Source: an uncultured Monoglobus sp. (lineage in GTDB: Bacteria; Bacillota; Clostridia; Monoglobales; Monoglobaceae). From it: a DNA stretch of 64,000 nt. Position numbers and translations under genes: made by a program. The notes below the pieces were generated by a model, which was given only the letters and a program-made list of their open reading frames with translations, had not been told where the DNA came from and searched no databases. Below are positions 1 to 64,000 of the stretch, piece by piece. Where the stretch lies: NCBI GenBank assembly GCA_947628795.1, contig CANRBF010000007.1, forward strand, positions 1-64,000, in the 5' to 3' direction. Numbering within the stretch: the first letter of the stretch is position 1; each line of letters begins with the position of its first letter.

Positions 1-84
1 TGGTGCGGATAAGAGGATTTGAACCTCCACGTCAAAGACACCGGAACCTAAATCCGGCGCGTCTGCCAATTCCGCCATACCCGC
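1..84 (-). tRNA. tRNA-Leu (anticodon UAG)
   Basis: Read on the minus strand this is a complete class II tRNA. The acceptor arm GCGGGTA pairs with TATCCGC (one G-T pair), followed by discriminator A and an encoded CCA at positions 3-1. The anticodon stem CCGGA/TCCGG encloses loop TTTAGGT, giving anticodon TAG, which reads CUN leucine codons. A long variable arm, as expected for tRNA-Leu, lies between the anticodon stem and the T arm, which holds GGTTCAAATCC. The 3' end coincides with the window edge, so further tRNA genes may lie just outside. Confidence 0.95.
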
Positions 85-127
85 AAGATGTTGGTATTAT
101 ATCAGAATTATCGCTGCTTGTCAATAA

Positions 128-2005
128 TTATTGCGGTTCTTGATGATAGAAGTTATAAACATTTTTTGCGGCGCGTTTATTGACAGCCTTTTCAAGTTCC
201 TCAATTGAGGCGGACTTGATCTTTTTAATTGAAGAAAAATGAAGCAGCAGTTTGTTTCTGTTTGCGGGTCCTATACCTTCTATATTGTCAAGCTCGCTTT
301 TAAGTCCGGCTTTCACGTGTTTTTTTCTGAAGGCGGTTATAGCGAATCTGTGTACTTCCTCCTGCATTGCCGTCAGAAATTTAAACAGTGCCCCGTCTTT
401 GTCGATATCGAACTCATCGTTTATATCGGTCAGCGCGCGGGTTCGGTGTTTGTCATCCTTAACCATACCGTATACCGGTATATCCTCGCCCATTGTTTCA
501 AACAGTTCTCTTATTGCCGAAACATGGCCTTTGCCTCCGTCGAGCAATATCAAGTCGGGGAGCGGAAGAAATTTTGCTTTTGAGGGATCAAGGCTGCCTT
601 CGTTTATCGCATCTTCCTCTCTGTATGCGCGTATTATTCTTCTGTATATAACCTCTCTGGTGCTTTCGTAATCATCGGCGCCTTCGACTGTTTTTATATT
701 AAACTTTCGATATGCCGATTTCAGCGGATGCGCATTGTTGTAAACAACGCATACGCCGACGCTCTGTGCCCCGGATATATTTGAAATGTCATAGCTTTCG
801 ATCCGAAACGGCACATCATCAAGATCAAGCAGGGTCATTAATTCTTTAAGCACAGCGTTTTGATCGGTCTGCTGCTTGTCGCGTTTAAATTTGTGGAGCT
901 TTAAAGATTCTTCCGCATTTTTGTTAACCATTTCCACGGTTCGCGCTTTTGATCCGCGCATCGGAACATGAACATTTATCTTGTGCCCGCATTTTCCCGA
1001 AAGCCAGTCGGATATTTCGTCTCTGTCATCTATTTCCGTCGGGATCAATATCTCTCTCGGTATGCTTGTGGCGGAAAAATAGAACTGCTTTATAAAGCTC
1101 GAAATAAGCTCAGACTGCGTGTCTTCGAAATTTTCAAAAACATATTTTTCGGAGCCGAGCATTTTGCCGCCTCGCATATAAAATACCTGAACACAGCAAT
1201 CCGTTCCGTCGGTAAAAAATCCTATTATATCCCGATTATCCTCATTTGCGGAAACGATCTTTTGTTTTTCGTCAAGCGCTTTGAGATGGGCTATACTATC
1301 TCTGTAGCGCGCTGCTTTTTCGAACTCAAGTTTGTCGGAGGCTTTGAGCATTTTTTCTGTGAGCTCATCGCGCAGCACAGAATAATTGCCCGAAAGCACC
1401 GACGAGATCTTATTAAACATTTCTGAGTATTCCTCGGCGGAGATTTTCCCGTCGCAGGGCGCGCTGCATTGGCCTATGTGATAATAAAGACACGGTCTGT
1501 CTTTGCCTATATCTCTGGGCAATACCTTGTTGCAGGTGCGTATTTTAAATATTTTTTTTATTATCTCAAGGGTATCCTTGGTACTGCTCGAACTCATATA
1601 AGGGCCGAAGTAGCGCGAACCGTCCTTTTCGACTCTGCGCGTGATAAAAATCCGCGGGAACGGCTCTTTCAATGTTATTTTTATATAAGGATATTGTTTG
1701 TCGTCTTTAAGCAGGATATTGTACTTCGGCTTATATTTTTTTATAAGATTACATTCCAGAATCAGCGCTTCGACCTCGCTGTCGGTCAGCATATAGTCAA
1801 AATCATAGATATTTTCGACAAGCCTCAAGGTTTTGACACTATGTCCCTTTGAATTTACAAAATATGAGCTGACGCGGTTCTTCAGCACCTTGCTTTTTCC
1901 CACATAAATAATATCCCCGTTTTCGTTTTTCATAAGATAAACTCCCGGAGACATGGGAAGGGTTTTCAATTTTTCTTTGATTCTTGATAATGTTATATCT
2001 GTCAT
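128..2005 (-). CDS. uvrC: Excinuclease ABC subunit C (UvrC)
   Basis: UvrC makes the 3' and 5' incisions beside a DNA lesion once UvrA and UvrB have loaded. The 625-residue protein has the family's usual length and order. An N-terminal GIY-YIG nuclease domain (about residues 15-95) contains GVYLMKNENGDIIYVGKSK. A UVR motif near 205-240 contacts UvrB, an RNase H-like nuclease domain follows, and a helix-hairpin-helix (NIEGIGPANRNKLL) sits near the C terminus. uvrB and uvrA are about 32 kb away and face the other way. The gene lies downstream of ptsH in the same direction, but a terminator-like hairpin separates the two. No LexA-type operator was recognised. Confidence 0.97.
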   Translation of the reverse strand: MTDITLSRIKEKLKTLPMSPGVYLMKNENGDIIYVGKSKVLKNRVSSYFVNSKGHSVKTLRLVENIYDFDYMLTDSEVEALILECNLIKKYKPKYNILLKDDKQYPYIKITLKEPFPRIFITRRVEKDGSRYFGPYMSSSSTKDTLEIIKKIFKIRTCNKVLPRDIGKDRPCLYYHIGQCSAPCDGKISAEEYSEMFNKISSVLSGNYSVLRDELTEKMLKASDKLEFEKAARYRDSIAHLKALDEKQKIVSANEDNRDIIGFFTDGTDCCVQVFYMRGGKMLGSEKYVFENFEDTQSELISSFIKQFYFSATSIPREILIPTEIDDRDEISDWLSGKCGHKINVHVPMRGSKARTVEMVNKNAEESLKLHKFKRDKQQTDQNAVLKELMTLLDLDDVPFRIESYDISNISGAQSVGVCVVYNNAHPLKSAYRKFNIKTVEGADDYESTREVIYRRIIRAYREEDAINEGSLDPSKAKFLPLPDLILLDGGKGHVSAIRELFETMGEDIPVYGMVKDDKHRTRALTDINDEFDIDKDGALFKFLTAMQEEVHRFAITAFRKKHVKAGLKSELDNIEGIGPANRNKLLLHFSSIKKIKSASIEELEKAVNKRAAKNVYNFYHQEPQ

Positions 2006-2030
2006 GATAATATTATATCCCTGTTTTTAA

Positions 2031-2064
2031 ATAAAAAAGAGTAAACCGAAAATGCGGCTTACCC
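2031..2064 (-). terminator. Rho-independent terminator after ptsH
   Basis: On the minus strand an imperfect stem GTAAGCCG/CGGTTTAC with loop CATTTT is followed by TCTTTTTTA. It lies between the ptsH stop and the uvrC start, so it should reduce read-through from ptsH into uvrC. Confidence 0.65.
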
Positions 2065-2086
2065 GATTATTGCGTATAAAATGGGC

Positions 2087-2347
2087 TTATGCGAAGTTAG
2101 ACGAGATCAAATTAACCAAGTCATTAACGGAATCTTCCTCATCGGGGCCGTCAGCTATGATCGTGATAGTGAGACCTTTGGTTATACCCAGCGACAGGAC
2201 ACCGAGAAGGCTTTTAGCGCTGACTTTTCTGTCATCACTTTCGACCCAAATGCTTGATTTGTACTCATTTGCCTTCTGAATAAAGAATGTCGCCGGTCTT
2301 GCGTGAAGTCCAACTTGATTTTGAACCACTACTTCTTTCATATACAT
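2087..2347 (-). CDS. ptsH: Phosphocarrier protein HPr
   Basis: HPr is the small phosphocarrier of the sugar phosphotransferase system: it takes phosphate from enzyme I on His15 and passes it to sugar permeases. In Firmicutes it is also phosphorylated on Ser46 by HprK for carbon catabolite control. The 86-residue protein has both sites: VGLHARPA places the histidine at residue 15 and VSAKSLLGV places the serine at 46. Keeping the histidine separates it from the paralogue Crh. The first ATG is chosen because AAGGAG lies nine bases upstream and because it gives canonical residue numbering. The matching kinase gene hprK is at 25384-26331. Enzyme I is not in the window. Confidence 0.96.
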   Translation of the reverse strand: MYMKEVVVQNQVGLHARPATFFIQKANEYKSSIWVESDDRKVSAKSLLGVLSLGITKGLTITIIADGPDEEDSVNDLVNLISSNFA

Positions 2348-2413
2348 AATAACCCGCTCCTTACAAACTTTTTAATAATATTCTTATAAGTTGTATATAA
2401 AAATATCACTAAT

Positions 2414-2442
2414 ATAATACAAGAAATTTTCAAATAAGTCAA
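2414..2442 (-). promoter_or_regulatory. Sigma-A promoter of ptsH
   Basis: On the minus strand TTGACT (2442-2437) and TATTAT (2419-2414) are separated by 17 bases, about 65 bases upstream of the ptsH start. Confidence 0.7.
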
Positions 2443-2584
2443 GAGCTAAATTAAATTTTATACATCAAAACCTACGATTTACGTTAATATTGTATGAGTG
2501 CATAAAATCAGAAAAAATTATAAAAATCAATTTGTTAATTTTTTCAGACAGTTTAAATAAAGAGGGTACCGTAACCGACGACCC

Positions 2585-2615
2585 AACGTAGTGATTAGGG
2601 ATTAGTAAATAGGGG
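2585..2615. repeat. TAG-heptad repeat fragment (copy H)
   Basis: AACGTAG opens a run of four TAG triplets spaced exactly seven bases apart (TAG-TGAT-TAG-GGAT-TAG-TAAA-TAG). This is the outer end of the repeat family seen complete at 8566-8731; no hairpin module follows, so it is a remnant or a solo end. Confidence 0.6.
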
Positions 2616-2720
2616 AAAGTTTTATAATAAAAGTGGACACGCAAAGAGGAAAAAACAGCATAAGCGTGGCTCTGCCCCAAACCCCGAAGTTTAACGCATT
2701 GGTTTTCCCTAAAACGGACA

Positions 2721-2746
2721 AAAACGAGCGGCAAGCCGCCCGTTTT
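2721..2746 (-). terminator. Terminator-like hairpin downstream of the 87-residue gene
   Basis: AAAACG-A-GCGGC-AA-GCCGC-C-CGTTTT forms an 11-bp stem with one mismatch. Read on the minus strand it ends in CGTTTTTG, about 100 bases past the stop of the small gene. Confidence 0.5.
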
Positions 2747-2842
2747 AGTGAAAGGTCCGCGAGACCGCGCCGGTTTCTTCGGCAGAACCCAAGCATCATA
2801 TCCAATCCGTTTTCTATCGCCCGCTCCGGTTTGTTAAGCAGT

Positions 2843-3106
2843 TCATCTCACCTCTCGCTGCGCTGCCGCTCTTTCCTTATTGGCAAGCATAGCTTTATGT
2901 TCCGGGCTCCACGATGCCTTGATTGTCCCGCCCGACCAAAAATCACAAAGCGGCTGAACAATGTGCTCAACCAGATCACGCTCCGGATCATACGGCCTTG
3001 TTGTTCCGTCCGCCTGCATAACAACCGATGTTGTTTTCCACGGCATTTTTCTCCACTTCCGCGCCTCCTCGATCTCCTCGGGCGTTCTCTTTCGCTTGTT
3101 TGCCAT
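2843..3106 (-). CDS. Small hypothetical protein beside the recombinase
   Basis: I do not recognise this 87-residue protein. It is hydrophilic and basic at its N terminus (MANKRKRTPEEIEEARKWRK), with a tryptophan- and proline-containing middle and a charged C-terminal helix-like tail (AMLANKERAAAQREVR). No signal peptide, membrane segment or cysteine motif is seen. TTGAGGTG lies four to eleven bases upstream of the ATG, so translation is credible. It is divergent from the serine recombinase, 163 bases away. A small basic gene beside a large serine recombinase could be a recombination directionality factor, but that is inferred only from position and size. Confidence 0.55.
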   Translation of the reverse strand: MANKRKRTPEEIEEARKWRKMPWKTTSVVMQADGTTRPYDPERDLVEHIVQPLCDFWSGGTIKASWSPEHKAMLANKERAAAQREVR

Positions 3107-3269
3107 TTAAATCACCTCAATACATTATATTCGGATCGAATAAATCGGCGAGTTTTTCACAATACAGCGGCCTGTGGCTTTTATCAACAAGGCTTACGAA
3201 ACAAGCCTCTCCTCAGGCAATTCATACGTATATGTTGTATTTGCATATAAATAACAGGGGTGTAATTTC

Positions 3270-4697
3270 ATGAAAATAGCAGCTTGTTATATAAGAGTTT
3301 CAACCGAAGATCAGGTTGAATATTCTCCCGATGCGCAGCTTCGGGCAATGAAAAAATATTGCAGCGACAATGATCTGCTGCTCCCGAAAGAGTTTGTATT
3401 TATTGACGAGGGCATCAGCGGCCGCTCCGCCAAAAAGCGCCCCGCCTTTCAGAACATGATAAAAACGGCCAAGATAAAGCCGAAACCCTTTGATATTATC
3501 CTCGTTCATAAGTTTGACCGCTTTGCCCGCTCCCGCGAGGACAGCGTTGTATATAAATCAATGCTCCGCTCCGAGCTGGGTATTCGGGTCGTGTCGGTCA
3601 CCGAGAACATCGGCGACGATAAGATGAGCGTTATCATGGAATCCATGCTTGAGAGCATGGCGGAATACTATTCTCTCAATTTGTCCGATGAGGTCAAGAA
3701 GGGCATGAGCGAGAAGGCAAAGAAGGGCGGCGTCCAGACAAAAGCCTCTTTCGGTTATCGCGTGGAAAACAATAAGTTTGTCCCCGATGAGGCCGAGGCG
3801 CCGTATGTTAAAGAAATATTTGAGAGCTTTGTCGGCGGCGAGGGCTACGGCAGTATTGCCCGCCGCATGAACGCCCGCGGCATCAAGACGCACCGCGGAA
3901 ACAAATTTGAGCAGCGCACGATCCGGTATATAATCGGCAATCCCGTGTATATCGGCACACTCCGCTGGACTCCGTCGGGCAAAGTCGAGCGCAACACACC
4001 GAGCTCCGACACGATTTTTCTTGAAAACCAGCACGAGCCTCTTGTCACCCGCGAGGTCTGGGACGCCGCACAGGAAAAAAGAAACAAGCTCTTGCTCAAT
4101 TCCAGAAAATATTTAAAGAACTACAGCGGCGTTTCATATTGGCTGTCTGGCCTTTTGGTCTGTGACAACTGCGGCAAGACCCTGAGCCGCGCAGGAAAGT
4201 ATTTACAATGCGGCGGATATTCAAAATCTCTGTGCAACGTCTCTCACTCTATCCCGATCGCCCGCGCCGAGGAGCTTGTCATAAATCAGCTGAAAGAAGA
4301 TTATAACAATATCATGAGCGTCAGTCTCAAAAGCGACGGACGTAAAATAAAAAACACCGACGAGACCAAAACATACGCCGACGCGATCACCCGCCTCGAA
4401 AAATCCTTGCAGCGCGCCAAAGACGCCTACATCGCCGGAGTGGACACGCTCGAGGAATACGGCGAAAACAAAACGCGAATACAAGATGAGATCGAAAAAA
4501 ATAAAAAATTGCTTAAAGATCAGAACACACAAAAATCCACAGACCCAAAAGAACTGGCCGAAAACATAATGCGCGCGATCGAGTTTATCCAAGACGAAAA
4601 CAACTCCCTCGAGGACAAAAACAAAGCCTTAAAACAATTCATCTCCAAAATCACATTTATAAAAGCCTCAAAAACCCTTGAAATCACGTATTTTTAA
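3270..4697 (+). CDS. Large serine recombinase (integrase/excisionase type)
   Basis: Large serine recombinases cut and rejoin DNA at short attachment sites through a 5'-phosphoserine link, and integrate or excise phages and related elements. The 475-residue protein has all expected parts. The catalytic resolvase domain (1-150) has CYIRVSTEDQ with the nucleophile at Ser11 and the KFDRFARS arginine motif. It is followed by a recombinase domain (about 160-265), a zinc ribbon (CDNC ... CGGYSKSLC, about 300-325), a coiled coil (about 370-440) and a short tail. It appears intact. It ends only about 25 bases before the point where cotJC breaks off on the other strand, as expected when an integrase gene lies next to its attachment site. 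The SD is a modest AGGGGTG. Confidence 0.93.
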   Translation: MKIAACYIRVSTEDQVEYSPDAQLRAMKKYCSDNDLLLPKEFVFIDEGISGRSAKKRPAFQNMIKTAKIKPKPFDIILVHKFDRFARSREDSVVYKSMLRSELGIRVVSVTENIGDDKMSVIMESMLESMAEYYSLNLSDEVKKGMSEKAKKGGVQTKASFGYRVENNKFVPDEAEAPYVKEIFESFVGGEGYGSIARRMNARGIKTHRGNKFEQRTIRYIIGNPVYIGTLRWTPSGKVERNTPSSDTIFLENQHEPLVTREVWDAAQEKRNKLLLNSRKYLKNYSGVSYWLSGLLVCDNCGKTLSRAGKYLQCGGYSKSLCNVSHSIPIARAEELVINQLKEDYNNIMSVSLKSDGRKIKNTDETKTYADAITRLEKSLQRAKDAYIAGVDTLEEYGENKTRIQDEIEKNKKLLKDQNTQKSTDPKELAENIMRAIEFIQDENNSLEDKNKALKQFISKITFIKASKTLEITYF

Positions 4698-4707
4698 TTT
4701 TTTATCA

Positions 4708-4815
4708 TCAAACGCAATTCGGACCGCCGTACTGCGCAACGACATAGGACGCGAGCTTGGGGTTGGGGTTTTTGATGTTAACCGGGTATTGAAGCTTTTT
4801 TTGATAGTTCCACAT
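4708..4815 (-). pseudogene. cotJC: 5' fragment of spore coat gene cotJC, truncated
   Basis: A strong SD (AGGAGG, eight bases upstream) precedes an ATG whose product starts MWNYQKKLQYPVNI and runs to AQYGGP. From memory of the family this matches the N terminus of CotJC, a manganese-catalase-like coat protein of nearly 200 residues. After GGP the family continues D-G-E-L, whereas here the frame reads N-C-V and stops, leaving 35 residues. The break falls at the GGTCCG hexamer (about 4720-4725 on the plus strand). It follows cotJB by 17 bases, as in a normal cotJABC operon. The serine recombinase gene ends 10 bases beyond the stop in the opposite direction. The 3' part was not found in this window. 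Confidence 0.85.
4713..4736. other. Candidate attachment-site junction inside cotJC
   Basis: This is where cotJC-like sequence (right) meets element sequence (left). The transition lies at or just after GGTCCG of the coat gene (plus-strand CGGACC, 4720-4725). A short inverted repeat CGCA...TGCG brackets it (4713-4716 and 4733-4736). The exact crossover dinucleotide cannot be set from one junction. Confidence 0.45.
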
Positions 4816-4832
4816 ATATTCTTTCCTCCTTA

Positions 4833-5078
4833 CTATTGGTTATCCCAGGGCCAGGGGTCGCATATCCAGTTGAATTTGTCGGGGTCGTCGGCGCTCATTG
4901 AGGTGAGCGGGCCGAAGTTTTTCTCGTATTCCGCAACAAGTTCTTTGGTCTTTTCGGCCATAGCCTTATGTTTTTTTATCGCTTCCTTGTCGGTCGGGTG
5001 GGTGTCGAGATATAAATTCCACTCCTTCTCGGCGAAAGCGTAAGCCGAGATCTTATTTAAAAGTTCATTTCTTGTCAT
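4833..5078 (-). CDS. cotJB: Spore coat protein CotJB
   Basis: CotJB is a small component of the spore coat, made in the mother cell with CotJA and CotJC. The 81-residue product has the family pattern: an N-terminal helix, the NLYLDTHPTDKEAI segment, a second amphipathic helix, KNFGPLT, and a tryptophan/proline-rich end WICDPWPWDNQ. Its ATG overlaps the cotJA stop by four bases (ATGA), so the two are translationally coupled. The third operon gene, cotJC, starts 17 bases downstream but is truncated. Confidence 0.92.
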   Translation of the reverse strand: MTRNELLNKISAYAFAEKEWNLYLDTHPTDKEAIKKHKAMAEKTKELVAEYEKNFGPLTSMSADDPDKFNWICDPWPWDNQ

Positions 5079-5287
5079 TCGGGCGCGCCTCCGTTCTTAA
5101 AAAGTGTCTCGCCGTTTATCTGGCGGCCGTACACGCCGAAGGGCTTGTCGAGTATCGGGAATATCGTGCCCTGCTCCAGTCCGTACTCGGGGTCGAAAAG
5201 GTTCCTCATATCCTCCTGCTGTATCGGCACATAGGCGTAGCCGACCATCATGTTGCCGGGCTGTCTTGTCTCGCTCGAATATGGCAT
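5075..5287 (-). CDS. cotJA: Spore coat-associated protein CotJA
   Basis: This is the first gene of the cotJ coat operon, whose products join the inner spore coat. The start is set at 5287: upstream in-frame sequence lacks coat similarity, while GAAAGGAATG lies just before this ATG. The 70-residue product is rich in proline, tyrosine and glutamine (VGYAYVPIQQ, LFDPEYGLEQGTIFPILDKP), as in CotJA proteins. A CATATAAT sequence at 5359-5352 on the same strand resembles a sigma-E -10 element, fitting mother-cell expression. The gene is divergent from the DUF421 gene. Confidence 0.9.
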   Translation of the reverse strand: MPYSSETRQPGNMMVGYAYVPIQQEDMRNLFDPEYGLEQGTIFPILDKPFGVYGRQINGETLFKNGGAPE

Positions 5288-5351
5288 ATAAAAATCATTC
5301 CTTTCACAATTATTTTCATGAATTTTAGGCTTTCTTGTCACAGCCTGTAAT

Positions 5352-5359
5352 ATTATATG
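5352..5359 (-). promoter_or_regulatory. Possible sigma-E -10 element for the cotJ operon
   Basis: CATATAAT on the minus strand fits the CATAnnnT form of sigma-E -10 boxes and lies about 65 bases upstream of cotJA. No clear -35 partner is visible. Confidence 0.3.
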
Positions 5360-5431
5360 AAATATTGGAATTTTTGTTAATCGCGGAATTTTTGGGAATA
5401 CTAACTTCAAATATTCAAAAGGAGTGATGTT

Positions 5432-6106
5432 ATGCTTATCACTGTGTTGAGAACAGCGATTATGTACGCTCTGGTGGTGCTGACGCTCAGGATAATGGGA
5501 AAGAGACAGATCGCGGAGCTTGAGCCTTCGGAGCTTGTCGTGACGATCATCATATCCGAGCTGGCCGCCGACCCGATCGTCGACCCGGGCAAGCCGTTCG
5601 CGACCGCTATCGTTTCGATTATAATACTGCTGTTTTTCGAGGTGCTGCTCTCGTTCGCGGCGTACAAGAATATAAACATACGCTCGCTGATCTACGGCAA
5701 GCCCAGCACGTTCTACGGCGACGGGAAAATCAATCAAAAAGAGATGCAGAACCAGCGCTACAGCATAGGCGACCTGCTGGAAGAGGTAAGAAACAGCGGC
5801 GCCACGTCGCTGAGCGAGGTCGAGTATGTCATAATGGAAACAAACGGAAACGTGAGTGTGATACAAAACTCGCAAAACCGACCCGTGACCCCGGGAGATC
5901 TGGGAATAAAAGTCTCGGTGCCCGAGATCAGCTATATCATAATCGACAACGGAAATATAATCTCAAACAATCTCCGGCGCCTCGGCAAGACCAGAGGCTG
6001 GATGATGAAAAAACTGCGGGACGAGGGGATAAGCAGGGTGTCGCAGGTGTTTTATATGGGAGCCGACAAAAGCGGCGACACGGTCATAATCAAAAAGGAG
6101 AAATAG
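5432..6106 (+). CDS. DUF421 / YetF-family membrane protein
   Basis: The 224-residue protein belongs to the YetF/YdfR (DUF421) family, common in spore-formers and of uncertain biochemical role. Hydrophobic segments fill the first 80 residues (MLITVLRTAIMYALVVLTLR, then VVTIIISELAADPIVD with the family's conserved acidic pattern, then AIVSIIILLFFEVLLSF). A soluble C-terminal domain of two similar beta/alpha units follows (RSLIYGKPSTFYGDGKINQ, SYIIIDNGNIISNNL, GWMMKKLRDEGISRVSQVFY). AAAAGGAGTG precedes the ATG. The next gene, a DUF4363 protein, starts one base after the stop, so the pair is one operon. Confidence 0.9.
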   Translation: MLITVLRTAIMYALVVLTLRIMGKRQIAELEPSELVVTIIISELAADPIVDPGKPFATAIVSIIILLFFEVLLSFAAYKNINIRSLIYGKPSTFYGDGKINQKEMQNQRYSIGDLLEEVRNSGATSLSEVEYVIMETNGNVSVIQNSQNRPVTPGDLGIKVSVPEISYIIIDNGNIISNNLRRLGKTRGWMMKKLRDEGISRVSQVFYMGADKSGDTVIIKKEK

Positions 6107-6107
6107 G

Positions 6108-6488
6108 ATGAAAAGAGTTATCATAACCGTTATAATGCTCGCGCTGGCGGTAGGGTTCATAGTGTACCACAACACGGTCGTGAGCAAACTCGACGAGCGG
6201 GTGGACAGGACATATGACACTGTGATCGGCGCGTTTGAACAGGAGGATTTTGAGAAGATAACAGCAGAGCTTGAAAGTCTGGAAAAAGAATGGGACGGCG
6301 CGCAGTCGTGGATAGGAATGACGCTCGATACCGACATGCTCGAGGAGATCGGCATCTCCCTGAGGCAGAGCATAGAGTACGCCAAGATCGCCGCGAAAGA
6401 AGATTTCATCGGCGAGTTCGTGATGTTCAACCAATGCGTCAAGCATTTGACCTATTACGAAAGGTTGACAGTTGAAAGTTTGCTGTAA
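6108..6488 (+). CDS. DUF4363 family protein
   Basis: This 126-residue protein has one N-terminal hydrophobic segment (VIITVIMLALAVGFIVYH) that should anchor it in the membrane, followed by a helical extracytoplasmic domain (FEKITAELESLEKEWDGAQSW). DUF4363 proteins are typically encoded directly after a DUF421 gene, as here; the function is unknown. The stop codon lies at the outer edge of a dispersed repeat (TAACGCAGTGATTAG), so the insertion may have set the present C terminus. Confidence 0.85.
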   Translation: MKRVIITVIMLALAVGFIVYHNTVVSKLDERVDRTYDTVIGAFEQEDFEKITAELESLEKEWDGAQSWIGMTLDTDMLEEIGISLRQSIEYAKIAAKEDFIGEFVMFNQCVKHLTYYERLTVESLL

Positions 6489-6720
6489 CGCAGTGATTAG
6501 CGATTAGTAAATATTGATTAGGCCCCCTCAGTCGGGCAAAGCCCGACAGCATTAAGGAAGCTCTTGGTCAAAATTGCAAGCAATTTTGAAAGATAGCTTT
6601 GAACCCGCAAGCAAGCTTGCTGATTATCCCCGAGGGGGCGCCTATTTTATGCCTCCTCCCGGGAGGAGGTGGCTGCGGCTTGCCGCAGACGGAGGTGGGA
6701 ATGTAGAGACTAGGCACTAA
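6486..6720. repeat. TAG-heptad MITE-like repeat, copy A (carries an insert)
   Basis: The left end has the 7-base-spaced series CAG-TGAT-TAG-CGAT-TAG-TAAA-TAT-TGAT-TAG. Module 1 (CCCCCTCAGTC, hairpin, GACAGC) starts at 6524 but is split by about 77 bases of unrelated sequence before its CCCCGAGGGGGCGCC end. Module 2 (GCCTCCTCCCGGGAGGAGG, hairpin, ACGGAGGTGGG) occupies 6651-6700, and a short degraded right end follows. It sits between two convergent genes. Confidence 0.8.
6568..6589. repeat. Perfect hairpin inside the insert of repeat copy A
   Basis: TCAAAATTG-CAAG-CAATTTTGA has perfect 9-bp arms. A second palindrome, AGCAAGCTTGCT, lies at 6610-6621. Both are within the roughly 77 bases that interrupt module 1. 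Confidence 0.75.
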
Positions 6721-6742
6721 AACGGGCGGCCGAAGCCGCCCG
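6719..6742 (-). terminator. Rho-independent terminator after the SDR gene
   Basis: On the minus strand CGGGCGGC-TTCG-GCCGCCCG is followed by TTTTAG, 19 bases past the dehydrogenase stop codon: a stable stem with a UUCG tetraloop. Confidence 0.8.
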
Positions 6743-6760
6743 CTATAGATGTTTTTCGAT

Positions 6761-7558
6761 TTACGGCTGCTTGCCGATGTAGGCGAGGATTCCGCCGTCC
6801 ACATACAGGATGTGGCCGTTGACGGCGTCGGACGCCTTCGATGCCAGGAACACCGCGGGGCCGCCAAGCTCGTCGGGGTTGAGCCATCTGCCTGCGGGCG
6901 TTCTGCCGCAGATAAACTGGTCAAACGGATGACGCGAACCGTCGGGCTGCTTCTCGCGCAGGGGCGCGGTCTGAGGCGTGGCGATATATCCGGGGCCTAT
7001 GCCGTTGCACTGGATATTCTTGTCGCCGTACTCGGAGCAGATATTTCTGGTGAGCATCTTGAGACCGCCCTTTGCCGCGGCGTAAGCCGAAACAGTCTCG
7101 CGGCCCAGCTCGGACATCATCGAGCAGATGTTGATGATCTTGCCGCCGCCCTTCTCTATCATCGAGGGGATAACGGCCTTTGAAACGATAAAGGGAGCGT
7201 TGAGGTCAACGTCTATAACCTGTCTGAATTCCTCGGCAGTCATGTCGCACATCGGGATGCGCTTGATGATTCCCGCGTTGTTAACGAGGATATCAATAAC
7301 TCCTACCTCCGCCTCTATCTTCTTTACCATTTCCTGAACGGCAGGCTCGTTTGTTACATCGCAAACATAACCGTGAGCGTCGATGCCGTCGGCCTCGTAC
7401 GACGCGAGACCCTTGTCCACAAACTCTTGCTTGATGTCACAGAAAACAATTTTCGCGCCAACGGATGCCATAGCCTTGGCTATGCCGTAGCCGATACCGT
7501 ACGATGCGCCGGTGATCAGAGCGACTTTGCCTTCGAGTGAAAACATTTCAATGCCCAT
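6761..7558 (-). CDS. SDR-family oxidoreductase, gluconate 5-dehydrogenase-like
   Basis: A classical short-chain dehydrogenase/reductase of 265 residues. It shows the nucleotide-binding TGASYGIGYG near residue 17, the NNAG motif near 93, a catalytic serine in ICSMMS and the active-site pair YAAAK. The sequence most resembles gluconate 5-dehydrogenase / 2-deoxy-D-gluconate 3-dehydrogenase enzymes, which interconvert a sugar acid and its keto form with NAD(P). The exact substrate cannot be read from sequence. The start is supported by AGGAGG eight bases upstream. It has its own promoter (7621-7649) and terminator, so it is probably monocistronic. Confidence 0.85.
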   Translation of the reverse strand: MGIEMFSLEGKVALITGASYGIGYGIAKAMASVGAKIVFCDIKQEFVDKGLASYEADGIDAHGYVCDVTNEPAVQEMVKKIEAEVGVIDILVNNAGIIKRIPMCDMTAEEFRQVIDVDLNAPFIVSKAVIPSMIEKGGGKIINICSMMSELGRETVSAYAAAKGGLKMLTRNICSEYGDKNIQCNGIGPGYIATPQTAPLREKQPDGSRHPFDQFICGRTPAGRWLNPDELGGPAVFLASKASDAVNGHILYVDGGILAYIGKQP

Positions 7559-7620
7559 TTTAAAAACCTCCTGTTTAATATTTTTGCGTGTTTTTTTAGT
7601 TTACACAGCTTTATAGTAAA

Positions 7621-7649
7621 ATTATAACATAACGGTTTTTTATTGTCAA
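7621..7649 (-). promoter_or_regulatory. Sigma-A promoter of the SDR gene
   Basis: Minus strand TTGACA (7649-7644), 17-base spacer, TATAAT (7626-7621): a full consensus match. Confidence 0.85.
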
Positions 7650-7674
7650 ACAAATTATGCAAAATTTACAAAAT

Positions 7675-8550
7675 TTATTTTGCGAGGTCTATAAAGCGGC
7701 GGAGATCGGCCTCTCCGAAGGTATATTTACGGTCGCAGAAGTGGCAGCAGATCTCGGCCTCGCCCGTGTCGTTTAATATCTCGCTTATCTGCTCCTTGCC
7801 GAGCGATATTATCGCGCGCTCCATGCGCTCTTTGGAGCAGTCGCAGTGATAGCCGATGTCGGTCGTCTCAAGTATCTCGACCTCAAAGCCGAGCATGACG
7901 TATCTTATGACTTCCTCGGGCGTCATGCCGCGCTCGAACATCTCGGTCAGGGTCATGATGCCGCCAATCGAGTTCTCCAGCATAGTAAGCGCCTCGTCGT
8001 CGCACTCGGGCATAACCTGTATTATAAAGCCGCCCGCGCCCTTGACCGAATAGTCGGTATCGACCAGCACGCCGAGCGCCACCACGCTCGGGGTCTGCTC
8101 GGACTGCATGAAATAATAGGCGATGTCGTCGCCCACCTCGCCCGTCTGTATCGGCACCTGACCGATGTAAGGCTCGCGCATTTTGAGATCTTTGATAACG
8201 CCGAGCACGCCGTTTCCGACCGCGGCGCCAACATCAAGCTTGCCCTTTGAGTTGAGCGGTATGTCGACCCTCGGATTTGCGCAGTAGCCCTTGACATGAC
8301 CCTCGGAATCCGAGACCGAGACCATCATGCTGAGCGGGCCGTCGCCCTTCATCTGGAGCGTCAGCGAGGGCTTGTCTCCCTTGAGCATGGCGCCCATCAT
8401 GACGCCCGCGGTCATAAGGCGGCCGAGCGCCGCGCAGCACACGGGCGAGAGCTTGTGGTACCTCTGCGCCGTGTTGACGATCTCGCGCGTGTCCGCCGCG
8501 TAGATCCTGAAATATCCGTCCTTGGTGACGGCTTTTACAAGTTTGTCCAT
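7675..8550 (-). CDS. hslO: Redox-regulated chaperone Hsp33
   Basis: Hsp33 is a cytoplasmic holdase switched on by oxidation: four cysteines release zinc and form disulfides, and the protein then binds unfolding clients. The 291-residue product starts in the family's usual way (TKDGYFRIYAADTREIVNTA) and carries the C-terminal switch as CDC (about 238-240) and CHFC (about 270-273). The SD AGGAGG abuts the left end of dispersed repeat copy B. The gene follows the carboxypeptidase gene in the same direction, with the repeat filling the gap between them. Confidence 0.96.
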   Translation of the reverse strand: MDKLVKAVTKDGYFRIYAADTREIVNTAQRYHKLSPVCCAALGRLMTAGVMMGAMLKGDKPSLTLQMKGDGPLSMMVSVSDSEGHVKGYCANPRVDIPLNSKGKLDVGAAVGNGVLGVIKDLKMREPYIGQVPIQTGEVGDDIAYYFMQSEQTPSVVALGVLVDTDYSVKGAGGFIIQVMPECDDEALTMLENSIGGIMTLTEMFERGMTPEEVIRYVMLGFEVEILETTDIGYHCDCSKERMERAIISLGKEQISEILNDTGEAEICCHFCDRKYTFGEADLRRFIDLAK

Positions 8551-8565
8551 TGTTTTTTACCTCCT

Positions 8566-8731
8566 AACGTAGGAACTAGGGATTAGGATTTCCCCCTCAG
8601 TCGGGCAGTGCCCGACAGCTCCCCCGAGGGGGCGCCAATCTAAATTTGCCTCCTCCCGGGAGGAGGTGTCAGGCGTAAGCCTGACGGAGGTGGGTCCTAG
8701 TTCCCAGTACCTACTCCCTAATTCCTACGTT
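8566..8731. repeat. TAG-heptad MITE-like repeat, copy B (complete reference copy)
   Basis: A 166-base unit with near-perfect terminal inverted repeats: the left end starts AACGTAGGAACTAGGGATTA and the right end, read inward, AACGTAGGAATTAGGGAGTA. Each end carries TAG every seven bases. Module 1 (8592-8636) has hairpins GTCGGGC-AGT-GCCCGAC and CCCCC-GA-GGGGG. Module 2 (8648-8694) is a diverged copy in the opposite orientation, with CCTCCTCCCGGGAGGAGG and GTCAGGC-GTAA-GCCTGAC. The right end supplies the stop codon of the upstream carboxypeptidase gene; the left end touches the hslO ribosome binding site. Confidence 0.85.
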
Positions 8732-9886
8732 GTTTTTTATCATTTCGCTCCAGTTTTTGAAAACGGTGCCGATGTCGTGCTTTATGTCATTGAAAAATGT
8801 GTCTTTTGACGGCTTTACAAGGTCTATGTCATCGGTAGCGATCAAATTAAAATTGCCGTAGTTCTCACCGTTGACCGTGACGCTGCCCGTTCCTAGGGCG
8901 TCGCCCGCGTGTATCGGCAGCGCGATATCATCATTGACCTCGGTTTTTACCTCAATTTTATCCTCGTCACAGACGGGAAAGGTGTAGGTCTTGTCGGGAA
9001 CAAGGCCGCTGTAGCCGAAAATTCCCTTGCCTACGGTTATTTTGTCGACGACCGTCTCGGTCGAAGTCAAGTCCTCGATATGGTATTTTTCGAACATCTC
9101 GTTTTGGAGATTCGTGTGGTCGTTCCAATCGTCGGGGTCATTGAGCGTCACGCATATCAGCGTCATGCCGTCTCTGGTGACCGCGGTTACGAGACACCTG
9201 CCCGCGGCGTTGGTGTAGCCCGTCTTGACGCCCACGCAGCCGTCCAGCACACCGAGCAGCTTGTTGTGGTTCACCATTTCGCGGTTATAGTCCTTGCCCT
9301 CCCACGGCACCGACTTTTCCTTTGTGGCGCAGACCTGCGCGAACGTCGGATCCTTGAGCGCCTCGGCGGTTATTATCGCCAGTTCGTGCGCGGTGGTGTA
9401 GTGCGTGTCGGACGGTAGGCCGTTGGGATTGTCGAAATGCGTGTGCGTGAGGCCCATGTCGTTTGTCGCGGTCTCGTTCATCATCTCAACAAAGCGGTCG
9501 ACGCTTCCGCCGATTGCTTCGGCTATCGCGACTGCCGCGTCGTTGCCCGACTGAAGCATGAGGCCATACAGCAAATTTTCCATTGTTATGTGCTCGCCCT
9601 TTTCAAGATACATGCCCGAGCCCTCAACGCCCGAGGCATTCTCGCTGACCTCAACAACGTCGCTGAGAGTTCCGTATTTCGAGGTTAAATAGCCCGTCAT
9701 GATCTTAGTCGTGCTCGCCATAGGCAGCTCCCAGTCGGGATTTTTGGCGTACAGCACCCTGCCGGAGTTTTGCTCGATCACGGCCGCGGCTTTGGCGCTG
9801 TTGTCCGCGGCGAATGCGGGCGCCGTGAGATTAAACGCGAGCATAAGCGCCAGAACGGCGCACAGGACGATTTTGTGCAGTTTCAT
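8711..9886 (-). CDS. D-alanyl-D-alanine carboxypeptidase (DacF/PBP5 family)
   Basis: A secreted low-molecular-mass penicillin-binding protein (peptidase S11) that trims the last D-alanine from peptidoglycan stem peptides. It has a signal peptide (residues 1-27, ending APAFAA), the SxxK nucleophile motif STTK (about 62-65), SGN (about 117-119), KTG in VKTGYT, and a beta-rich C-terminal domain. The start at 9886 is preferred over the ATG nine bases upstream because CGGAG directly touches that earlier ATG and is well spaced for this one. The last residues (N)VGIRE and the TAG stop are encoded by the end of repeat copy B, so the native C terminus, perhaps an amphipathic anchor, has probably been replaced. 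Confidence 0.92.
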   Translation of the reverse strand: MKLHKIVLCAVLALMLAFNLTAPAFAADNSAKAAAVIEQNSGRVLYAKNPDWELPMASTTKIMTGYLTSKYGTLSDVVEVSENASGVEGSGMYLEKGEHITMENLLYGLMLQSGNDAAVAIAEAIGGSVDRFVEMMNETATNDMGLTHTHFDNPNGLPSDTHYTTAHELAIITAEALKDPTFAQVCATKEKSVPWEGKDYNREMVNHNKLLGVLDGCVGVKTGYTNAAGRCLVTAVTRDGMTLICVTLNDPDDWNDHTNLQNEMFEKYHIEDLTSTETVVDKITVGKGIFGYSGLVPDKTYTFPVCDEDKIEVKTEVNDDIALPIHAGDALGTGSVTVNGENYGNFNLIATDDIDLVKPSKDTFFNDIKHDIGTVFKNWSEMIKNNVGIRE

Positions 9887-9950
9887 TTGTTTCATCTCCG
9901 TTTGTTGGTTCTCATTAAATATATTCGGATATATTGGAATTATTCGGATA

Positions 9951-10112
9951 TTAGTAACTAGGGACTAGGAACCCCCCTCAGCCGCCGTTGGCGGCAGCTC
10001 CCCCCCCAGGGGGCGCCTAATTAAAGCCTCCTCCCGGGAGGAGGTGTCAGGCGTAGCCTGACGGAGGTGGGTCCTAGTACCTATATCCTATTTCCTAGTC
10101 TCTATTCCACGT
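9951..10112. repeat. TAG-heptad MITE-like repeat, copy C
   Basis: The left end reads TAG-TAAC-TAG-GGAC-TAG. Module 1 (CCCCCTCAGCC, hairpin, CAGCTCCCCCCCCAGGGGGCGCC) and module 2 (GCCTCCTCCCGGGAGGAGG, GTCAGGCGTAGCCTGAC) follow. The right end read inward has five TAGs at 7-base spacing after ACGTGGAA. The first of these is the stop codon of the amidase gene. Confidence 0.85.
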
Positions 10113-11409
10113 CGTGCGAGACGGCAGCTTCGAGGATGTTGTCGTACGCCCAGAAGTCGGGCTGTATATCCCAGAACGGGTTTTGTTTCGGGACTTGGCA
10201 CACGGGGTACCTGCCCAATATCCTGTTCATCATCATAACGACCGACGAGCGCAGCATGTCCTCGTTGGGGTGGAACTCTCCGTTCTCGTCGCCGCCGACG
10301 TAGCCCGCGTCGCGCAGAGCCGCTATATATCCGTCAGCCATGTGGCCGCTGCAGTCGGCGAACCCGCTCTCGCCTCCGGGCTGCAGGCCCAGATAGCGGC
10401 ACGCGAGTATCGCGAACTCGGCCTTTGTCATATTGTCGTCGGGCCTGTAGGCGCCGAACACGTCTCCGGTTATAAAGCCCACCGTGTTTAGGTACGCCAC
10501 GTAGTTATAGTACCACGCCCAGGTCGGAACGTCGCTCAGGCTCGTTTGATACACCGTGTTCGGGTCGAATCCGTCGCTGAGCTTTGCCAGCATGGTGGCG
10601 GCCTCGGCACGGGTTATCGTGCCTGAAGGCCTAAACGTGCCGTCCTCATATCCCGTTATATACGCGTCGTCATGGGTCCTTGCCGTCGCGTCCGCGCTTC
10701 TCGGCGTCAGGCCGCACTGCTCCGCAATCGCCTCGGCGTCGGCTTTGGCAAGGTTCCTGAGCGCCACGTCGTTATTGTAGTAGATCAAATCATCGTAGCA
10801 GGTAAGGTAGCAATGGTCGATCGAGACGGCAGGGATCCCGCGGAACGCGCACTCCCGCATAAGCGCCGAAAAATCGGCGAGTCTCTGCCCGTCCGTCCAC
10901 ATGTTGCCCGTGGCCGACTGCTTATATACGACGCCCGCCGAGGTGTCGATGCCGAGCTTTGAAAGGCGGTCGAGTATCGCGGCGGCCAGCTCGGGCCTGC
11001 TGTACTCCCAAAGCGACGACACGGTAGCCGAAGCGCCGTGCGCCGACCTGTCGTCGGACGAGTTGAAGTGCAGGCTTATCACTATGTCGCCTCCGACTCT
11101 CTCCGCGTACTCGGCGCGCTCCACGCTCGTCATGTGGTAGTCGGCATATCTTGTCATGTTTATCGACGCGCCCTTGTATTTCCTGAGCTCATACTGCAAA
11201 TACCGCGCGAGGCTGAACGTCAAAAGCTTTTCCTGAAACTCAAGTCCGCCCACCGAGGTGGCGCCGTAGTCGGTGCCGCCGTGTCCGGGGTCGATGACTA
11301 TATTGACCTGCTCCGCGTACGCGTTATCGCAATGTATAGCGGGAATTACGGTTATCAAAACAGCGATTGACAGCAAAAACGCCGTCAATCTCTTTAAATT
11401 ATTTCGCAA
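10102..11409 (-). CDS. Secreted N-acetylmuramoyl-L-alanine amidase with SLH repeats
   Basis: A cell-wall amidase (amidase_3 family, zinc-dependent) that cuts the bond between muramic acid and the stem peptide. Residues 1-32 form a signal peptide. The catalytic domain (about 35-225) has zinc ligands in VIDPGHGGTD, the glutamate of LEFQEKLL and the histidine of SLHFNSSDD. Three S-layer-homology repeats follow (YITGYEDGTFRPSGTITRAE, FITGDVFGAYRPDDNMTKAE, YVGGDENGEFHPNEDMLRSS), which bind secondary cell-wall polymers. The start is TTG with GGAG eight bases upstream. The final stop lies in repeat copy C, so the C terminus (SHDVE) may be shortened. Confidence 0.92.
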   Translation of the reverse strand: MRNNLKRLTAFLLSIAVLITVIPAIHCDNAYAEQVNIVIDPGHGGTDYGATSVGGLEFQEKLLTFSLARYLQYELRKYKGASINMTRYADYHMTSVERAEYAERVGGDIVISLHFNSSDDRSAHGASATVSSLWEYSRPELAAAILDRLSKLGIDTSAGVVYKQSATGNMWTDGQRLADFSALMRECAFRGIPAVSIDHCYLTCYDDLIYYNNDVALRNLAKADAEAIAEQCGLTPRSADATARTHDDAYITGYEDGTFRPSGTITRAEAATMLAKLSDGFDPNTVYQTSLSDVPTWAWYYNYVAYLNTVGFITGDVFGAYRPDDNMTKAEFAILACRYLGLQPGGESGFADCSGHMADGYIAALRDAGYVGGDENGEFHPNEDMLRSSVVMMMNRILGRYPVCQVPKQNPFWDIQPDFWAYDNILEAAVSHDVE

Positions 11410-11435
11410 AATTACAACTCCTATATATTATGTCG

Positions 11436-11975
11436 TTAGTCGGCGGTGAAGTCGTAGCCACCAAAATGACTGTCGTAGCCGTCGGTGTTTTCCTCCTCGT
11501 AGGCTTCGGCTTCCTCCGTCTCCTCGGGCTCATCCTCGCTAGGCTCGGCGTCGACCGCCACGTCGGAATTTCCTCTGACGCCCGCGACAAACTCGCTCAC
11601 CTTGTCGATGGCCGTGGGCACCGCGTCGATTATTCTGTCATAAATGCTGTTCTGCTCGCTTACGGGCACCATTCTGATCTTGCCGTTGCCGACGATCAAA
11701 AAGCCCACAGGAGTGAGCGACAGACCGCCGCCCGTGCCGCCGCCGAACATGTTGCTCGGGTCCTCGCCATCGCTTAACAGCTTTTTGTTTTTTGGGAACT
11801 CGGAGCCGCCGACTCCGAAGCCCAGCGCCACCTTTGATATCGGCATTATGACCGAGCCGTCGGGCGTGTTTATGGGCGCCCCCACGATGGCGTTAACATC
11901 AATCATCTCTCTCAGGCCCTGCAGCGCGGAGCCCATCAATCCCTCAATCGGGTGCTTGTCCGAAATTTCCGACAT
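11436..11975 (-). CDS. GerW/YtfJ family spore protein
   Basis: The 179-residue product belongs to the YtfJ (GerW) family, small spore proteins that in Bacillus are needed for normal germination. The core shows the family pattern: HPIEGLMGSALQGLREMIDV near the N terminus, INTPDGSVIMPISKVALGFG, a glycine-rich MFGGGTGGGLSLTPVGFLIV, and SIYDRIIDAVPTAIDKV. A very acidic tail follows. ATG at 11975 is preferred to the in-frame GTG nine bases upstream because AAGGAA is properly spaced only for the ATG. The 5' end overlaps the preceding DUF2953 gene by 32 bases, so the two are translationally linked, an arrangement common in Clostridia. Confidence 0.9.
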   Translation of the reverse strand: MSEISDKHPIEGLMGSALQGLREMIDVNAIVGAPINTPDGSVIMPISKVALGFGVGGSEFPKNKKLLSDGEDPSNMFGGGTGGGLSLTPVGFLIVGNGKIRMVPVSEQNSIYDRIIDAVPTAIDKVSEFVAGVRGNSDVAVDAEPSEDEPEETEEAEAYEEENTDGYDSHFGGYDFTAD

Positions 11976-12714
11976 TACCAACACTTCCTTTCAGTTTTAT
12001 GCGGTTGATTATAAATCTCGCGAGCGCCGCCACAGCGCTGTGAAGCACGTGCGCCGCCCTTGTTTTAATTATACTTCCCAATTCAAACTCAAAACATGAG
12101 TTAACGTAGTCCGGGTCAAGATACAGCACAAGGCCCGTCTTGGTGTTAAAATAACTTCTTATAAACGCGTTGAGACTGCCTGCCGCCGCGTGCGCCGCAC
12201 CGTAGGCAATGCCCGTTTTGTCGGGCGCTCCCGTGCCGAACTTGATGTAAAGGTCAAGCCTAGACACGCGTATCTTGCGGCTCATATGCCTGAGGAAAAC
12301 CGCGAGAGCCGAGGTGCCGTGCTTTATCAGCTCCTTGTACTCGGCGAGCGTGTTTTCTATATACTCAAAGTCAAACCAGCGCGCGTCGCTGTCCCACGTG
12401 GGGCCGAGCTTTCGTTTGATAAAGTCCTGTGAAACACTATCTGTCATTTGCAGCTCGGGTTCGGAGCTTTTGCCGCCGTCTTTGCTCTCACTCTTTTTGC
12501 GCTTTTTAGATCTCTTCGCCTTTTTCGGCTTGCTTTTTTTAGGCTCTTTCGGCTCGGACGGGAACACGAAGTCGTGCTTTATAAACCCGAACATTTTTGC
12601 GGTTATGACCGTTTTTTTGCCGTTTGACGCTATCTCAAAGGTTACGGTCGACCACAGCGGAAGCGCGATAACAAAAGCGATAATTCCGATTATTATCAGC
12701 GCGACCATTGTCAA
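11944..12714 (-). CDS. DUF2953 domain-containing protein
   Basis: A 256-residue protein with one N-terminal membrane segment (MVALIIIGIIAFVIALPLW), a lysine/serine-rich linker of about 40 residues (KPKKAKRSKKRKKSESKDGG) and a C-terminal region with the family's IKFGTGAPDKTGIAYGAAHA. DUF2953 has no established biochemical role. Its gene is commonly next to the ytfJ spore gene, as here, suggesting a function in or near sporulation. It overlaps the next gene by 32 bases and follows scpB by 12 bases in the same direction. Confidence 0.85.
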   Translation of the reverse strand: MTMVALIIIGIIAFVIALPLWSTVTFEIASNGKKTVITAKMFGFIKHDFVFPSEPKEPKKSKPKKAKRSKKRKKSESKDGGKSSEPELQMTDSVSQDFIKRKLGPTWDSDARWFDFEYIENTLAEYKELIKHGTSALAVFLRHMSRKIRVSRLDLYIKFGTGAPDKTGIAYGAAHAAAGSLNAFIRSYFNTKTGLVLYLDPDYVNSCFEFELGSIIKTRAAHVLHSAVAALARFIINRIKLKGSVGNVGNFGQAPD

Positions 12715-12726
12715 ACCTCCCCATTA

Positions 12727-13335
12727 TTATTCCTGTGATCCTGTCTCTTGTTCGGGCTCCTTGACCTCCTCAATATCGGGACTGTCGGGGTCTCCCGCGG
12801 GCGCCTCGTCCTCGGGCACCGCAAGCGCGTCGAATTCGGGAAGATCGCTTATGCTCTCGATCCCGAAGGTCTGCAAAAATTTCTTGGTGGTGCCGAACAG
12901 TATCGGCCGCCCTGGCGCGTCGTTTAAGCGTCCGACCTCGGCGATAAAGCCGCGCTCGATCAGGCGGTTGACGATATAGTCGCAGTTGACGCCCCTGACG
13001 CGCTCGATCGCCGAGCGGGTGACGGGCTGCTTGTACGCGATGATCGCCAGCACCTCTATCGCCGCGTTTGAAAGCTGGAGCTTGCGCCCCGGCTTCATCA
13101 GCATCGACACATATTCCTTATACTCGCCGCGGGTGCACATTCTGTACGAGTTCTCAAGCCTGATTATGTGCAGGCCGCGCCTCTCGTAGTTATACTCGTC
13201 CATCATGGTTTTGATTATGCCCTTGAGCGTTTTTTTGTCAACATCCACGATGTCGGCGATCGTGTCGAGCTCCACCGCCTCGCCCGCGGCGAACAGCAGC
13301 GCCTCGATTATCGCCTTTACCTCATTTAACTCCAT
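12727..13335 (-). CDS. scpB: Segregation and condensation protein B (ScpB)
   Basis: ScpB is a dimeric winged-helix subunit of the SMC-ScpAB complex that compacts and separates chromosomes. The 202-residue product has two winged-helix domains: IIEALLFAAGEAVELDTIAD at the start and LSNAAIEVLAIIAYKQPVTR with the conserved IAYKQP and VRGVNCD motifs, then GRPILFGTTKKFLQTFG. An acidic unstructured tail ends the protein. It lies downstream of scpA in the standard order. Confidence 0.96.
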   Translation of the reverse strand: MELNEVKAIIEALLFAAGEAVELDTIADIVDVDKKTLKGIIKTMMDEYNYERRGLHIIRLENSYRMCTRGEYKEYVSMLMKPGRKLQLSNAAIEVLAIIAYKQPVTRSAIERVRGVNCDYIVNRLIERGFIAEVGRLNDAPGRPILFGTTKKFLQTFGIESISDLPEFDALAVPEDEAPAGDPDSPDIEEVKEPEQETGSQE

Positions 13336-13368
13336 ATGTATTGCCTTCCGTATCTTATGTATCTTATT

Positions 13369-14130
13369 TTATTCCTCTATGCCGCTGAGGTCGAGGTCGC
13401 CCTCGCCTCCCGGAGTGACTATCGGATTCGAGATATCGCCGCTCTCGTCGTACTCGATCTTGAGACGGTTCATCTTCACCATTTCAAGCACAGCCAGAAA
13501 CGACGCCACGGCCTCGGGCTTTGATTTCGCGTCGACGAACAGTTCCTTGAAAAAGAGCTTTGTTCGGCGCTTGAGCTTGCTCCACAGGCGGCGCACTCTC
13601 GAGCGGACCGAGACCTTCTCATGCCCCACGATACCCTCGAACGACTGTCTCGGCGGGGGCAGACGGCGCTCCATGCGCGTGTACGCGGTCTTGTAGGCCA
13701 GCACCAGATTTTCGGGCGTCAGCTTCGAGTAGTTCCACTCGGCGGGCGGGCGCTCGATCTTGTCGGGCTGCTTAAAGAAAAACGAGTCGCTGATGTTTTT
13801 GCGCTCGTCGAGCCATGATGCCGCTGCCTTGATCTTTCTGTATTCCTCAAGGCGACGCACAAGCTCTTCCCTCGGGTCCTCTTCCTCGTCCTCCTCGGGC
13901 TTTGGCAAAAGCATTCTCGACTTGATCTGCAGCAGCGTTGCCGCGAGCACCAAAAACTCGCTGGATATTTCGAGATTATACTCCTTCATCTGCTGCATAA
14001 CGTCAAAATACTGGCTCACGATCAGATTTATCGGTATGTCGTAAATACTGACCTTGTTCTTTTTTATAAGCGCGAGCAGCAGGTCCAGCGGCCCCTCAAA
14101 GTCAAGGACCTTGAAGCTTAACTTCTCCAT
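13369..14130 (-). CDS. scpA: Segregation and condensation protein A (ScpA)
   Basis: ScpA is the kleisin that bridges the SMC dimer and binds ScpB. The 253-residue product begins with the diagnostic FEGPLDLLLALIKKNKVSIY and YDIPINLIVSQYF, has LEISSEFLVLAATLLQIKSR, a charged linker, and a C-terminal winged helix that contacts an SMC head. It is followed by scpB 33 bases downstream. The smc gene itself is not in the window. Confidence 0.96.
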   Translation of the reverse strand: MEKLSFKVLDFEGPLDLLLALIKKNKVSIYDIPINLIVSQYFDVMQQMKEYNLEISSEFLVLAATLLQIKSRMLLPKPEEDEEEDPREELVRRLEEYRKIKAAASWLDERKNISDSFFFKQPDKIERPPAEWNYSKLTPENLVLAYKTAYTRMERRLPPPRQSFEGIVGHEKVSVRSRVRRLWSKLKRRTKLFFKELFVDAKSKPEAVASFLAVLEMVKMNRLKIEYDESGDISNPIVTPGGEGDLDLSGIEE

Positions 14131-14157
14131 ACAAAACCACTTTCTTTATTATAGTTC

Positions 14158-14838
14158 CTACACAAACAGCTTTATTATCATATCATAAAGCCCGATCAGG
14201 CCCGATTCGCAAAAGCTCAAAAATCTGTTGAACACGCCGAAGTTCATCAGCAGTATCAGTATTATAAATCCGTATCTCTCATACTGCATGTACCTGAAAT
14301 ACAGATCGGTCGGCAGCACGGCGCTAAGCACCTTGGAGCCGTCAAGCGGCGGTATCGGTATCAGGTTGAATATGCCGAGGCCCAGATTCATATACACCAT
14401 ATATATGAAAAACGTATAGGCAAGCGACGCCAAATCAAAGCCGAATCCCGCAGACCTGAACGTCATTGAGCCGAGCACACACACTCCGATCTCGGCGATA
14501 AACGCCAAGATAAAGTTGGTGAGCGGCCCCGCCAGCGAGGTCAGCACCATGCCCGACTTTTGGTTCTTGAAATTATACGGGTTGACCGGCACGGGTTTCG
14601 CCCAGCCGAAGCCGAATATCAGCAGGCACAGGCCGCCGATCGGGTCTATGTGGTGCAGGGGGTTGAGGCTGAGCCTGCCGCGGCTCTGCGCCGTTCTGTC
14701 GCCCATAGCGTAGGCCGCGAGGCCGTGACCCACCTCGTGGATCGTCAGCGACAGCAGCACGCAAAGCAGCGTTATCAGGATCATCAGCAGCTTTTCGCCC
14801 GCGCCCATGCCCGAATTTCTGAGAATACTTAACAGCAT
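14158..14838 (-). CDS. Site-2 protease family membrane metalloprotease (M50)
   Basis: A 226-residue intramembrane zinc protease of the short YwhC/Rip2-like type, without a PDZ domain. The zinc site is HEVGH in LTIHEVGHGLAAYAMGD (about 34-38), and the second metal ligand comes from FNLIPIPPLDGSKVL, the usual NPxPPLDG-like motif. Four to five hydrophobic segments are visible. The gene lies between lysA and scpA, a placement often seen in Clostridia. Its natural substrate is unknown; this subfamily is distinct from the SpoIVFB and RseP groups. Confidence 0.88.
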   Translation of the reverse strand: MLLSILRNSGMGAGEKLLMILITLLCVLLSLTIHEVGHGLAAYAMGDRTAQSRGRLSLNPLHHIDPIGGLCLLIFGFGWAKPVPVNPYNFKNQKSGMVLTSLAGPLTNFILAFIAEIGVCVLGSMTFRSAGFGFDLASLAYTFFIYMVYMNLGLGIFNLIPIPPLDGSKVLSAVLPTDLYFRYMQYERYGFIILILLMNFGVFNRFLSFCESGLIGLYDMIIKLFV

Positions 14839-14874
14839 ATTATATCACCGCTCCTATTTAAAATAGCGCAAAAT

Positions 14875-16182
14875 TTACAGGTCATTTAATATCAGGTCGT
14901 CATAGCTCTCGCGCTTTACGGCGAGCTTTGCTTCGCCGCCCGAGACCATCACGATCGGCGGCCTCGGGATCCTGTTGTAGTTGCTCGCCATAGAGTAGTT
15001 ATACGCGCCCGTAGCCAGCACCGCGATCAGGTCGCCCGCCTTTATCTCGGGCAGTCTCGCGCCGTCTATCAGTATATCGCCCGATTCGCAGCATTTGCCC
15101 GCGATCGTGGCGACCATCGTCTTTTCGGCGTTCGGGTCATGCACGCGCGCCGCCTCGTACTCGCTCTGATAGAGTATGTATCTCGGGTTGTCGCCCATAC
15201 CGCCGTCCACCGATATATAGGTCCTGATCCCCGGTATCTCCTTGACGGTTCCCACGGTGTAGACCGTCAGACCCGCTTCGGCCACGATCGAGCGGCCCGG
15301 CTCCATAACGATATATGGCAGCTTGACGCCGCGGCTCTCGGATATGCCGCGCACGACCTTCGCCACCGCGCATATGTATTTGTCGTAGTCGATAGGCGTA
15401 TCGCTCTCGGTATATTTTATGCCGTAGCCGCCACCCAGATTCAAGCGGTCCATAACAATGCCGTGCCTGTCCTTCATATCGGCGATAAAGTTCATCATCT
15501 TTTCGGCCGCCAGCTCAAAAGGCGCAAGCTCGAATATCTGCGAGCCGATGTGGCAGTGCACGCCGACAACGTTGATGTTCGGCATAGCCGCGGCCTTTAC
15601 CGCGATATCCTCGGCCTCGCCCGTCTCAAGCGCGACGCCGAACTTTGAATCTATCTGTCCGGTCTGCACAAAGCTGTGAGTGTGCGCGTCGATACCGGGC
15701 TTTATTCTGAACATAACGTCCGCCGTTTTGTCCATATCGCCCGCGAATTTGCTCAATGTCTCAAGCTCAAATATATTATCGACAACGATCGTGCCCACTC
15801 CCTCGCGGAGAGCCATTTCTATCTCGTCGTCGGTCTTGTTGTTGCCGTGAAAATATATGCGCTCGGCGGGGAATCCGGCCTTTATAGCGGTGTAAAGCTC
15901 TCCGCCTGACACCACATCGACGCCCATGCCTTCTTCCCTCATAATACGGTACATATACTTGCACGAGAGCGCCTTGCTTGCGTAAAGCACCAAGCCTTTA
16001 CCGTCGTAATATTCCCTCATCGCGCCCGTGTAGACGCGGCAGTTTTTACGTATCTCGTCCTCGTCCATTATATAAGCGGGCGTTCCGTATTTCGCGGCCA
16101 CCTCGGCGATATCGCAGCCGCCCATACCGAGATTGCCATTCTCGTTCACGGTCAAACATTTCATCACAAAGCTGTTGTTCAC
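14875..16182 (-). CDS. lysA: Diaminopimelate decarboxylase
   Basis: LysA removes CO2 from meso-diaminopimelate to give L-lysine, the last step of lysine synthesis, using pyridoxal phosphate. The chosen start is GTG at 16182, nine bases after AGGAGG, giving 435 residues; an upstream in-frame ATG has no such site. Visible motifs are YASKALSCK with the cofactor lysine, HCHIGSQI, LNLGGGYGIKY for phosphate binding, EPGRSIVAEAG, and GKCCESGDIL with the catalytic cysteine of the partner subunit. Its own promoter lies about 80 bases upstream. No lysine riboswitch was recognised in the short leader. Confidence 0.95.
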   Translation of the reverse strand: MNNSFVMKCLTVNENGNLGMGGCDIAEVAAKYGTPAYIMDEDEIRKNCRVYTGAMREYYDGKGLVLYASKALSCKYMYRIMREEGMGVDVVSGGELYTAIKAGFPAERIYFHGNNKTDDEIEMALREGVGTIVVDNIFELETLSKFAGDMDKTADVMFRIKPGIDAHTHSFVQTGQIDSKFGVALETGEAEDIAVKAAAMPNINVVGVHCHIGSQIFELAPFELAAEKMMNFIADMKDRHGIVMDRLNLGGGYGIKYTESDTPIDYDKYICAVAKVVRGISESRGVKLPYIVMEPGRSIVAEAGLTVYTVGTVKEIPGIRTYISVDGGMGDNPRYILYQSEYEAARVHDPNAEKTMVATIAGKCCESGDILIDGARLPEIKAGDLIAVLATGAYNYSMASNYNRIPRPPIVMVSGGEAKLAVKRESYDDLILNDL

Positions 16183-16260
16183 GTATAATTTCCTCCTGAA
16201 TTTATCATTTGTTTGGTAATTCGGGCAATACGCCCGGGCGCACATAGCACACCGTATAAT

Positions 16261-16289
16261 ATTTTACCATAAAGCCGTGTCTTTGTCAA
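16261..16289 (-). promoter_or_regulatory. Sigma-A promoter of lysA
   Basis: Minus strand TTGACA (16289-16284), 17 bases, TAAAAT (16266-16261). The leader of about 70 bases contains a small hairpin CGGGC-GTATT-GCCCG. Confidence 0.8.
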
Positions 16290-16451
16290 CAAAAGATATC
16301 CGATTTTAGGTATATAAGCAAATCCTACCTTAGAGGGTAATAAAGCGTCCGCGTATATTTCTGTTTTAATTTTGTTTCTTGTTATAACACAATCATTTCA
16401 AAGAATAATCCTCGCAGGGTCGACATATCATTTACTCAGGAGGTGACGTAA

Positions 16452-17234
16452 ATGAAAATCTGGTTTGTCGGCAGGCGCCTCGGAGCCGCGCTCGGCGTTA
16501 TAGCGGTCCTGTTCTTCGCGCTGGCGCTCGCGGGCTGGGTCTCGGGCAGAAACACCGCGATAACCACAGCCGCCGCGGGAGAGCGCGACCTGCCGATATA
16601 CTGCGTCCAAAAGGACGAAAACGACAAAAAACTTTCAATCAGCTTCGACGCAGCTTGGGGCAATGAGGATACCGAGAATCTGATAGACATACTCAAAGAG
16701 AGAAATATAAGGACGACGTTTTTCGTGGTCGGGGAATGGGTCGACAAATATCCCGAGTCGGTCAAGGCTCTCTCCGACGCGGGGCACGAGGTCATGAACC
16801 ACTCGGCGGACCACCCGCACATGACGCAGATCTCAATTGAAGATATGAAAAAGCAGCTGAATGACTGCGGCGACAAGATCGAGGCGATAACGGGACGGCG
16901 CCCCGACCTGTTCCGCCCGCCCTACGGAGACTACAACAACGACGTGGTAGGCACCGCCAGAGAGTGCGGGTACTACACGATACAGTGGAGCATTGACAGC
17001 CTCGACTGGAAGGACCTGTCGGCCGATGAGATATATAACAGAGTTATTCCAAAGGCCGAGCCCGGAGCGATCATACTGTTCCACAACGCCGCCAAGCACA
17101 CGCCCGAGGCGCTGCCCAAAATACTCGACGCGCTGATCGAGCAGGGGTATGAGGTCGTGCCGATATCCGAGCTTATCATGCGGGAGAATTACAAGGTGGA
17201 CCCAAACGGAAAACAATGCAGCGCAAATAATTAA
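16452..17234 (+). CDS. Polysaccharide deacetylase, PdaB-like
   Basis: A carbohydrate esterase family 4 enzyme of 260 residues that removes acetyl groups from amino sugars; the close PdaB family acts in sporulation. An N-terminal membrane segment (LGVIAVLFFALALAGWVSG) points to an anchored enzyme facing outward. The NodB domain (about 60-245) has ISFDAAWG with the motif-1 aspartate (a single D in place of the usual DD, as in PdaB proteins), the metal-binding HSADHPH, FRPPYGDYN, WSIDSLDW, and ILFHN with the catalytic histidine. AGGAGG lies upstream. The PdaB assignment is by similarity of these motifs; no sporulation promoter was confirmed. Confidence 0.88.
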   Translation: MKIWFVGRRLGAALGVIAVLFFALALAGWVSGRNTAITTAAAGERDLPIYCVQKDENDKKLSISFDAAWGNEDTENLIDILKERNIRTTFFVVGEWVDKYPESVKALSDAGHEVMNHSADHPHMTQISIEDMKKQLNDCGDKIEAITGRRPDLFRPPYGDYNNDVVGTARECGYYTIQWSIDSLDWKDLSADEIYNRVIPKAEPGAIILFHNAAKHTPEALPKILDALIEQGYEVVPISELIMRENYKVDPNGKQCSANN

Positions 17235-17251
17235 AATCGGAGGTCGCGAGA

Positions 17252-17920
17252 ATGTCGGAAATATCGGAATACGCGTATGATGAAAACAGCTGTTTTTGCA
17301 ATAATATCGCAAGGCTTTGCGGTGAGGTCATATCAAGCCCCGCCCTTTCACACGAGATATACGGAGAAAAATACTACAATATAATTCTGGCGGTACCGAG
17401 GCTGAGCGGGAACCGCGACCTGATACCCGTGACGATCTCCGAGCGGCTGTTCTGCGAATATAAGCCCGTCGTCCGCGACGTGGTCGCCGTCACAGGGCAA
17501 TACCGCTCGTACAACAACTACTCGGGCGTCGGCAGCAGGCTCATTCTCACGGTGTTCGCCAAGGAGATCGAGTACATCGGAAAATGCGGCGAGGTTCGGC
17601 CCGAGGGGAATCCCAACGAGGTGTTTTTGAACGGGTACCTGTGCAAGCGCCCCACCTACCGCACGACGCCCTTTAACCGCGAGATCTCGGATATACTGCT
17701 GGCGGTCAACCGCTCCTACAAAAAATCCGACTATATCCCCTGCATCGCCTGGGGCAGGAACGCCAAATATTTAAGCGGCCTGTGCGTTGGCGCCAACCTT
17801 AAAATTTGGGGCAGGATACAGAGCCGCGAATACAAGAAATTCATAAGCGAGAGCGAGACGATAACCAAAACCGCCTACGAGGTCTCGATTTCAAAGCTCG
17901 AAAACGTGACGCCCGAATAA
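17252..17920 (+). CDS. Two-domain protein with possible OB-folds, SSB-like
   Basis: The 222-residue protein is not a canonical SSB. It appears to contain two similar halves of OB-fold character: residues 15-110 (ARLCGEVISSPALSHEI, YYNIILAVPRLSG, RDVVAVTGQYRSY) and residues 125-215 (VFLNGYLCKRPTYRTTP, DILLAVNRSYKKSDYIPCIA, LKIWGRIQSREYKK). The second half closely follows the SSB pattern G-x-L-x-K-x-P-x-x-R-x-T-P ... D-x-x-x-A-V-N-R ... P-C-I-A-W-G. It may therefore bind single-stranded DNA in a specialised role. The gene follows the deacetylase by 17 bases and ends one base from the convergent sfsA gene. Confidence 0.7.
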   Translation: MSEISEYAYDENSCFCNNIARLCGEVISSPALSHEIYGEKYYNIILAVPRLSGNRDLIPVTISERLFCEYKPVVRDVVAVTGQYRSYNNYSGVGSRLILTVFAKEIEYIGKCGEVRPEGNPNEVFLNGYLCKRPTYRTTPFNREISDILLAVNRSYKKSDYIPCIAWGRNAKYLSGLCVGANLKIWGRIQSREYKKFISESETITKTAYEVSISKLENVTPE

Positions 17921-17921
17921 T

Positions 17922-18608
17922 CTATCCTTTCAGTCTGACAGGCACCGGGGCGTCAATTCGAATCTCGTCGGACACAACGGAACAATCGAAACACAAAACA
18001 TTCACGCCGCGTTTTTCGGCGCGGAGCAAAGCCTCACCGAAAGCGGCGTGAGTTTCGTAATTCGGCGCGAAATACTTAACTCCTTTCATCTGAACCACAA
18101 AAATTATATAGGCCCCGTATCCGTCTCGGACGCCGCGGCACAGTTCGTTAATATGCTTAACACCGCGCTCGGTCGGCGCGTCCGGGAACAGCGCCGCGCC
18201 GTCTCTTTCAAGAGTTACACCCTTGACCTCGATCAGGTTTTTTCTGCCGTCAGCCTCGGCATACAGATCAAATCTGGAGCTTCCGTATTTGAATTCCGTC
18301 CTCAAAAGACGGATTTTTTCAAATAAACCTCCTTCTTCTATCCACTCCTTAACAACCATATTAGGTGCTTGACTGTCTATATTTACAATAGTGTTTCCCT
18401 TACGCACTGCTATCAGATCAAAATGTGTCTTTCGGTTCGGATTTGAGGCCTCTTGCAAATACAAACAGGCGCCGGGAACCAATAATTCCCTGCACCTGCC
18501 CGTATTTTTAACATGGCAGCGATGGATCATACCGTCTATCCACACCTCGGCTATGAACCTGTTCGGACGTGATATGAATTCGCCTTTTATTATGTTATCG
18601 TACTTCAT
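17922..18608 (-). CDS. sfsA: SfsA family protein (DNA/RNA nuclease)
   Basis: The 228-residue product has the full SfsA pattern: GEFISRPNRFIAEVWIDG near the start (OB-like N-terminal domain), CHVKNTGRCRELLVPGA, then the nuclease-like domain with EFKYGSSRFDLYAEA, LIEVKGVTLERDG, LFPDAPTERGVKHI and IIFVVQMKGV. E. coli SfsA was named for effects on sugar-fermentation genes and has been reported as a nuclease; the cellular role is uncertain. It is convergent with the preceding gene, with one base between stops. Confidence 0.93.
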   Translation of the reverse strand: MKYDNIIKGEFISRPNRFIAEVWIDGMIHRCHVKNTGRCRELLVPGACLYLQEASNPNRKTHFDLIAVRKGNTIVNIDSQAPNMVVKEWIEEGGLFEKIRLLRTEFKYGSSRFDLYAEADGRKNLIEVKGVTLERDGAALFPDAPTERGVKHINELCRGVRDGYGAYIIFVVQMKGVKYFAPNYETHAAFGEALLRAEKRGVNVLCFDCSVVSDEIRIDAPVPVRLKG

Positions 18609-18640
18609 TTATCCTTTTATATAATTTGAATTTTCCGCTA

Positions 18641-19474
18641 TTATTTGTTCCAGATAGCTCTGATTTTTTCGACGGTGGAGCCGAAGTTTTCCTCGCTGTT
18701 GGTCTCAAGTATCGCGTTTATGACGGGCGAGTATTCTTTGGCGTATTTGAACAGATACTCGTAGTCGTAAACTCCGTCGCCCGCGAGTCTGCCCTCTTTT
18801 TTGCCGTCTATGACCTCAAAATCCTTAAAGTGCAGTATGCCTATGCGGTCGCCGTAGAGCGAATACACCTCGTCGACTATCCTGTGCTGCTGCTCAATAT
18901 CATTCATATCCGTGATGTTCACGGGGTCGAATATGACCGTCACATTGGGCGAGTTTATCTCGTCGAGGAACCGCTTTGTCATTTTGGGGTTCCACATGCT
19001 GTGCTTGGTGACCGTCTCAACGCCCACTATACTGCCCAGCTTTTCGGCGCATCCGACCAGCTCACGCATACCGCGCAGGAACCTTTGGTAATTTTCCTCG
19101 GTGTGGGTCTCGTCGATATTGTTATAAAATCCCGTCTCGGTGCCGACCATGTCGCAGCCTAAGTACTTCGCGAATTTAAGGTGCGCCTTGAACCACTCGA
19201 GCTCGCCTCTGCGCTTATTTTCGTCGGGGTTGACGGGGTTTATGTAGCAGCCCAGCACCGACACGCGAACGCCGTGTTTCGCCAGAGTGTCCTTGATATA
19301 CTTGCCGAGCTCGGGCGTCAGCACGCTGTTTCTCCACTTTATATCTTTAAACGATTTTTTAAGCGCGAGCTGCACGTGCGTCGCTCCCACGCTCTCGAGA
19401 GTCTCGGCCAGTGTCTCGATATCCTTCGCCTTGGTGTCGTGACCCCTCATGCCGAGATTTAATTGGTTAAACAT
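18641..19474 (-). CDS. Sugar phosphate isomerase/epimerase family protein (TIM barrel)
   Basis: A 277-residue xylose-isomerase-like TIM-barrel protein. It shows strand-end acidic and histidine residues typical of a divalent-metal sugar isomerase: MVGTETGF, VGVETVTKHSMW, VTVIFDPVNIT, ILHFKDFEV and AILETNSEENFG. The family includes keto-sugar epimerases and inositol-pathway isomerases; the substrate cannot be assigned. A neighbouring GH105 hydrolase on the other strand could link both to plant-sugar catabolism. A TGTACA/TATAAT promoter lies upstream. Confidence 0.78.
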   Translation of the reverse strand: MFNQLNLGMRGHDTKAKDIETLAETLESVGATHVQLALKKSFKDIKWRNSVLTPELGKYIKDTLAKHGVRVSVLGCYINPVNPDENKRRGELEWFKAHLKFAKYLGCDMVGTETGFYNNIDETHTEENYQRFLRGMRELVGCAEKLGSIVGVETVTKHSMWNPKMTKRFLDEINSPNVTVIFDPVNITDMNDIEQQHRIVDEVYSLYGDRIGILHFKDFEVIDGKKEGRLAGDGVYDYEYLFKYAKEYSPVINAILETNSEENFGSTVEKIRAIWNK

Positions 19475-19510
19475 ATCTCTTTCATCTCCTTATCGGTTTT
19501 TGTTTCTTTA

Positions 19511-19539
19511 ATTATATCTTAATTTATCGGATTTGTACA
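19511..19539 (-). promoter_or_regulatory. Probable promoter of the TIM-barrel isomerase gene
   Basis: Minus strand TGTACA (19539-19534), 17 bases, TATAAT (19516-19511), 37 bases before the start codon. Confidence 0.55.
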
Positions 19540-19589
19540 GTATTTTTTTGGTTAAAATCACATTTTTTATCGCGAGAACCAAGTTGCGC

Positions 19590-19618
19590 TTGTTATATCG
19601 CTCAAAATAAGTTAAAAT
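19590..19618 (+). promoter_or_regulatory. Probable promoter of the GH105 gene
   Basis: TTGTTA (19590-19595), 17 bases, TAAAAT (19613-19618), 46 bases before the chosen start codon. Confidence 0.55.
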
Positions 19619-19663
19619 TAGATGAATAAAATTCGGAGAATGTTATACTCGGAGGATAATATT

Positions 19664-20758
19664 ATGGATAAGAGGGAATTTTTGAAAAAGGCGGTAAAGC
19701 TTGCCGACACGATCATGCGCGAGAACCGGCCGATCATATGCGAAAAGTGGCAGTACGACCGCGGCGTGTGCCTGATGGGCATGGCGGCGGTGTACGAGCT
19801 GACGGGCGATGAGAAATATTTTGACTACATAAAGCGCAGCATGGACTATTTTATCAACAAGGACGGAAGCATAAACAAATATGACCGCACGCAGTACAAC
19901 CTCGACCACACCAACAACGGCAAAAACTGTCTCTGGCTCTACAAAAAGACCGGAGAGGAAAAATATATCAAAGCCGCGGACAGGCTGATCGAGCAGCTTA
20001 ATGAGCAGCCGCGCACTAAATCGGGCACATACTGGCACAAGCGGATCTATCCCAACCAGGTCTGGCTCGACGGCCTTTATATGGCCGAGCCGTTTTCGGC
20101 GCAGTATGCCGAGATCAGGGGCTTTGATGAGCGGTTCGACGACGTGCTTCATCAGTTCACTAACGCCGAAAGGCTGACCTACGAGCCCCGCTGCGGCCTC
20201 AATGTCCACGCCTGCGACGAAAGCAGAAACGCGTTCTGGGCCGACAAAAACACGGGAAAGTCGCTCAACGTCTGGGGCAGGGCGCTGGCGTGGTTCACGA
20301 TGGCGATAGTCGACGCGCTCGACTTTATGCCGAAAAATCACGACGGCAGAAAAATTCTTGTCGATATGCTGAACAAGATAATATCAAATGTGGTTTTATA
20401 TCAAAGCCCCGAGGGCGGCTGGCACCAGGTGCTTGACAATTGCCGAGAGGACAACTACCTCGAATCGACCTGCACTGTCATGTTCGCCTACGCGCTGGCG
20501 AAGGGAATAAAGCACAAATACCTTGACGAAAAATATTACCGCCCGCGCCTTGACAGAGCGATCGACTGCATATTCGAAAAATTTGTGCGCGAGGATGAAA
20601 ACTCGCTCTATATCACAAACTGCTGCGCGGTCTCGGGCCTCGGTCCCGACGGCAACTTCCGCAGAAACGGAACCCTTGACTACTACTTCAGCGAGCCGAT
20701 CATAGAAAACGACTGCAAAGCGACCGGCCCCTTCATGAAACTCGCCGCGGAGCTGTAA
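19664..20758 (+). CDS. Glycoside hydrolase family 105/88-type unsaturated glycuronyl hydrolase
   Basis: A 364-residue (alpha/alpha)6-barrel enzyme. GH105 members such as YteR hydrate and split the unsaturated uronic acid left at the end of pectin fragments after a lyase has acted. Supporting segments are WQYDRGVCLMGMAAVYELTG, LDHTNNGKNCLWLYKKTGEE, QVWLDGLYMAEPF with the likely catalytic aspartate, WGRALAWFTMAIVDAL, and SPEGGWHQVLD. No signal peptide, so it works in the cytoplasm on imported oligosaccharides. The start at 19664 has GGAGG eight bases upstream and is preferred to an in-frame ATG 42 bases earlier. No transporter is adjacent. Confidence 0.88.
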   Translation: MDKREFLKKAVKLADTIMRENRPIICEKWQYDRGVCLMGMAAVYELTGDEKYFDYIKRSMDYFINKDGSINKYDRTQYNLDHTNNGKNCLWLYKKTGEEKYIKAADRLIEQLNEQPRTKSGTYWHKRIYPNQVWLDGLYMAEPFSAQYAEIRGFDERFDDVLHQFTNAERLTYEPRCGLNVHACDESRNAFWADKNTGKSLNVWGRALAWFTMAIVDALDFMPKNHDGRKILVDMLNKIISNVVLYQSPEGGWHQVLDNCREDNYLESTCTVMFAYALAKGIKHKYLDEKYYRPRLDRAIDCIFEKFVREDENSLYITNCCAVSGLGPDGNFRRNGTLDYYFSEPIIENDCKATGPFMKLAAEL

Positions 20759-20775
20759 CGTCTTATTAAGAAAAC

Positions 20776-20799
20776 AGGCGGGGCCTTGGGGCTCCGCCT
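20776..20799. terminator. Bidirectional terminator between GH105 gene and whiA
   Basis: AGGCGGGGCC-TTGG-GGCTCCGCCT forms a strong stem between the two convergent genes. On the minus strand it is followed by GTTTTCTT, on the plus strand by ATTTTA. Its edge touches the whiA stop codon. Confidence 0.75.
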
Positions 20800-21715
20800 A
20801 TTTTACGCAGTTCATTATTTTTTTCAGTCTGTGGTTCACGCCCGATTTGGTGAGGGGCGGGTTCAGGCGCTTGCCGAGCTCGGTCAGGCTCAGGTCCTTA
20901 TGCTCGAGCCTGAGACGCGCGATCTCCCGAAGGTCGTCGGGCAGGCTGTCAAGGCCGACCGTGTCCCTGATCTTGTGTATCGCCTTTATCTGCTCGACCG
21001 AGGCGTTTATCGTGCGCGACAGGTTCGAGGTCTCGCCGTTGGCGTTTCTGTTAACATCGTTCCTGATCTCCTTTTCGATCTTGATATTTATAAGCTCCAT
21101 CTGTGAGCCGCACGCGCCGAGGAACGCCAGAATGTCCTCGATCACCTCGCTGTTTTTTACGTAGGCCACGTATTTTTTCTTTCTCGGAGTGAGCTGCATC
21201 GGGAAATCAAACTCGCCGAACAGCTTCACAATATCGCCGCACAGCGCCTGATCGGGCGCGGATATCTCAAGCGCGTAGTTCTTGTACGGGTCGCTGACCG
21301 CGCCCGCCCCCAAAAACGCGCCCTTTAGAAACTCGCGCTTGCAGCACAGCTTTTTTATATCTCCCGAGCGGCGGAGCACCTCTCCGTCGTCGCCCAGCAT
21401 TTTCAGGTCATACAAAAGCTGCGCGACCCTCACGCTGTCGCGTATCTCAGCTTTGTACTTGCCGTTTTGGTCGCCGCTCTGGCGCACCTCCGCCTCTATC
21501 CCGAGCCTGCGCGCGGTCTCCACAAAGCTGCCGATAACGTCGGGATTGTCGCTCCTCAGCTTGATCTCGCTCTTTGATATCTCGGACGCGCCAAGCAGGA
21601 TCAGACCCTTAAAGCGGGAGCGCACGCAGCACTTATCCCGCGGCTCGGCGCGGTAGAGCTCGCGCTTGATCTTTCTCGAAAATGATGTTTTGCCGCCTTC
21701 ACGCAAGCTTATCAC
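20798..21715 (-). CDS. whiA: DNA-binding protein WhiA
   Basis: WhiA joins a LAGLIDADG homing-endonuclease-like N-terminal domain to a C-terminal helix-turn-helix. It acts in sporulation in Streptomyces and in division and chromosome organisation in Bacillus. The 305-residue product has SFSRKIKRELYRAEPRDKCC, CKREFLKGAFLGAGAVSDPY (LAGLIDADG-like) and the C-terminal HTH IARLRLEHKDLSLTELGKRL followed by SGVNHRLKKI. Its ATG overlaps the yvcK stop by four bases, and it is the last gene of the hprK operon. Confidence 0.96.
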   Translation of the reverse strand: MISLREGGKTSFSRKIKRELYRAEPRDKCCVRSRFKGLILLGASEISKSEIKLRSDNPDVIGSFVETARRLGIEAEVRQSGDQNGKYKAEIRDSVRVAQLLYDLKMLGDDGEVLRRSGDIKKLCCKREFLKGAFLGAGAVSDPYKNYALEISAPDQALCGDIVKLFGEFDFPMQLTPRKKKYVAYVKNSEVIEDILAFLGACGSQMELINIKIEKEIRNDVNRNANGETSNLSRTINASVEQIKAIHKIRDTVGLDSLPDDLREIARLRLEHKDLSLTELGKRLNPPLTKSGVNHRLKKIMNCVK

Positions 21716-22827
21716 CTCCGCTTGAATTTCGGACTGTAAAGCAGAACTCCCTCTCCGCTGACTTTCCGGCCTTCCTCGTTTCTGTTGATGCTGATTATGT
21801 CGATAAGCGCGTCGGCCAGCGCGTATGTGTTGTGGCGCACGTGACCCTCGCTGTCCTCGGTCACAAGGTCGCGCTCGATGACCGTTATATCGGTCGAGCC
21901 GAATCGGCTCTTGTCGTACTCAACGGGGCAGGCGCCGTCGTCTTTGTATTTTTTAATTATATCCGGGCTTATCTCGCCCGTGTTCACTATGCAATAATCC
22001 AGAAAATCGTCAAATGTGTGGTCGAGTATGGCGAGCGCGTGGTCAAACGCGGTGTAGCCGTCGGTCTCGCCCGGCTGCGTCATGATGTTGTTTATGTACA
22101 CGACGGGCGCCTTTGACTTGCGTACCGCGTTTTTAAGGTCCTCGATGACCAGATTCGGCAGCACGCTGGTGTACAGACTGCCCGGGCCGAGCGTTATCAG
22201 GTCGGCCTCCGAGATCTCGCGCAGCACTTCATTCAAAGTCTCAACGGGCAGCAGTCCGCCCGACTTTTTCCTGAGCCTGACTTTTTTGATAGCGCCCGTC
22301 TCCGCGTCGACCGAGCGGCCTATTCTGGACTCGCCGACGACTGTGCTTCCGTCCTCCATGGTCGCGATCAACTCCACGTCCGACGCGGTCACCGGATAGA
22401 CGCGGCCCGTTATGTTGAGCACCTCGCACACATTCCGCACCGCCTCGACAAAGTCGCCGCCGAAGGTTCCGGTCATCGCGGCCAGAAACAGGTTGCCGAA
22501 GCTCTGACCCTTGAGCCGCCCGCTCTCAAAACGGTAGCTCAAAAGCCGCTCCATCACGGGCTCGACCTCGGACAGAGCCAGTATGCAGTTGCGTATGTCG
22601 CCGGGAGGCGGTATTTTCAGATCCTCGCGCAGAACGCCGCTGCCGCCCCCGTCGTCCGCGACGGTCACAACGGCGGTTATATCGTCGGTATAGCGCTTTA
22701 TGCCGCGCAGCATGGCCGAAAGCCCGGTGCCGCCCCCGATCGACACGATCTTGGGATTAAACGGCTGAAAACCGCTTTGCCGCCCGCGCTCAAGATTTTT
22801 ATATTTCGAAAACTCGGAACCCGACAT
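21712..22827 (-). CDS. yvcK: YvcK/CofD-family gluconeogenesis factor
   Basis: YvcK-type proteins bind UDP-sugars and in Bacillus are needed for normal shape and growth on gluconeogenic carbon. The 371-residue protein begins with an unusual 26-residue extension, then PKIVSIGGGTGLSAMLRGIK, followed by VTVADDGGGSGVLRED, GDIRNCILALSE, ITLGPGSLYTSVLPNL and YINNIMTQPGETDGY, the CofD-like core. It lies between rapZ and whiA as in most Firmicutes, and the tight spacing indicates co-expression. Confidence 0.94.
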   Translation of the reverse strand: MSGSEFSKYKNLERGRQSGFQPFNPKIVSIGGGTGLSAMLRGIKRYTDDITAVVTVADDGGGSGVLREDLKIPPPGDIRNCILALSEVEPVMERLLSYRFESGRLKGQSFGNLFLAAMTGTFGGDFVEAVRNVCEVLNITGRVYPVTASDVELIATMEDGSTVVGESRIGRSVDAETGAIKKVRLRKKSGGLLPVETLNEVLREISEADLITLGPGSLYTSVLPNLVIEDLKNAVRKSKAPVVYINNIMTQPGETDGYTAFDHALAILDHTFDDFLDYCIVNTGEISPDIIKKYKDDGACPVEYDKSRFGSTDITVIERDLVTEDSEGHVRHNTYALADALIDIISINRNEEGRKVSGEGVLLYSPKFKRR

Positions 22828-22829
22828 AT

Positions 22830-23693
22830 TTATACACCCTTCTGAATGTCCCTGTGCGTTATCACAACGCTGTTTTCGTCGTCCGACTTCAGGAACTTAT
22901 AGAGCTCCTCGGCCAGCGTCACGCTGCGGTGGTGGCCGCCCGTGCAGCCGACCGCGATAACCAGTTGGTTCTTGCCCTCTTTGATATACTCGGGCACGAG
23001 AAAATCTATCATCGCCGTCAGCATGTTCAAAAATCGGCGGCTCTCGTCAAATCCCATAACGTAGTCGTGCACGTTGGTCTCAAGTCCCGTACTGTGCTTG
23101 AGCTCGGGAATATAAAACGGGTTCGGCAAAAACCTCACATCAAACACAAGGTCCGCGTCGAGCGGTATTCCGTATTTAAATCCGAAGGACATCACATTTA
23201 TGATTATCCCCGTTCTCCGGCTGTCGGCGAACATTGCCTTTATCCGCGCGTTGAGCTGGGCCGCGGACAGGTCGGTGGTGTCAAGCACATGGTCGGCCAT
23301 CGCCTTGGCCGCGCTGAGCAGACGGCGCTCCTTTAATATGCCGTCGATTATCCTGCCGCCTCCCGCTCCGGGGTGCAGCCTTCTGGTCTCCTTGTATCTT
23401 TTTATAAGCGCCTCGTCGGACGCGTCGAGAAAAAGTATCTCGCGCTCAAGACCCATTTCGTCAAGCTCGTCTATAGCCTCGGAAAACTCGCCGAACATAT
23501 CCTTGCCGGCGCGCACGTCGCTCACGACGGCCACGCGCTCCATGCCCTCGCCCGCCTTTGAGCAAATCTCGGCGAACTTGGGGATCAGCTCGGGCGGTAT
23601 GTTGTCCACGCAGTAATAGCCGACGTCCTCAAGCGCCTTTATCACTCCTGTCTTGCCCGCGCCGCTGAGGCCCGTCACGATCAATAAATTCAA
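22830..23693 (-). CDS. rapZ: RapZ/YvcJ family nucleotide-binding protein
   Basis: A P-loop protein of 287 residues. In E. coli RapZ guides RNase E to a small RNA controlling glucosamine-6-phosphate synthase; in Bacillus the homologue YvcJ binds nucleotides and affects competence. The Walker A motif is GLSGAGKT (residues 8-15), followed by EDVGYYCVDNIPPELIP, ILFLDASDEALIKRYKETRR, and the C-terminal FDVRFLPNPFYIPELK and IAVGCTGGHHRSVTLAEEL with the conserved GCTGGxHRS. It starts 16 bases after murB and is followed by yvcK. Confidence 0.95.
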   Translation of the reverse strand: MNLLIVTGLSGAGKTGVIKALEDVGYYCVDNIPPELIPKFAEICSKAGEGMERVAVVSDVRAGKDMFGEFSEAIDELDEMGLEREILFLDASDEALIKRYKETRRLHPGAGGGRIIDGILKERRLLSAAKAMADHVLDTTDLSAAQLNARIKAMFADSRRTGIIINVMSFGFKYGIPLDADLVFDVRFLPNPFYIPELKHSTGLETNVHDYVMGFDESRRFLNMLTAMIDFLVPEYIKEGKNQLVIAVGCTGGHHRSVTLAEELYKFLKSDDENSVVITHRDIQKGV

Positions 23694-23709
23694 GTTATGT
23701 CACCTCCGA

Positions 23710-24621
23710 CTAAAACTCTCCTATCAGTTTTACCTCGGTCTCGAGATTTACGCCGTTTTTTTCAAGCACTGTTTCCTGCACGTGTCGGATAACGCTCATA
23801 ACGTTCTCCGCTGTCGCTCCGCCGTTGTTTACCACAAAGCCCGAATGTTTTTCCGAAACGGCGGCGCCGCCGCATGAGTAACCTTTAAGCCCCGCCTGCT
23901 CGATTAGAGCCGCGGCGTAATATCCCTCGGGGCGCTTGAACGTGCTGCCCGCGCTGGGCTTATCGATCGGCTGCTTTGAGACGCGCCTCTCGGTAAGCTC
24001 CTTTATATCGTCAAGTATCACTCTGATGTTTTTATGCACCAGCTTCATCTCGGCCTCGAGGATAACATAGTCCTTATCGGTGAAAAAGCTGTGCCTGTAG
24101 CCGAAATCGCACTTGTCGGCGGGAAGCTCCCTCACGTCACAGTTATCGTCGAGGTAGGTCACCTTTGTTATAACGTCCTTCATCTCGCCGCCGTAGGCGC
24201 CCGCGTTCATGTAGACTGCGCCGCCCAGCGAGCCCGGTATGCCCGACGCGAACTCAAGGCCCGAAAGCCCGTTGCGCGCCGCCGAGTTGGCGAGCTTTGA
24301 CAGAAGCACGCCGCTCTGAGCGGTTATCGTGTTGCCCGAAATATTAATCTCTCCGAGCGCCTTTCCTATCTCGATCACCGCGCCGCGTATGCCCTTGTCG
24401 CCCACAAGCAGATTTGAGCCGTTGCCTATGATCTGATATTTAAATCCCAGCTGCTTAAACAGCTTTATGGCCGCGATAAGCGCGCTTCGGCTCCGCGGCG
24501 TCACGAACACATCCGCGGGACCGCCTATCTTGAACGTGGTGTGCGCGCTCATCGGCTCGTTCATTCTCACATTTCCGTCTCCGACAACGCCTTTCGCCAT
24601 CGCTACAACCGTATTGATCAT
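23710..24621 (-). CDS. murB: UDP-N-acetylenolpyruvoylglucosamine reductase (MurB)
   Basis: MurB reduces the enolpyruvyl group on UDP-GlcNAc with NADPH through bound FAD to make UDP-MurNAc, the second committed step of peptidoglycan synthesis. The 303-residue protein shows HTTFKIGGPADVFV and QIIGNGSNLLVGDKGIRG for FAD binding, GIPGSLGGAVYMNAGAYGGE, GYRHSFF, the catalytic serine in KPSAGSTFKRPEG, and a C-terminal substrate domain with HSGFVVNNGGATA. It is third in the hprK operon. Confidence 0.96.
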   Translation of the reverse strand: MINTVVAMAKGVVGDGNVRMNEPMSAHTTFKIGGPADVFVTPRSRSALIAAIKLFKQLGFKYQIIGNGSNLLVGDKGIRGAVIEIGKALGEINISGNTITAQSGVLLSKLANSAARNGLSGLEFASGIPGSLGGAVYMNAGAYGGEMKDVITKVTYLDDNCDVRELPADKCDFGYRHSFFTDKDYVILEAEMKLVHKNIRVILDDIKELTERRVSKQPIDKPSAGSTFKRPEGYYAAALIEQAGLKGYSCGGAAVSEKHSGFVVNNGGATAENVMSVIRHVQETVLEKNGVNLETEVKLIGEF

Positions 24622-24642
24622 TTTTGTCCTCCAATCCCGCCT

Positions 24643-25368
24643 TTATATATTTTTGCCGGACGCGCGCAGAAAACCGATAAATTTCTCCGCGCTCAAATTC
24701 ATTATCAGTTCTTCGGGAAAGTCGATCTCCTCAAGCATTTTGAGGGCGCTTGAGAAATTCCCCACGTCCCACGGGGTGTGTGCGTCCGAACTGACGACTA
24801 TCCCGCAGCCGACCTCTTTGCACTTCTCGGCGATTTTTCTGCAATTCTCGACGCTTTTTTTGGGGCGTACCGAGTATGTGTGGTTGTTTATCTCAATGCA
24901 CTTTCCCGCGTCTTTGGCCGCGCGCGCCACCTTGTCGATATCATAGGGGCAACGCGAATCGCCGCTGTGGCCCAGGATATCCACATACGGATTTTTAAGC
25001 ACATTAAGCCACGTCTCGGTGTGGTCGGGAAGCGCCCTGTCCTCGTAGCAGGGCTGGTGTATCGACGCCACAACGACCTGCGCCCGATCGAGCAGGCTCG
25101 GCTCCAAACTGATCTCGCCCCGCCTGTTCAGAACGTTCGATTCGCAGCCTTTGAGCAGGCGCACGCCCTCGATATATTCGGGAAGCTCGTGCATCGTGGT
25201 AAAGTGCCAATTATGCGGCGAATCGGGCATCGGCCTCGTGTGGTTCGTCATGCAGACCAGCTCGAGGCCCCTCTCGGCCGCGACGCGCATGTTTTCCCAA
25301 ATCGTGCCGAAGGCGTGGTCACTGCAGTTTGTGTGGGTGTGCGCGTCAACTTTTATATTAATACTCAT
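24643..25368 (-). CDS. PHP-domain phosphatase (YcdX-like)
   Basis: A metal-dependent phosphoesterase of the PHP superfamily, 241 residues. The motifs match the YcdX type: DAHTHTNCSDHAFG (first metal motif), CMTNHTRPMPDSPHNWHF, VVASIHQPCYEDRAL, DILGHSGDSRCPYD, EINNHTYSVRPKK, and VVSSDAHTPWDVGNF. The substrate is unknown. A PHP gene between hprK and murB is a frequent arrangement in Clostridia, so a housekeeping link to wall or carbon metabolism is plausible. Confidence 0.9.
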   Translation of the reverse strand: MSINIKVDAHTHTNCSDHAFGTIWENMRVAAERGLELVCMTNHTRPMPDSPHNWHFTTMHELPEYIEGVRLLKGCESNVLNRRGEISLEPSLLDRAQVVVASIHQPCYEDRALPDHTETWLNVLKNPYVDILGHSGDSRCPYDIDKVARAAKDAGKCIEINNHTYSVRPKKSVENCRKIAEKCKEVGCGIVVSSDAHTPWDVGNFSSALKMLEEIDFPEELIMNLSAEKFIGFLRASGKNI

Positions 25369-25383
25369 AATATCATCCCGCCT

Positions 25384-26331
25384 TTATGCTCTGTTCTGCT
25401 CGCTGAACCGGTTCATCTGCTCGGTTATGCGGCGGTTGAGCTCCTCGGCCGCGTTGTAGCCCATTCTCTTCTGCCTGTTGTTCATCGCGGCGACCTCGAA
25501 TATGACCGCCAGGTTTCGTCCGGGTCTCACCGGGATAGTCAGCGACGGGATATCAAGGCCGAGAATATTGGTGTACTCATCGACCAGGCCAAGGCGGTCG
25601 TACTGCTTGTTGCGGTCCCAGGTCTCGAGGTGGATTATCATGTCAATATTCTCGGAATCCTTGACCGCGCCCATGCCGAATATGTTTTTGACATCAACTA
25701 TGCCTATGCCGCGTATCTCGATAAAATGCCTGATTATATCGGGCGAAACGCCGATCAGGGTCTTTGACGAGACCTTTTTTATCTCGACCGCGTCGTCCGC
25801 CACAAGGCGGTGTCCGCGCTTTATGAGCTCGACCGCGGTCTCGCTCTTGCCGACGCCGCTCTCGCCCAAAATAAGCACGCCCTGGCCGTATATCTCGACC
25901 AGAACCCCGTGACGCGTGATCCTCGGCGCCAGCTCAAAGCTCAGATAAGCGTTGAGCGTGCTGGTGAAATACGAGGTGGGCTGCGGCGTTCTCAGCACGG
26001 GCGTCTCGTACTCCTCGGCAAGCTTCAGCATTTCGGCCGACGCGTTTCCGTTTCTGGTGAGTATCATGGCCGAAATGTGCTTTTCAAAAAGCCGCTTTAA
26101 GCTCTTGTACCTGACCTCGGCCGAAAGCCCCGTGAGATACGTGTTTTCCACCATTCCCAAAATCTGTATGCGGCTGGGGTCAAAATAATCAAAAAAGCCC
26201 GTTATCTGCAGGCCCGGACGGTTCACGTCCGCGGTCTCTATTAATATTTCCTTGTCGGGATAGTAAAGCTTCTCGAGCTTCATCTCGCGAATAACCTTTT
26301 CAAGACTGACGGTAAAAATTTCATTCTCCAT
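25384..26331 (-). CDS. hprK: HPr kinase/phosphorylase
   Basis: HprK phosphorylates and dephosphorylates Ser46 of HPr according to glycolytic state, and so starts carbon catabolite control in Firmicutes. The 315-residue protein has the N-terminal regulatory domain and a C-terminal kinase with Walker A GESGVGKSETA (near 155), the capping loop GHRLVADDAVEIKK and the HprK signature IEIRGIGIVDVKNIFGMGA. It leads the operon hprK-PHP-murB-rapZ-yvcK-whiA from a strong promoter at 26369-26397. Its substrate HPr is at 2087-2347. Confidence 0.97.
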   Translation of the reverse strand: MENEIFTVSLEKVIREMKLEKLYYPDKEILIETADVNRPGLQITGFFDYFDPSRIQILGMVENTYLTGLSAEVRYKSLKRLFEKHISAMILTRNGNASAEMLKLAEEYETPVLRTPQPTSYFTSTLNAYLSFELAPRITRHGVLVEIYGQGVLILGESGVGKSETAVELIKRGHRLVADDAVEIKKVSSKTLIGVSPDIIRHFIEIRGIGIVDVKNIFGMGAVKDSENIDMIIHLETWDRNKQYDRLGLVDEYTNILGLDIPSLTIPVRPGRNLAVIFEVAAMNNRQKRMGYNAAEELNRRITEQMNRFSEQNRA

Positions 26332-26368
26332 AGGATCAACCTCTACTGCAAATTTTTCTGTAAAATAT

Positions 26369-26397
26369 ATTATAATTCAAGCTTTACCGTTTGTCAA
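26369..26397 (-). promoter_or_regulatory. Sigma-A promoter of the hprK operon
   Basis: Minus strand TTGACA (26397-26392), 17 bases, TATAAT (26374-26369), a full consensus match. Repeat copy D begins 17 bases upstream. Confidence 0.85.
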
Positions 26398-26413
26398 TCG
26401 GTTTTTAAAAAAC

Positions 26414-26532
26414 AACGTAGGGAATAGGATCTGGGGACTGGGACGGGCGGAAAATATTAGGCTCGCCCCTTGGGGAGAGCTGGCCGCGGCTTGTCCGCAG
26501 ACTGAGAGGGGTTTGTATTCCAAATCGCATTG
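26414..26532. repeat. TAG-heptad repeat, copy D (divergent hairpin type)
   Basis: AACGTAG-GGAA-TAG-GATC-TGG-GGAC-TGG is a decayed heptad array. A single module follows, TTAGGCTCGCCCCTTGGGGA, a hairpin GCCGCGGCTTGTCCGC, and ACTGAGAGGGGTTTG. The part from TTAGGCTCGCCC to CCAAATCGCA is shared with copy G at the right end of the window. It lies between the hprK promoter and the end of the histidine kinase gene. Confidence 0.7.
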
Positions 26533-26565
26533 TTGACCCATATCCGGATTTCCGCCATGGGAAGA

Positions 26566-27831
26566 TCAATTAATTTTATTATCCAGCAATACCGAAAGGG
26601 TGAAAATTCCGTTATAATATGTGTAATCAAGCTCGCCGTTATATTTTTGGACAGCCGAACGGATACTCTTTAATCCGAATCCGTGGTTTGCCTTATCACT
26701 CTTGGACGTTTTACCCTCTTCGATCTCGACATCACCGGAATAATTAATAATTTCTATTTTTACTTTTTCTTCGTCGGCATATATGTTTACGACGATACAC
26801 CTGTTCTCGATTTGTTTTTGCGCCTCTATCGCGTTGTCCAGAGCGTTTCTGAGTATTGCCGTTATATCCATATCGCTCAGCTTTATGTCGGCCGAGATCA
26901 CAGGTTTTACAAAATATTCAATATCATTGATCTGAGCCAATCGGCCCTCAATGTTTAATACGGAATCCATCGCCGCGTTGCCGGTGTATACGACCGACGC
27001 GGCGCTTTTGACCGACTTTTCGAGCCTGTCGGCATATTCGGCGGCGGCCTCGTTCTCTCCGGTTTTTATTAATTCCCTTATCGTCGATATATGCTTTAAA
27101 AAATCATGTCTGAGAAGGCTCATGTCTTTTTCGTTGGTTTCCAGTATTTTGTAGTTCTCATTATTGTTTTTTATCACCTGCTCGGCGATCTTCAGCTTTA
27201 AACGATCGGAATAATTCTCAAAAAAGCTGTAAAGCATCACGTTGCAGTAAATCAAACCGACAACGATAATCACGCTCCACAGTGCGTAAAATTGATTGTC
27301 GGACCTTACGGTCACGTCCAGAATTATCAACAGCGCCAAGCTGAAAACAGGCATAAGAATTATTATCAGCCAGTATTTAAGCGGTATGTCAACGATTTTT
27401 TTCGCGGGTATGTTTACAAAATACAAGGCGATCATAAACGCGATAAAATCGGTTATAAGCGAGACGGTAAACCTGCCCTCGCTGATAGCCGAACCGTATG
27501 AAATATTAAACGCGAACGCTGTAACATATTGAGCTATGATCTCGGAAACAATAAAAATCAATATGTAAACAGCCGCCGCGAACAGATTTTTGTACCACTT
27601 GTCCCGATATAAAACAAACGCCAATATAATAAACGACGCTATTGACACCGCTAAATTTAACGTGTCGCCGATATTAAAAAACGAGCGGACAATATTGAAT
27701 AACGCGAATAGGAGCACAATGCCGCCGCGCGCGGATTTTTTCATATCCCTTTTGTGCAAGATCGCGTTATAGCAAAATACGGCGATAATTGTCTCCAATA
27801 CCGCCGATATTGCGCCTATCACATAACCCAT
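26566..27831 (-). CDS. AgrC-type sensor histidine kinase
   Basis: A 421-residue membrane sensor of the HPK10/AgrC type. About six or seven hydrophobic segments fill residues 1-215, followed by a short coiled linker. The dimerisation helix has the phospho-accepting histidine in LLRHDFLKHISTI, and the GHKL ATPase domain shows DITAILRNALDNAIEAQ (N box) and NHGFGLKSIRSAVQKYNG (G box). Relatives sense small peptides. The response-regulator gene ends directly before its start codon (TAA-ATG with no gap), so translation is coupled. No agrB- or agrD-like gene was seen nearby. Confidence 0.9.
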   Translation of the reverse strand: MGYVIGAISAVLETIIAVFCYNAILHKRDMKKSARGGIVLLFALFNIVRSFFNIGDTLNLAVSIASFIILAFVLYRDKWYKNLFAAAVYILIFIVSEIIAQYVTAFAFNISYGSAISEGRFTVSLITDFIAFMIALYFVNIPAKKIVDIPLKYWLIIILMPVFSLALLIILDVTVRSDNQFYALWSVIIVVGLIYCNVMLYSFFENYSDRLKLKIAEQVIKNNNENYKILETNEKDMSLLRHDFLKHISTIRELIKTGENEAAAEYADRLEKSVKSAASVVYTGNAAMDSVLNIEGRLAQINDIEYFVKPVISADIKLSDMDITAILRNALDNAIEAQKQIENRCIVVNIYADEEKVKIEIINYSGDVEIEEGKTSKSDKANHGFGLKSIRSAVQKYNGELDYTYYNGIFTLSVLLDNKIN

Positions 27832-28518
27832 TTATATGTTCCTCTTTTCAAAATTTCTGACCGCCTCGATCACGGCTTTTTTGTAGTTCCGCCCAATCGT
27901 GATCGTCGCGCCGCCGTTCATGACAACGTGCGTATTTGAAAGCGATTTTATCATGTTCAAATTAATGATATAGCTTCTGCTGCATCTGATAAACGCCGAT
28001 GTCAGTTTCTTTAAAATGTTTTCGAGCGTATTATACCACAAATGTTTGTCGCCGTTTCCCATTTGGATATGAGCGGTATGGTTTATCATTTCGATATACT
28101 CGATATTATTTAAATCAACATATATCAGCTTATTTTTATAGCTCACGGCGATAAGGCTGTTGTTCTCGTAATATTCGCTCAGCGTGTCGTCGATCTGCTT
28201 TTTGATAAACTCGGGCGGCTCTTCCTTCAGAATATATCTGAACGCCCGATACTCAAACGACCGCTTCATGAATTCGGCATAATTGGTAAAAAATGTGATT
28301 ATACAATCGGGATTGAGCTTTTTCAAATGCTCGGCGACGTCAAAACCCGAATCATCGCCAAACATCATATCCAAAAACGCGATGTCGATCTTATCTTTAA
28401 AATCAACTATTTGCGAAAATGAAGTAAACTCAAATATTTCGGCATCATGATATGCCGATAAAAATTGTTTCGTGCGGCTGAGAGCCGCGGCTTCATCATC
28501 GCAAATCGCGATCTTCAT
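27832..28518 (-). CDS. LytTR-family response regulator
   Basis: A 228-residue regulator with a receiver domain (1-120; acidic pocket in AICDDE, phospho-accepting aspartate in IAFLDMMFGDDSG, lysine in YILKEEP) and a C-terminal LytTR DNA-binding domain (about 135-225: KNKLIYVDLNNIEYIEMINH, FIRCSRSYIINLNMIKSL, ITIGRNYKKAVIEAV). Such regulators pair with AgrC-like sensors and control exported products or group behaviour. The gene begins 25 bases after dnaJ in the same direction, so heat-shock transcripts might run into it; no terminator is visible between them. Confidence 0.92.
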   Translation of the reverse strand: MKIAICDDEAAALSRTKQFLSAYHDAEIFEFTSFSQIVDFKDKIDIAFLDMMFGDDSGFDVAEHLKKLNPDCIITFFTNYAEFMKRSFEYRAFRYILKEEPPEFIKKQIDDTLSEYYENNSLIAVSYKNKLIYVDLNNIEYIEMINHTAHIQMGNGDKHLWYNTLENILKKLTSAFIRCSRSYIINLNMIKSLSNTHVVMNGGATITIGRNYKKAVIEAVRNFEKRNI

Positions 28519-28543
28519 GTATAATCACCCCTTTGCCGCCTTT

Positions 28544-29689
28544 TTACTCGAAAAAGTCTTTTATCTTTTCTCCGAAGCTTTTTCTGCGCTTGTATTTCGA
28601 GGGATCAACGCTGTCGTCGAACTGACGCAACAGGTCCTTCTGCTTTTCGGTTATGCCTTTGGGGATCTCGACCTGTATCTTGACGTACTGGTCGCCCCTT
28701 GCCGAGCCGTTCAGCTTGACCGCGCCCTTGCCCCTGAGCCTGAACACGGTTCCGGGCTGAGTCCCCTCGGGTATGTTGTAAGTAACGCTGCCGTCCACCG
28801 TGGGCACCTTCACCTCGCCGCCCAGGGTGGCCTGAACAAAGGTTATAGGATAGTCGCACATTATGTCGCTGCCCTGACGGACGAAGAGCTTGTGCGGCTT
28901 CACGCGGACGGTTATCAGCAGATCGCCCGCGGGGCCGCCGTTTTTGCCTATGTCGCCCTCGCCGCGCACGTTGAGCGTCTGGCCGGTGTCTATGCCGCCC
29001 GGTATGTTGACGCTGATTTTTTTGCTGTTGCGCAAGGAGCCCTCTCCGCGACAGCTCTTGCACGGTTCGTTAATAATTGTGCCCTTGCCGCGGCACACCT
29101 CGCAGGTGCGTACCGACTGCATATTGCCGAACGGCGTCCTCTGCGTCGTGCGCACCTGGCCTGTGCCGCCGCAGTTTGTACATCTGGTCGGCTTGCTGCC
29201 GGGCGCCGCTCCGCTGCCATGGCAGGTGTGGCACTCCTCCATATGGCTGACCGTGACGTCCTTCTTGGTGCCGAAACAGGCCTCCTCAAACGTCAGGTCT
29301 ATATTCATGCGCACATCGCGGCCGCGCTGGGGGCCGTTTTGGTTCCGCCTTGACGCGCCGCCTCCGAAAAAGCTGCCGAATATGTCGCCCAGGTCGAAGT
29401 CATCAAATCCTCCGAAACCGCCGAAGCCTCCGCCGCCGTATCCGGCCGCGGCGTTCGGGTCAACGCCCGCGTGTCCGAACTGGTCGTACCGCGCTTTTTT
29501 ATCGGCGTCGCTCAGAACTTCATAAGCCTCGCTGGCCTCTTTAAACTTCGCCTCCGCGCCTTCCTTGTCATCCGGGTTCAGGTCGGGATGATATTTTTTC
29601 GCCAGTTTTCTGTATGCTTTTTTGATCTCGTCGGCCGAGGCGTTTTTGTCAACCCCAAGCACCTCGTAATAATCTCTTTTATCTGCCAT
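28544..29689 (-). CDS. dnaJ: Chaperone protein DnaJ
   Basis: DnaJ delivers clients to DnaK and stimulates its ATPase. The 381-residue protein has the J domain with HPD ([11 protein letters not shown]), a glycine/phenylalanine-rich linker ([19 protein letters not shown]), four zinc-binding CxxCxGxG repeats ([32 protein letters not shown]) and the C-terminal substrate domains. The start at 29689 ([13 protein letters not shown]) has GGAGG nine bases upstream; an earlier in-frame start would read into a repeat element. The ribosome binding site lies flush against repeat copy E, which separates dnaJ from dnaK. Confidence 0.97.
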
Positions 29690-29700
29690 TTGTTTCCTCC

Positions 29701-29804
29701 ACGTAGGGACTAGGGAATAGGATCTAGAGACTAGGGCCACCCCCTCAGTCGCCTTCGGCGCCAGCTCCCCCTCCTAAAGGAAGGGGAGCCTATTTTGCCT
29801 CCTG
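29701..29804. repeat. TAG-heptad repeat, copy E (right half truncated)
   Basis: ACGTAG-GGAC-TAG-GGAA-TAG-GATC-TAG-AGAC-TAG gives five TAGs at 7-base spacing. A complete module 1 (CCCCCTCAGTC, GCCTTCGGCG, CAGCTCCCCCTCC, GGAAGGGGAGCC) follows. Only the first bases of module 2 (TTTTGCCTCCTG) remain before the dnaK stop codon at 29805-29807. It fills the dnaK-dnaJ gap of the heat-shock operon. Confidence 0.8.
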
Positions 29805-31658
<1,854 letters not shown>

Positions 31659-31660
31659 CT

Positions 31661-31967
31661 AACGTAGTGATTAGATAACATAGTTATTAGTGATTAGCGA
31701 ATAGCGAATAGAATCGGCTTTCGCTTTTTTATAATTTTCAGATATTTTCGGGAGCATTGCTCCCCCCTCAGTCGCCTTCGGCGACAGCTCCCCCGAGGGG
31801 GCGCCGGGACGCCGGGGTCGTCGTCCCCTACGACCGCAATACATCCAATGCCGTAGGGGCGGACGACCTCGGCCGCCCGTTTGCCTCCTCCCGGGAGGAG
31901 GTGTCAGGCGTAAGCCTGACGGAGGTGGGCTCCCAGGTCCTAGTTCCTATTCCCCGGTACCTACGTT
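31661..31967. repeat. TAG-heptad MITE-like repeat, copy F (long, carries a nested unit)
   Basis: A 307-base copy with both terminal sequences (AACGTAG ... CTACGTT). The left end is an expanded array of TAGs, mostly seven bases apart (TAG-TGAT-TAG ... TAG-TTAT-TAG-TGAT-TAG-CGAA-TAG-CGAA-TAG). Module 1 is near 31766-31804 and module 2 near 31880-31930. Between them sits another inverted-repeat unit (31805-31880). The first TAG of the right end is the grpE stop codon and the left end touches the dnaK ribosome binding site. Confidence 0.85.
31805..31880. repeat. Nested inverted-repeat unit inside copy F
   Basis: GGTCGTCGTCCCCTACG (31816-31832) and CGTAGGGGCGGACGACC (31852-31868) are inverted repeats matching at 15 of 17 positions around a 19-base loop. 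The unit separates the two hairpin modules that are adjacent in copies B and C. Confidence 0.75.
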
Positions 31968-32533
31968 GCAACTTTTACCATTGAATGGCGGATCACGCGC
32001 TCGTTATCACCCGACTTATAGATATAGCCTTTGGCGAACTCGTCGGTTATCGTGTTGCTCGGCTCGTCGCTCTCTCCGGTCATTACCGCGTTATGCAGCT
32101 CGGGGTCAAACTCCTTGCCAACCGCCTCGATTTCGTTGACGTTCAGCGCGCCCAGCGCCTCGATAAACTGGCTCCGCACCATCTTTATACCGCTGAGCAG
32201 GGCGTCCTTGTCGTCGTTGGTCTCGGCCGCGGCTATGGCTCTGTCAAGATTATCAAGCACGGGCAGCAGCTTGTCGACCGCCTCGCACAGGCCCAGAGTG
32301 AAGTTCTCGGTCTTTTCCTTGGCCGTGCGCTTTTTGAAGTTGTCGAACTCCGCGACCTTGCGCAAGAATTTGTCCTTGGCCTCCTCCAGAAGGGCGGTCA
32401 GCTTTTCCTCCGCCGACTCCTCGGGCTCGGGCTCGCTTTGCTTCTCCGGCTCCGCGGCCTCGTCCTTGATCTCTTCTTTTTCGGTCACTTCCCGGTCCTT
32501 CTCTTTTTCCTTATTCTTATCTTTTGATTTCAA
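31961..32533 (-). CDS. grpE: Nucleotide exchange factor GrpE
   Basis: GrpE releases ADP from DnaK so that the chaperone cycle can continue. The 190-residue protein has a long, very charged N-terminal region, a coiled-coil dimerisation helix (FLRKVAEFDNFKKRTAKEK), and the family signature in the beta domain (IEAVGKEFDPELHNAVMT, then GYIYKSGDNERVIRHSMVKV). The start is TTG, with GAAGGAG inside the end of hrcA, two bases after the hrcA stop. The stop codon TAG belongs to the end of repeat copy F, so only the last residue or two may have been changed by the insertion. Confidence 0.96.
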   Translation of the reverse strand: MKSKDKNKEKEKDREVTEKEEIKDEAAEPEKQSEPEPEESAEEKLTALLEEAKDKFLRKVAEFDNFKKRTAKEKTENFTLGLCEAVDKLLPVLDNLDRAIAAAETNDDKDALLSGIKMVRSQFIEALGALNVNEIEAVGKEFDPELHNAVMTGESDEPSNTITDEFAKGYIYKSGDNERVIRHSMVKVAT

Positions 32534-32535
32534 AT

Positions 32536-33618
32536 TTAACCATCTCCTTCTTCATCAGATCCATTGCCGGGCCCGAGCCTGTCGCTCAGCATATTGCTCA
32601 GCGTGTCGGACAAATATTTGATACCCGACACCACCTTGGCGTAATCCATGCGCTGCGGGCCGATAACGCCGACAATGCCGACCAGATCGTCTCCGACGCT
32701 GTAGCGCGACACGATTATGCTGTTCTCTTTAAGCTGCGGCAGGGGAAGCTCGTCGCCTATGTAGATGCTCACTCCCTCGCCGTCGGGCGCGATCTCTATC
32801 GCGTCGATAGCCTCATTAAGCACGCTCTTGTCGTCAAAGAACTCAAGTATATTTTTAATTTTTTCCACATCTTTATACTCCGGGAACCGAAGAATATTCG
32901 CCGCGCCCTCGACAAACACCTGCTTGCTGTCGATCTCGCGCTCCGCCTCGTGTATCAGCTCAAGCACCGAGGCGAAGATCTCCGTGTTCTCGCCGACCGC
33001 CCCGAGCGCTCCTATCAGGCTGTCCAGATTGGCGTATCCGCCCATCCCTATGCCGGAGATATGCTCGCTGATTATGCGGTTCATGCGGTCGACTTCCTCG
33101 TCGGTCACCGATTTGCGCAGCCTGAGCAGCTTGTTCTTGATTATGCCCGACGAGTTCGAGACGATAACCATGATGTTCCTGCCGTCGATGTTCGCAAGCT
33201 TCACGCTCTTTGAGCCGCCCAAACGGCTGATAGGGCTTATGGCGAATGTCGGCATACTCGTCACCGCCGAAAACGCCGAGGACACTCCTTTAATTATATT
33301 GTCAAGCTCGATAAACTTTCCAAGCATCGCGCTTTTGAGCCTCTGTATCTCAAGAGCGGTCATCTGGTACCTGTCCATCAGATTGTCAACATAGAACCGA
33401 AGTCCCGCGTTTGACGGTATTCGCCCCGCGGAGGTGTGCGGCTGGACCAGCAGGCCCATCTCCTCAAGGTCACCCATCTCGTTGCGTATCGTGGCCGCGC
33501 TCAGATTGAGCCCCGTCTTTTTGGCGATGGTCCTTGAGCCCACAGGCTCGGCATTCTTGATATAATCCTCGACAACAGCCCGAAGTATCAGCTTTTTTCT
33601 GTCATCAAGCTCTGCCAT
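32536..33618 (-). CDS. hrcA: Heat-inducible transcription repressor HrcA
   Basis: HrcA binds CIRCE operators and represses groE and dnaK operons until heat shock. The 360-residue protein has an N-terminal winged helix (DRKKLILRAVVEDYIKNAEP, NLSAATIRNEMGDLEEMGLL, QPHTSAGRIPSNAGLRFYVD) and the C-terminal GAF-like and dimerisation regions (SYS-type VSRYSVGDDLVGIVGVIGP). The start at 33618 has GAGGTGG upstream; an earlier in-frame start would overlap the operator. A perfect CIRCE element lies 22 bases upstream, so the gene represses itself and the grpE-dnaK-dnaJ genes behind it. Confidence 0.96.
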   Translation of the reverse strand: MAELDDRKKLILRAVVEDYIKNAEPVGSRTIAKKTGLNLSAATIRNEMGDLEEMGLLVQPHTSAGRIPSNAGLRFYVDNLMDRYQMTALEIQRLKSAMLGKFIELDNIIKGVSSAFSAVTSMPTFAISPISRLGGSKSVKLANIDGRNIMVIVSNSSGIIKNKLLRLRKSVTDEEVDRMNRIISEHISGIGMGGYANLDSLIGALGAVGENTEIFASVLELIHEAEREIDSKQVFVEGAANILRFPEYKDVEKIKNILEFFDDKSVLNEAIDAIEIAPDGEGVSIYIGDELPLPQLKENSIIVSRYSVGDDLVGIVGVIGPQRMDYAKVVSGIKYLSDTLSNMLSDRLGPGNGSDEEGDG

Positions 33619-33640
33619 AATACCACCTCTTTTGTTTTTG

Positions 33641-33667
33641 TTAGCACTCAACGCGCCCGAGTGCTAA
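33641..33667. promoter_or_regulatory. CIRCE operator of the hrcA-grpE-dnaK-dnaJ operon
   Basis: TTAGCACTC, nine bases, GAGTGCTAA: a perfect match to the CIRCE inverted repeat bound by HrcA, placed just downstream of the -10 box. Confidence 0.97.
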
Positions 33668-33676
33668 TCCTGTATT

Positions 33677-33705
33677 ATAATAGCACCCGCGTAAAAATTT
33701 GTCAA
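33677..33705 (-). promoter_or_regulatory. Sigma-A promoter of the hrcA operon
   Basis: Minus strand TTGACA (33705-33700), 17 bases, TATTAT (33682-33677). Transcription would start at about the edge of the CIRCE operator. Confidence 0.85.
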
Positions 33706-33814
33706 TACCTTTTTTGAAAAAATTTTTTAACTTTTTGTAAATAACAAATTGGTAAATAAAAAGCGGCAATGTTTGATTTACGGCAAGAAAAACTTTTATT
33801 TTCAAAAATAATTG

Positions 33815-33844
33815 TTGAATTTATATATCATTATATGTTATAAT
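33815..33844 (+). promoter_or_regulatory. Probable promoter of uvrBA
   Basis: TTGAAT (33815-33820), 18 bases, TATAAT (33839-33844), 56 bases before uvrB. No GAAC-N4-GTTC type LexA site was found between promoter and gene. Confidence 0.6.
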
Positions 33845-33900
33845 AGAATTTGCGTATATTTATTGCAAAATAAAAATTTTATCCCGACGGAGAGGATATT

Positions 33901-35871
33901 ATGGATTTTGAAGTTGTTTCCAAATACAAGCCCGCGGGCGATCAGCCGAAGGCGATAGAGCAGCTTTCCCGCAGCATATTAAACGGCGACAAGTTTCAGA
34001 CGCTGCTTGGCGTTACCGGCAGCGGCAAAACCTTTACAATGGCGAATGTGATAGAAAAGGTGCAGAAGCCCACTCTGGTGCTTGCGCACAACAAAACGCT
34101 CGCTGCGCAGCTTTGCAGCGAGTTTAAAGAGATTTTCCCAAAAAACGCCGTGGAATACTTTGTGTCCTACTACGACTATTATCAGCCAGAGGCCTACATA
34201 CCGTACACGGACACGTATATCGAAAAGGACGCCGACACCAACGAGGAGATCGACAAGCTGCGCCACAGCGCAACAGCGGCGCTTTTTGAGCGCAGAGACG
34301 TTATAATCGTCGCCAGTGTGTCCTGCATATACGGCCTGGGCGACCCAATCGACTACAATAATATGGTAATTTCCCTGCGCCCGGGAATGATAAAGGACAG
34401 AGACGAGGTCATCGCGAAGCTGATCGAAATAAAATATGAGAGAAACGATATCGAGTTTACAAGAAACAAATTCAGGGTGCGCGGCGACGTGCTCGACATA
34501 TTCCCGTCGGACGCCTACAGCACCGCGGTGCGCGTGGAGTTTTTTGGCGACGAGGTCGACCGCATAACCGAGATAAACGTTGTGACGGGCGAGGTCATCG
34601 GCGAGAGAAAGCATGTGGCGATCTATCCGGCTTCGCATTATGTCACAACCCCCGAAAAACGAGAGAGAGCGCTTCTCAGCATTGAAAAAGAGCTTGAGGA
34701 ACGGTTAAAGGAACTGAGGGACAATGACAAGCTTGTTGAGGCGCAGCGCCTTGAGCAGCGCACGAAATACGACATGGAGATGATGCGTGAAACGGGCTTC
34801 TGCAGCGGCATCGAGAACTATTCGCGCCACATCAGCGGCCGCGCGCCGGGCAGCGCTCCGTTCACTCTTATCGACTACCTGCCCAAAGATTTTCTGCTGT
34901 TTGTTGACGAGAGCCATGTCACTCTGCCGCAGGTCAGGGCTATGTACGCGGGCGACCGCGCCAGAAAAGAAAATCTTGTTAAATACGGCTTTCGCCTGCC
35001 CTCGGCATTTGACAACAGACCCCTCAATTTTGACGAGTTCTGGGGAAAGCTGAACCAGGCGGTGTTTGTCTCGGCGACGCCCGCCGAGTTTGAAAAAGAG
35101 CGTTCCGCGAGGATAGTCGAGCAGGTCATAAGACCCACCGGACTTGTGGATCCCGCGGTCGAGGTCAGGCCGATAGACGGTCAAGTTGATGACCTTTACA
35201 CAGAAATAAACGAGAGAGTCAAGAAAAATGAAAGAGTCCTTGTAACCACGCTTACAAAGAAAATGGCAGAAAGGCTCACAGAATATTTTGACGACCTTGG
35301 TGTAAAGGTAAGATACTTGCACTCGGATGTCAAGACGATCGAGAGGATGGAAATAATACGCGACTTGAGGCTCGGCGAATTTGATGTGCTTGTGGGAATA
35401 AATCTGCTGCGCGAGGGCCTTGATATACCCGAAGTTTCACTTGTGGCTATCCTGGACGCCGACAAGGAGGGCTTTTTGAGAAGCGAGACATCGCTGGTGC
35501 AGACCATAGGCAGAGCGGCGCGAAACGCGAACGGCAAGGTTATAATGTACGCCGACGTTATCACCTCATCCATGCGGTACGCGATAGACGAGACAAACCG
35601 CCGACGCGCGATCCAAACGGACTTTAATCAAAAGCACGGCATTGAGCCCAAGACCATAACCAAAAATGTGCACGAGGTCATAGAGGCAACGACCGAGCTG
35701 AGCAAGTCGGAAAGAGGGCGCAAAGCCAAAGAAAACGAAAAGCGGATCGTTGACAGAGACCGCGCCATCGCGGAGCTTACCATAGACATGAAGAAAGCCG
35801 CCGAACTGCTGCAGTTTGAGCTCGCCGCGCAGATTCGCGACGAGATCAGGCGGCTCGGAGGAGACATATAG
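33901..35871 (+). CDS. uvrB: Excinuclease ABC subunit B (UvrB)
   Basis: UvrB is the helicase-like subunit that verifies damage and recruits UvrC. The 656-residue protein has Walker [17 protein letters not shown] (near 38-53), the beta-hairpin region [22 protein letters not shown] (helicase motif II), motif [14 protein letters not shown], and a C-terminal UVR motif ([20 protein letters not shown]) for UvrC binding. uvrA starts 20 bases after the stop, so the two form an operon. Confidence 0.98.
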
Positions 35872-35891
35872 AATAAAACAGGAGAATTCAA

Positions 35892-38747
35892 ATGAACAAA
35901 AACATTGTTGTAAAAGGCGCGAACGAAAATAATCTGAAAAAAATCGACGTTGAGATACCGAGAGACAAACTGGTCGTTCTGACCGGACTAAGCGGTTCGG
36001 GCAAGTCATCCCTTGCCTTTGAGACCATATACGCAGAGGGTCAGAGACGATACGTTGAGTCTCTTTCGGCGTACGCCAGAATGTTTCTCGGCCAAATGGA
36101 CAAGCCCGACGTTGAGTCGATCGACGGTCTGTCTCCCGCGATCTCGATAGACCAGAAAACCACGTCCAGAAATCCCCGCTCCACCGTGGGAACCGTGACC
36201 GAGGTGTATGACTACATCAGGCTTTTGTACGCGCGCATAGGCATACCCCACTGCCCGAAATGCGGCAAGGAGATCAAGCCCCAGTCGATAGACCAGATAG
36301 TTGACGCCGTTAAAGCGCTGCCCGACAGGACCAGGATACAGATCATGGCGCCGGTTGTGCGCGGCAGAAAAGGCGAATACACAAAGACATTTGACGACGC
36401 GCGGAAAAAAGGCTTTGTCCGCACAAGGATCGACGGCTCGATCGTTGAGATAACCGACATGGAGATCCGTCTTGACAAGCAAAAAAAACATAATATCGAC
36501 ATAATAGTGGACAGGCTTGTTATAAAAGAGGGCATGGAAAAGCGTCTCGCGGACTCTCTTGAGACCGCTCTCAACATGGGGCGCGGGCTTGTGACCGTTG
36601 ATATCATCGACGGAGACGAGCTGCATTTTTCCCAAAACTACGCCTGCGATGACTGCGGGATAAACATTGAGGAACTGACGCCGAGAATGTTCTCGTTCAA
36701 CACGCCCTACGGCGCCTGCCCCGAGTGCTCGGGATTGGGACATATAGTTAAGATAGACCCGGATCTGGTGATCCCGGACAAAAGCCTTTCGATAAACGAA
36801 GGCGCGATCTCGGTGACGGGCTGGAGCAATTCGGACAAAAATTCGGTTGCGAGCATGTACTACGCGGGTCTTGCCGAGCATTACGGTTTCAGTCTCGACA
36901 CACCCGTTGAGGATCTGCCCGACGAGATCGTCGATATACTGCTCTACGGCACAAAGGGCGAAAAAATCAAGCTGACCTATGACCGCAAATACTCAAAGGG
37001 CTATCAATACGCCAGATTCGAGGGCATAATCAACAACCTGAACCGCCGCCACGACGAGACAAACTCCGAGTGGATGAAGGCCGAGATCGAGAGCTACATG
37101 GTGAACATGCCCTGTCACGCGTGCCACGGCGCGAGGCTGAGACCCGAATCGCTTGCCGTGACCGTCAAAGGGCTCAATATAAATCAGATCACCGATATGT
37201 CGATCTCGGAAGCATGCGACTTTTTTGAAAACCTGACCGACGATCTCACAAGCAGGGAAAAGCATATCGCAAAGCAGGTGATGAAGGAAATATGCGACCG
37301 CCTGAGATTTCTGCGAAACGTCGGTCTTGAATACCTGCGCCTTTCCAGAAGCGCGGGCACGCTCAGCGGCGGCGAGGCGCAGCGCATCAGGCTGGCGACG
37401 CAGATAGGCTCAAGTCTGATGGGCGTTGTTTATATTCTCGATGAGCCCAGTATCGGACTGCATCAACGCGACAATTCAAAGCTGATCGTCACGCTCAAAG
37501 AGCTGCGCGACCTGGGAAACACGCTGATCGTCGTGGAGCACGACGAGGACACTATACTCTCGGCGGACCATGTTATAGACATCGGACCCGGCGCGGGAAT
37601 CCACGGCGGCGAAATAGTGGCCGCGGGCACTCCGCAGGACATTATGGACTGCAAAGAGTCGATAACGGGGCAATATCTGTCGGGCGAAAAATTTATCCCC
37701 GTTCCGAAAACTCGCAGAAAAGGAAACGGAAACAAGCTTGAAATAAAAGGCTGCCGCGAGAACAATCTGAAAAACATAAACATAAAAATACCCCTCGGCA
37801 CCTTCACCTGCGTGACGGGCGTATCGGGCAGCGGCAAAAGCTCATTCGTGAACGAGATACTTTATAAGCAGCTGTCAAACGTTTTAAACCACGCCAAAAA
37901 GCACCCCGGCAAATTCAAAAGCATGAAGGGTACCGAATTTTTGGATAAAGTTATTGACATAGACCAATCTCCGATCGGCAGGACCCCGAGAAGCAATCCC
38001 GCGACCTACACCGGTCTGTTCTCGGATATACGCGATCTGTTCGCGGCAACTCAGGAAGCCAAAGCCAGAGGCTACAAATCGGGAAGGTTCAGCTTCAACG
38101 TCCGCGGCGGCCGCTGCGAGGCCTGCACGGGCGACGGCATAATCAAGATCGAGATGCACTTTCTGCCCGACGTGTACGTGCCCTGCGAGGTGTGCGGCGG
38201 CAAACGATACAACCGCGAGACACTCGAGGTCAGATACAAGGGCAAGAATATACACGAGGTCCTCGAAATGACCGTCGAGGAGGGCTGCGAATTCTTCGAA
38301 AACGTGCCCAAGATCAGACGCAAGCTTCAGACCATGTTTGACGTGGGTCTGGGCTATATCAAGATCGGACAGCCGTCAACAACGCTCTCGGGCGGCGAGG
38401 CGCAGCGCGTCAAGCTGGCGACCGAGCTCAGCCGAAGGAGCACCGGAAAGACGATATATATCCTGGACGAGCCTACCACGGGTCTCCACACCGCAGACGT
38501 GCACATGCTTATAAGCGTGCTGCAAAAGCTGGTGAACGCGGGCAACACCGTTGTGGTGATAGAGCACAATCTGGACGTTATCAAAACCGCCGACTATATA
38601 ATCGACCTGGGTCCCGAGGGCGGGGACGAGGGCGGAACCGTGGTAGCCTGCGGCACACCCGAGAAGGTCGCGAAGTGCGCGGCCTCATATACCGGTCAAT
38701 TCCTCAAAGAATACCTCAAAAAAGACAAAAATAAGAAAAATAAATGA
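35892..38747 (+). CDS. uvrA: Excinuclease ABC subunit A (UvrA)
   Basis: UvrA is the dimeric ABC ATPase that first recognises distorted DNA. The 951-residue protein has two nucleotide-binding halves with Walker [16 protein letters not shown] and [15 protein letters not shown], signature motifs [12 protein letters not shown] and [15 protein letters not shown], and zinc modules ([13 protein letters not shown] ... CPECSG, CEAC ... CEVCGG). The length is typical, and nothing appears missing. Second gene of the uvrBA operon. Confidence 0.98.
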
Positions 38748-38755
38748 TTTGTTTG

Positions 38756-38784
38756 TTGACAAATAAATTCACCAATGATATACT
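38756..38784 (+). promoter_or_regulatory. Sigma-A promoter of the HTH-cupin-ligase gene
   Basis: TTGACA (38756-38761), 17 bases, TATACT (38779-38784), 52 bases before the start codon. Confidence 0.8.
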
Positions 38785-38835
38785 TTAGCATGTCTTATTT
38801 GAAATTAAAATAAACGCTATATAAGGAGAAATGAA

Positions 38836-41151
38836 ATGGACAACAATTTAGACGCAAGAATCAAAGACGTTGCGGAGCGTATCAAAACGCTGCGCGAAAT
38901 TGTGGGAATGAGTGAGCAGGAACTGGCCGACAAGACTTCGGTCAGCCTTGAAAAGTACACGCAGATCGAAAACGGAGAATGTGACTTCAGCTTTTCGTTT
39001 ATCTGCCTCTGCGCGAGAGTGCTGGGTGTTGACGTCACCGACCTGCTCGAGGGTCAGAGCGCCACGCTTTCGGGCTATGAGCTCACCCGCGCGGGCGATG
39101 GCATGAAGATCGTACGCCGCAAGGAGTTTGAGTACAACAATCTGGCGCCCTACTTCAAAAACAGGATCGCCGAGCCTTTCCTGGTAACCGCGCCCTTTTC
39201 CGAGGCGGAACAGCACAAGGAAATAAAGCTGGCGAAGCACGAGGGCCAGGAGCTGGATATCGTAGTAAGCGGCTCGCTCAAGATTCAGATCGGCAAAAAT
39301 ATTGAAACGCTGAACGCGGGCGACAGCATATACTACGACAGCAAGACGCCCCACGGCATGATCGCGGTGGGCGGCGAGCCCTGCAAGTTCTACGCGATGG
39401 TATTCACGGGAGGCAAAGAGGGTCATTATATTGAAGATATTGATATGCCCGCAGTTAAACCTCTGCCCGTCAGAGACGAGCCCGGAAACAGAATTTACGA
39501 CGATTACGTAAAAATGGGCTTTGACGAGAACGGCGTTATCAACTCTATCAAGTTTATCGACGAGGAAAAGTTCAATTTCACATTTGACATAGTTGACAGA
39601 CTTGCCGAGAGAGACCCCGACAAGCCCGCCATGCTGTGGCTTTCCAAAAATAAAGAGGAACGCCTGTTCACATTCTCGGATATGAGCAAGCTGTCGGCCA
39701 AGGCCGCGCATTATTTCAAATCCTTGGGAATCAAAAAAGGCGACAGAGTTATGCTGGTGCTCAAACGCCACTATCAGTTCTGGATCGCTATACTGGCTCT
39801 CCACAGGATCGGCGCGGTCGTTATTCCCGCCACCAACCTGCTCGTTGAGCACGACTTTGATTACAGATTCAAAGCGGCGGGCGTTTCGGCCATCGTCTGC
39901 ACTGCGGACGGCGACACGGCGCATCAGGCCGAGCTCGGCGCCAGCAACTGCGACTTTGATATTCTCAAGATAATCGTTAACGGTCACCGCGAGGGCTGGC
40001 TGAACTTCGACGAAGGCATTGAGCCCTTCAGCGATGTGTTCGAGCGTCCGGAGGATCCCGACGAGACAGCCTGCGGCAGCGAGATCATGCTTATGTACTT
40101 CACGTCGGGCACGACCGGATATCCCAAGATCGCGGCGCAGAGCCACAAATATCCGCTCGGTCACTTCCTGACCGCCAAATGCTGGCACAACGTTAACCCC
40201 ACAAAAAAGGGTCTGCACTTCACCATATCCGACACGGGCTGGGGCAAGGCACTCTGGGGCAAGCTCTACGGCCAGTGGATGAGCGAGGGCGCGACGTTTA
40301 CATATGACTTTGACAAGTTCCACGCCGAGGATATCCTTCCTCTGTTCGCGAAATACAAGATCACCACATTCTGCGCGCCTCCGACGATGTTCAGATTCTT
40401 TATAAAAGAGGATCTCGGCAAATACGATCTTTCGACGATAGAGTACGCCACAACAGCGGGCGAGGCGCTCAACCCCGAGGTTTACAACCAGTTCTTCAAG
40501 CACACCGGCCTGAGAATAATGGAAGGCTTCGGCCAGACCGAGACCACGCTGGTTCTGGGCAACTTTGTCGGCATGGAGCCCAAACCCGGCTCGATGGGCA
40601 AGCCCAGTCCGCTCTATAACGTTGAAATACTGCTGCCCGACGGCAAGCCCGCCGGAGTCGGCGAGGTCGGCGAGATCTGCATCAACACCAAGGACGGCGC
40701 GCCCTGCGGCCTGTTCACCTGCTACTACAACAATGATAAACTGACAAAAGAGGCATGGCACGACGGATTCTATCACACGGGCGACACCGCCTGGAAGGAC
40801 GAGGACGGCTACTTCTGGTATGTCGGCAGGACCGACGACGTTATCAAATCCTCGGGCTACCGCATAGGCCCCTTTGAGATCGAAAGCGTTATCATGGAGC
40901 TGCCCTATGTTCTGGAGTGCGCGATAACAGCGGCTCCCGACCCGATCCGCGGCCAGGTCGTTAAGGCGACGATCGTGCTGATCAAGGGCAAGCAGGGAAG
41001 CGACGAGCTCAAAAAAGAGATACAGAACTATGTTAAGAAGCACACCGCTCCATACAAATATCCCAGGATAGTGGAATTTGTTGACGAGCTTCCCAAGACG
41101 ATAAGCGGAAAGATAAGACGCGTTGAGATCAGAGAAAACGACAAGGCTTAA
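38836..41151 (+). CDS. XRE-HTH / cupin / AMP-forming acyl-CoA ligase fusion
   Basis: Three domains in one 771-residue chain. Residues 8-65 form an XRE-type helix-turn-helix (RIKTLREIVGMSEQELADKT, SLEKYTQIENGE). Residues 100-195 form a cupin (KHEGQELDIVVSGSLKIQIG, LNAGDSIYYDSKTPHG). Residues 210-770 form an AMP-forming ligase with P-loop YFTSGTTGYPKIAAQS, ISDTGWGKALWG, EGFGQTETTLVLG, YVGRTDDVIKSSGYRIGPFE and the C-terminal lysine motif ISGKIRRVE. The ligase part resembles acetyl/medium-chain acyl-CoA synthetases, which activate a carboxylate with ATP and CoA. HTH plus cupin is a normal layout for a ligand-sensing repressor, so the protein may join sensing and activation of one acid. EAGGAG-type SD (AAGGAG) precedes the start. 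Confidence 0.9.
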   Translation: MDNNLDARIKDVAERIKTLREIVGMSEQELADKTSVSLEKYTQIENGECDFSFSFICLCARVLGVDVTDLLEGQSATLSGYELTRAGDGMKIVRRKEFEYNNLAPYFKNRIAEPFLVTAPFSEAEQHKEIKLAKHEGQELDIVVSGSLKIQIGKNIETLNAGDSIYYDSKTPHGMIAVGGEPCKFYAMVFTGGKEGHYIEDIDMPAVKPLPVRDEPGNRIYDDYVKMGFDENGVINSIKFIDEEKFNFTFDIVDRLAERDPDKPAMLWLSKNKEERLFTFSDMSKLSAKAAHYFKSLGIKKGDRVMLVLKRHYQFWIAILALHRIGAVVIPATNLLVEHDFDYRFKAAGVSAIVCTADGDTAHQAELGASNCDFDILKIIVNGHREGWLNFDEGIEPFSDVFERPEDPDETACGSEIMLMYFTSGTTGYPKIAAQSHKYPLGHFLTAKCWHNVNPTKKGLHFTISDTGWGKALWGKLYGQWMSEGATFTYDFDKFHAEDILPLFAKYKITTFCAPPTMFRFFIKEDLGKYDLSTIEYATTAGEALNPEVYNQFFKHTGLRIMEGFGQTETTLVLGNFVGMEPKPGSMGKPSPLYNVEILLPDGKPAGVGEVGEICINTKDGAPCGLFTCYYNNDKLTKEAWHDGFYHTGDTAWKDEDGYFWYVGRTDDVIKSSGYRIGPFEIESVIMELPYVLECAITAAPDPIRGQVVKATIVLIKGKQGSDELKKEIQNYVKKHTAPYKYPRIVEFVDELPKTISGKIRRVEIRENDKA

Positions 41152-41168
41152 CATCTAAATATTAACGT

Positions 41169-41210
41169 AAAGATGTCAGATTATACGGATAATTTGACAT
41201 CTTTGCTTTT
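41169..41210 (+). terminator. Terminator after the ligase fusion gene
   Basis: AAAGATGTCA (41169-41178) pairs with TGACATCTTT (41195-41204) around a 16-base, partly paired loop, followed by GCTTTTG. Confidence 0.65.
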
Positions 41211-41260
41211 GTATGAAACATTTTTTCGTTTTGTCTCGTCTAACTTAATAAAAATAGGTG

Positions 41261-41289
41261 TTGCATGTTGAGAAAAAATATAGTATAAT
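41261..41289 (+). promoter_or_regulatory. Promoter of the stalk-domain protein gene
   Basis: TTGCAT (41261-41266), 17 bases, TATAAT (41284-41289). Confidence 0.65.
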
Positions 41290-41326
41290 GTTTCATGTGA
41301 ATACTTTTACAGATAGGAAGATGATT

Positions 41327-42328
41327 ATGAAAAAAATAACAGCTATAATTTTGAGCTTGACTCTCTTGATCGGTCTGCTTGCCGGACTGACGCTTACGGC
41401 CGAGGCCGCGTCGCCGATCGAGAATATATATGTGAACGGTCAGCCCCTGAAGTTCAGCGAGGCCGAACGTCCGTTTATTATGGGCGAGGGCGACAACGGC
41501 AGAACAATGGTTCCGCTGCGCGCGGTTTCCGAAGCCCTCGGAGCGACCGTTTACTGGATAGACAAAAACGACAATGACCAGCCCACAAAAAGAATACAGA
41601 TAGTCAGATACGACACCACGCTGCGGCTCGATATAGGACTGCCCACGATGCACGTCTTTAAGATCGCTTATGACGAGGAGCTCGGCAAAGAGGATCAAAA
41701 GCAAACCGACACAATCGATCTTGACGCGCCCGCGTTCCAGGGAGACGAGACCAGAGACTACCGCACCTTTGTTCCTATCCGCGCCATAACCGAGGCTTTC
41801 GGGGCAGAGATCAACGCCGTGTTTGCGGACAGCGACGAGAGCAGGGTCGACAGACCGATGAACGTTTATATCGTGGACACATACGACGGCTCAAACGAGA
41901 ACAAAGTCAGCATAGCGGACCTTTATGACAGCATTGACATTAACCAGTCAACGCTGATCTCAACTGTGGGAATTATAACAAGGATCGACTCAAAATATTA
42001 TTTGCAGGACGAGAACCAGACCTACAAAATGATCGAGCTTAAAAGCATTCCCGATGTTGATAACTTTTGGAAGCAGCAGCTTGACGCCGCAGACAATAAC
42101 CCCGTCGGCATAAAGGTAAAAATAACCGGCATGGTAGACAAGGACAATAACAACAAGTACTCAATGGTGCTGCGCCGCGGCTCGACGGGCATGCTGCCCG
42201 CGGCATCGGCTCAGGCATCCGCCGCCGAAAACACGGCCGCTGAACCGACGCCGACGCCGAGAAAAAGCCGCCTGACAAGCAACAGCGAGGACGCGGCTCC
42301 CACAGAGGCACCCTCAACAACCGAATAA
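41327..42328 (+). CDS. Secreted stalk-domain (copper amine oxidase N-terminal-like) protein
   Basis: A 333-residue exported protein. The start at 41327 has AGGAAG eight bases upstream and begins a clean signal peptide (MKKITAIILSLTLLIGLLAG, cleavage after AEA near residue 27). Residues 30-185 carry the stalk or copper-amine-oxidase-N pattern in two parts: IYVNGQPLKFSE ... RTMVPLRAVSEALGATVYW and YRTFVPIRAITEAFGAEINA. Residues 195-290 look like an OB-type beta domain (LISTVGIITRIDSKYYLQDE, VGIKVKITGMVDKDNN). A low-complexity Ala/Pro/Thr/Glu tail ends the protein. No membrane anchor is visible. Despite the family name no oxidase activity is implied; such domains are common on clostridial surface proteins. 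Confidence 0.8.
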   Translation: MKKITAIILSLTLLIGLLAGLTLTAEAASPIENIYVNGQPLKFSEAERPFIMGEGDNGRTMVPLRAVSEALGATVYWIDKNDNDQPTKRIQIVRYDTTLRLDIGLPTMHVFKIAYDEELGKEDQKQTDTIDLDAPAFQGDETRDYRTFVPIRAITEAFGAEINAVFADSDESRVDRPMNVYIVDTYDGSNENKVSIADLYDSIDINQSTLISTVGIITRIDSKYYLQDENQTYKMIELKSIPDVDNFWKQQLDAADNNPVGIKVKITGMVDKDNNNKYSMVLRRGSTGMLPAASAQASAAENTAAEPTPTPRKSRLTSNSEDAAPTEAPSTTE

Positions 42329-42344
42329 AAATATAAAAAAATGG

Positions 42345-42366
42345 TCCCGCGGATTTATCCGCGGGA
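42345..42366. terminator. Bidirectional terminator between stalk-domain gene and aspS
   Basis: TCCCGCGGAT-TT-ATCCGCGGGA is a perfect 10-bp stem between convergent genes. The minus strand continues CCATTTTTTTA, a good T-run for aspS; the plus strand continues TTAATTTTA. Confidence 0.85.
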
Positions 42367-42372
42367 TTAATT

Positions 42373-43725
42373 TTACGGTCTTATTCTTCCTATGTCTCTG
42401 GGGAAGGCCGTGACGGTCCTGATATTGTCGCAGCCGAGCAGCTTCATTGCCAAACGCTCAAGTCCGATCCCCAGACCGCCGTGAGGCGGCATGCCGTATT
42501 TGTGCATCATCAGAAAATCGCTGAACTCCTCGGCGTCCATGCCGCGGGCGTTGATCTTGTCAAGCTGCATTTGATAGTCATGTATTCTCTGACCTCCGGT
42601 CGTGACCTCGGCGCCGTTTAAAAGCAGATCGAAGCTCAGCGTGTACTTGGGATCCTCGGGATCGTCCATCGCGTAGAACGGGCGCTTCTTTGAGGGATAA
42701 TGGGTCACAAACACCAAAGGCGAGCCGTACTTTTTCATGCAATACTCACCGATGAGACGCTCCTCCTCGGGATCCAGATCGTTGGGATTTCTGAACTCCC
42801 TGTTATACTCTTTGGCGATTATCTCCTTGATCTCCATGAATTTGAAGGCGGGGATTTGGGTATCGCTTATATCCGGAAGCTCCACGCCCAAAAGCTCAAG
42901 CTCCTGCGCGTACTCATCGCGAAGATATTTATACATATATTTCATGAATCTGGCCTCGACCGCCATAACATCCTCAAACGAGTCGATAAAACCCATCTCG
43001 AGGTCAAGACCCTCAAACTCGTTTATGTGGCGGCTGGTGCTGTGCTTTTCGGCTCTGAACACCGGAGCGACCGTGAACACCTTTTTAAACACGCCGACCA
43101 TAATCTGCTTATACATCTGAGGGCTCTGGTTGAGCAGAGCCTTGTCGCCGAAATAATCGACCTCAAACATATCGGCGCCGCCCTCGGCTCCCGCGGAAAC
43201 GATCTTCGGGGGCACAAACTCGGTGAAGCCCTCACCGTGCAGGAAGGTGCGGAACGAGTTTATGATACCGTCAACGATCTTTATCGCCGCGCGCTCACGA
43301 GGATTTCTCAAAGACGCGGGTCTGTAATCAAGCTTTATATCCACGTTGCATTTGAGTTTGCCCTTGTTGATCGTGACGGGCAGAGGCGCCGCCGCGCTTG
43401 ACAATATTTTTATCTCGGTTATATGGATCTCAAAACCGAGAGCGCTGCGCTCATCCTCAACAAGCGTGCCTTTGAGCCGCACGCTGTCCTCCTCGCGGAA
43501 TTTGTTGATCGGCAGGCCGCCCTCACCCGGCTCATACACGCACTGAACGAGATTCCTGCGCGTTCTGAGCACGAAAAACGCGAACGACTTCATTGCGCGG
43601 ATACGATGGATCATACCCTCGATCTCAACGGCACCACCGTTTTTTATTTCGCCTTTTTCAAAGGCGTCGATAACGGTTTCGATATCATACTTGCCCGTAT
43701 AACGTGTCAAATCCAGAATTTCCAT
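42373..43725 (-). CDS. aspS: Aspartyl-tRNA synthetase, archaeal/eukaryotic-type
   Basis: The 450-residue class II synthetase charges tRNA with aspartate. It has an N-terminal OB anticodon domain (AVEIEGMIHRIRAMKSFAFF) and the catalytic core with motif 2 TVAPVFRAEKHSTSRHINEF and motif 3 GMPPHGGLGIGLERLAMKLL. It is far shorter than the standard bacterial enzyme (about 590) and lacks the bacterial GAD insertion, the mark of the archaeal type. Many archaeal-type enzymes are non-discriminating and also make Asp-tRNA(Asn) for GatCAB, but specificity cannot be decided here. No T-box leader is visible in the 72-base gap upstream. Confidence 0.92.
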   Translation of the reverse strand: MEILDLTRYTGKYDIETVIDAFEKGEIKNGGAVEIEGMIHRIRAMKSFAFFVLRTRRNLVQCVYEPGEGGLPINKFREEDSVRLKGTLVEDERSALGFEIHITEIKILSSAAAPLPVTINKGKLKCNVDIKLDYRPASLRNPRERAAIKIVDGIINSFRTFLHGEGFTEFVPPKIVSAGAEGGADMFEVDYFGDKALLNQSPQMYKQIMVGVFKKVFTVAPVFRAEKHSTSRHINEFEGLDLEMGFIDSFEDVMAVEARFMKYMYKYLRDEYAQELELLGVELPDISDTQIPAFKFMEIKEIIAKEYNREFRNPNDLDPEEERLIGEYCMKKYGSPLVFVTHYPSKKRPFYAMDDPEDPKYTLSFDLLLNGAEVTTGGQRIHDYQMQLDKINARGMDAEEFSDFLMMHKYGMPPHGGLGIGLERLAMKLLGCDNIRTVTAFPRDIGRIRP

Positions 43726-43797
43726 AAAATATAACTACCTTTCTGCTAATCTGCTAAAAATTTATGCTTTTCACAATAATCCCGATTGCCGAATTTA

Positions 43798-44142
43798 TCA
43801 AAACAGACCCGGGATATTCATTCCTCCCGTCAGGCTGCTCATCTGAGACTCGCTGTCTTTCTCGGCCTTTCTCATCGCCTCGTTGACAGCCGCCACGATC
43901 AGATCCTGGAGCATTTCAACATCGTCGGGATCGACAACTTCTTCTTGGATCACGATATCTTGAAGCTCCTTTTTGCCGTTCACTGTGGCGGAAACCGCGC
44001 CGCCGCCGGCGTCAGCGGTGAACGTTTTGGTTTCCATCTCCTCCTGCATTTTCATCATTTGCTCCTGCATTTTCTGGGCCTGCTTTATCATCTGGTTCAT
44101 ATTGCCCATGCCGCCCATTCCTCGGGGAAATCCTTTAGCCAT
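43798..44142 (-). CDS. YbaB/EbfC family nucleoid-associated protein
   Basis: A 114-residue DNA-binding protein that forms small dimers with a tweezer shape. The N terminus is rich in glycine and methionine ([20 protein letters not shown]), followed by a coiled helix ([20 protein letters not shown]), a beta sheet ([20 protein letters not shown]) and a C-terminal helix ([20 protein letters not shown]). It starts three bases after the dnaX stop. In most Firmicutes recR comes next; here aspS follows instead. Confidence 0.94.
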
Positions 44143-44145
44143 TTT

Positions 44146-45747
44146 CTACTCTCCTTTTACTTTAATTATATCTCCGTAGATCTCTCTTTTATTTACGATA
44201 TCCATTATCGAGGCCGCGGGCTTTCCGCCGCTTTCCTCTTCTCCGTATGTTACCTTCGCGATAAGCTGCTCTCCGGAAATATTCGAGAACAGCTCCGACA
44301 AATATTCGAGCCCCTTTACCGTCGCCACAGTCTTATACGCGTACTCGGTGGCGACCTTGACTGTTATAACGCTGTCATTCTTTGTAACAACCGACTTATG
44401 AAGGCACATAAACAATTTTTTGCTGCTCTTTTTTACCGCGTCCATGACCTCCGGCCAAAGGCTCCACTCATCCGCGGCGGCGGCTTGCTGCGGCACGCGC
44501 GCTGTCGGTGATTTGACCGCGCCGGGTTTCTCGGAATTATCGTTATTGCTCAACATAACCGGATTTGACGGCGGCACCGCGCCGCCGATCCTGATAGTGT
44601 TCTCAAGCTTGTCTATTCTGGCCGAAAGCGCCTCAAACTCGTTGCTGTACTCGGGCTTGATAAGCTTGATCAAAGCGATCTCCGCTGCGATCTTCGGCGA
44701 CGACATGGACTTTGCTCTGCCGTGATACTCGCTCAAAACAGTAATGCCGTATATAAGACGCTCGGGCGTGAACAATTCCGACTGTTTTTTATATTTCTCT
44801 ATAAGCTCGGGTGATTTTTCAAGTATGTTTTCAAGGATCTTCGGGTCATCACACTCGCGGCAAAGCAGCAGCGAGCGAAGATGGTCGATAAAATCCTCAA
44901 AGAATGTCAACGGGTCGCTGCCGGAGTTCAAGGCGGCGTCAAGCTCCGAAACAGCGGCGGCCGTGTCTCCGCCTGCCGCTCTCTCGGCTATCGAAAAGAA
45001 TGTCTGCTCGGGCGCTGTTCCGACTATTTCCGAAACGTCCGCGCGCCTGAGCTCGCCCTCAAACGAGGAACATCTGTCAAGTATGCTCAGCGCGTCGCGC
45101 ATTGAGCCGTCGCCAAGCTCGGCGATAAGCTCAAGCGCGTCCTCGGTGGCTTTTATATTTTCCGCCGCCGCGACTTTTTTAAGACGCGCGGCGATCGCGT
45201 CAGCGCTGATCCTTTTAAAATCATAACGCTGGCAGCGCGACAAGATAGTCTGCGGTATTTTATGAGGCTCGGTGGTGGCGAGTATAAACAGCGCGTGCTC
45301 GGGCGGCTCCTCAAGGGTTTTGAGAAGCGCGTTAAACGCCTGTATCGTGAGCATGTGCACCTCGTCGATAATATATACCTTATAGCGGCAGCCGGCGGGT
45401 GTGTAGATAACCTCCTCGCGCAGATTTCTTATCGCGTCAACGCCGTTGTTGCTGGCGGCGTCCATCTCATAGACGTCCATAACTCTGCCCTCGAGGATAG
45501 CGCGGCATGTGGAGCACTCGTTGCATGGCTCGCCTTTTATCGGGCTTTCGCAGTTGACCGCGCGTGCGAATATCTTTGCCGTTGAGGTCTTTCCGGTTCC
45601 GCGCGTGCCGCAGAAAAGATAGGCGTGTCCCACCTTTCCCGATGACAGCTCATTTCTGAGAGTGGTCGTTATATGCTCCTGACCGACCACATCATCAAAG
45701 GTCATGGGGCGCCACTTTCTGTAAAGCGCTTGATATTTTGCCGCCAT
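44146..45747 (-). CDS. dnaX: DNA polymerase III subunit gamma/tau
   Basis: DnaX is the ATPase of the clamp loader. The 533-residue protein has Walker A FCGTRGTGKTSTAKIFARAV, the four-cysteine zinc module (CESPIKGEPCNECSTC), DEVHMLTIQAFNALLKTLEE (Walker B and following), sensor 1 LATTEPHKIPQTILSRCQRY, and a C-terminal tau-like extension. No slippery A-run for making a short form was identified. The SRP RNA gene lies directly upstream, as in Bacillus subtilis. Confidence 0.96.
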   Translation of the reverse strand: MAAKYQALYRKWRPMTFDDVVGQEHITTTLRNELSSGKVGHAYLFCGTRGTGKTSTAKIFARAVNCESPIKGEPCNECSTCRAILEGRVMDVYEMDAASNNGVDAIRNLREEVIYTPAGCRYKVYIIDEVHMLTIQAFNALLKTLEEPPEHALFILATTEPHKIPQTILSRCQRYDFKRISADAIAARLKKVAAAENIKATEDALELIAELGDGSMRDALSILDRCSSFEGELRRADVSEIVGTAPEQTFFSIAERAAGGDTAAAVSELDAALNSGSDPLTFFEDFIDHLRSLLLCRECDDPKILENILEKSPELIEKYKKQSELFTPERLIYGITVLSEYHGRAKSMSSPKIAAEIALIKLIKPEYSNEFEALSARIDKLENTIRIGGAVPPSNPVMLSNNDNSEKPGAVKSPTARVPQQAAAADEWSLWPEVMDAVKKSSKKLFMCLHKSVVTKNDSVITVKVATEYAYKTVATVKGLEYLSELFSNISGEQLIAKVTYGEEESGGKPAASIMDIVNKREIYGDIIKVKGE

Positions 45748-45778
45748 AAGCCTTCACCTCTTTTGGAAATTTCAATAA

Positions 45779-46040
45779 AAAAGTCATGCGCTTGCGTTCG
45801 AAACAGCCTTACAAGCGTTACTCACACAGTTAGCTCGGATTTAGCGCCCTCACGGCACATCGAAATGACTGCTTATCGCTGCTGCGTTCCCGCCCTGACG
45901 AGGTTCACAGGTTCCGATTGCGTAAGACCAAACCGTCAACACCACTTATGCGAGGCAGACCAAACAAGGATATCCCTCAAAAGCAAGTTTTCATCCCCTC
46001 TGTAGCGGATTGAGGGTTACAAGGCACCGCTAACGCCCCA
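45779..46040 (-). ncRNA. ffs: Signal recognition particle RNA, large bacterial type
   Basis: On the minus strand the RNA begins near GGGGCGTTAGCGGTGCC and ends in CATGACTTTTTT. The 5' domain has the Alu-like GCGGTGCC-TTGTAACC-CTC-AATCCGCTACAGAGGGG found in Firmicutes 6S-type SRP RNAs. The helix 8 apex reads GTCAGGGC-GGGAAC-GCAGCAGC, the GGAA-tetraloop site for Ffh binding. At about 260 bases it is the long form with an Alu domain. Its place just upstream of dnaX also fits. The exact 5' end is uncertain, because the promoter at 46059-46087 would allow a start some bases upstream. Confidence 0.93.
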
Positions 46041-46058
46041 ATTTAACATGACTTACAT

Positions 46059-46087
46059 ATTTTATCACAAAACAGTATTCGGGTCAA
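46059..46087 (-). promoter_or_regulatory. Promoter of the SRP RNA gene
   Basis: Minus strand TTGACC (46087-46082), 17 bases, TAAAAT (46064-46059), just before the mature RNA start. Confidence 0.8.
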
Positions 46088-46105
46088 TACCCAATTTTAA
46101 ATTTT

Positions 46106-47458
46106 TTAAATTGCTATATTGACCCACTTTCCCGCCTTAAAGCGGATAACCGCGAATATGTATCTCGCTACCTGGTCGCCGATGACGCCCATCCAGATAC
46201 CCGCGATACCCATTCCGAAGGTATATCCGAACAAATAAGAGACAGCCGTTCGGATGATCGTGACGCTTATAGTCGATGCGACCGCTGTGTAAAGCGTGTC
46301 GCCCGCGCCGCGCAGGCAGCCCATGTAAATGACCTGGCGTATCTGGAACAGCACCACGATGATTATTATGCGCATTATGCTGACGCCAATCTTGACAATC
46401 TCGGGCTCACTGAAGAACAGCCGCATCAAAAGCCCGCCGCCGAAGAAATAGACAACAGCCAGAACCACGGATATCACACCTCCGAGCATCTGGCACGCCG
46501 AGCCGTATTCCTTCGCCCTGTCGGGTTTGTTCTCGCCGAGGCTCCTGCCGATCAGCGCTACCGCCGCGGCCTGCAGACCGTCGCCGAACGAAAACGACAG
46601 ACCCATAATGTTCATGCCTACCTGGTGGGCGGCCATCGCCGCCGTGCCTTGATCCGCCGCCATTATCGCTGTCATCATAAATCCGACGCGCATAAGCATC
46701 TGCTCAAAAAACACGCTGTAGCCCACTCTGACAAGGCTCTTGAAGGCGCTGATCGTCGGGCGTATTTTTTTCTTGATTATAAACAGAATATTAAGAAAAC
46801 TGCCCGGACGGCTGATCGACAATATGCTCATGATCGCCGCCACCACCGTGCCGAGCACCGTGGCCAGCGCCGCGCCCTTTATCCCGAGCGCGGGAAAACC
46901 GAAATGTCCGTTTATCAATAAATAATTAAATATAATATTTATCGTGTTGGATGTGATGTTTGTGCGCATGGTTATCTTGGTGTTGCCCGCGCCGCGCTGA
47001 GCCGAGTTGATACCCATTTGGACGCAGTTAAACACCATGCCGCCCATAATAATTCGGTAATAAATAACCGCGCTGTCGTGGGTCTCGGGCAGTGAGCCGC
47101 ACAGGTCCATGATTTGCGGAGCGAAGATAACAAGCCCGGTGCTAAGTATCGCCGCCAGAATCAAGATCATAACCATAGCGGTGAACAAAATCGAGTTGGC
47201 GTCCTCTCTGCGCTTTTCGCCGAATCTTCTGGCAACCAGAGCAGAAACCGCGACGTTCATCGCGAGAAACACGGCCAGACCCAAGAATTTGGGCTGCGTG
47301 GTGAGGCCGACCGCCGCCACCGCGTCGGCGCCCAGAGAGCTTACCATCAGCGAGTCGACAAGTCCCGCGAACGCCACAAAAAACGACTCAACAATAGCCG
47401 GAACCGCTATGCGCAGCGATTCCGCAATCGTTTCTTTTTTGTAATTAAAAAATTTCAA
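46106..47458 (-). CDS. MATE family efflux transporter
   Basis: A 450-residue multidrug-and-toxin-extrusion type exporter with about twelve membrane helices in two similar halves. Family motifs include VPAIVESFFVAFAGLVDSLM in helix 1, MNVAVSALVARRFGEK, and in the second half MAAHQVGMNIMGLSFSFGDG and AAVALIGRSLGENKPDRAKE. Members exchange Na+ or H+ for organic cations; the substrate is unknown. It reads away from the arsC/spx-like gene with a 35-base gap and lies between it and the SRP RNA. Confidence 0.92.
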   Translation of the reverse strand: MKFFNYKKETIAESLRIAVPAIVESFFVAFAGLVDSLMVSSLGADAVAAVGLTTQPKFLGLAVFLAMNVAVSALVARRFGEKRREDANSILFTAMVMILILAAILSTGLVIFAPQIMDLCGSLPETHDSAVIYYRIIMGGMVFNCVQMGINSAQRGAGNTKITMRTNITSNTINIIFNYLLINGHFGFPALGIKGAALATVLGTVVAAIMSILSISRPGSFLNILFIIKKKIRPTISAFKSLVRVGYSVFFEQMLMRVGFMMTAIMAADQGTAAMAAHQVGMNIMGLSFSFGDGLQAAAVALIGRSLGENKPDRAKEYGSACQMLGGVISVVLAVVYFFGGGLLMRLFFSEPEIVKIGVSIMRIIIIVVLFQIRQVIYMGCLRGAGDTLYTAVASTISVTIIRTAVSYLFGYTFGMGIAGIWMGVIGDQVARYIFAVIRFKAGKWVNIAI

Positions 47459-47493
47459 GATTGAAATTCATCTCTTTTCAATAAAATTAAAAA

Positions 47494-47844
47494 TTATTTT
47501 AGATCCTGCCAGCTGTCCGCTTTAAATCCGACCAAAACCTTATTGTCCGAAACCGCTATCGGGCGCTTTACGAGCATACCGTCGGTCGCCAAAAGCCTCA
47601 GCTGCTCCTCCTCGGTCATGTCGGGCAGCTTATCTTTAAGCTCCATTGAGCGGTAAAGCATTCCGCTTGTGTTAAAAAATTTTTTAAGCGGCAGGCCGCT
47701 CGCCTCGTGCCACTTTTTGAGTTCGTCATACGACGGATTCTCGGATTTAATATCCCGAATCTCGTATTCTATCCCGTTGTCGTCAAGGAATTTCTGCGCC
47801 TTTTTGCAGGTGGTGCATTTGGGATAGCAAACAAATTTTATCAT
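47494..47844 (-). CDS. Spx/ArsC/YffB family thioredoxin-fold protein
   Basis: A 116-residue protein with the ArsC-family thioredoxin fold. The redox motif CTTC is at residues 10-13 (FVCYPKCTTCKKAQKFLDDN). Later features are RDIKSENPSYDELKKW, LPLKKFFNTSGMLYRSMELK and DGMLVKRPIAVSDNKVLVGF. The CxxC fits the Spx/MgsR/YffB branch, but such proteins without the RNA-polymerase-binding signature are simply named ArsC-like. A role as thiol-redox sensor or reductase is likely; arsenate reduction is not implied. Its promoter lies at 47877-47905. Confidence 0.85.
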   Translation of the reverse strand: MIKFVCYPKCTTCKKAQKFLDDNGIEYEIRDIKSENPSYDELKKWHEASGLPLKKFFNTSGMLYRSMELKDKLPDMTEEEQLRLLATDGMLVKRPIAVSDNKVLVGFKADSWQDLK

Positions 47845-47876
47845 ATCTTTTCCCCCTTATGTAATCATACATAAAC

Positions 47877-47905
47877 ATTATACCACAAAATGTAAATTAC
47901 GTCAA
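47877..47905 (-). promoter_or_regulatory. Sigma-A promoter of the Spx/ArsC-like gene
   Basis: Minus strand TTGACG (47905-47900), 17 bases, TATAAT (47882-47877). The -35 box directly follows the T-run of the nrdD terminator. Confidence 0.75.
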
Positions 47906-47930
47906 TCAAAAACCGGGCCGCGCGGCCCGG
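47905..47930 (-). terminator. Rho-independent terminator of nrdD
   Basis: CCGGGCCG-CG-CGGCCCGG (47913-47930), read on the minus strand, is followed by TTTTTGATT, about 20 bases after the nrdD stop. Confidence 0.85.
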
Positions 47931-47949
47931 CAAATTGATTTGCTTATTT

Positions 47950-50310
47950 CTAATCCTCGTGAGAGCAGCAGCCTCCGACGTGCATGTGCTTTACGCGGTC
48001 GCGGACTTCGGCTTTCTTGGCGTCGTTGAAACGGTCAAGCGTGCCCGCGAGATATCCTGTGACGCGGCGAATCCTCTCTATGCCTATGACCTCGCCGTCC
48101 TCTCCGGTCTCAACGGCTTTTCTGCCGCAGCCCGGGCACTCGTCGTTGATTATTCCCGTGTAGCCGCAGACAGGATCGCGGTCGACCGGATGGTTGATGC
48201 TGCCGTAGCCGACGCCGCATTCTTTCATATACCTGATAACGCTCTCAAAAGCCTCAAGGTTCGTGGTCGGGTCGCCGTCAAGTTCGATATACGAAATATG
48301 TCCGCCGTTTGTCAGCGCGTGATAGGGAGCCTCAAGCTCGATCTTCTCGTAGGCGCTGATGGGATAGTAGACCGGAATGTGGAACGAGTTGGTGTAATAC
48401 TCCCTGTCGGTCACTCCGGGTATGCTGCCGAATATCTTTCTGTCTATCTTAACGAATCTGCCCGAAAGTCCCTCGGCGGGCGTGGCGATGAGCGAGAAGT
48501 TCATGCCGTATTGCTCGGTCGCCTCGTCCATGCGCTTTCTCATGTGGCCGACGATCTCAAGTCCGAGATTCTGAGACACTCGAGACTCGCCGTGATGCTC
48601 GCCGGTGAGCGCCTTTAAACACTCGGCAAGGCCGATAAATCCCGCTGTCAGCGTGCCGTGCTTCAACACCTCTCCGACTTTGTCGTTCTCTTTGAGCTTA
48701 TCGGAATCCAGCCAGATGCCCTGACCCATAAGGAAGGGATAGTTCTTGACCGTCTTTTCGGCCTGGACCTTGTAGCGCGCCAAAAGCTGCTCGATAACCA
48801 GATCTATCTTGCGGTCAAGCTCGTCAAAAAACCAATCTATGTCACCCTTAGCCTTGATGGCTATCCTTGGAAGATTGATCGAAGTGAAGCTCAGATTGCC
48901 GCGGCCGTAGGTTATCTCTCTGGATTTGTCGTAGGAATTGGCGACGACTCTGGTTCTGCAGCCCATGTAGGTAGCTTCGGTCTCGGGACGGCCCTCAACG
49001 TAGTACTGCTTGTTAAACGGCGCGTCGAGGAAGCTGAAATTGGGGAACAGCCTCTTTGCCGAAACACGGCACGCCAGCTTGAACAAATCGTAGTTCCTAT
49101 CCTCTTTGTTATAGTTCACGCCCTCTTTTACCTTGAAAATATGTATCGGGAATATGGGCGTCTCGCCGTTGCCGAGGCCGCGCTCCTCCGCTATAAGCAG
49201 GTTGCGCATAACCATTCTGCCCTCATCGGATGTGTCGGTTCCGTAGTTTATGGAGCTGAATGGAATCTGGGCTCCGGCTCTCGAGTGCATGGTGTTCAGA
49301 TTGTGTATAAGCGCTTCCATAGCCTGGAACGTGGCGCGGTCGGTCTCTTTTTCGGAATTCTTGGTTATAAATCGAACGGCGCGCGACGCGTCCTTATCGC
49401 TCATAACGCGGGCGAGCTTGGTCTTGAGCGCGTCCAAAAACTCGGGCGCGTTGGACAGCTTCGGCTCCTCTCCGGTCTCGTCGCGCAGTTCCGAGATGAT
49501 CTGCATCGCCGTGTCCTGGGGCTCGTCTATTCCGGCCATCAACGTCAGCGCCGCAGATAAATTCTTTGTAAACTTTTTCTTATATGTCTTGGCAACGCCG
49601 GGAGCCATAGCGTAATCAAAATTGGGTATACTCTGTCCGCCGTGCTGGTCGTTCTGGTTCGACTGGATGGCGATGCAGCATAATGCCGAATAGCTGGCAA
49701 TATCGTTGGGCTCTCGCAGAAAACCGTGGCCCGTGGAGAAGCCGCCCTTGAACAGCTTCACAAGGTCTATCTGGCAGCAGGTCGTCGTGAGCGTCAGAAA
49801 ATCCAGATCATGGATATGAATATCGCCGTCCTTGTGGGCCTTGGCATGGCGGGGGTCGAGGATAAACATGTCATAGAAGCACTTGGCGCCCTCGCTGCCG
49901 TAGCGCAGCATTGTGCCCATCGCAGTGTCTCCGTCGATGTTGGCGTTCTCGCGCTTGACGTCATTGTCTTTGGCGGCCTTGAAGGTCAAATCCTCATACA
50001 CGCGCATAAGCTGGGTGTTCATCTCGCGAACCCTGCTTCTCTGGGCGCGGTAGAGAATAAACTCCTTGGCGGTTCTGGTATGGCCGTTCTCGACCAAAAT
50101 TTTCTCGACCGCGTCCTGTATTTCCTCAACTCCGGGCTTTGAAAGTCCCAGACCGTTTTCGACATAATCAACGACCTGATCGGCAAGCTCAAGCGCCGTG
50201 TCTCTATCGCTTCCGCCCAAAGCCTCGGCCGCCTTAAATATGGCGTTTGATATTTTTGTAATATCAAAATCCGCCTCCCTGCCGTCTCTTTTAACTATCG
50301 TTTTAATCAT
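47950..50310 (-). CDS. nrdD: Anaerobic (class III) ribonucleoside-triphosphate reductase
   Basis: NrdD makes deoxyribonucleotides without oxygen using a glycyl radical set by the activase NrdG. The 786-residue protein has an N-terminal ATP-cone (MIKTIVKRDGREADFDITKI to about 95) for allosteric control, the catalytic barrel (PIHIFKVKEGVNYNKEDRNY, YMGCRTRVVAN, YGRGNLSFTSINLPR) and the C-terminal zinc/glycyl region (CGYTGIINDECPGCG, RRVTGYLAGTLDRFNDAKKA). The start at 50310 has GGGAGG upstream. An NrdR-type palindrome overlaps the leader. No nrdG gene is adjacent on either side, which is unusual but not unknown. Confidence 0.96.
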   Translation of the reverse strand: MIKTIVKRDGREADFDITKISNAIFKAAEALGGSDRDTALELADQVVDYVENGLGLSKPGVEEIQDAVEKILVENGHTRTAKEFILYRAQRSRVREMNTQLMRVYEDLTFKAAKDNDVKRENANIDGDTAMGTMLRYGSEGAKCFYDMFILDPRHAKAHKDGDIHIHDLDFLTLTTTCCQIDLVKLFKGGFSTGHGFLREPNDIASYSALCCIAIQSNQNDQHGGQSIPNFDYAMAPGVAKTYKKKFTKNLSAALTLMAGIDEPQDTAMQIISELRDETGEEPKLSNAPEFLDALKTKLARVMSDKDASRAVRFITKNSEKETDRATFQAMEALIHNLNTMHSRAGAQIPFSSINYGTDTSDEGRMVMRNLLIAEERGLGNGETPIFPIHIFKVKEGVNYNKEDRNYDLFKLACRVSAKRLFPNFSFLDAPFNKQYYVEGRPETEATYMGCRTRVVANSYDKSREITYGRGNLSFTSINLPRIAIKAKGDIDWFFDELDRKIDLVIEQLLARYKVQAEKTVKNYPFLMGQGIWLDSDKLKENDKVGEVLKHGTLTAGFIGLAECLKALTGEHHGESRVSQNLGLEIVGHMRKRMDEATEQYGMNFSLIATPAEGLSGRFVKIDRKIFGSIPGVTDREYYTNSFHIPVYYPISAYEKIELEAPYHALTNGGHISYIELDGDPTTNLEAFESVIRYMKECGVGYGSINHPVDRDPVCGYTGIINDECPGCGRKAVETGEDGEVIGIERIRRVTGYLAGTLDRFNDAKKAEVRDRVKHMHVGGCCSHED

Positions 50311-50333
50311 ATTAAAACCTCCCGTATTTTCAA

Positions 50334-50351
50334 ACCACAAGATGTAGTGGT
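50334..50351. promoter_or_regulatory. Candidate NrdR box in the nrdD leader
   Basis: ACCACAAGATGTAGTGGT is an 18-base near-palindrome similar to the tandem sites bound by the ribonucleotide reductase repressor NrdR. A weaker half-like ACACATATAGTATA sequence lies about three helical turns away over the -10 box (around 50370-50383). Confidence 0.55.
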
Positions 50352-50377
50352 TAAATTTGTAAATTCGCAACACATAT

Positions 50378-50405
50378 AGTATAGCATGTTTTTTTCTTAT
50401 GTCAA
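50378..50405 (-). promoter_or_regulatory. Promoter of nrdD
   Basis: Minus strand TTGACA (50405-50400), 16 bases, TATACT (50383-50378). Confidence 0.75.
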
Positions 50406-50444
50406 GCATTAATTTAAAATTGAAACAATTTTGTAATATTTTTA

Positions 50445-50473
50445 TTGACAGAACATATTTTTTGTGATAAAAT
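50445..50473 (+). promoter_or_regulatory. Promoter of the alpha-2-macroglobulin-like gene
   Basis: TTGACA (50445-50450), 17 bases, TAAAAT (50468-50473). An AAGGAGG ribosome binding site lies before the start at 50507. Confidence 0.8.
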
Positions 50474-50506
50474 AATTACATCATTAATTTTAAGGAGGAT
50501 GTTTAT

Positions 50507-53500
50507 ATGAAAACACGAATTACTTCGATCATTATTGTTCTGGCGCTGCTGATGTGCATTTGCGCGCCCGCGGCTGCGGCAGACTACAGCCGCGGCGGGT
50601 ACAGCCTGACGCCGGTTTCATATGACGGAACGGGCGTTATGCCCGACAGCCTTTATATCCTGTCGGGAGCGTCGGACACGCCTCGGATCATGATCAACGA
50701 TACTATCTCGGCGACGGTCACACCGAACGGAGACGGGACCTTCACGGTGGCGCCCGACGCGCCTCTGACGTACAATAAGCTGTACACCTTTAAGCTCATG
50801 GGAGACGATCCCGTTACATGGACGTTTCAGACGGCGGAAAAATTCAGGATCGAAAAGACGCTGCCCGGCAGCTACGCCACCGATGTGCCGATAAACTCGG
50901 GCATAGAGATCACTTTCTCACACAGCGATGTTGACTTTGAAAGCGTGAAAAACAATTTTTCGATCAAGCCGCACATTGACGGAAAATGGGAGCTGCATGA
51001 CAAAACTGCGGTTTTTATTCCCGAAAAGCCTTTTGATCACGACACGGAATATTCCGTGTCTATCTCGGGCAAGACTTCCCGCGCAAACGGCGCGGCCTTG
51101 GGCGAGGGCTGCGAATTTTCTTTTACCACAATAAAAGACAGCGAGCAACCCGACGAATCCGACACGTATTTTTACATTCAAAACGATTATTACGAGACAT
51201 CGACAAGCGTCGCGCCGATAATCTCGGTAGGCGCGTCGGTCAAAAACAAAACTGCCGCGAACGCGGAAATTTCGCTGCACACCATTGACGCGGCGGACGC
51301 GGAGGCATATTTCCTAAACGATCTTACATTTAAGCAGCTCGGCGAAAAGCGCGGAAACGAGATCATGAGCTTTGATTATACCCTGAATGTCAGCGAGGAC
51401 GAAGGCATTAAAACTCAGTTTATTCCGTTTCCGAACACGCTTGAAAACGGATTTTATCTGGCGGAAATTTCCCTTGAAGATAAAACGCAGTGCGCGCTTA
51501 TCCAGTCGACAGACATTGGCGCGTATATTATGAAAGACAGCGACAGGTTTTTGATATGGACAAACGACATGAGCACCGGAGAGCCGCTTGAAGGAGTGAA
51601 ATTCAGCACGAGAGGCAGCAGCGGGATCTCGGATCCGAGCGGCATCGCATACGTTGGCGCGCCCGAATCCGAGCCTTACGAAAACGCCGTGTTCAGCGCG
51701 GAACTTGGCGATAAAACCGCGCTCTTCGGTATATACGACCGAGAGATCGACCGCCGCAAATATTTTACCGCCATGGAATTTGACCGCGCGCTATACATGC
51801 CCGACGACACGGTGAATTTCTGGGGAGCGGCAAAGCCGACGGACGGCTCCGAAGCTCCGACCGATTTGACCGCCGAAGTTCAAATAAGCCGAAGATATTA
51901 CACAAACGACGAAAACGTCACAACTCCCGTGTCCGTGACACGCGTTGAGTGTGAGGACGGCGTGTTCAACGGCTCCGTTAAGCTGCCGAATTTGAACGCG
52001 GGAAGCTACGAGCTTGAGATAAAAAACGGCGAGGAAAGCATCGTGAGCAAATATTTCACGGTCGAGGAATATGTCAAGCCCGATTACAATATCGGCCTGA
52101 CGCCCGACAAGCGCGCGATTTTTTACGGCGACACTATCAACTATAAAATAAAGACCGAATTCTTTGACGGAACTCCGGTTTCCGACCTTTCGGTTAAATT
52201 CAGCGCTGACCGCTCATTCTTTAACAATATATCGGAAACGCTGTTTACCGACGCAAACGGCGAGGCGCAGTTCAGCGCGACGCCGACGCTCGAAGACGGC
52301 GATTGGGAATATTCATTTAACCCGTCATTTAATCCCGGAATATACGCAAAACTTCCCGAGATCGGGGATATCTCGGCCTCGGCATCTACCACCGTGCTGA
52401 TGAACGACATCAAGGTAAACATTGACAGCGAGTTCAAGGACGGAAGCAGCAATATAAAGCTGCACTCCGATTTGCTGACGCTCGACAAGGTCAACTCCCA
52501 AACCGATGGCTATATAAAGAGCAAGGATTATATACTCGGTCCCGACGCGGGCAGAGTATTAAACGCGGTCATAAATTATAATTACTACGAGGCGACGCAG
52601 TACGACACGGGGTATAATTATATCACCAAGCAGTCATATCCAATATATAATTATGAATACAAGACCGAAAAGGCCGCCGAGTTTTCGGTTACGACAAACG
52701 AAAACGGCGACGCGGAATACTCGTTCACGCCTCCCGCCGACGACAAAAAAGGCTACTACAGCATTGATATCACCTGCGCCGACACAGCGGGAAGAACGTA
52801 CGAGAACCTTAACAACCGTATTAACACAAAGGAATACAACACCTATATTTCCGATAGCTACAGCGTTGACGATTACAAAATAGACTGCGACAAAGAGCTT
52901 TACGATATTGGCGAAAACGCGGTATTCACCGTGACAAAGGGCGCGGAGGCGGCCGACGGCAGGTTCCTCTACGTGAAAGACAATAACGGGATAAAAGACG
53001 CCGCCGTAATTGATAGCAGCGTTTACACAACAACATTTGACGCGGTGCCCTCGATATTTGTAAGCGCCGTTCGGTTCGATCCCCGGACAGGATATGAGTA
53101 TATCGGCGAACGCAAGGCGGAATATGACATCGAAAAAAGCCGCCTGAACTTTGAGATAACGACCGACAAAGAAGAATACGCGCCTGGCGATGACTGCGGG
53201 ATCACAGTCAGGGTGACCGACCAAAGCGGAGCTGCGGCCGTCGCCGACGTAAATATAAGTGTCGTCGACGAGGCGCTGTTTAAGCTCAGGGACTATGAGG
53301 CGGATACGCTTGAACAGTTATACGACAGTTTCTACTCCAAAACGGATCAGATATACCGCTCTCACAAAATGCTTGAATACGCCGCCCCGAATCCCGTGGT
53401 GGGAGCGACAAGCTTTGAAACGGCGGCCGGAGGCGGTTCAAACGCCGCGGCCGACTCAAGCGCGGAGAGCCGTATCCGCTCCGAATTCAAAGACACGGCC

Positions 53501-55306
53501 GCTTTTGTAAATTTAAAGACAGACGAAAGCGGCTGCGCGGCGGCACAAATCAAGCTTCCGGACAATATCACATCATGGCGCGCCACGGTCTCGGCGATAA
53601 GCGGCGACATGAAGGCCGGAAACGGCGCCTGCCCTATAAAAGTGACGATGCCCGCGTTTATCAAATATAATATCAACAAGACGTTTCTGGCCGGAGACGC
53701 GCCGATACTCGGCGTTAATCTCTACGGCAGCGGCCTTGACGGAGACGAGAACGTGACCTTCACGGTTTATGACGGAGTTCAATACAAAACAGCCGAGGGA
53801 AAACCATATGAAAGAGTTAATATACCGCTTGACACAAACGGCGCCCTCGGCGAAAGGATCCTGACCGTCTCGGCGGCTGTCAACGGCGCGGTCGTTGACA
53901 GCGTGCAGACGCCTATCGAGATCGTTGACACATACAACACGACCCGGCTGGCGGTGGAATACCCGTCGCCCTACGAACCTCTTCGGCCCGACCCGTCGGG
54001 CTCGGACAAGAACGTGCGCGTGATCTTTTCGGACGAGAGCCGAGCTTCTGTCTTAAACGACATATATTATATGAGGTACCTATGCGGCGAGCGGCTGGAT
54101 CAGAAGATCTCAATGAAAACGGCTATGGAGCTTCTCAACAAATATTACGAGTATGAAAATGAGATACCCGATATTGACTTGAGCGCGTATCAAAGCGAGG
54201 ACGGCGGGATAAAGCTGTTCACCTACGGCGACAGCGACCCTGACGCCACGGCCATGCTCACGCCGTTTATAAAGGATGATATTGACACTGAAAAACTCGC
54301 GGAGTATCTTTCCGGCATTGAAAACAGCGCCAAAGTGCTCTACGCCAAAGCCGCCCTGCGCGAGCCCGTTCTCAACGAAATGGACGCGCTCTCGGCCGCC
54401 GACAATCTGACCGCTATAGACTATCTGTATCTGATCCTCGCTTACTGCGAGATTGGCGAGACCGACAAGGCCGAGGAAATTTACAACGCGCGGATATCGG
54501 GTCTGGTGCAGGACTACGGAAATATGAAGCGGGTAAACGCGGGGAACACGCGGGACGAGATCCTGGAGGCGACAGCTGCGGCAGCGGTCGCGGCTCAGCG
54601 ATTGGAACGCTACGACGCGCGCATGCTCTATGATTACACCGTCACGAACCGCACGCAGGATATTTTGATAAACATAGAGCGGCTTATGTTCGTGTCTGCC
54701 GCTGCGGAGGCGATGCCCGCGGAGGGCGGCAAGCTTTCCTATGAGCTCTACGGTCAAACCTTTGAGACCGAGCTCACAGACGGCAGGTGCCACACGGTCA
54801 TTGTGCCCGCGGCGTTCATACCCGAGTTTAAGGTCATTGAGGCTGCCGACTCGATCAAGATGACCGCGGTTTATCAGACAAGCCTGAACATCGGCGAGAT
54901 AACAAGCCCCGACCTGACGCTCAGCCGCAGCTACGGCAGCGCGTACACCTATGAAAATAAAACCGAGTTTAATCAAAACGATATAGTCAAGGTCACGCTC
55001 AGCGTTGACTTCGCGGACACGGCTTTGGGCGGCAGATATATAATCACCGATTATCTGCCCTCGGGTCTTGCGCCGATACTGAACGGGAACCGCGACACAG
55101 GCTCGTTCTCGATATATTACGGAGGCGGGCAGACTATACAATTTTACGCTTATCCGAACGAAGAGAATCATTGGACTGCCTCATATTACGCCAGAGTCGT
55201 ATCGCCCGGAACCTATATTGCGGACAATGCCACGATACAAAATGAATACACCGCTGACTTTTTGGCCGCGACCGACAGAGACAATATAGTCATTAATCCG
55301 TGGTAA
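50507..55306 (+). CDS. Secreted alpha-2-macroglobulin-like protein
   Basis: A 1599-residue exported protein with the bacterial alpha-2-macroglobulin plan. A signal peptide (1-25, ending AAAA) is followed by an Ig-like Big_5 domain (about 100-210: SYATDVPINSGIEITF) and several macroglobulin beta domains (NFWGAAKPTD, YVKPDYNIGLTPDKRAIFYG). A glycine/alanine/serine-rich bait-like stretch lies near 965-985 (FETAAGGGSNAAADSSAES), then the MG7-type RSEFKDTAAFVNLKTDESG with LPDNITSWRATVSA, a helical thioester-like domain (about 1170-1450) and a C-terminal domain (YYARVVSPGTYIADNATIQN). The thioester site reads C1193-G-E-R instead of C-x-E-Q. Such proteins trap proteases that cut the bait. No pbpC gene is adjacent. 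Confidence 0.87.
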   Translation: MKTRITSIIIVLALLMCICAPAAAADYSRGGYSLTPVSYDGTGVMPDSLYILSGASDTPRIMINDTISATVTPNGDGTFTVAPDAPLTYNKLYTFKLMGDDPVTWTFQTAEKFRIEKTLPGSYATDVPINSGIEITFSHSDVDFESVKNNFSIKPHIDGKWELHDKTAVFIPEKPFDHDTEYSVSISGKTSRANGAALGEGCEFSFTTIKDSEQPDESDTYFYIQNDYYETSTSVAPIISVGASVKNKTAANAEISLHTIDAADAEAYFLNDLTFKQLGEKRGNEIMSFDYTLNVSEDEGIKTQFIPFPNTLENGFYLAEISLEDKTQCALIQSTDIGAYIMKDSDRFLIWTNDMSTGEPLEGVKFSTRGSSGISDPSGIAYVGAPESEPYENAVFSAELGDKTALFGIYDREIDRRKYFTAMEFDRALYMPDDTVNFWGAAKPTDGSEAPTDLTAEVQISRRYYTNDENVTTPVSVTRVECEDGVFNGSVKLPNLNAGSYELEIKNGEESIVSKYFTVEEYVKPDYNIGLTPDKRAIFYGDTINYKIKTEFFDGTPVSDLSVKFSADRSFFNNISETLFTDANGEAQFSATPTLEDGDWEYSFNPSFNPGIYAKLPEIGDISASASTTVLMNDIKVNIDSEFKDGSSNIKLHSDLLTLDKVNSQTDGYIKSKDYILGPDAGRVLNAVINYNYYEATQYDTGYNYITKQSYPIYNYEYKTEKAAEFSVTTNENGDAEYSFTPPADDKKGYYSIDITCADTAGRTYENLNNRINTKEYNTYISDSYSVDDYKIDCDKELYDIGENAVFTVTKGAEAADGRFLYVKDNNGIKDAAVIDSSVYTTTFDAVPSIFVSAVRFDPRTGYEYIGERKAEYDIEKSRLNFEITTDKEEYAPGDDCGITVRVTDQSGAAAVADVNISVVDEALFKLRDYEADTLEQLYDSFYSKTDQIYRSHKMLEYAAPNPVVGATSFETAAGGGSNAAADSSAESRIRSEFKDTAAFVNLKTDESGCAAAQIKLPDNITSWRATVSAISGDMKAGNGACPIKVTMPAFIKYNINKTFLAGDAPILGVNLYGSGLDGDENVTFTVYDGVQYKTAEGKPYERVNIPLDTNGALGERILTVSAAVNGAVVDSVQTPIEIVDTYNTTRLAVEYPSPYEPLRPDPSGSDKNVRVIFSDESRASVLNDIYYMRYLCGERLDQKISMKTAMELLNKYYEYENEIPDIDLSAYQSEDGGIKLFTYGDSDPDATAMLTPFIKDDIDTEKLAEYLSGIENSAKVLYAKAALREPVLNEMDALSAADNLTAIDYLYLILAYCEIGETDKAEEIYNARISGLVQDYGNMKRVNAGNTRDEILEATAAAAVAAQRLERYDARMLYDYTVTNRTQDILINIERLMFVSAAAEAMPAEGGKLSYELYGQTFETELTDGRCHTVIVPAAFIPEFKVIEAADSIKMTAVYQTSLNIGEITSPDLTLSRSYGSAYTYENKTEFNQNDIVKVTLSVDFADTALGGRYIITDYLPSGLAPILNGNRDTGSFSIYYGGGQTIQFYAYPNEENHWTASYYARVVSPGTYIADNATIQNEYTADFLAATDRDNIVINPW

Positions 55307-55393
55307 TATAATTTTATTCCTCCGATCATAACATATATTAACATATCGAAACGTGTCGAATATAATGTAACGCGGGAGTTTTTAAAAAATTTG

Positions 55394-55422
55394 TTGAAAA
55401 CTCTCACGAAATATGTTAAAAT
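55394..55422 (+). promoter_or_regulatory. Promoter of the cysteine desulfurase-thiI operon
   Basis: TTGAAA (55394-55399), 17 bases, TAAAAT (55417-55422). Confidence 0.7.
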
Positions 55423-55428
55423 AAAAAG

Positions 55429-55458
55429 GCCGTCCGATTCAAATTTGTTTCGGACGGC
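55429..55458 (+). promoter_or_regulatory. Leader hairpin just before the desulfurase ribosome binding site
   Basis: GCCGTCCGA (55429-55437) pairs perfectly with TCGGACGGC (55450-55458) around a 12-base loop. It starts about where transcription should begin and ends three bases before the GGAGG at 55462-55466. Confidence 0.6.
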
Positions 55459-55474
55459 TGTGGAGGAATTTTTT

Positions 55475-56617
55475 ATGGAAGTATATTTTGACAACAGCGC
55501 CACCACCCGGCCTTACGCCGAGGTATGCGCGGCGGTGTTTGACACAATGAGCGCGAATTACGGCAATCCGTCGTCTCTGTACAAACTCGGCATCGAGGCC
55601 GAGCGCGCGGTCAAGACCGCGAGGGAACGCTGCGCGGAAGCGATCAAAGCCGAGCCGACCGAGATAATTTTCACCTCGGGCGGAACCGAGTCGGACAATT
55701 TGGCGATCATGGGAGCGGCCGCGGCGAGCCGAGGCAGACACATGATAACAACGCCCCTTGAGCATCCTGCGGTTATGAACACCGTGCGCGAGCTTAAAAA
55801 CCGAGGATACAGAGTAGACTACGCCCCCGTGGACGGCGACGGACGGGTCAAGCTTGACGCGTTCGAAAAAATGATAAGGTCCGACACCTTTATGGTTTCG
55901 GCAATGCTTGTAAACAACGAGATAGGCACGGTCGAGCCGATCCCGGAGATGGCGGCGATATTAAAGAAAAGGAACCCGAGGGCGCTGTTTCACACCGACG
56001 CGGTGCAGGGTTTCGGAAAAGTTCCCATAGACGTCCGCTCCGTGCCGATCGACCTTATTTCTGTAAGCTCGCACAAGATCCACGGTCCAAAGGGTATGGG
56101 CGCTCTTTACGCGCGCAAAGGCGCGAGGATCAAACCGATACTCTACGGCGGTGGCCAGCAGGGAAACATGCGCTCGGGAACCGAGAATGTGCCCGGGATC
56201 GTCGGCTTCGGTCTGGCGTGCAAGACGGCAGCGCACGATCTTGAGCGAAAAGCCGAAAAGATGACCGCGCTGCGCAAAAGACTTGAGCACGGCGCGCTTC
56301 AGCTTGACAATGTCAGAGTAAACACGCCCAAATGCTGTGCTCCGCATATTCTGAACGTATCGTTCGGCGGCGTGAAAGCCGAGGTCCTCCTGCACTCTCT
56401 GGAGATGCAGAACATTTTCGTATCAAGCGGCAGCGCGTGCAGCAGCCACAAAAAAGAACCCAGCTATGTGCTGACCGAGATCGGCGTTCCGCCGAAAATG
56501 ATCGACGGCAGCATAAGGTTCAGCCTTTCGGAATTTTCCACAGCCGAACAGGTAGACGCGGCGATAAACGCGCTTAACAAAATTGTGCCGCGCCTTAGAA
56601 AATTGAACATGAGATAA
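55475..56617 (+). CDS. Cysteine desulfurase, probably the ThiI-dedicated partner (NifZ-like)
   Basis: A PLP enzyme of 380 residues that takes sulfur from cysteine. Motifs are VYFDNSATTRPYAEV at the start, FTSGGTESDNLAI, LVNNEIGTVEPI, FHTDAVQGFGK, the cofactor lysine in VSSHKIHGPKGMG, and the sulfur-carrying cysteine in SSGSACSSHKKEPS. The start at 55475 has GGAGG eight bases upstream. The next gene is thiI. In Bacillus subtilis the desulfurase NifZ next to thiI supplies sulfur for 4-thiouridine in tRNA; the same pairing is inferred here, as no iscU-like scaffold gene is nearby. Confidence 0.92.
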   Translation: MEVYFDNSATTRPYAEVCAAVFDTMSANYGNPSSLYKLGIEAERAVKTARERCAEAIKAEPTEIIFTSGGTESDNLAIMGAAAASRGRHMITTPLEHPAVMNTVRELKNRGYRVDYAPVDGDGRVKLDAFEKMIRSDTFMVSAMLVNNEIGTVEPIPEMAAILKKRNPRALFHTDAVQGFGKVPIDVRSVPIDLISVSSHKIHGPKGMGALYARKGARIKPILYGGGQQGNMRSGTENVPGIVGFGLACKTAAHDLERKAEKMTALRKRLEHGALQLDNVRVNTPKCCAPHILNVSFGGVKAEVLLHSLEMQNIFVSSGSACSSHKKEPSYVLTEIGVPPKMIDGSIRFSLSEFSTAEQVDAAINALNKIVPRLRKLNMR

Positions 56618-56650
56618 ACTAAATATACAAAAGAAAACCGGGAGATAGAT

Positions 56651-57838
56651 ATGCAAAAGACAGATTTGATACTTTTAAAATACGGCGAGATCGCCCTAAA
56701 GGGTCTTAACCGTCCCAAGTTTGAACAAAAACTTATTGACAATATAAACTCTACGCTGGCGCCTTTGGGCAAGTTCAGCGTCAAAAAGGCGCAGTCGACG
56801 ATATACGTTGAGGCGCTTGACGAAAATATAGACATGACCGAGACGATAGAGCGCCTGAAAAAGGTGTTCGGAATCGTCAATATCTGCCCCGCAACGCGCT
56901 GCGCCAAAGGCATGGACAGCATAAAAGAGACAGCGGCAAAATGCGTGCTCGATACAGACTATGACGGCAAGAGCTTTAAGGTGGAGACAAAGCGCGAGGA
57001 TAAACGGTTCCCCCTCAAATCTCCGGAAATCAGCCGCGAGGTGGGCGGAGCTGTTCTTCGCGCCGTGAGCAAAGCCGGAGGAAATATCCGCGTTGACGTA
57101 CACGACCCCGATATTCTCGTTCAGGTCGAAATACGCGACGACGCCTACATAGTCGCCGATGTGATACGCGGAGCGGGCGGCATGCCCGTAGGCTCGGGAG
57201 GCAGAGCGGTGCTGCTTTTAAGCGGCGGCATCGACAGCCCGGTGGCAGGCTGGATGATAGCGAAGCGCGGAGTTAAGCTTGACGCGGTCTACTTCCACAG
57301 CCCGCCGTACACAAGCGAGCGGGCCAAGGACAAGGTCGTTGACCTGGCGAAGATATTGTCGCCATACACTCGCGGCGTCCGCCTGTATGTGGTTCCGTTC
57401 ACCGATATTCAGCTTGATATAATAGACAACTGCCCAAAGAATTTTCTCACAATTATAATGCGCAGGATAATGATGCGCATCGCCGAGAAAATAGCAGTGT
57501 CAAACGGCGATCTGGGACTTGTTACCGGCGAAAGCATAGGTCAAGTCGCCAGCCAGACCATGGAGGCGCTCTACTGCACGAACTCGGCGGTGGACATGCC
57601 CGTATACCGACCCTGCATCGGCATGGACAAAGAAGAGATCACGGCAATATCAAAAAAAATCGGAGCATACGAAACTTCAATTCAGCCGTATGAGGACTGC
57701 TGCACCATTTTTGTGCCAAAGCATCCCAAAACAAAACCCCGCCTTAATGACATAATCGAGGCCGAAAAGTGCCTGACCGATATTGACGGAATGATCAAAA
57801 AGGCGATCGACGAAAGCGAGATAATAAATATAAAATAA
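56651..57838 (+). CDS. thiI: tRNA 4-thiouridine synthetase ThiI
   Basis: ThiI adenylates uridine-8 of tRNA and replaces its oxygen with sulfur. The 395-residue protein has an N-terminal ferredoxin-like and THUMP region (ILLKYGEIALKGLNRPKFEQ, about 1-165) and a PP-loop ATPase (LLLSGGIDSPVAGWMIAKRG, then HSPPYTSERAKDKVVDLAKI and ESIGQVASQTMEAL). It lacks the C-terminal rhodanese domain of E. coli ThiI, as usual in Firmicutes, so sulfur should come straight from the desulfurase encoded 33 bases upstream. Confidence 0.95.
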   Translation: MQKTDLILLKYGEIALKGLNRPKFEQKLIDNINSTLAPLGKFSVKKAQSTIYVEALDENIDMTETIERLKKVFGIVNICPATRCAKGMDSIKETAAKCVLDTDYDGKSFKVETKREDKRFPLKSPEISREVGGAVLRAVSKAGGNIRVDVHDPDILVQVEIRDDAYIVADVIRGAGGMPVGSGGRAVLLLSGGIDSPVAGWMIAKRGVKLDAVYFHSPPYTSERAKDKVVDLAKILSPYTRGVRLYVVPFTDIQLDIIDNCPKNFLTIIMRRIMMRIAEKIAVSNGDLGLVTGESIGQVASQTMEALYCTNSAVDMPVYRPCIGMDKEEITAISKKIGAYETSIQPYEDCCTIFVPKHPKTKPRLNDIIEAEKCLTDIDGMIKKAIDESEIINIK

Positions 57839-57856
57839 TATACGGAGAGACTGCGT

Positions 57857-60079
57857 ATGAAAAAATTTTTGTTACTTTTTGCCGCGTTTATAACAATTTT
57901 GTTATGCGGCATGTGCGCGAGCGCCGAAAGCGCGCCCACGTTTGATGACGGCTCTGTTATTGTTACGCTTGATCCTTCAAACCGCGGCGCAAAAATCGCC
58001 GCATTCGGAAGCGATATACCCGACTTCGGAAATATCGGCGTGACCGACGTTGATGTGCTTATGTCGCCTCCGGCGGGCAGGATCGCCCTGATGAGCCTGA
58101 ACGCCAAACCAAAAATTTTAAAACTCACTCTGTCAGAAAATGGCGTCGATTCGGTAGCGGACGCGATCGAAAAGCTTGAATCAATGCCCGAAGTCAAATA
58201 CGCCGAGCCTAACTATTATCTTAAATTATGCGAAACCGACGATCCTTATTATACGGATGGCAGCCAATACGCGCTTGATAAGGTCAGCGCCCCGGATCTG
58301 TGGGATCTTGATATCGACTGCTCAAACACATGCGTTGCTATGATCGACTCGGGCGCCCGAGTGACACATGAGGATCTTGCTGATAATATCTGGACAAATC
58401 CGAATGAAATCCCGAATAATAATTTTGACGATGACGGAAACGGATACATAGACGATGTGCACGGCTGGAACTGCTTTTCCGATAACAACGATTTGTCCGA
58501 TAATGTCGGCCACGGTACACACGTGGCGGGGATCGTGAGCGCCGCGACAAACAACTCAAAGGGCGTTGCGTCAGTTGCGAGAAACGCGAAAATCGCGGTT
58601 ATAAAAGCTTTTAACACGAGCACTACCACTGTTGATATGGTAATAAAAGCAATAGATTACGCAAATTCTATGGACTTTAAAATCGTAAACGCAAGCTTTG
58701 CCCTAAATGACCCTAAATTTGTAAATAGTATGAATTCGGCGATTCAGGCATGCCCCGACACACTGTTCATATGCGCAGCCGGCAACCACGGCTTAAATAT
58801 TGATATTAATCCGATTTATCCCGCGTCTTACGATTTTCCGAATGTACTCGCGGTTGCCAATATCACAGAGAGCGACGCGCTGTCCGCAAGCTCAAATTAC
58901 GGAGTTAAAACCGTTGACATCGCGGCGCCCGGAAACAATATTATGAGCACGATAAACGACTCCGATTCCGCATACGGACCATTAAGCGGCACATCAATGG
59001 CATCTCCGTTAGTCGCGAGCGCGGCGGCGGTCGTTTTGGCCGTTAATCCGAATTTGACTCCATCGGAAGTCGTTGAAATACTTACAAAATCCGCCGATAG
59101 CAGCGCCCCTCTTGAAGGCAAGGTCAAAGGCGCCGCTCGTCTAAACGCGCATAAAGCCGCGCTTATGAGCATCGAGTCAACCAAGACGCCGGTGCCGTCG
59201 GAATCTCCGAAACCGTCCGACGCGCCGATTTACTCCGAATCACCCGTTCCATCGGGATCAATTGAGCCTTCCCCTGAACCGTCGGAATCGACGGAGCCGT
59301 CAGCTGCGCCGACCGGATCGGCAACGCCTTCACAGGTGCCCGCGGAACCACCTCGGCCCTCAACAATGCCTTCGCAAACTCCTACAGTGTCAGCCCGGCC
59401 TTCGCAAACGCCCGCGGAATCGCCTAAGCCTTCCGCGGCACCCGTAAAATCACCCGAACCTTCGGAACCGACCGGATCCTACGCGCCGTCTGCCGCTCCA
59501 TCGGCCACCGCGGCGCCTACAGCGATTCCCTCAAGCGCGCCTGTTCCGACACAGACGCCGACAGCGGAACCCTCGAACACTCCTGTTTCGACACAAACGC
59601 CGACAGCGGAACCCTCGAGTGCTCCTGTTCCGACACAGACACCGACAGCGGAACCCTCGAGTGCTCCTGTTCCGACACAGACACCGACAGCGGAACCCTC
59701 GAGCGCTCCTCCTGTTCCGACACAGACGCCGACAGCAGCGCCGACATATACTTCCGCGCCCTCCGCTGAAGCGTCGGCCGAACCCTCAAACGAGCCGCAA
59801 AATGATCCATTGACAATAAACGGCGTCACTCTCTCTTCAAACAAAGTAAGCGTTCGGATAACGGGCAGCCAAACTGCTGAGAGCATGATTTTTGCGGCCG
59901 CGTATGACGAAAGCGGAGTTCTCACGGATTTTGCGTTCGACACTCTCAGGCAATTTGAAAACGAGACGATAGTTGATATCACGCTTGATCATGAAAAGTC
60001 CTCCTCAATATCCGTTTTTGTTTGGAGTAATGCGAATGAAGCGAAACCGCTTTGCGAAAAATATGTCTTGGATCTATAA
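57857..60079 (+). CDS. Secreted subtilisin-like serine protease (S8) with a repeat-rich tail
   Basis: A 740-residue exported protease. It has a signal peptide (1-25), an I9-like propeptide region (to about 125, MPEVKYAEPNYYLKL) and a subtilase domain (about 135-440). The catalytic triad is Asp164 (VAMIDSGARVTHEDL), His219 (VGHGTHVAGI) and Ser380 (SGTSMASPLVASAAAV), with oxyanion Asn310 (CAAGNHG). A long Pro/Ser/Thr/Glu linker (about 440-640) contains five 14-residue repeats of SSAPVPTQTPTAEP type. A C-terminal beta domain (about 650-740) ends without LPXTG or SLH anchor. The linker suggests the catalytic domain is held away from a surface or partner. Confidence 0.92.
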   Translation: MKKFLLLFAAFITILLCGMCASAESAPTFDDGSVIVTLDPSNRGAKIAAFGSDIPDFGNIGVTDVDVLMSPPAGRIALMSLNAKPKILKLTLSENGVDSVADAIEKLESMPEVKYAEPNYYLKLCETDDPYYTDGSQYALDKVSAPDLWDLDIDCSNTCVAMIDSGARVTHEDLADNIWTNPNEIPNNNFDDDGNGYIDDVHGWNCFSDNNDLSDNVGHGTHVAGIVSAATNNSKGVASVARNAKIAVIKAFNTSTTTVDMVIKAIDYANSMDFKIVNASFALNDPKFVNSMNSAIQACPDTLFICAAGNHGLNIDINPIYPASYDFPNVLAVANITESDALSASSNYGVKTVDIAAPGNNIMSTINDSDSAYGPLSGTSMASPLVASAAAVVLAVNPNLTPSEVVEILTKSADSSAPLEGKVKGAARLNAHKAALMSIESTKTPVPSESPKPSDAPIYSESPVPSGSIEPSPEPSESTEPSAAPTGSATPSQVPAEPPRPSTMPSQTPTVSARPSQTPAESPKPSAAPVKSPEPSEPTGSYAPSAAPSATAAPTAIPSSAPVPTQTPTAEPSNTPVSTQTPTAEPSSAPVPTQTPTAEPSSAPVPTQTPTAEPSSAPPVPTQTPTAAPTYTSAPSAEASAEPSNEPQNDPLTINGVTLSSNKVSVRITGSQTAESMIFAAAYDESGVLTDFAFDTLRQFENETIVDITLDHEKSSSISVFVWSNANEAKPLCEKYVLDL
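59530..59740 (+). repeat. 42-bp coding tandem repeat in the protease linker
   Basis: Five near-identical units of about 42 bases encode SSAPVPTQTPTAEP and variants. The third and fourth are almost base-identical (CCCTCGAGTGCTCCTGTTCC start), indicating recent duplication; the fifth has one extra CCT codon. Confidence 0.85.
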
Positions 60080-60123
60080 GAACTTTGATACAGGATGTTT
60101 TTGATAAACTACGGAGGTAAATT

Positions 60124-61374
60124 ATGACTTTTGAACTTTTATCTGTCGGAACCGAACTGCTGCTCGGCTCTATCGTGAACACAAACGCGCAATACCTGAG
60201 CCGCAGACTGAGTGAGCTCGGTTTTAACGTGTACTACACCACGGTCGTGGGCGACAATCCCGAGCGCCTCAAGGCGGCGCTTGAAATCGCGGCGAAACGG
60301 GCCGACGCTGTTATAACAACAGGCGGTCTCGGCCCTACGGGCGATGATCTGACAAAGGAGACGATCGCGGAATACTGCGGATTAAAATGCGTTATGGACG
60401 AAAATAGCAAACGCAGGATAATTGAGCGTTTCAGCCGCGGCAACATGTATATGCCCGAGAGCAATTTTAAGCAGGCCGAGATGCCCGAGGGCTGCATAAT
60501 ACTCCAAAACGACAACGGGACCGCGCCGGGCGCGATCGTTGAAACCGAGAACTGCAAATTTATTATGCTTCCCGGTCCGCCGCTTGAGATGAAGCCGATG
60601 TTTGACGAGCAAGTCATACCCTACCTTGAAAATTTTTCAGACGGAGTAATACGCTCAAGATCTATCCGCGTGTTCGGGCTCGGCGAATCGGCCGTTGACG
60701 AAAAGCTGCGTGATCTTATGGATAATTCGACCAATCCCACGGTCGCGCCTTACGCCAAAACGGGGCAAGTGGAGCTGAGGATAACCGCGAAAGCCGACAC
60801 TGTGGATAAAGCGAAAGCGATGCTCGTACCCATGCAGGAAAAAATCGAGAAAATACTCGGCGACCGAGTTTACGGCACAGGGATCGACAACTCAATGGAA
60901 AACGTTGTTGTGGGAATCCTGCGCGAACGCGGACTCAAGGCGACCTGCGCCGAAAGCTGCACCGGCGGTCTGATCGCCGAAAAGATAACCCGGATTCCCG
61001 GTTCCTCCGAATGTTTTGACTGCGGATACGTCACATATTCAAATGTGCAAAAGGCCGATATGCTGGGCGTTGACTGTGACACGCTCAAAAAATACGGAGC
61101 GGTCTCGGAGCAGACGGCGCTTGAAATGTCGCGCGGCGCACGCGCACGCTCGGGAGCCGACATCGCCGTGTCGGCGACGGGAATAGCGGGTCCCGGCGGC
61201 GGAACCGCAGAAAAGCCTATCGGTCTTGTGTATATTTCGATTTGCTCAAAAAACACTCACCGCGCGTTTAAGCTTAAACTAAACGGCAGCCGCGAAAATA
61301 TAAGAGAGCGCGCATCGCTGCACGCCCTCGATCTGATCCGCCGCTGCGCACTCGGCCTTGAGCTGAAAATTTAG
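60124..61374 (+). CDS. cinA: CinA family protein (competence/damage-inducible)
   Basis: A 416-residue two-domain protein. The N-terminal MoCF-like domain (SVGTELLLGSIVNTNAQYLS, TTGGLGPTGDDLTKETIAEY) carries the ADP-ribose/NAD-related pyrophosphatase activity described for the family. The C-terminal PncC-type domain (about 260-410; CAESCTGGLIAEKITRIPGS, ATGIAGPGGGTAEKPIGLVY) is a nicotinamide mononucleotide deamidase in characterised members. GGAGG lies upstream. In many Firmicutes cinA precedes recA; that is not the case here. Its end overlaps the convergent ROK kinase gene by four bases. Confidence 0.94.
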   Translation: MTFELLSVGTELLLGSIVNTNAQYLSRRLSELGFNVYYTTVVGDNPERLKAALEIAAKRADAVITTGGLGPTGDDLTKETIAEYCGLKCVMDENSKRRIIERFSRGNMYMPESNFKQAEMPEGCIILQNDNGTAPGAIVETENCKFIMLPGPPLEMKPMFDEQVIPYLENFSDGVIRSRSIRVFGLGESAVDEKLRDLMDNSTNPTVAPYAKTGQVELRITAKADTVDKAKAMLVPMQEKIEKILGDRVYGTGIDNSMENVVVGILRERGLKATCAESCTGGLIAEKITRIPGSSECFDCGYVTYSNVQKADMLGVDCDTLKKYGAVSEQTALEMSRGARARSGADIAVSATGIAGPGGGTAEKPIGLVYISICSKNTHRAFKLKLNGSRENIRERASLHALDLIRRCALGLELKI

Positions 61375-62312
61375 CCGCGCATAGCCGACAATGCGGCACC
61401 GATTATACCCGCGTCGTTCCCGAGCTTCGCTATACCAAGCTTGGTCTGGCGGATCGACTTGCAGAAATAATTTTTCTCGCAGTATTCTTTGATAGGGTCG
61501 AGCAGGAAGTTTCCCTCCTTGCTTATTCCTCCGCCGATCAGCAAAACCTCGGGCTCGAAGATATTTACCAGACTGCAAATTCCGTCAGCAACATATTCAA
61601 GATATTGCTTAACTACCGCCTTTGCCGCAGGGTCATTTTGTTTGGCCGCGTCAAAGGCGGTTTTTCCGTCAACAGTTCCGCGCTCGGCTTTAAGCGCTGA
61701 CATTAGCGAGTCCGGATATTTTTCTATAGCGGCTTTTGTCTGATTGATAAGCCCGCTCACCGAACCGTATACCTCCCAGCAGCCGCGCTTGCCGCAGCTG
61801 CACATATCGCCGCCGAAGATCAGGGTATTGTGCCCAAGCTCCGCTCCGGCGCCGTTAAAGCCGCGATAGATTTTCCCGTCTATTATTATGCCTCCGCCTA
61901 TCCCGGTGCCTAGGGTTATGAATATAAAATCGCTTATTCCTCCGCCGTGCATAAAATACTCGCCGTATGCCGCGGCATTGGCGTCGTTTTCGATATTTGT
62001 CTCAAAACCGGTCAGCCGCTCAAGTTCGGCTTTGAGCGGCGCGTTCTTCCAGCCCAGGTTGCCCGCAAACAATATTGTGCCGCTGCTGTTGTCGATCGCG
62101 CCGGGACTTCCGACACCTATTGATCTTATATCGCCTCTTGAAATTCCCAAATCGCTTATAACGCGCTCGGCCGCCATTGCCATATCAGAAACGATCTCCT
62201 CAAACGGACGCTCCGCCAAAGTGGGCGTTTGAAATTTATGCAGTATTTTTCCGTTTTCGTCGACCAGACCCGCGGCTATGTTGGTGCCGCCCAAATCTAT
62301 GCCTATATACAT
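61371..62312 (-). CDS. ROK family glucokinase-like sugar kinase
   Basis: A 313-residue ROK kinase. The ATP phosphate loop is GIDLGGTNIAAGLVDENG at the start, sugar contacts lie in NDANAAAYGEY and LGTGIGGGIIIDG, and the ROK zinc site is CSCGKRGCWEVYGS. The overall pattern fits glucokinase, which phosphorylates glucose at C6 with ATP, but related kinases act on allose, fructose or N-acetyl sugars. No DNA-binding extension is present, so it is an enzyme rather than a ROK repressor. Confidence 0.9.
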   Translation of the reverse strand: MYIGIDLGGTNIAAGLVDENGKILHKFQTPTLAERPFEEIVSDMAMAAERVISDLGISRGDIRSIGVGSPGAIDNSSGTILFAGNLGWKNAPLKAELERLTGFETNIENDANAAAYGEYFMHGGGISDFIFITLGTGIGGGIIIDGKIYRGFNGAGAELGHNTLIFGGDMCSCGKRGCWEVYGSVSGLINQTKAAIEKYPDSLMSALKAERGTVDGKTAFDAAKQNDPAAKAVVKQYLEYVADGICSLVNIFEPEVLLIGGGISKEGNFLLDPIKEYCEKNYFCKSIRQTKLGIAKLGNDAGIIGAALSAMRG

Positions 62313-62386
62313 GTTTATCCTCTCCTTTTTGAATATTCTAACATGATTTTTGTTTTTTGTAAAGAAGCTTATAAAATATGTTTTTT

Positions 62387-62410
62387 CGCGGCGTTTATTG
62401 ACTTGCCGCG
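62387..62410. promoter_or_regulatory. Inverted repeat over the -35 box of the aminopeptidase gene
   Basis: CGCGGC (62387-62392) and GCCGCG (62405-62410) flank twelve bases that include the -35 box. It could be an operator; no regulator is known. Confidence 0.3.
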
Positions 62411-62426
62411 GAATAATTGATATAAT
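62398..62426 (+). promoter_or_regulatory. Promoter of the M18 aminopeptidase gene
   Basis: TTGACT (62398-62403), 17 bases, TATAAT (62421-62426), only 12 bases before the AGGAGG-preceded start. Confidence 0.7.
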
Positions 62427-62438
62427 GAACTCAGGAGG

Positions 62439-63755
62439 ATGATCATGGATAATTTGAATTTTACGAAAGAATTAATAGGCTTTATTGACGAAAGCCCGGT
62501 AAGCTTTATTGCGGTTGACAACTTAAAGAAAATGCTTTTGGGAAACGGCTTTTCGGAGCTTTATGAATCCCAAAAATGGGAAATCAAACCCGGTGGAAAA
62601 TACTTTGTGACCCGGAACGGTTCGGCTGTTATCGCGTTCAAGGTTCCCGGGGACCCGAAGGCTTTCGCGATCGTTGCCGCGCACAGTGATTCGCCCGGCT
62701 TTAAAATCAAACCCGCCGCCGAAATGCGCGTTGAGGATAAATACGTTAAGCTCAACGTTGAAAAGTACGGCGGCCCGAATATCTCAACATGGTTCGACCG
62801 TCCGCTTTCGGTGGCGGGAAGAGCGGCGGTCAAGACAAATAAAGGAATCGAAATGAGACTTGTAAATATTGACCGCGACCTGCTTATTATCCCGAGTCTC
62901 GCTGTCCACATGAACAGAAGCGCGAGCGACAGCCGCGCCTTCAACATTCAAAATGAACTTCTTCCTCTGTTATCGAGCGGCGACAGCAAAAAAGGCTTTA
63001 TAGAGATCATTGCTGACAGTATCAACGCGCGCGCTGATGATATAATAGGAACCGACCTGTTTTTATATACCCGTCTCAAAGGCAGAATTTGGGGCAGCGA
63101 AGGTGAGTTTTTCTCATCCCAAAGAATAGATGACCTTCAGTGCGCCTATACGGGTATGATGGCGCTTACGGATTCAAAGGACAGTCATTCGGTACAGATG
63201 TGCTGCGTGTTTGACAACGAGGAAGTCGGCAGCGGCACAAAACAGGGCGCGAAATCAACATTTATGCGCGACGTTATGCTCAGGATCTGCAAAGCCCCGG
63301 GCATGGACGAAAGCGATATGCTGCGTATGCTTGCTTCAAGCTTTATGCTCTCGGCGGACAACGGCCACGCGGTGCACCCAAATTATCCCGACAGATCGTG
63401 CCCCACAAACAGGCCGTACCTGAACGGCGGCGTGCTTGTCAAATACAACGCGCAGCAAAAATATACCACCGACGGCGTGTCTGAGGGCGTTTTCCTGAAA
63501 ATTTGCGAGGACGCGGGCGTTCCGTATCAAAAATATGTCAATCGCAGCGACATTCCGGGAGGCTCGACCCTCGGCAATCTTTCAACCGAGCAGGTTTCGA
63601 TAAACACAATTGATATAGGCGCGGCACAGCTTGCCATGCACTCGACATATGAGACGGCAGGCACATATGACGCGAAATATCTTTACGAATCAATGAAAGC
63701 ATTTTATAATGTCAGCATAATATCGCCCGCAGACGGGATCTATAATATCAATTAA
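62439..63755 (+). CDS. M18 family aminopeptidase
   Basis: A 438-residue cytoplasmic metallo-aminopeptidase with two metal ions. Metal and catalytic motifs of the family are visible: VAAHSDSPGFKIKP (first metal histidine), FDNEEVGSGTKQGAKSTFMR (catalytic and metal glutamates), LSADNGHAVHPNYPDR, and the C-terminal TLGNLSTEQVSINTIDIGAAQLAMHS. M18 members prefer acidic or neutral N-terminal residues; the preference here is unknown. Two closely spaced in-frame ATGs exist near the start (62439 and 62445); AGGAGG at 62432-62437 is placed better for ATG at 62445, so translation may begin there, two residues later. Confidence 0.93.
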   Translation: MIMDNLNFTKELIGFIDESPVSFIAVDNLKKMLLGNGFSELYESQKWEIKPGGKYFVTRNGSAVIAFKVPGDPKAFAIVAAHSDSPGFKIKPAAEMRVEDKYVKLNVEKYGGPNISTWFDRPLSVAGRAAVKTNKGIEMRLVNIDRDLLIIPSLAVHMNRSASDSRAFNIQNELLPLLSSGDSKKGFIEIIADSINARADDIIGTDLFLYTRLKGRIWGSEGEFFSSQRIDDLQCAYTGMMALTDSKDSHSVQMCCVFDNEEVGSGTKQGAKSTFMRDVMLRICKAPGMDESDMLRMLASSFMLSADNGHAVHPNYPDRSCPTNRPYLNGGVLVKYNAQQKYTTDGVSEGVFLKICEDAGVPYQKYVNRSDIPGGSTLGNLSTEQVSINTIDIGAAQLAMHSTYETAGTYDAKYLYESMKAFYNVSIISPADGIYNIN

Positions 63756-63786
63756 AATTTTAAAATATTTTGATCATGAATTTGAC

Positions 63787-63815
63787 AGACCCCCGAAAAC
63801 AATATTCGGGGGTCT
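63787..63815 (+). terminator. Terminator after the M18 aminopeptidase gene
   Basis: AGACCCCCGAA and TTCGGGGGTCT form a perfect 11-bp stem around AACAATA, followed by CGGTCTTTAAATTT. Confidence 0.8.
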
Positions 63816-63869
63816 CGGTCTTTAAATTTATAGGAGTTATTTCTGAACAACTTTAACAAATTGCAAAAC

Positions 63870-64000
63870 TCGATGAAAGTCCTCGTGGAACGTCGAGGGC
63901 GCCGTCCCTTACGGATTTGGGGAGCGCTTGATGTTAGGCTCGCCCCTTGGGGAGAGCTGTCAGCAAAGCTGACTGAGAGGGGTTTGTTTTCCAAATCGCA
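63870..64000. repeat. Dispersed hairpin repeat, copy G (cut by the window edge)
   Basis: GTCGAGGGCGCCGTCCCTTACGG is followed by TTAGGCTCGCCCCTTGGGGA, hairpin GTCAGC-AAA-GCTGAC and TGAGAGGGGTTTG, then CCAAATCGCA at the window end. The last 70 bases match copy D at 26458-26529 apart from the hairpin sequence. No TAG-heptad end is visible on its left side. Confidence 0.65.

Follow-up and report, generated by a model that had tools for sequence, protein, structure and literature searches.

The locus described here raises a question that can be put simply: why does cotJC, a spore-coat gene of the Mn-catalase family, break off after 32 codons beside the gene for a large serine recombinase, and is it dead or only divided? 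Expression of cotJ in the mother cell is established for B. subtilis. Several other sporulation genes (sigK, spsM, spoVFB, spoVR, gerE and yabG) are known to be split by removable elements (PMC5025042, PMC4191935, PMC5595907, PMC10747680), and an earlier note on this DNA had suggested that cotJC might be a further target of this kind, the element being larger than it seemed, rearranged or decayed. The DNA comes from a Monoglobus genome (G000), a draft of 2.35 Mb in 25 contigs; the window, by which we mean the whole stretch of 64,000 nucleotides analysed, spans contig C7 from its start to position 64,000, and C2 and C8 are other contigs of the same genome. G-numbers denote genomes and L-numbers loci; site A denotes cotJC codons 31–35, and further interruption sites lie near codons 62, 65, 68 and 136. 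The relevant features of the window are collected in Table 1.

Table 1. Coordinates of the cotJC element and adjoining features (window positions, unless a contig is named)
Feature	Position	Strand	Remarks
Host locus ptsH – uvrC – tRNA-Leu	1-2612	-	Colinear with G010 and G006; followed by tRNA-Asn in relatives
Breakpoint zone, element versus host locus	2612-2861	.	Element homology begins at 2858-2871
87-aa ORF	2843-3106	-	Divergent from recombinase; candidate recombination directionality factor
Large serine recombinase, 475 aa	3270-4697	+	PF00239, PF07508, PF13408; stop 23 bp before core
Element-side attP half-site	4686-4720	+	Inverted repeat of the arm on C2
8-bp crossover core GGCGGTCC of attL	4721-4728	-	Identical core in attR, C2:5050-5057
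cotJC 5' part	4708-4815	-	32 CotJC codons, then N-C-V-stop supplied by the element
cotJB, intact	4833-5078	-	PF12652
cotJA, intact	5075-5287	-	PF11007

Much of what the earlier note had read from the letters was borne out: profile matches show cotJA and cotJB to be intact, the 32 CotJC codons do run into N-C-V-stop, and the stop codons of the cotJC fragment and the recombinase gene, on opposite strands, are 10 bases apart. Comparison with uninterrupted relatives places the break at codon 33; a conserved CATATAAT-like block lies upstream of cotJA. The note had proposed a search for a CotJC C-terminal fragment beside a second copy of the junction core, and just such a fragment was found on C2, about 5 kb from the start of the contig, where the cotJC 3' part comprises 166 open codons (C2:5041-5541) and the CotJC match extends in open frame from codon 24 to codon 192 (C2:5032-5538). 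The window junction reads TAC-GGCGGTCC-GAATTGCGTTTGATGATAAA and that on C2 TTTATCGTCAAATGCAATTA-GGCGGTCC-CAACGGC, and the element-side arms of the two junctions are inverted repeats of each other at 17 of 22 positions, a fit that none of 20,000 shuffles equalled. Because the 3' fragment exists, the same core stands at both junctions and the inverted arms match, the split is not a chance event. Joining the halves at the core computationally gives an uninterrupted CotJC of 192 codons; the same operation yields a frame of 192 codons in G010 and, once two elements are removed, one of 194 in G002.

Inverted-repeat arms, which the attP sites of serine integrases likewise possess, are also present in G010, G002 and L118, and across these three and G000 the arm sequences vary in step with the divergence of the recombinases. 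In a count of distinct loci (including L119 and L131, assigned from separate searches), the core mostly lies 20–26 bp beyond the recombinase stop, in both orientations of the element. On a contig from a Ruminococcus metagenome-assembled genome (L117, 4181-4260), the recombinase gene is followed by an uninterrupted attP-like palindrome, which fits an unintegrated or excised form.

Relatives with uninterrupted cotJABC, for which the note had also proposed looking, are available within the genus. Among 12 Monoglobus members, cotJC is uninterrupted in four (G003, G005, G008 and G011), and in G003 and G008 the empty site carries the same core sequence. In five (G000, G002, G007, G009 and G010) it is split at site A, and G001, in which the CotJC match starts at codon 26, may be a further example; in G004 the interruption is at a second site, and both G007 and G002 have two interruptions. 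The recombinase gene is present in exactly the five genomes with a site-A split, in one copy each and always at cotJC, and is absent where cotJC is intact. The site-A element of the closed genome G002 is only 2.6 kb long, and the second cotJC element of that organism, which includes genes for an endolysin and for tail proteins, would measure about 41 kb if its contig is circular.

The association reaches well beyond the genus. A scan of 84,980 species genomes yielded 22 relatives of the recombinase, most of which abut a cotJC half at the same codons, and the isolate Anaerovorax odorimutans DSM 5092 is among those with the gene in cotJC. Among 391 Clostridia genomes sampled evenly, 17 from outside Monoglobus had the recombinase family (cut-off E < 1e-110), and in all 16 that could be evaluated it was in site A of cotJC. 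About 36 distinct insertions are at the same codons (19 facing the 5' part and 17 the 3' part), and close relatives with an uninterrupted cotJC exist. To judge from these placements, the recombinase is a member of a cotJC-specific family. Many cotJC genes have a second interruption at one of the four further sites, making at least five sites in all, and other recombinases, 24–32% identical, lie beside some of these. In a class-wide CotJC search about one-eighth of the long matches listed start at such a site rather than at codon 1 (a figure counted by eye, with a few of the matches at contig ends). At L132 and L137 an interruption is present near codon 136, the frame being lost after 'EDLAAD' or 'EDMAAD'.

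Complete elements with both halves on one contig range from 2.6 to 15.5 kb (L118, 5.6 kb; L143, 2.9 kb; L147, a site-B element of 5.4 kb; L153, 15.5 kb; L154 and L155, about 3.2 kb; and that of G002), and another site-B element, L156, is 3.9 kb long with a site-A recombinase upstream. In all of these (L118, L143, L147, L153–L156 and G002) the cotJC halves are in direct orientation around one contiguous element. No terminal overlaps indicative of circular contigs were found in the short loci tested.

We think it quite probable that cotJC is the attB site of a large-serine-recombinase element and that the recombinase rejoins the halves in the sporulating mother cell. Integration at attB (codons 31–35) would have generated attL, with the cotJC 5' part in the window, and attR, with the 3' part on C2; in the mother cell, recombination between attL and attR, carried out by the recombinase and a directionality factor, would then give a complete cotJC, in most species with excision of a circle of 2.6–15.5 kb or larger. 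The forespore would retain the split copy, and the element would therefore be inherited. The timing we infer by analogy with skin, SP-beta, gin and yin, so that cotJC would probably be rejoined only at spore formation. An intact spoIVA is counted in favour of such restoration.

One alternative is that an ordinary mobile element has inserted into cotJC and killed it, a conserved coat gene serving merely as attB and a paralogue making it dispensable. G000 does have an intact CotJC paralogue, on C8 (34–35% identity). The earlier note had taken an intact second cotJC, with no 3' fragment anywhere, as the mark of a simple pseudogene; the paralogue exists, but so does the 3' fragment on C2. Movement of the element would also fit a dead gene: between G000 and G009 recombinase dS (0.30) is below cotJC dS (0.96), and on these distances the element is one that moves horizontally between species. 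Similarly, G007 (L040), which is 99% complete, keeps the recombinase and the middle piece of cotJC and has neither spoIVA, cotJB, the other cotJC parts nor the rest of cotJ; it may have lost sporulation, and not every carrier of the element need therefore be a spore-former. Against this, the reduced elements of 2.6–3.2 kb retain an intact recombinase and open cotJC parts, and the middle parts of doubly split genes are also open. A decayed remnant or simple pseudogene is likewise disfavoured in G000, with its open 3' part, complete att sites and intact recombinase; the Monoglobus recombinases are constrained (omega 0.09–0.16).

The remaining evidence against a dead gene comes from selection. 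Between G000 and G010 the 192 codons of cotJC differ by 31 synonymous and no nonsynonymous changes, which at first sight might be taken as proof of function while split. We have set this aside: the pair is weak evidence because the recombinases (dS 0.18) are closer than cotJC (0.28) or uvrC (0.59), and the insertions may be younger than the divergence of the species. More telling are four independent pairs of loci from different species (L104/L107, L106/L111, L109/L120 and L133/L134), in most of which recombinase dS is similar to or above that of cotJC. With recombinase divergence roughly equal to, or greater than, that of cotJC, the insertion is probably common to both members of each pair by descent; the elements are colinear in the pairs, and L154 and L155, larger stretches around L133 and L134, are 90% identical over 3.46 kb. 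Combined, the pairs show 28 synonymous and 4 nonsynonymous changes in cotJC. Under neutral decay, nonsynonymous changes would be expected to outnumber synonymous ones several-fold. These counts imply purifying selection on the split gene and its continued use, and it would therefore have been rejoined at some time. With all this taken together, we regard insertion into a dead cotJC as distinctly unlikely, and return to developmental rejoining as the preferred reading.

How rejoining might take place in G000 is a separate matter, since its two cotJC halves lie on separate contigs and both adjoin host DNA. An ordinary contiguous insert does not describe this genome: about 2 kb inward of the cotJC junction the element ends at the ptsH, uvrC and tRNA-Leu locus, and the other att half is beside tRNA-Asn. 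In G010, G006 and G003, ptsH and tRNA-Asn are neighbours, whereas the order in G000 is ptsH, then the element, then the cotJC 5' part, and on C2 it is tRNA-Asn, then an att arm of about 35 bp, then the cotJC 3' part (join at about C2:5012). The two joins are thus reciprocal between the same two loci, ptsH | tRNA-Asn and cotJC. Of the possibilities that the earlier note had left standing, rearrangement has been upheld by the joined host locus, and the decayed remnant has not, the parts being intact. In G000 the breakpoint coincides with the 3' end of the 87-aa ORF; G007 likewise keeps just this ORF and the recombinase gene beside other genes.

Could the joins at window 2612-2861 and on C2 simply be chimeric, the product of assembly or binning? 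G000 is a 25-contig draft and C7 starts at a tRNA, so the idea deserves consideration; yet the joins are reciprocal, uvrC is single copy, and cotJC splits are seen again in G002, which is a closed genome, and in numerous independent assemblies. We consider an artefact highly improbable.

The simplest single event on one chromosome that would account for both joins is a large inversion. This could have come about in two ways: recombination may have taken place between attB in cotJC and an attP resident between ptsH and tRNA-Asn, or an element already inserted may have been broken. GC skew (on C7, C2 and in relatives) did not separate the inverted from the direct orientation. Dispersed repeat-like blocks (AACGTAGTGATTAGGGATTAGT, CCTCCTCCCGGGAGGAGG) lie between genes at window positions 2575-2612, 6490-6710, 8565-8745 and 9950-10100, and the block at the breakpoint may have favoured the rearrangement. 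A suspected structured RNA at C2:2400-2850 matched no known Rfam family at the gathering threshold.

If an inversion did join the halves to the two sides of the host locus, restoring cotJC in G000 would require a chromosomal inversion and not the excision of a small circle. We suggest tentatively, and at somewhat less than an even chance, that a large segment of the G000 chromosome is inverted in a programmed way, specifically at sporulation, and that cotJC is thereby restored, attL and attR recombining to leave attP between ptsH and tRNA-Asn. If so, an intervening element has been turned into a developmental chromosome-inversion switch. It may be instead that, in G000 only, the rearrangement stranded the halves and cotJC can no longer be efficiently restored, the family otherwise working by developmental excision. 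That the halves are on separate contigs with host genes between them, and that the insertion appears recent, would sit well with such stranding, but both att half-sites, the recombinase and the 87-aa ORF have been preserved up to the breakpoint, and a related serine recombinase, CD1231 of C. difficile, does invert DNA between oppositely oriented attP and attB (PMC5025042). We rate stranding as rather unlikely.

The recombinase itself has Resolvase, Recombinase and zinc-ribbon domains and an invariant N-terminal catalytic serine (S11, in YIRVSTEDQ). The only other gene in the window part of the element is the 87-aa ORF, and no phage structural or lysis genes were found there. This ORF is present in all five Monoglobus site-A elements and in no other genome among the 291 of a class-wide sample; it is under purifying selection, and is kept in the reduced elements of G000, G007 and G002. 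Because the recombinase, ORF and att arms have repeatedly been retained together, we propose its product as a candidate directionality factor. It matched no protein family, its AlphaFold model was poor (pTM 0.36) and unfit for a structure search, and inspection by eye upstream of both genes revealed no convincing sigma-E or sigma-K promoter.

By its anatomy, the cotJC element belongs with skin, gin, SP-beta, vfbin, vrin and yin. Like skin in sigK (recombinases SpoIVCA in B. subtilis, CD1231/CD1234 in C. difficile), it has a large serine recombinase and splits a mother-cell sporulation gene; skin also has a short direct core, inverted arms and a small directionality factor (PMC5025042), and the cotJC element has the same core and arm layout, although its factor is only a candidate. 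It differs from skin in its target, in having no phage genes in the window part, and in the G000 copy being split by a chromosomal rearrangement. Gin in gerE of B. cereus ATCC10987 is likewise a non-phage element with serine recombinases, an accessory factor and a 9-bp core, but measures 28.6 kb and has three recombinases (PMC5595907), whereas the reduced cotJC elements have one in 2.6–3.2 kb. SP-beta in spsM, vfbin in spoVFB, vrin in spoVR and yin in yabG are also associated with sporulation genes restored by site-specific recombination, but these are other genes with one insertion each (PMC4191935, PMC10747680). The cotJC system is set apart by its target gene, number of sites, frequent double splits, use of both orientations and the G000 rearrangement. 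The NCBIfam model for XisF, the developmental-excision recombinase of the fdxN element of heterocyst-forming cyanobacteria, gave a near full-length alignment to our recombinase (2e-33), but concerns a different gene and organism and scored far below the curated cut-off (116 bits against 375).

In the literature searched, which covered few subscription papers, cotJC was not found among the targets of intervening elements; the C. difficile phage phi027 merely adjoins a CotJC homologue. In Clostridia such elements appear to have entered cotJC often, splitting it in dozens of spore-forming gut bacteria at up to five places, and in many gut genomes the gene is liable to be annotated as a pseudogene or missed. 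With so many instances, some reduced to little more than a recombinase gene, one can compare elements to learn how they become smaller, which protein supplies directionality and for what reason insertion is tolerated in coat genes.

Finally, some minor observations may be recorded. Viral contigs searched for relatives of the recombinase gave one weak match only (37%). A complete circular phage genome from woodrat faeces (PQ006094.1) encodes an integrase 42% identical to the recombinase, and behind it (L162, 2990-3030) is an imperfect palindrome, possibly attP, its fit (15/20) not being clearly above the background of the locus. A second, distantly related large serine recombinase of 550 aa adjoins tRNA-Asn on C2 of G000 (L004, 3188-4961) and in G008 (L067, 6156-7929), and tRNA-Asn is probably its integration site. 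The cotJC 3' part at L106 (1677-1800), from a Ruminococcus metagenome-assembled genome, contains an in-frame tandem duplication of 51 bp. Lastly, the 3.2-kb element of G287 carries a gene resembling Mn/Fe superoxide dismutase (L155, 1404-2033; named by eye), which thus sits within a gene for a Mn-catalase-like coat protein.

Follow-up and report, generated by a model that had tools for sequence, protein, structure and literature searches.

TAG-heptad arrays at the ends of a MITE-like intergenic repeat family in Monoglobus

A family of short repeats in Monoglobus ends in a sharply bounded module of direct heptanucleotide repeats. The module is abundant, with about 120 exact ends in a single genome, it is used in inverted pairs, and it sits at junctions that mostly stay fixed between species while the sequence inside them turns over. 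We put the odds at about one in two that these arrays constitute the terminal modules of short non-autonomous MITE-like mobile elements, with the heptads serving as putative cooperative sites for a recombinase or transposase. On this reading the heptads would be bound by protein, movement would have occurred by transposition in trans, and conversion may be the route by which interiors turn over. The family was probably mobile at one time.

The window, 64,000 nucleotides in length, belongs to a Monoglobus (Clostridia, gut) MAG of 2.35 Mb in 25 contigs. The genomes with which it was compared are also MAGs, gene calls rest on the length of ORFs, and the sampled stretches were selected for containing arrays. 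No name for the Monoglobus repeat was found in the literature searched; a preliminary description of the window had suggested that the family may be unnamed.

The end module and its copies

One copy in the window, copy B, had been described as complete, with inverted ends and TAG every seven bases. The sequence bears this out: the arms at 8566-8587 and 8710-8731, each 22 nt long, are 91% complementary, and each opens with AACGTAG and continues with TAG every 7 bases, those of the right array lying on the minus strand at 8725-8727, 8718-8720 and 8711-8713. The predicted fold of the RNA strand reaches -94.3 kcal/mol (z -8.0). The parts of copy B and its flank are as follows.

8545..8565, minus strand: flank with an AGGAGG Shine-Dalgarno-like sequence and the hsp33 start region, abutting the end of copy B (from the sequence; junction identical in G004, G002 and G011)
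8566..8731, no strand assigned: copy B, a complete element of 166 bp made up of array, hairpin, centre, hairpin and inverted array
8566..8590, plus strand: left end array, AACG and three TAG heptads, with TAG at 8570, 8577 and 8584
8592..8637, plus strand: palindromic hairpin module CCCCCTCAGTC...GAGGGGGCGCC, from the sequence; the module recurs in many islands
8645..8694, plus strand: palindromic hairpin module GCCTCCTCCCGGGAGGAGG...GGTGGG, with four copies in the window
8696..8731, minus strand: right end array, AACG and five heptads, the fourth broken (TGG) and the fifth with TAG
8711..8713, minus strand: third TAG of the right array, which is the stop codon (ORF end) of the S11/PBP5 peptidase gene 8711-9895

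The protein of the peptidase gene has a full-length alignment in both G004 and G002. Other arrays in the window show the same periodicity with different bases in the four positions between TAGs (N4), as had been claimed.

2585..2616, plus strand: array with a large serine recombinase gene (3270-4697) downstream
6487..6522, plus strand: array whose first TAG has become CAG
9948..9972, plus strand: left array of another copy (interior 9973-10069)
10070..10108, minus strand: right array of that copy, five TAG, outer AAC lost
26414..26449, plus strand: degenerate array, two TAG
29700..29738, plus strand: array, five TAG
31661..31715, plus strand: array nested in an older array (AACGTAGTGATTAGAT then AACATAG...)
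31932..31967, minus strand: inverted partner of the preceding array, 250 bp further on, with two heptads broken (CGG, TGG)

The product of gene 3270-4697 has Resolvase, Recombinase and zinc ribbon domains, the nearest models being CcrB/XisF, below cut-off, and no inverted partner array lies on the far side of the gene. Nesting of the kind seen at 31661-31715, in which the newer AAC begins inside a heptad, was also found at loci L159, L208 and L284, and suggests either self-targeting or unequal recombination. Two other features of the window are a 42-bp tandem repeat (59514-59723), in frame within ORF 57857-60079, and a large bacterial SRP RNA gene (45784-46051; Rfam RF01854).

Genome-wide, the pattern TAG(N4TAG)3 has 259 matches and the reversed control pattern 2, which supports the earlier view of a dispersed, MITE-like family. 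We scanned 464 kb of this genome, the window plus 20 stretches, for all combinations of trinucleotide and period with at least 20 hits, and TAG at period 7 ranked first in over-representation; fourfold chains of this kind numbered 124, where about 0.001 were expected. Exact ends are found in 11 of the 12 genomes of the genus, the window's own genome having about 120 and G008 none, and are absent from most neighbouring genera of the family; plasmids and IMG/VR gave no match when searched with the Monoglobus motif. The preliminary description had proposed just such a survey of the genome and its relatives, and the periodicity that it revealed refutes chance.

When 83 ends were aligned, conservation ran from the outer AAC to the TAGG that follows the fifth unit, with both flank and interior unconserved, so that the module is a sharp-edged 36 bp of the form AAC-R-(TAG-N-R-A-H)x4-TAGG. 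Among 346 anchored arrays with at least four TAGs, the T, A and G of heptads 1-4 are each 98-100% conserved, the A at position 6 (A6) is conserved at 92-99% and R5 at about 89-96%; the base after TAG, the fourth, varies almost freely. TAG and its spacing had been singled out as the conserved property; they do stand above most N4 positions, but A6 nearly equals TAG. Exactly five TAGs are present in 217 of 373 anchored arrays (58%), four TAGs plus TACGC in 49, and more than five in 12 (3%).

These regularities bear on whether the arrays arose as a heptanucleotide simple-sequence repeat, through polymerase slippage followed by spread and shuffling by recombination between dispersed palindromic islands. 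Heptamers are over-represented in bacterial repeats, and GTGATTA, which equals the TAGTGAT heptad, is reported from Helicobacter pylori (cited in PMC4692102). A targeted search for TAGYGRT also returned plasmids of Pseudoalteromonas and Bernardetia with long homogeneous TAGTGGT/TAGTGAT arrays and a Fischerella plasmid with a short array of similar kind, and the nested arrays are themselves in keeping with slippage. However, only 11% of neighbouring heptads are identical in Monoglobus arrays, as against 52% in the TAG-heptad arrays of other taxa, in which run lengths vary from 3 to 27. The Monoglobus units are position-specific, the AAC boundary is sharp, the arrays are paired in inverted orientation about short centres, and we do not see the variable number of near-identical tandem units that marks an SSR or STRR. 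Given the fixed five units and the rarity of adjacent identity, we regard the ends as a structural module rather than as satellite DNA. Simple tandem slippage is rejected as the main cause by the run-length and adjacency statistics, and slippage with subsequent recombination strikes us as a doubtful origin.

Paired elements and orthologous junctions

Convergent arrays 60-320 bp apart form 49 pairs. The smallest elements measure 90-105 bp and have the centre ...ATATCTCACGG..., and the next, of 118-124 bp, have the centre TACGCGG...CCGCG...; all of these intact short elements (90-124 bp) have the module on both ends and differ in their centres. Two hallmarks of MITEs are present, namely short non-coding elements bounded by terminal inverted repeats, seen in the 49 pairs and in copy B, and many dispersed, mainly intergenic copies (74 of 76 sampled arrays are outside ORFs). 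Similar ends with different centres are found in Candidatus Roslinia caecavium, a member of another genus. We also considered stem pairing with covariation between the arms and rejected it: N4 likeness is 0.448 within an element and 0.505 between elements, and since the arms of one element are no more alike at variable bases, TAG is not kept by stem pairing. In most islands the array is fused to palindromic modules (GACGGAGGTGGG, GAGAGGGGTY, CCGCCCCTACG) that abut AAC exactly, giving a mosaic; in 66 of 90 sampled cases, AAC or AAT comes directly after GACGGAGGTGGG, the end of the hairpin module seen at 8645..8694 in copy B. With most arrays now in mosaics with hairpin modules, the boundary of the original element is not certain.

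Copy B and 20 further sites were compared with the sister species G002, G004, G009 and G011. Both junctions of copy B (...AAAAA-CA/ACGTAG and CTACGTT/AGGAGG...ATG of hsp33, the slash marking the junction) are common to four species, and the interiors between them are wholly different, with lengths between 166 and about 700 bp. The longest of these orthologues, in G011 (locus L110, between the S11 peptidase and hsp33), contains what we take to be a small DUF559-like endonuclease gene. This gene lies inside the heptad ends and has CACCTCATCAGTC palindromes on both sides. In G009 the element is absent from the copy B site, the sole nearly clean empty site seen, which fits insertion or precise loss alike. 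Of the 20 further sites, 17 could be aligned across the entire junction with one or more sister species. At these further sites the junction is usually constant and the interior altered, arrays swap variable-base classes, and mixed type-1/type-2 arrays occur at orthologous sites.

At sites with unique flanks, divergence was 4.0% in the flank, 3.0% (11/372) at TAG and 3.2% at A6, and rose to 31% at the first variable base, 18% at R5 and 19% at H7, a comparison in which replaced arrays would match at TAG as all copies do. The contrast of TAG with N4 substitutions, suggested at the outset as a check on the repeat, came out in favour of TAG. Because the variable bases evolve far faster than the flanks, the comparison points to arrays having been replaced by other family members rather than point-mutated.

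A history of this kind could also come about if BIME-like mosaic palindromic islands exchanged the repeats mainly through gene conversion and homologous recombination, a dedicated transposase being gone and the heptads shared via donor copies. Fixed junctions with swapped interiors, the mixture of type-1 and type-2 arrays at orthologous sites, the exact meeting of hairpin modules with AAC and the empty transposase searches described below would all be expected. Yet recombination by itself explains neither how a fixed 36-bp module used in inverted pairs arose nor why TAG and A6 were retained across subfamilies while N4 diverged, and we consider it an unlikely account. Whatever the route, copy B and the 20 orthologous sites across five species provide a clear case of an intergenic repeat whose boundary is stable and whose content turns over fast.

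Stop codons within the arrays

Because 7 = 1 modulo 3, TAG in a 7-bp repeat stops every frame. Any frame read inward from outside copy B meets TAG at end offset 4, 11 or 18, which bears out the earlier statement that a stop is reached within about 20 bases whichever side translation comes from. That statement had been extended to an all-frame stop design, which would imply a selected translational barrier, with the TAGs halting ribosomes from either side and shielding the host from read-through. All intact arrays do close the three inward frames, and at 8 of 76 sampled arrays an inward-reading gene, as with the S11 peptidase gene, has its stop within the array or on the first base of it. The changes that TAG has undergone tell a different story: the 24 broken TAGs of heptads 1-4 comprise TGG (9), CAG (6), CGG, AAG, TTG and TAA (2 each) and GTG (1), with no TGA, so that a stop was kept in 2 of 24 and stops are not the preserved property. 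Furthermore, A6 is constrained nearly like TAG and has no role in stopping, five TAGs are retained though three are enough to close the frames, and all three reverse frames are closed in 63 arrays, below the 111 expected when variable columns are shuffled. Relative to co-directional neighbour genes, arrays are oriented without bias (21 sense, 31 antisense, p=0.21). On the grounds of substitution types, reverse-frame closure and orientation, we reject selection for stop codons and think a translational barrier highly improbable; the all-frame stops are most likely a side effect of the heptad pattern.

The near-equal numbers of sense and antisense arrays also weigh against a regulator acting at the RNA level, in which UAG repeats of intergenic mRNA would be bound by a repeat-reading RNA-binding protein. 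The UAG spacing is regular and arrays often adjoin a Shine-Dalgarno sequence (a CCTCCT-AAC spike), but the arrays have no match in Rfam, and we give the idea very little credence.

All-frame stops are not peculiar to Monoglobus, and the suggestion that no bacterial repeat with them had been described was too strong. RUP, CIR and Correia-155 (PMC2229807) and MITEAba12 (PMC6382973) have stops in all reading frames, and the forward copies of TAACTGA heptad repeats in marine Beggiatoaceae, cyanobacteria and Bacteroidetes stop three frames (PMC4679880). The former four resemble the Monoglobus repeats in being short, dispersed, mostly intergenic, non-coding and structured, but they have a single terminal sequence and mostly target duplications, whereas the Monoglobus repeats end in a degenerate direct repeat of five units and showed no duplication. 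The TAACTGA repeats, which lie near gene starts and stops (PMC4679880), are also 7-bp intergenic direct repeats, but with an invariant unit and variable array length in place of a degenerate TAGNRAH, five units and inverted pairs. The heptamers of Xanthomonas and Nostoc (GGGAATC, GGGGAYT; PMC4692102) are, as in Monoglobus, conserved between the same genes across related species while varying in length and sequence; unlike the Monoglobus arrays, they are G-rich, quadruplex-forming and variable in copy number.

Mobility and a proposed mechanism

The preliminary description had also called for empty sites, target duplications and a full-length transposon with matching ends. Apart from the G009 site, these signs were not found in the sequence examined. 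Between arrays, in 1.7 Mb of sampled sequence with overlapping loci included, the 35 distinct ORFs in array-bounded segments include no transposase, and no full-length transposon with matching ends was present in the segments examined. Y1 (PF01797) is absent from the window's genome and from most array-rich species, IS110 and DDE_Tnp_1 have no match in the window's genome, and IS607 has none above the NF033518 cut-off in 12 genomes. Adjacent target-site duplications did not exceed the cross-pair control in the 49 pairs, a possible repeat of ~12 bp being seen at copy B alone. The flank before AAC has a weak T-R-Y-C preference. Among 193 distinct non-module flanks, CCTCCT (the Shine-Dalgarno complement) stands directly before AAC in about 10 cases, a spike at exact spacing which indicates that elements sit flush against ribosome-binding sites.

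Locus L103:14915-19002 contains a tandem of four genes for Rpn-like nucleases, which match TIGR01784 below its cut-off; every one of them ends in a heptad array of this kind that gives the stop codon (TAA) from the reverse strand. As a candidate for the family's mover these nucleases were rejected, being one gene family of little spread with a sub-cut-off match.

Arrays to which transposases bind have this appearance, with a set number of short direct repeats at either end of a short element. TnpA of the IS607 family binds cooperatively to multiple short subterminal direct repeats and makes no target duplication (PMC6188088), and the Monoglobus ends are similar in having multiple short direct repeats near the end and no adjacent target duplication seen. 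The motifs of IS1535, of the same family, are 9 bp and helically phased (PMC6188088), whereas the heptads are 7 bp and no IS607 transposase scored above cut-off. The REP/BIME mosaics and GTAG-tagged palindromes (PMC2817692, PMC3733652) likewise form intergenic palindrome islands with GTAG at the module edge, but REP/BIME have a Y1 transposase partner, absent from the window's genome, and the heptad array is not a REP hairpin.

We suggest the following model for the elements of Monoglobus and one related genus. The five 7-bp direct repeats TAG-N-R-A-H that follow AAC-R at each end would make up a putative array of cooperative sites for a transposase or recombinase supplied in trans, for which regular spacing and contacts to T, A, G, (R) and A may count while the remaining bases do not. 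Elements would have inserted between genes, often exactly at a stop codon or Shine-Dalgarno sequence, and then have been absorbed into islands made of other palindromic repeats. Later overwriting by gene conversion or repeated insertion would have swapped interiors and variable heptad bases and kept the outer junction; the present turnover at old junctions looks like one or the other of these. All-frame stops would simply follow from TAG in a 7-bp repeat, and be used occasionally by a neighbour gene.

A bolder and rather improbable extension is that the ends are read by their spacing, a recombinase contacting TAG (and A6) once per 7 bp in five steps. Copies would overwrite each other via the arrays, and insertion points would become standing exchange sites at which cargo (hairpins or, in one species, the DUF559-like nuclease gene) is swapped and the junction kept. 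TAGYGRT heptads in inverted pairs 70-140 bp apart occur in contigs from the human gut that were deposited as phage (L352, L354) and in IMG/VR contigs, these occurrences coming from a search targeted at that motif alone. L352 and L354 (GenBank 'Bacteriophage sp.', unverified) are apparently bacterial chromosome (murA-like gene), and in the two records the same genes flank inverted TAG-heptad repeats; from its gene content, we presume this chromosome to resemble that of Bacteroides. If ends are indeed read by spacing, the inverted TAG-heptad arrays of the Bacteroides-like and other contigs would be distant members. More generally, the Monoglobus family allows recognition based on spacing to be separated from coding-level effects, in repeats that occupy many operon junctions of a gut genus. 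A protein that reads TAG every 7 bp, if found, would represent a new type of transposon-end recognition and would explain the mosaic repeat islands in gut Clostridia.
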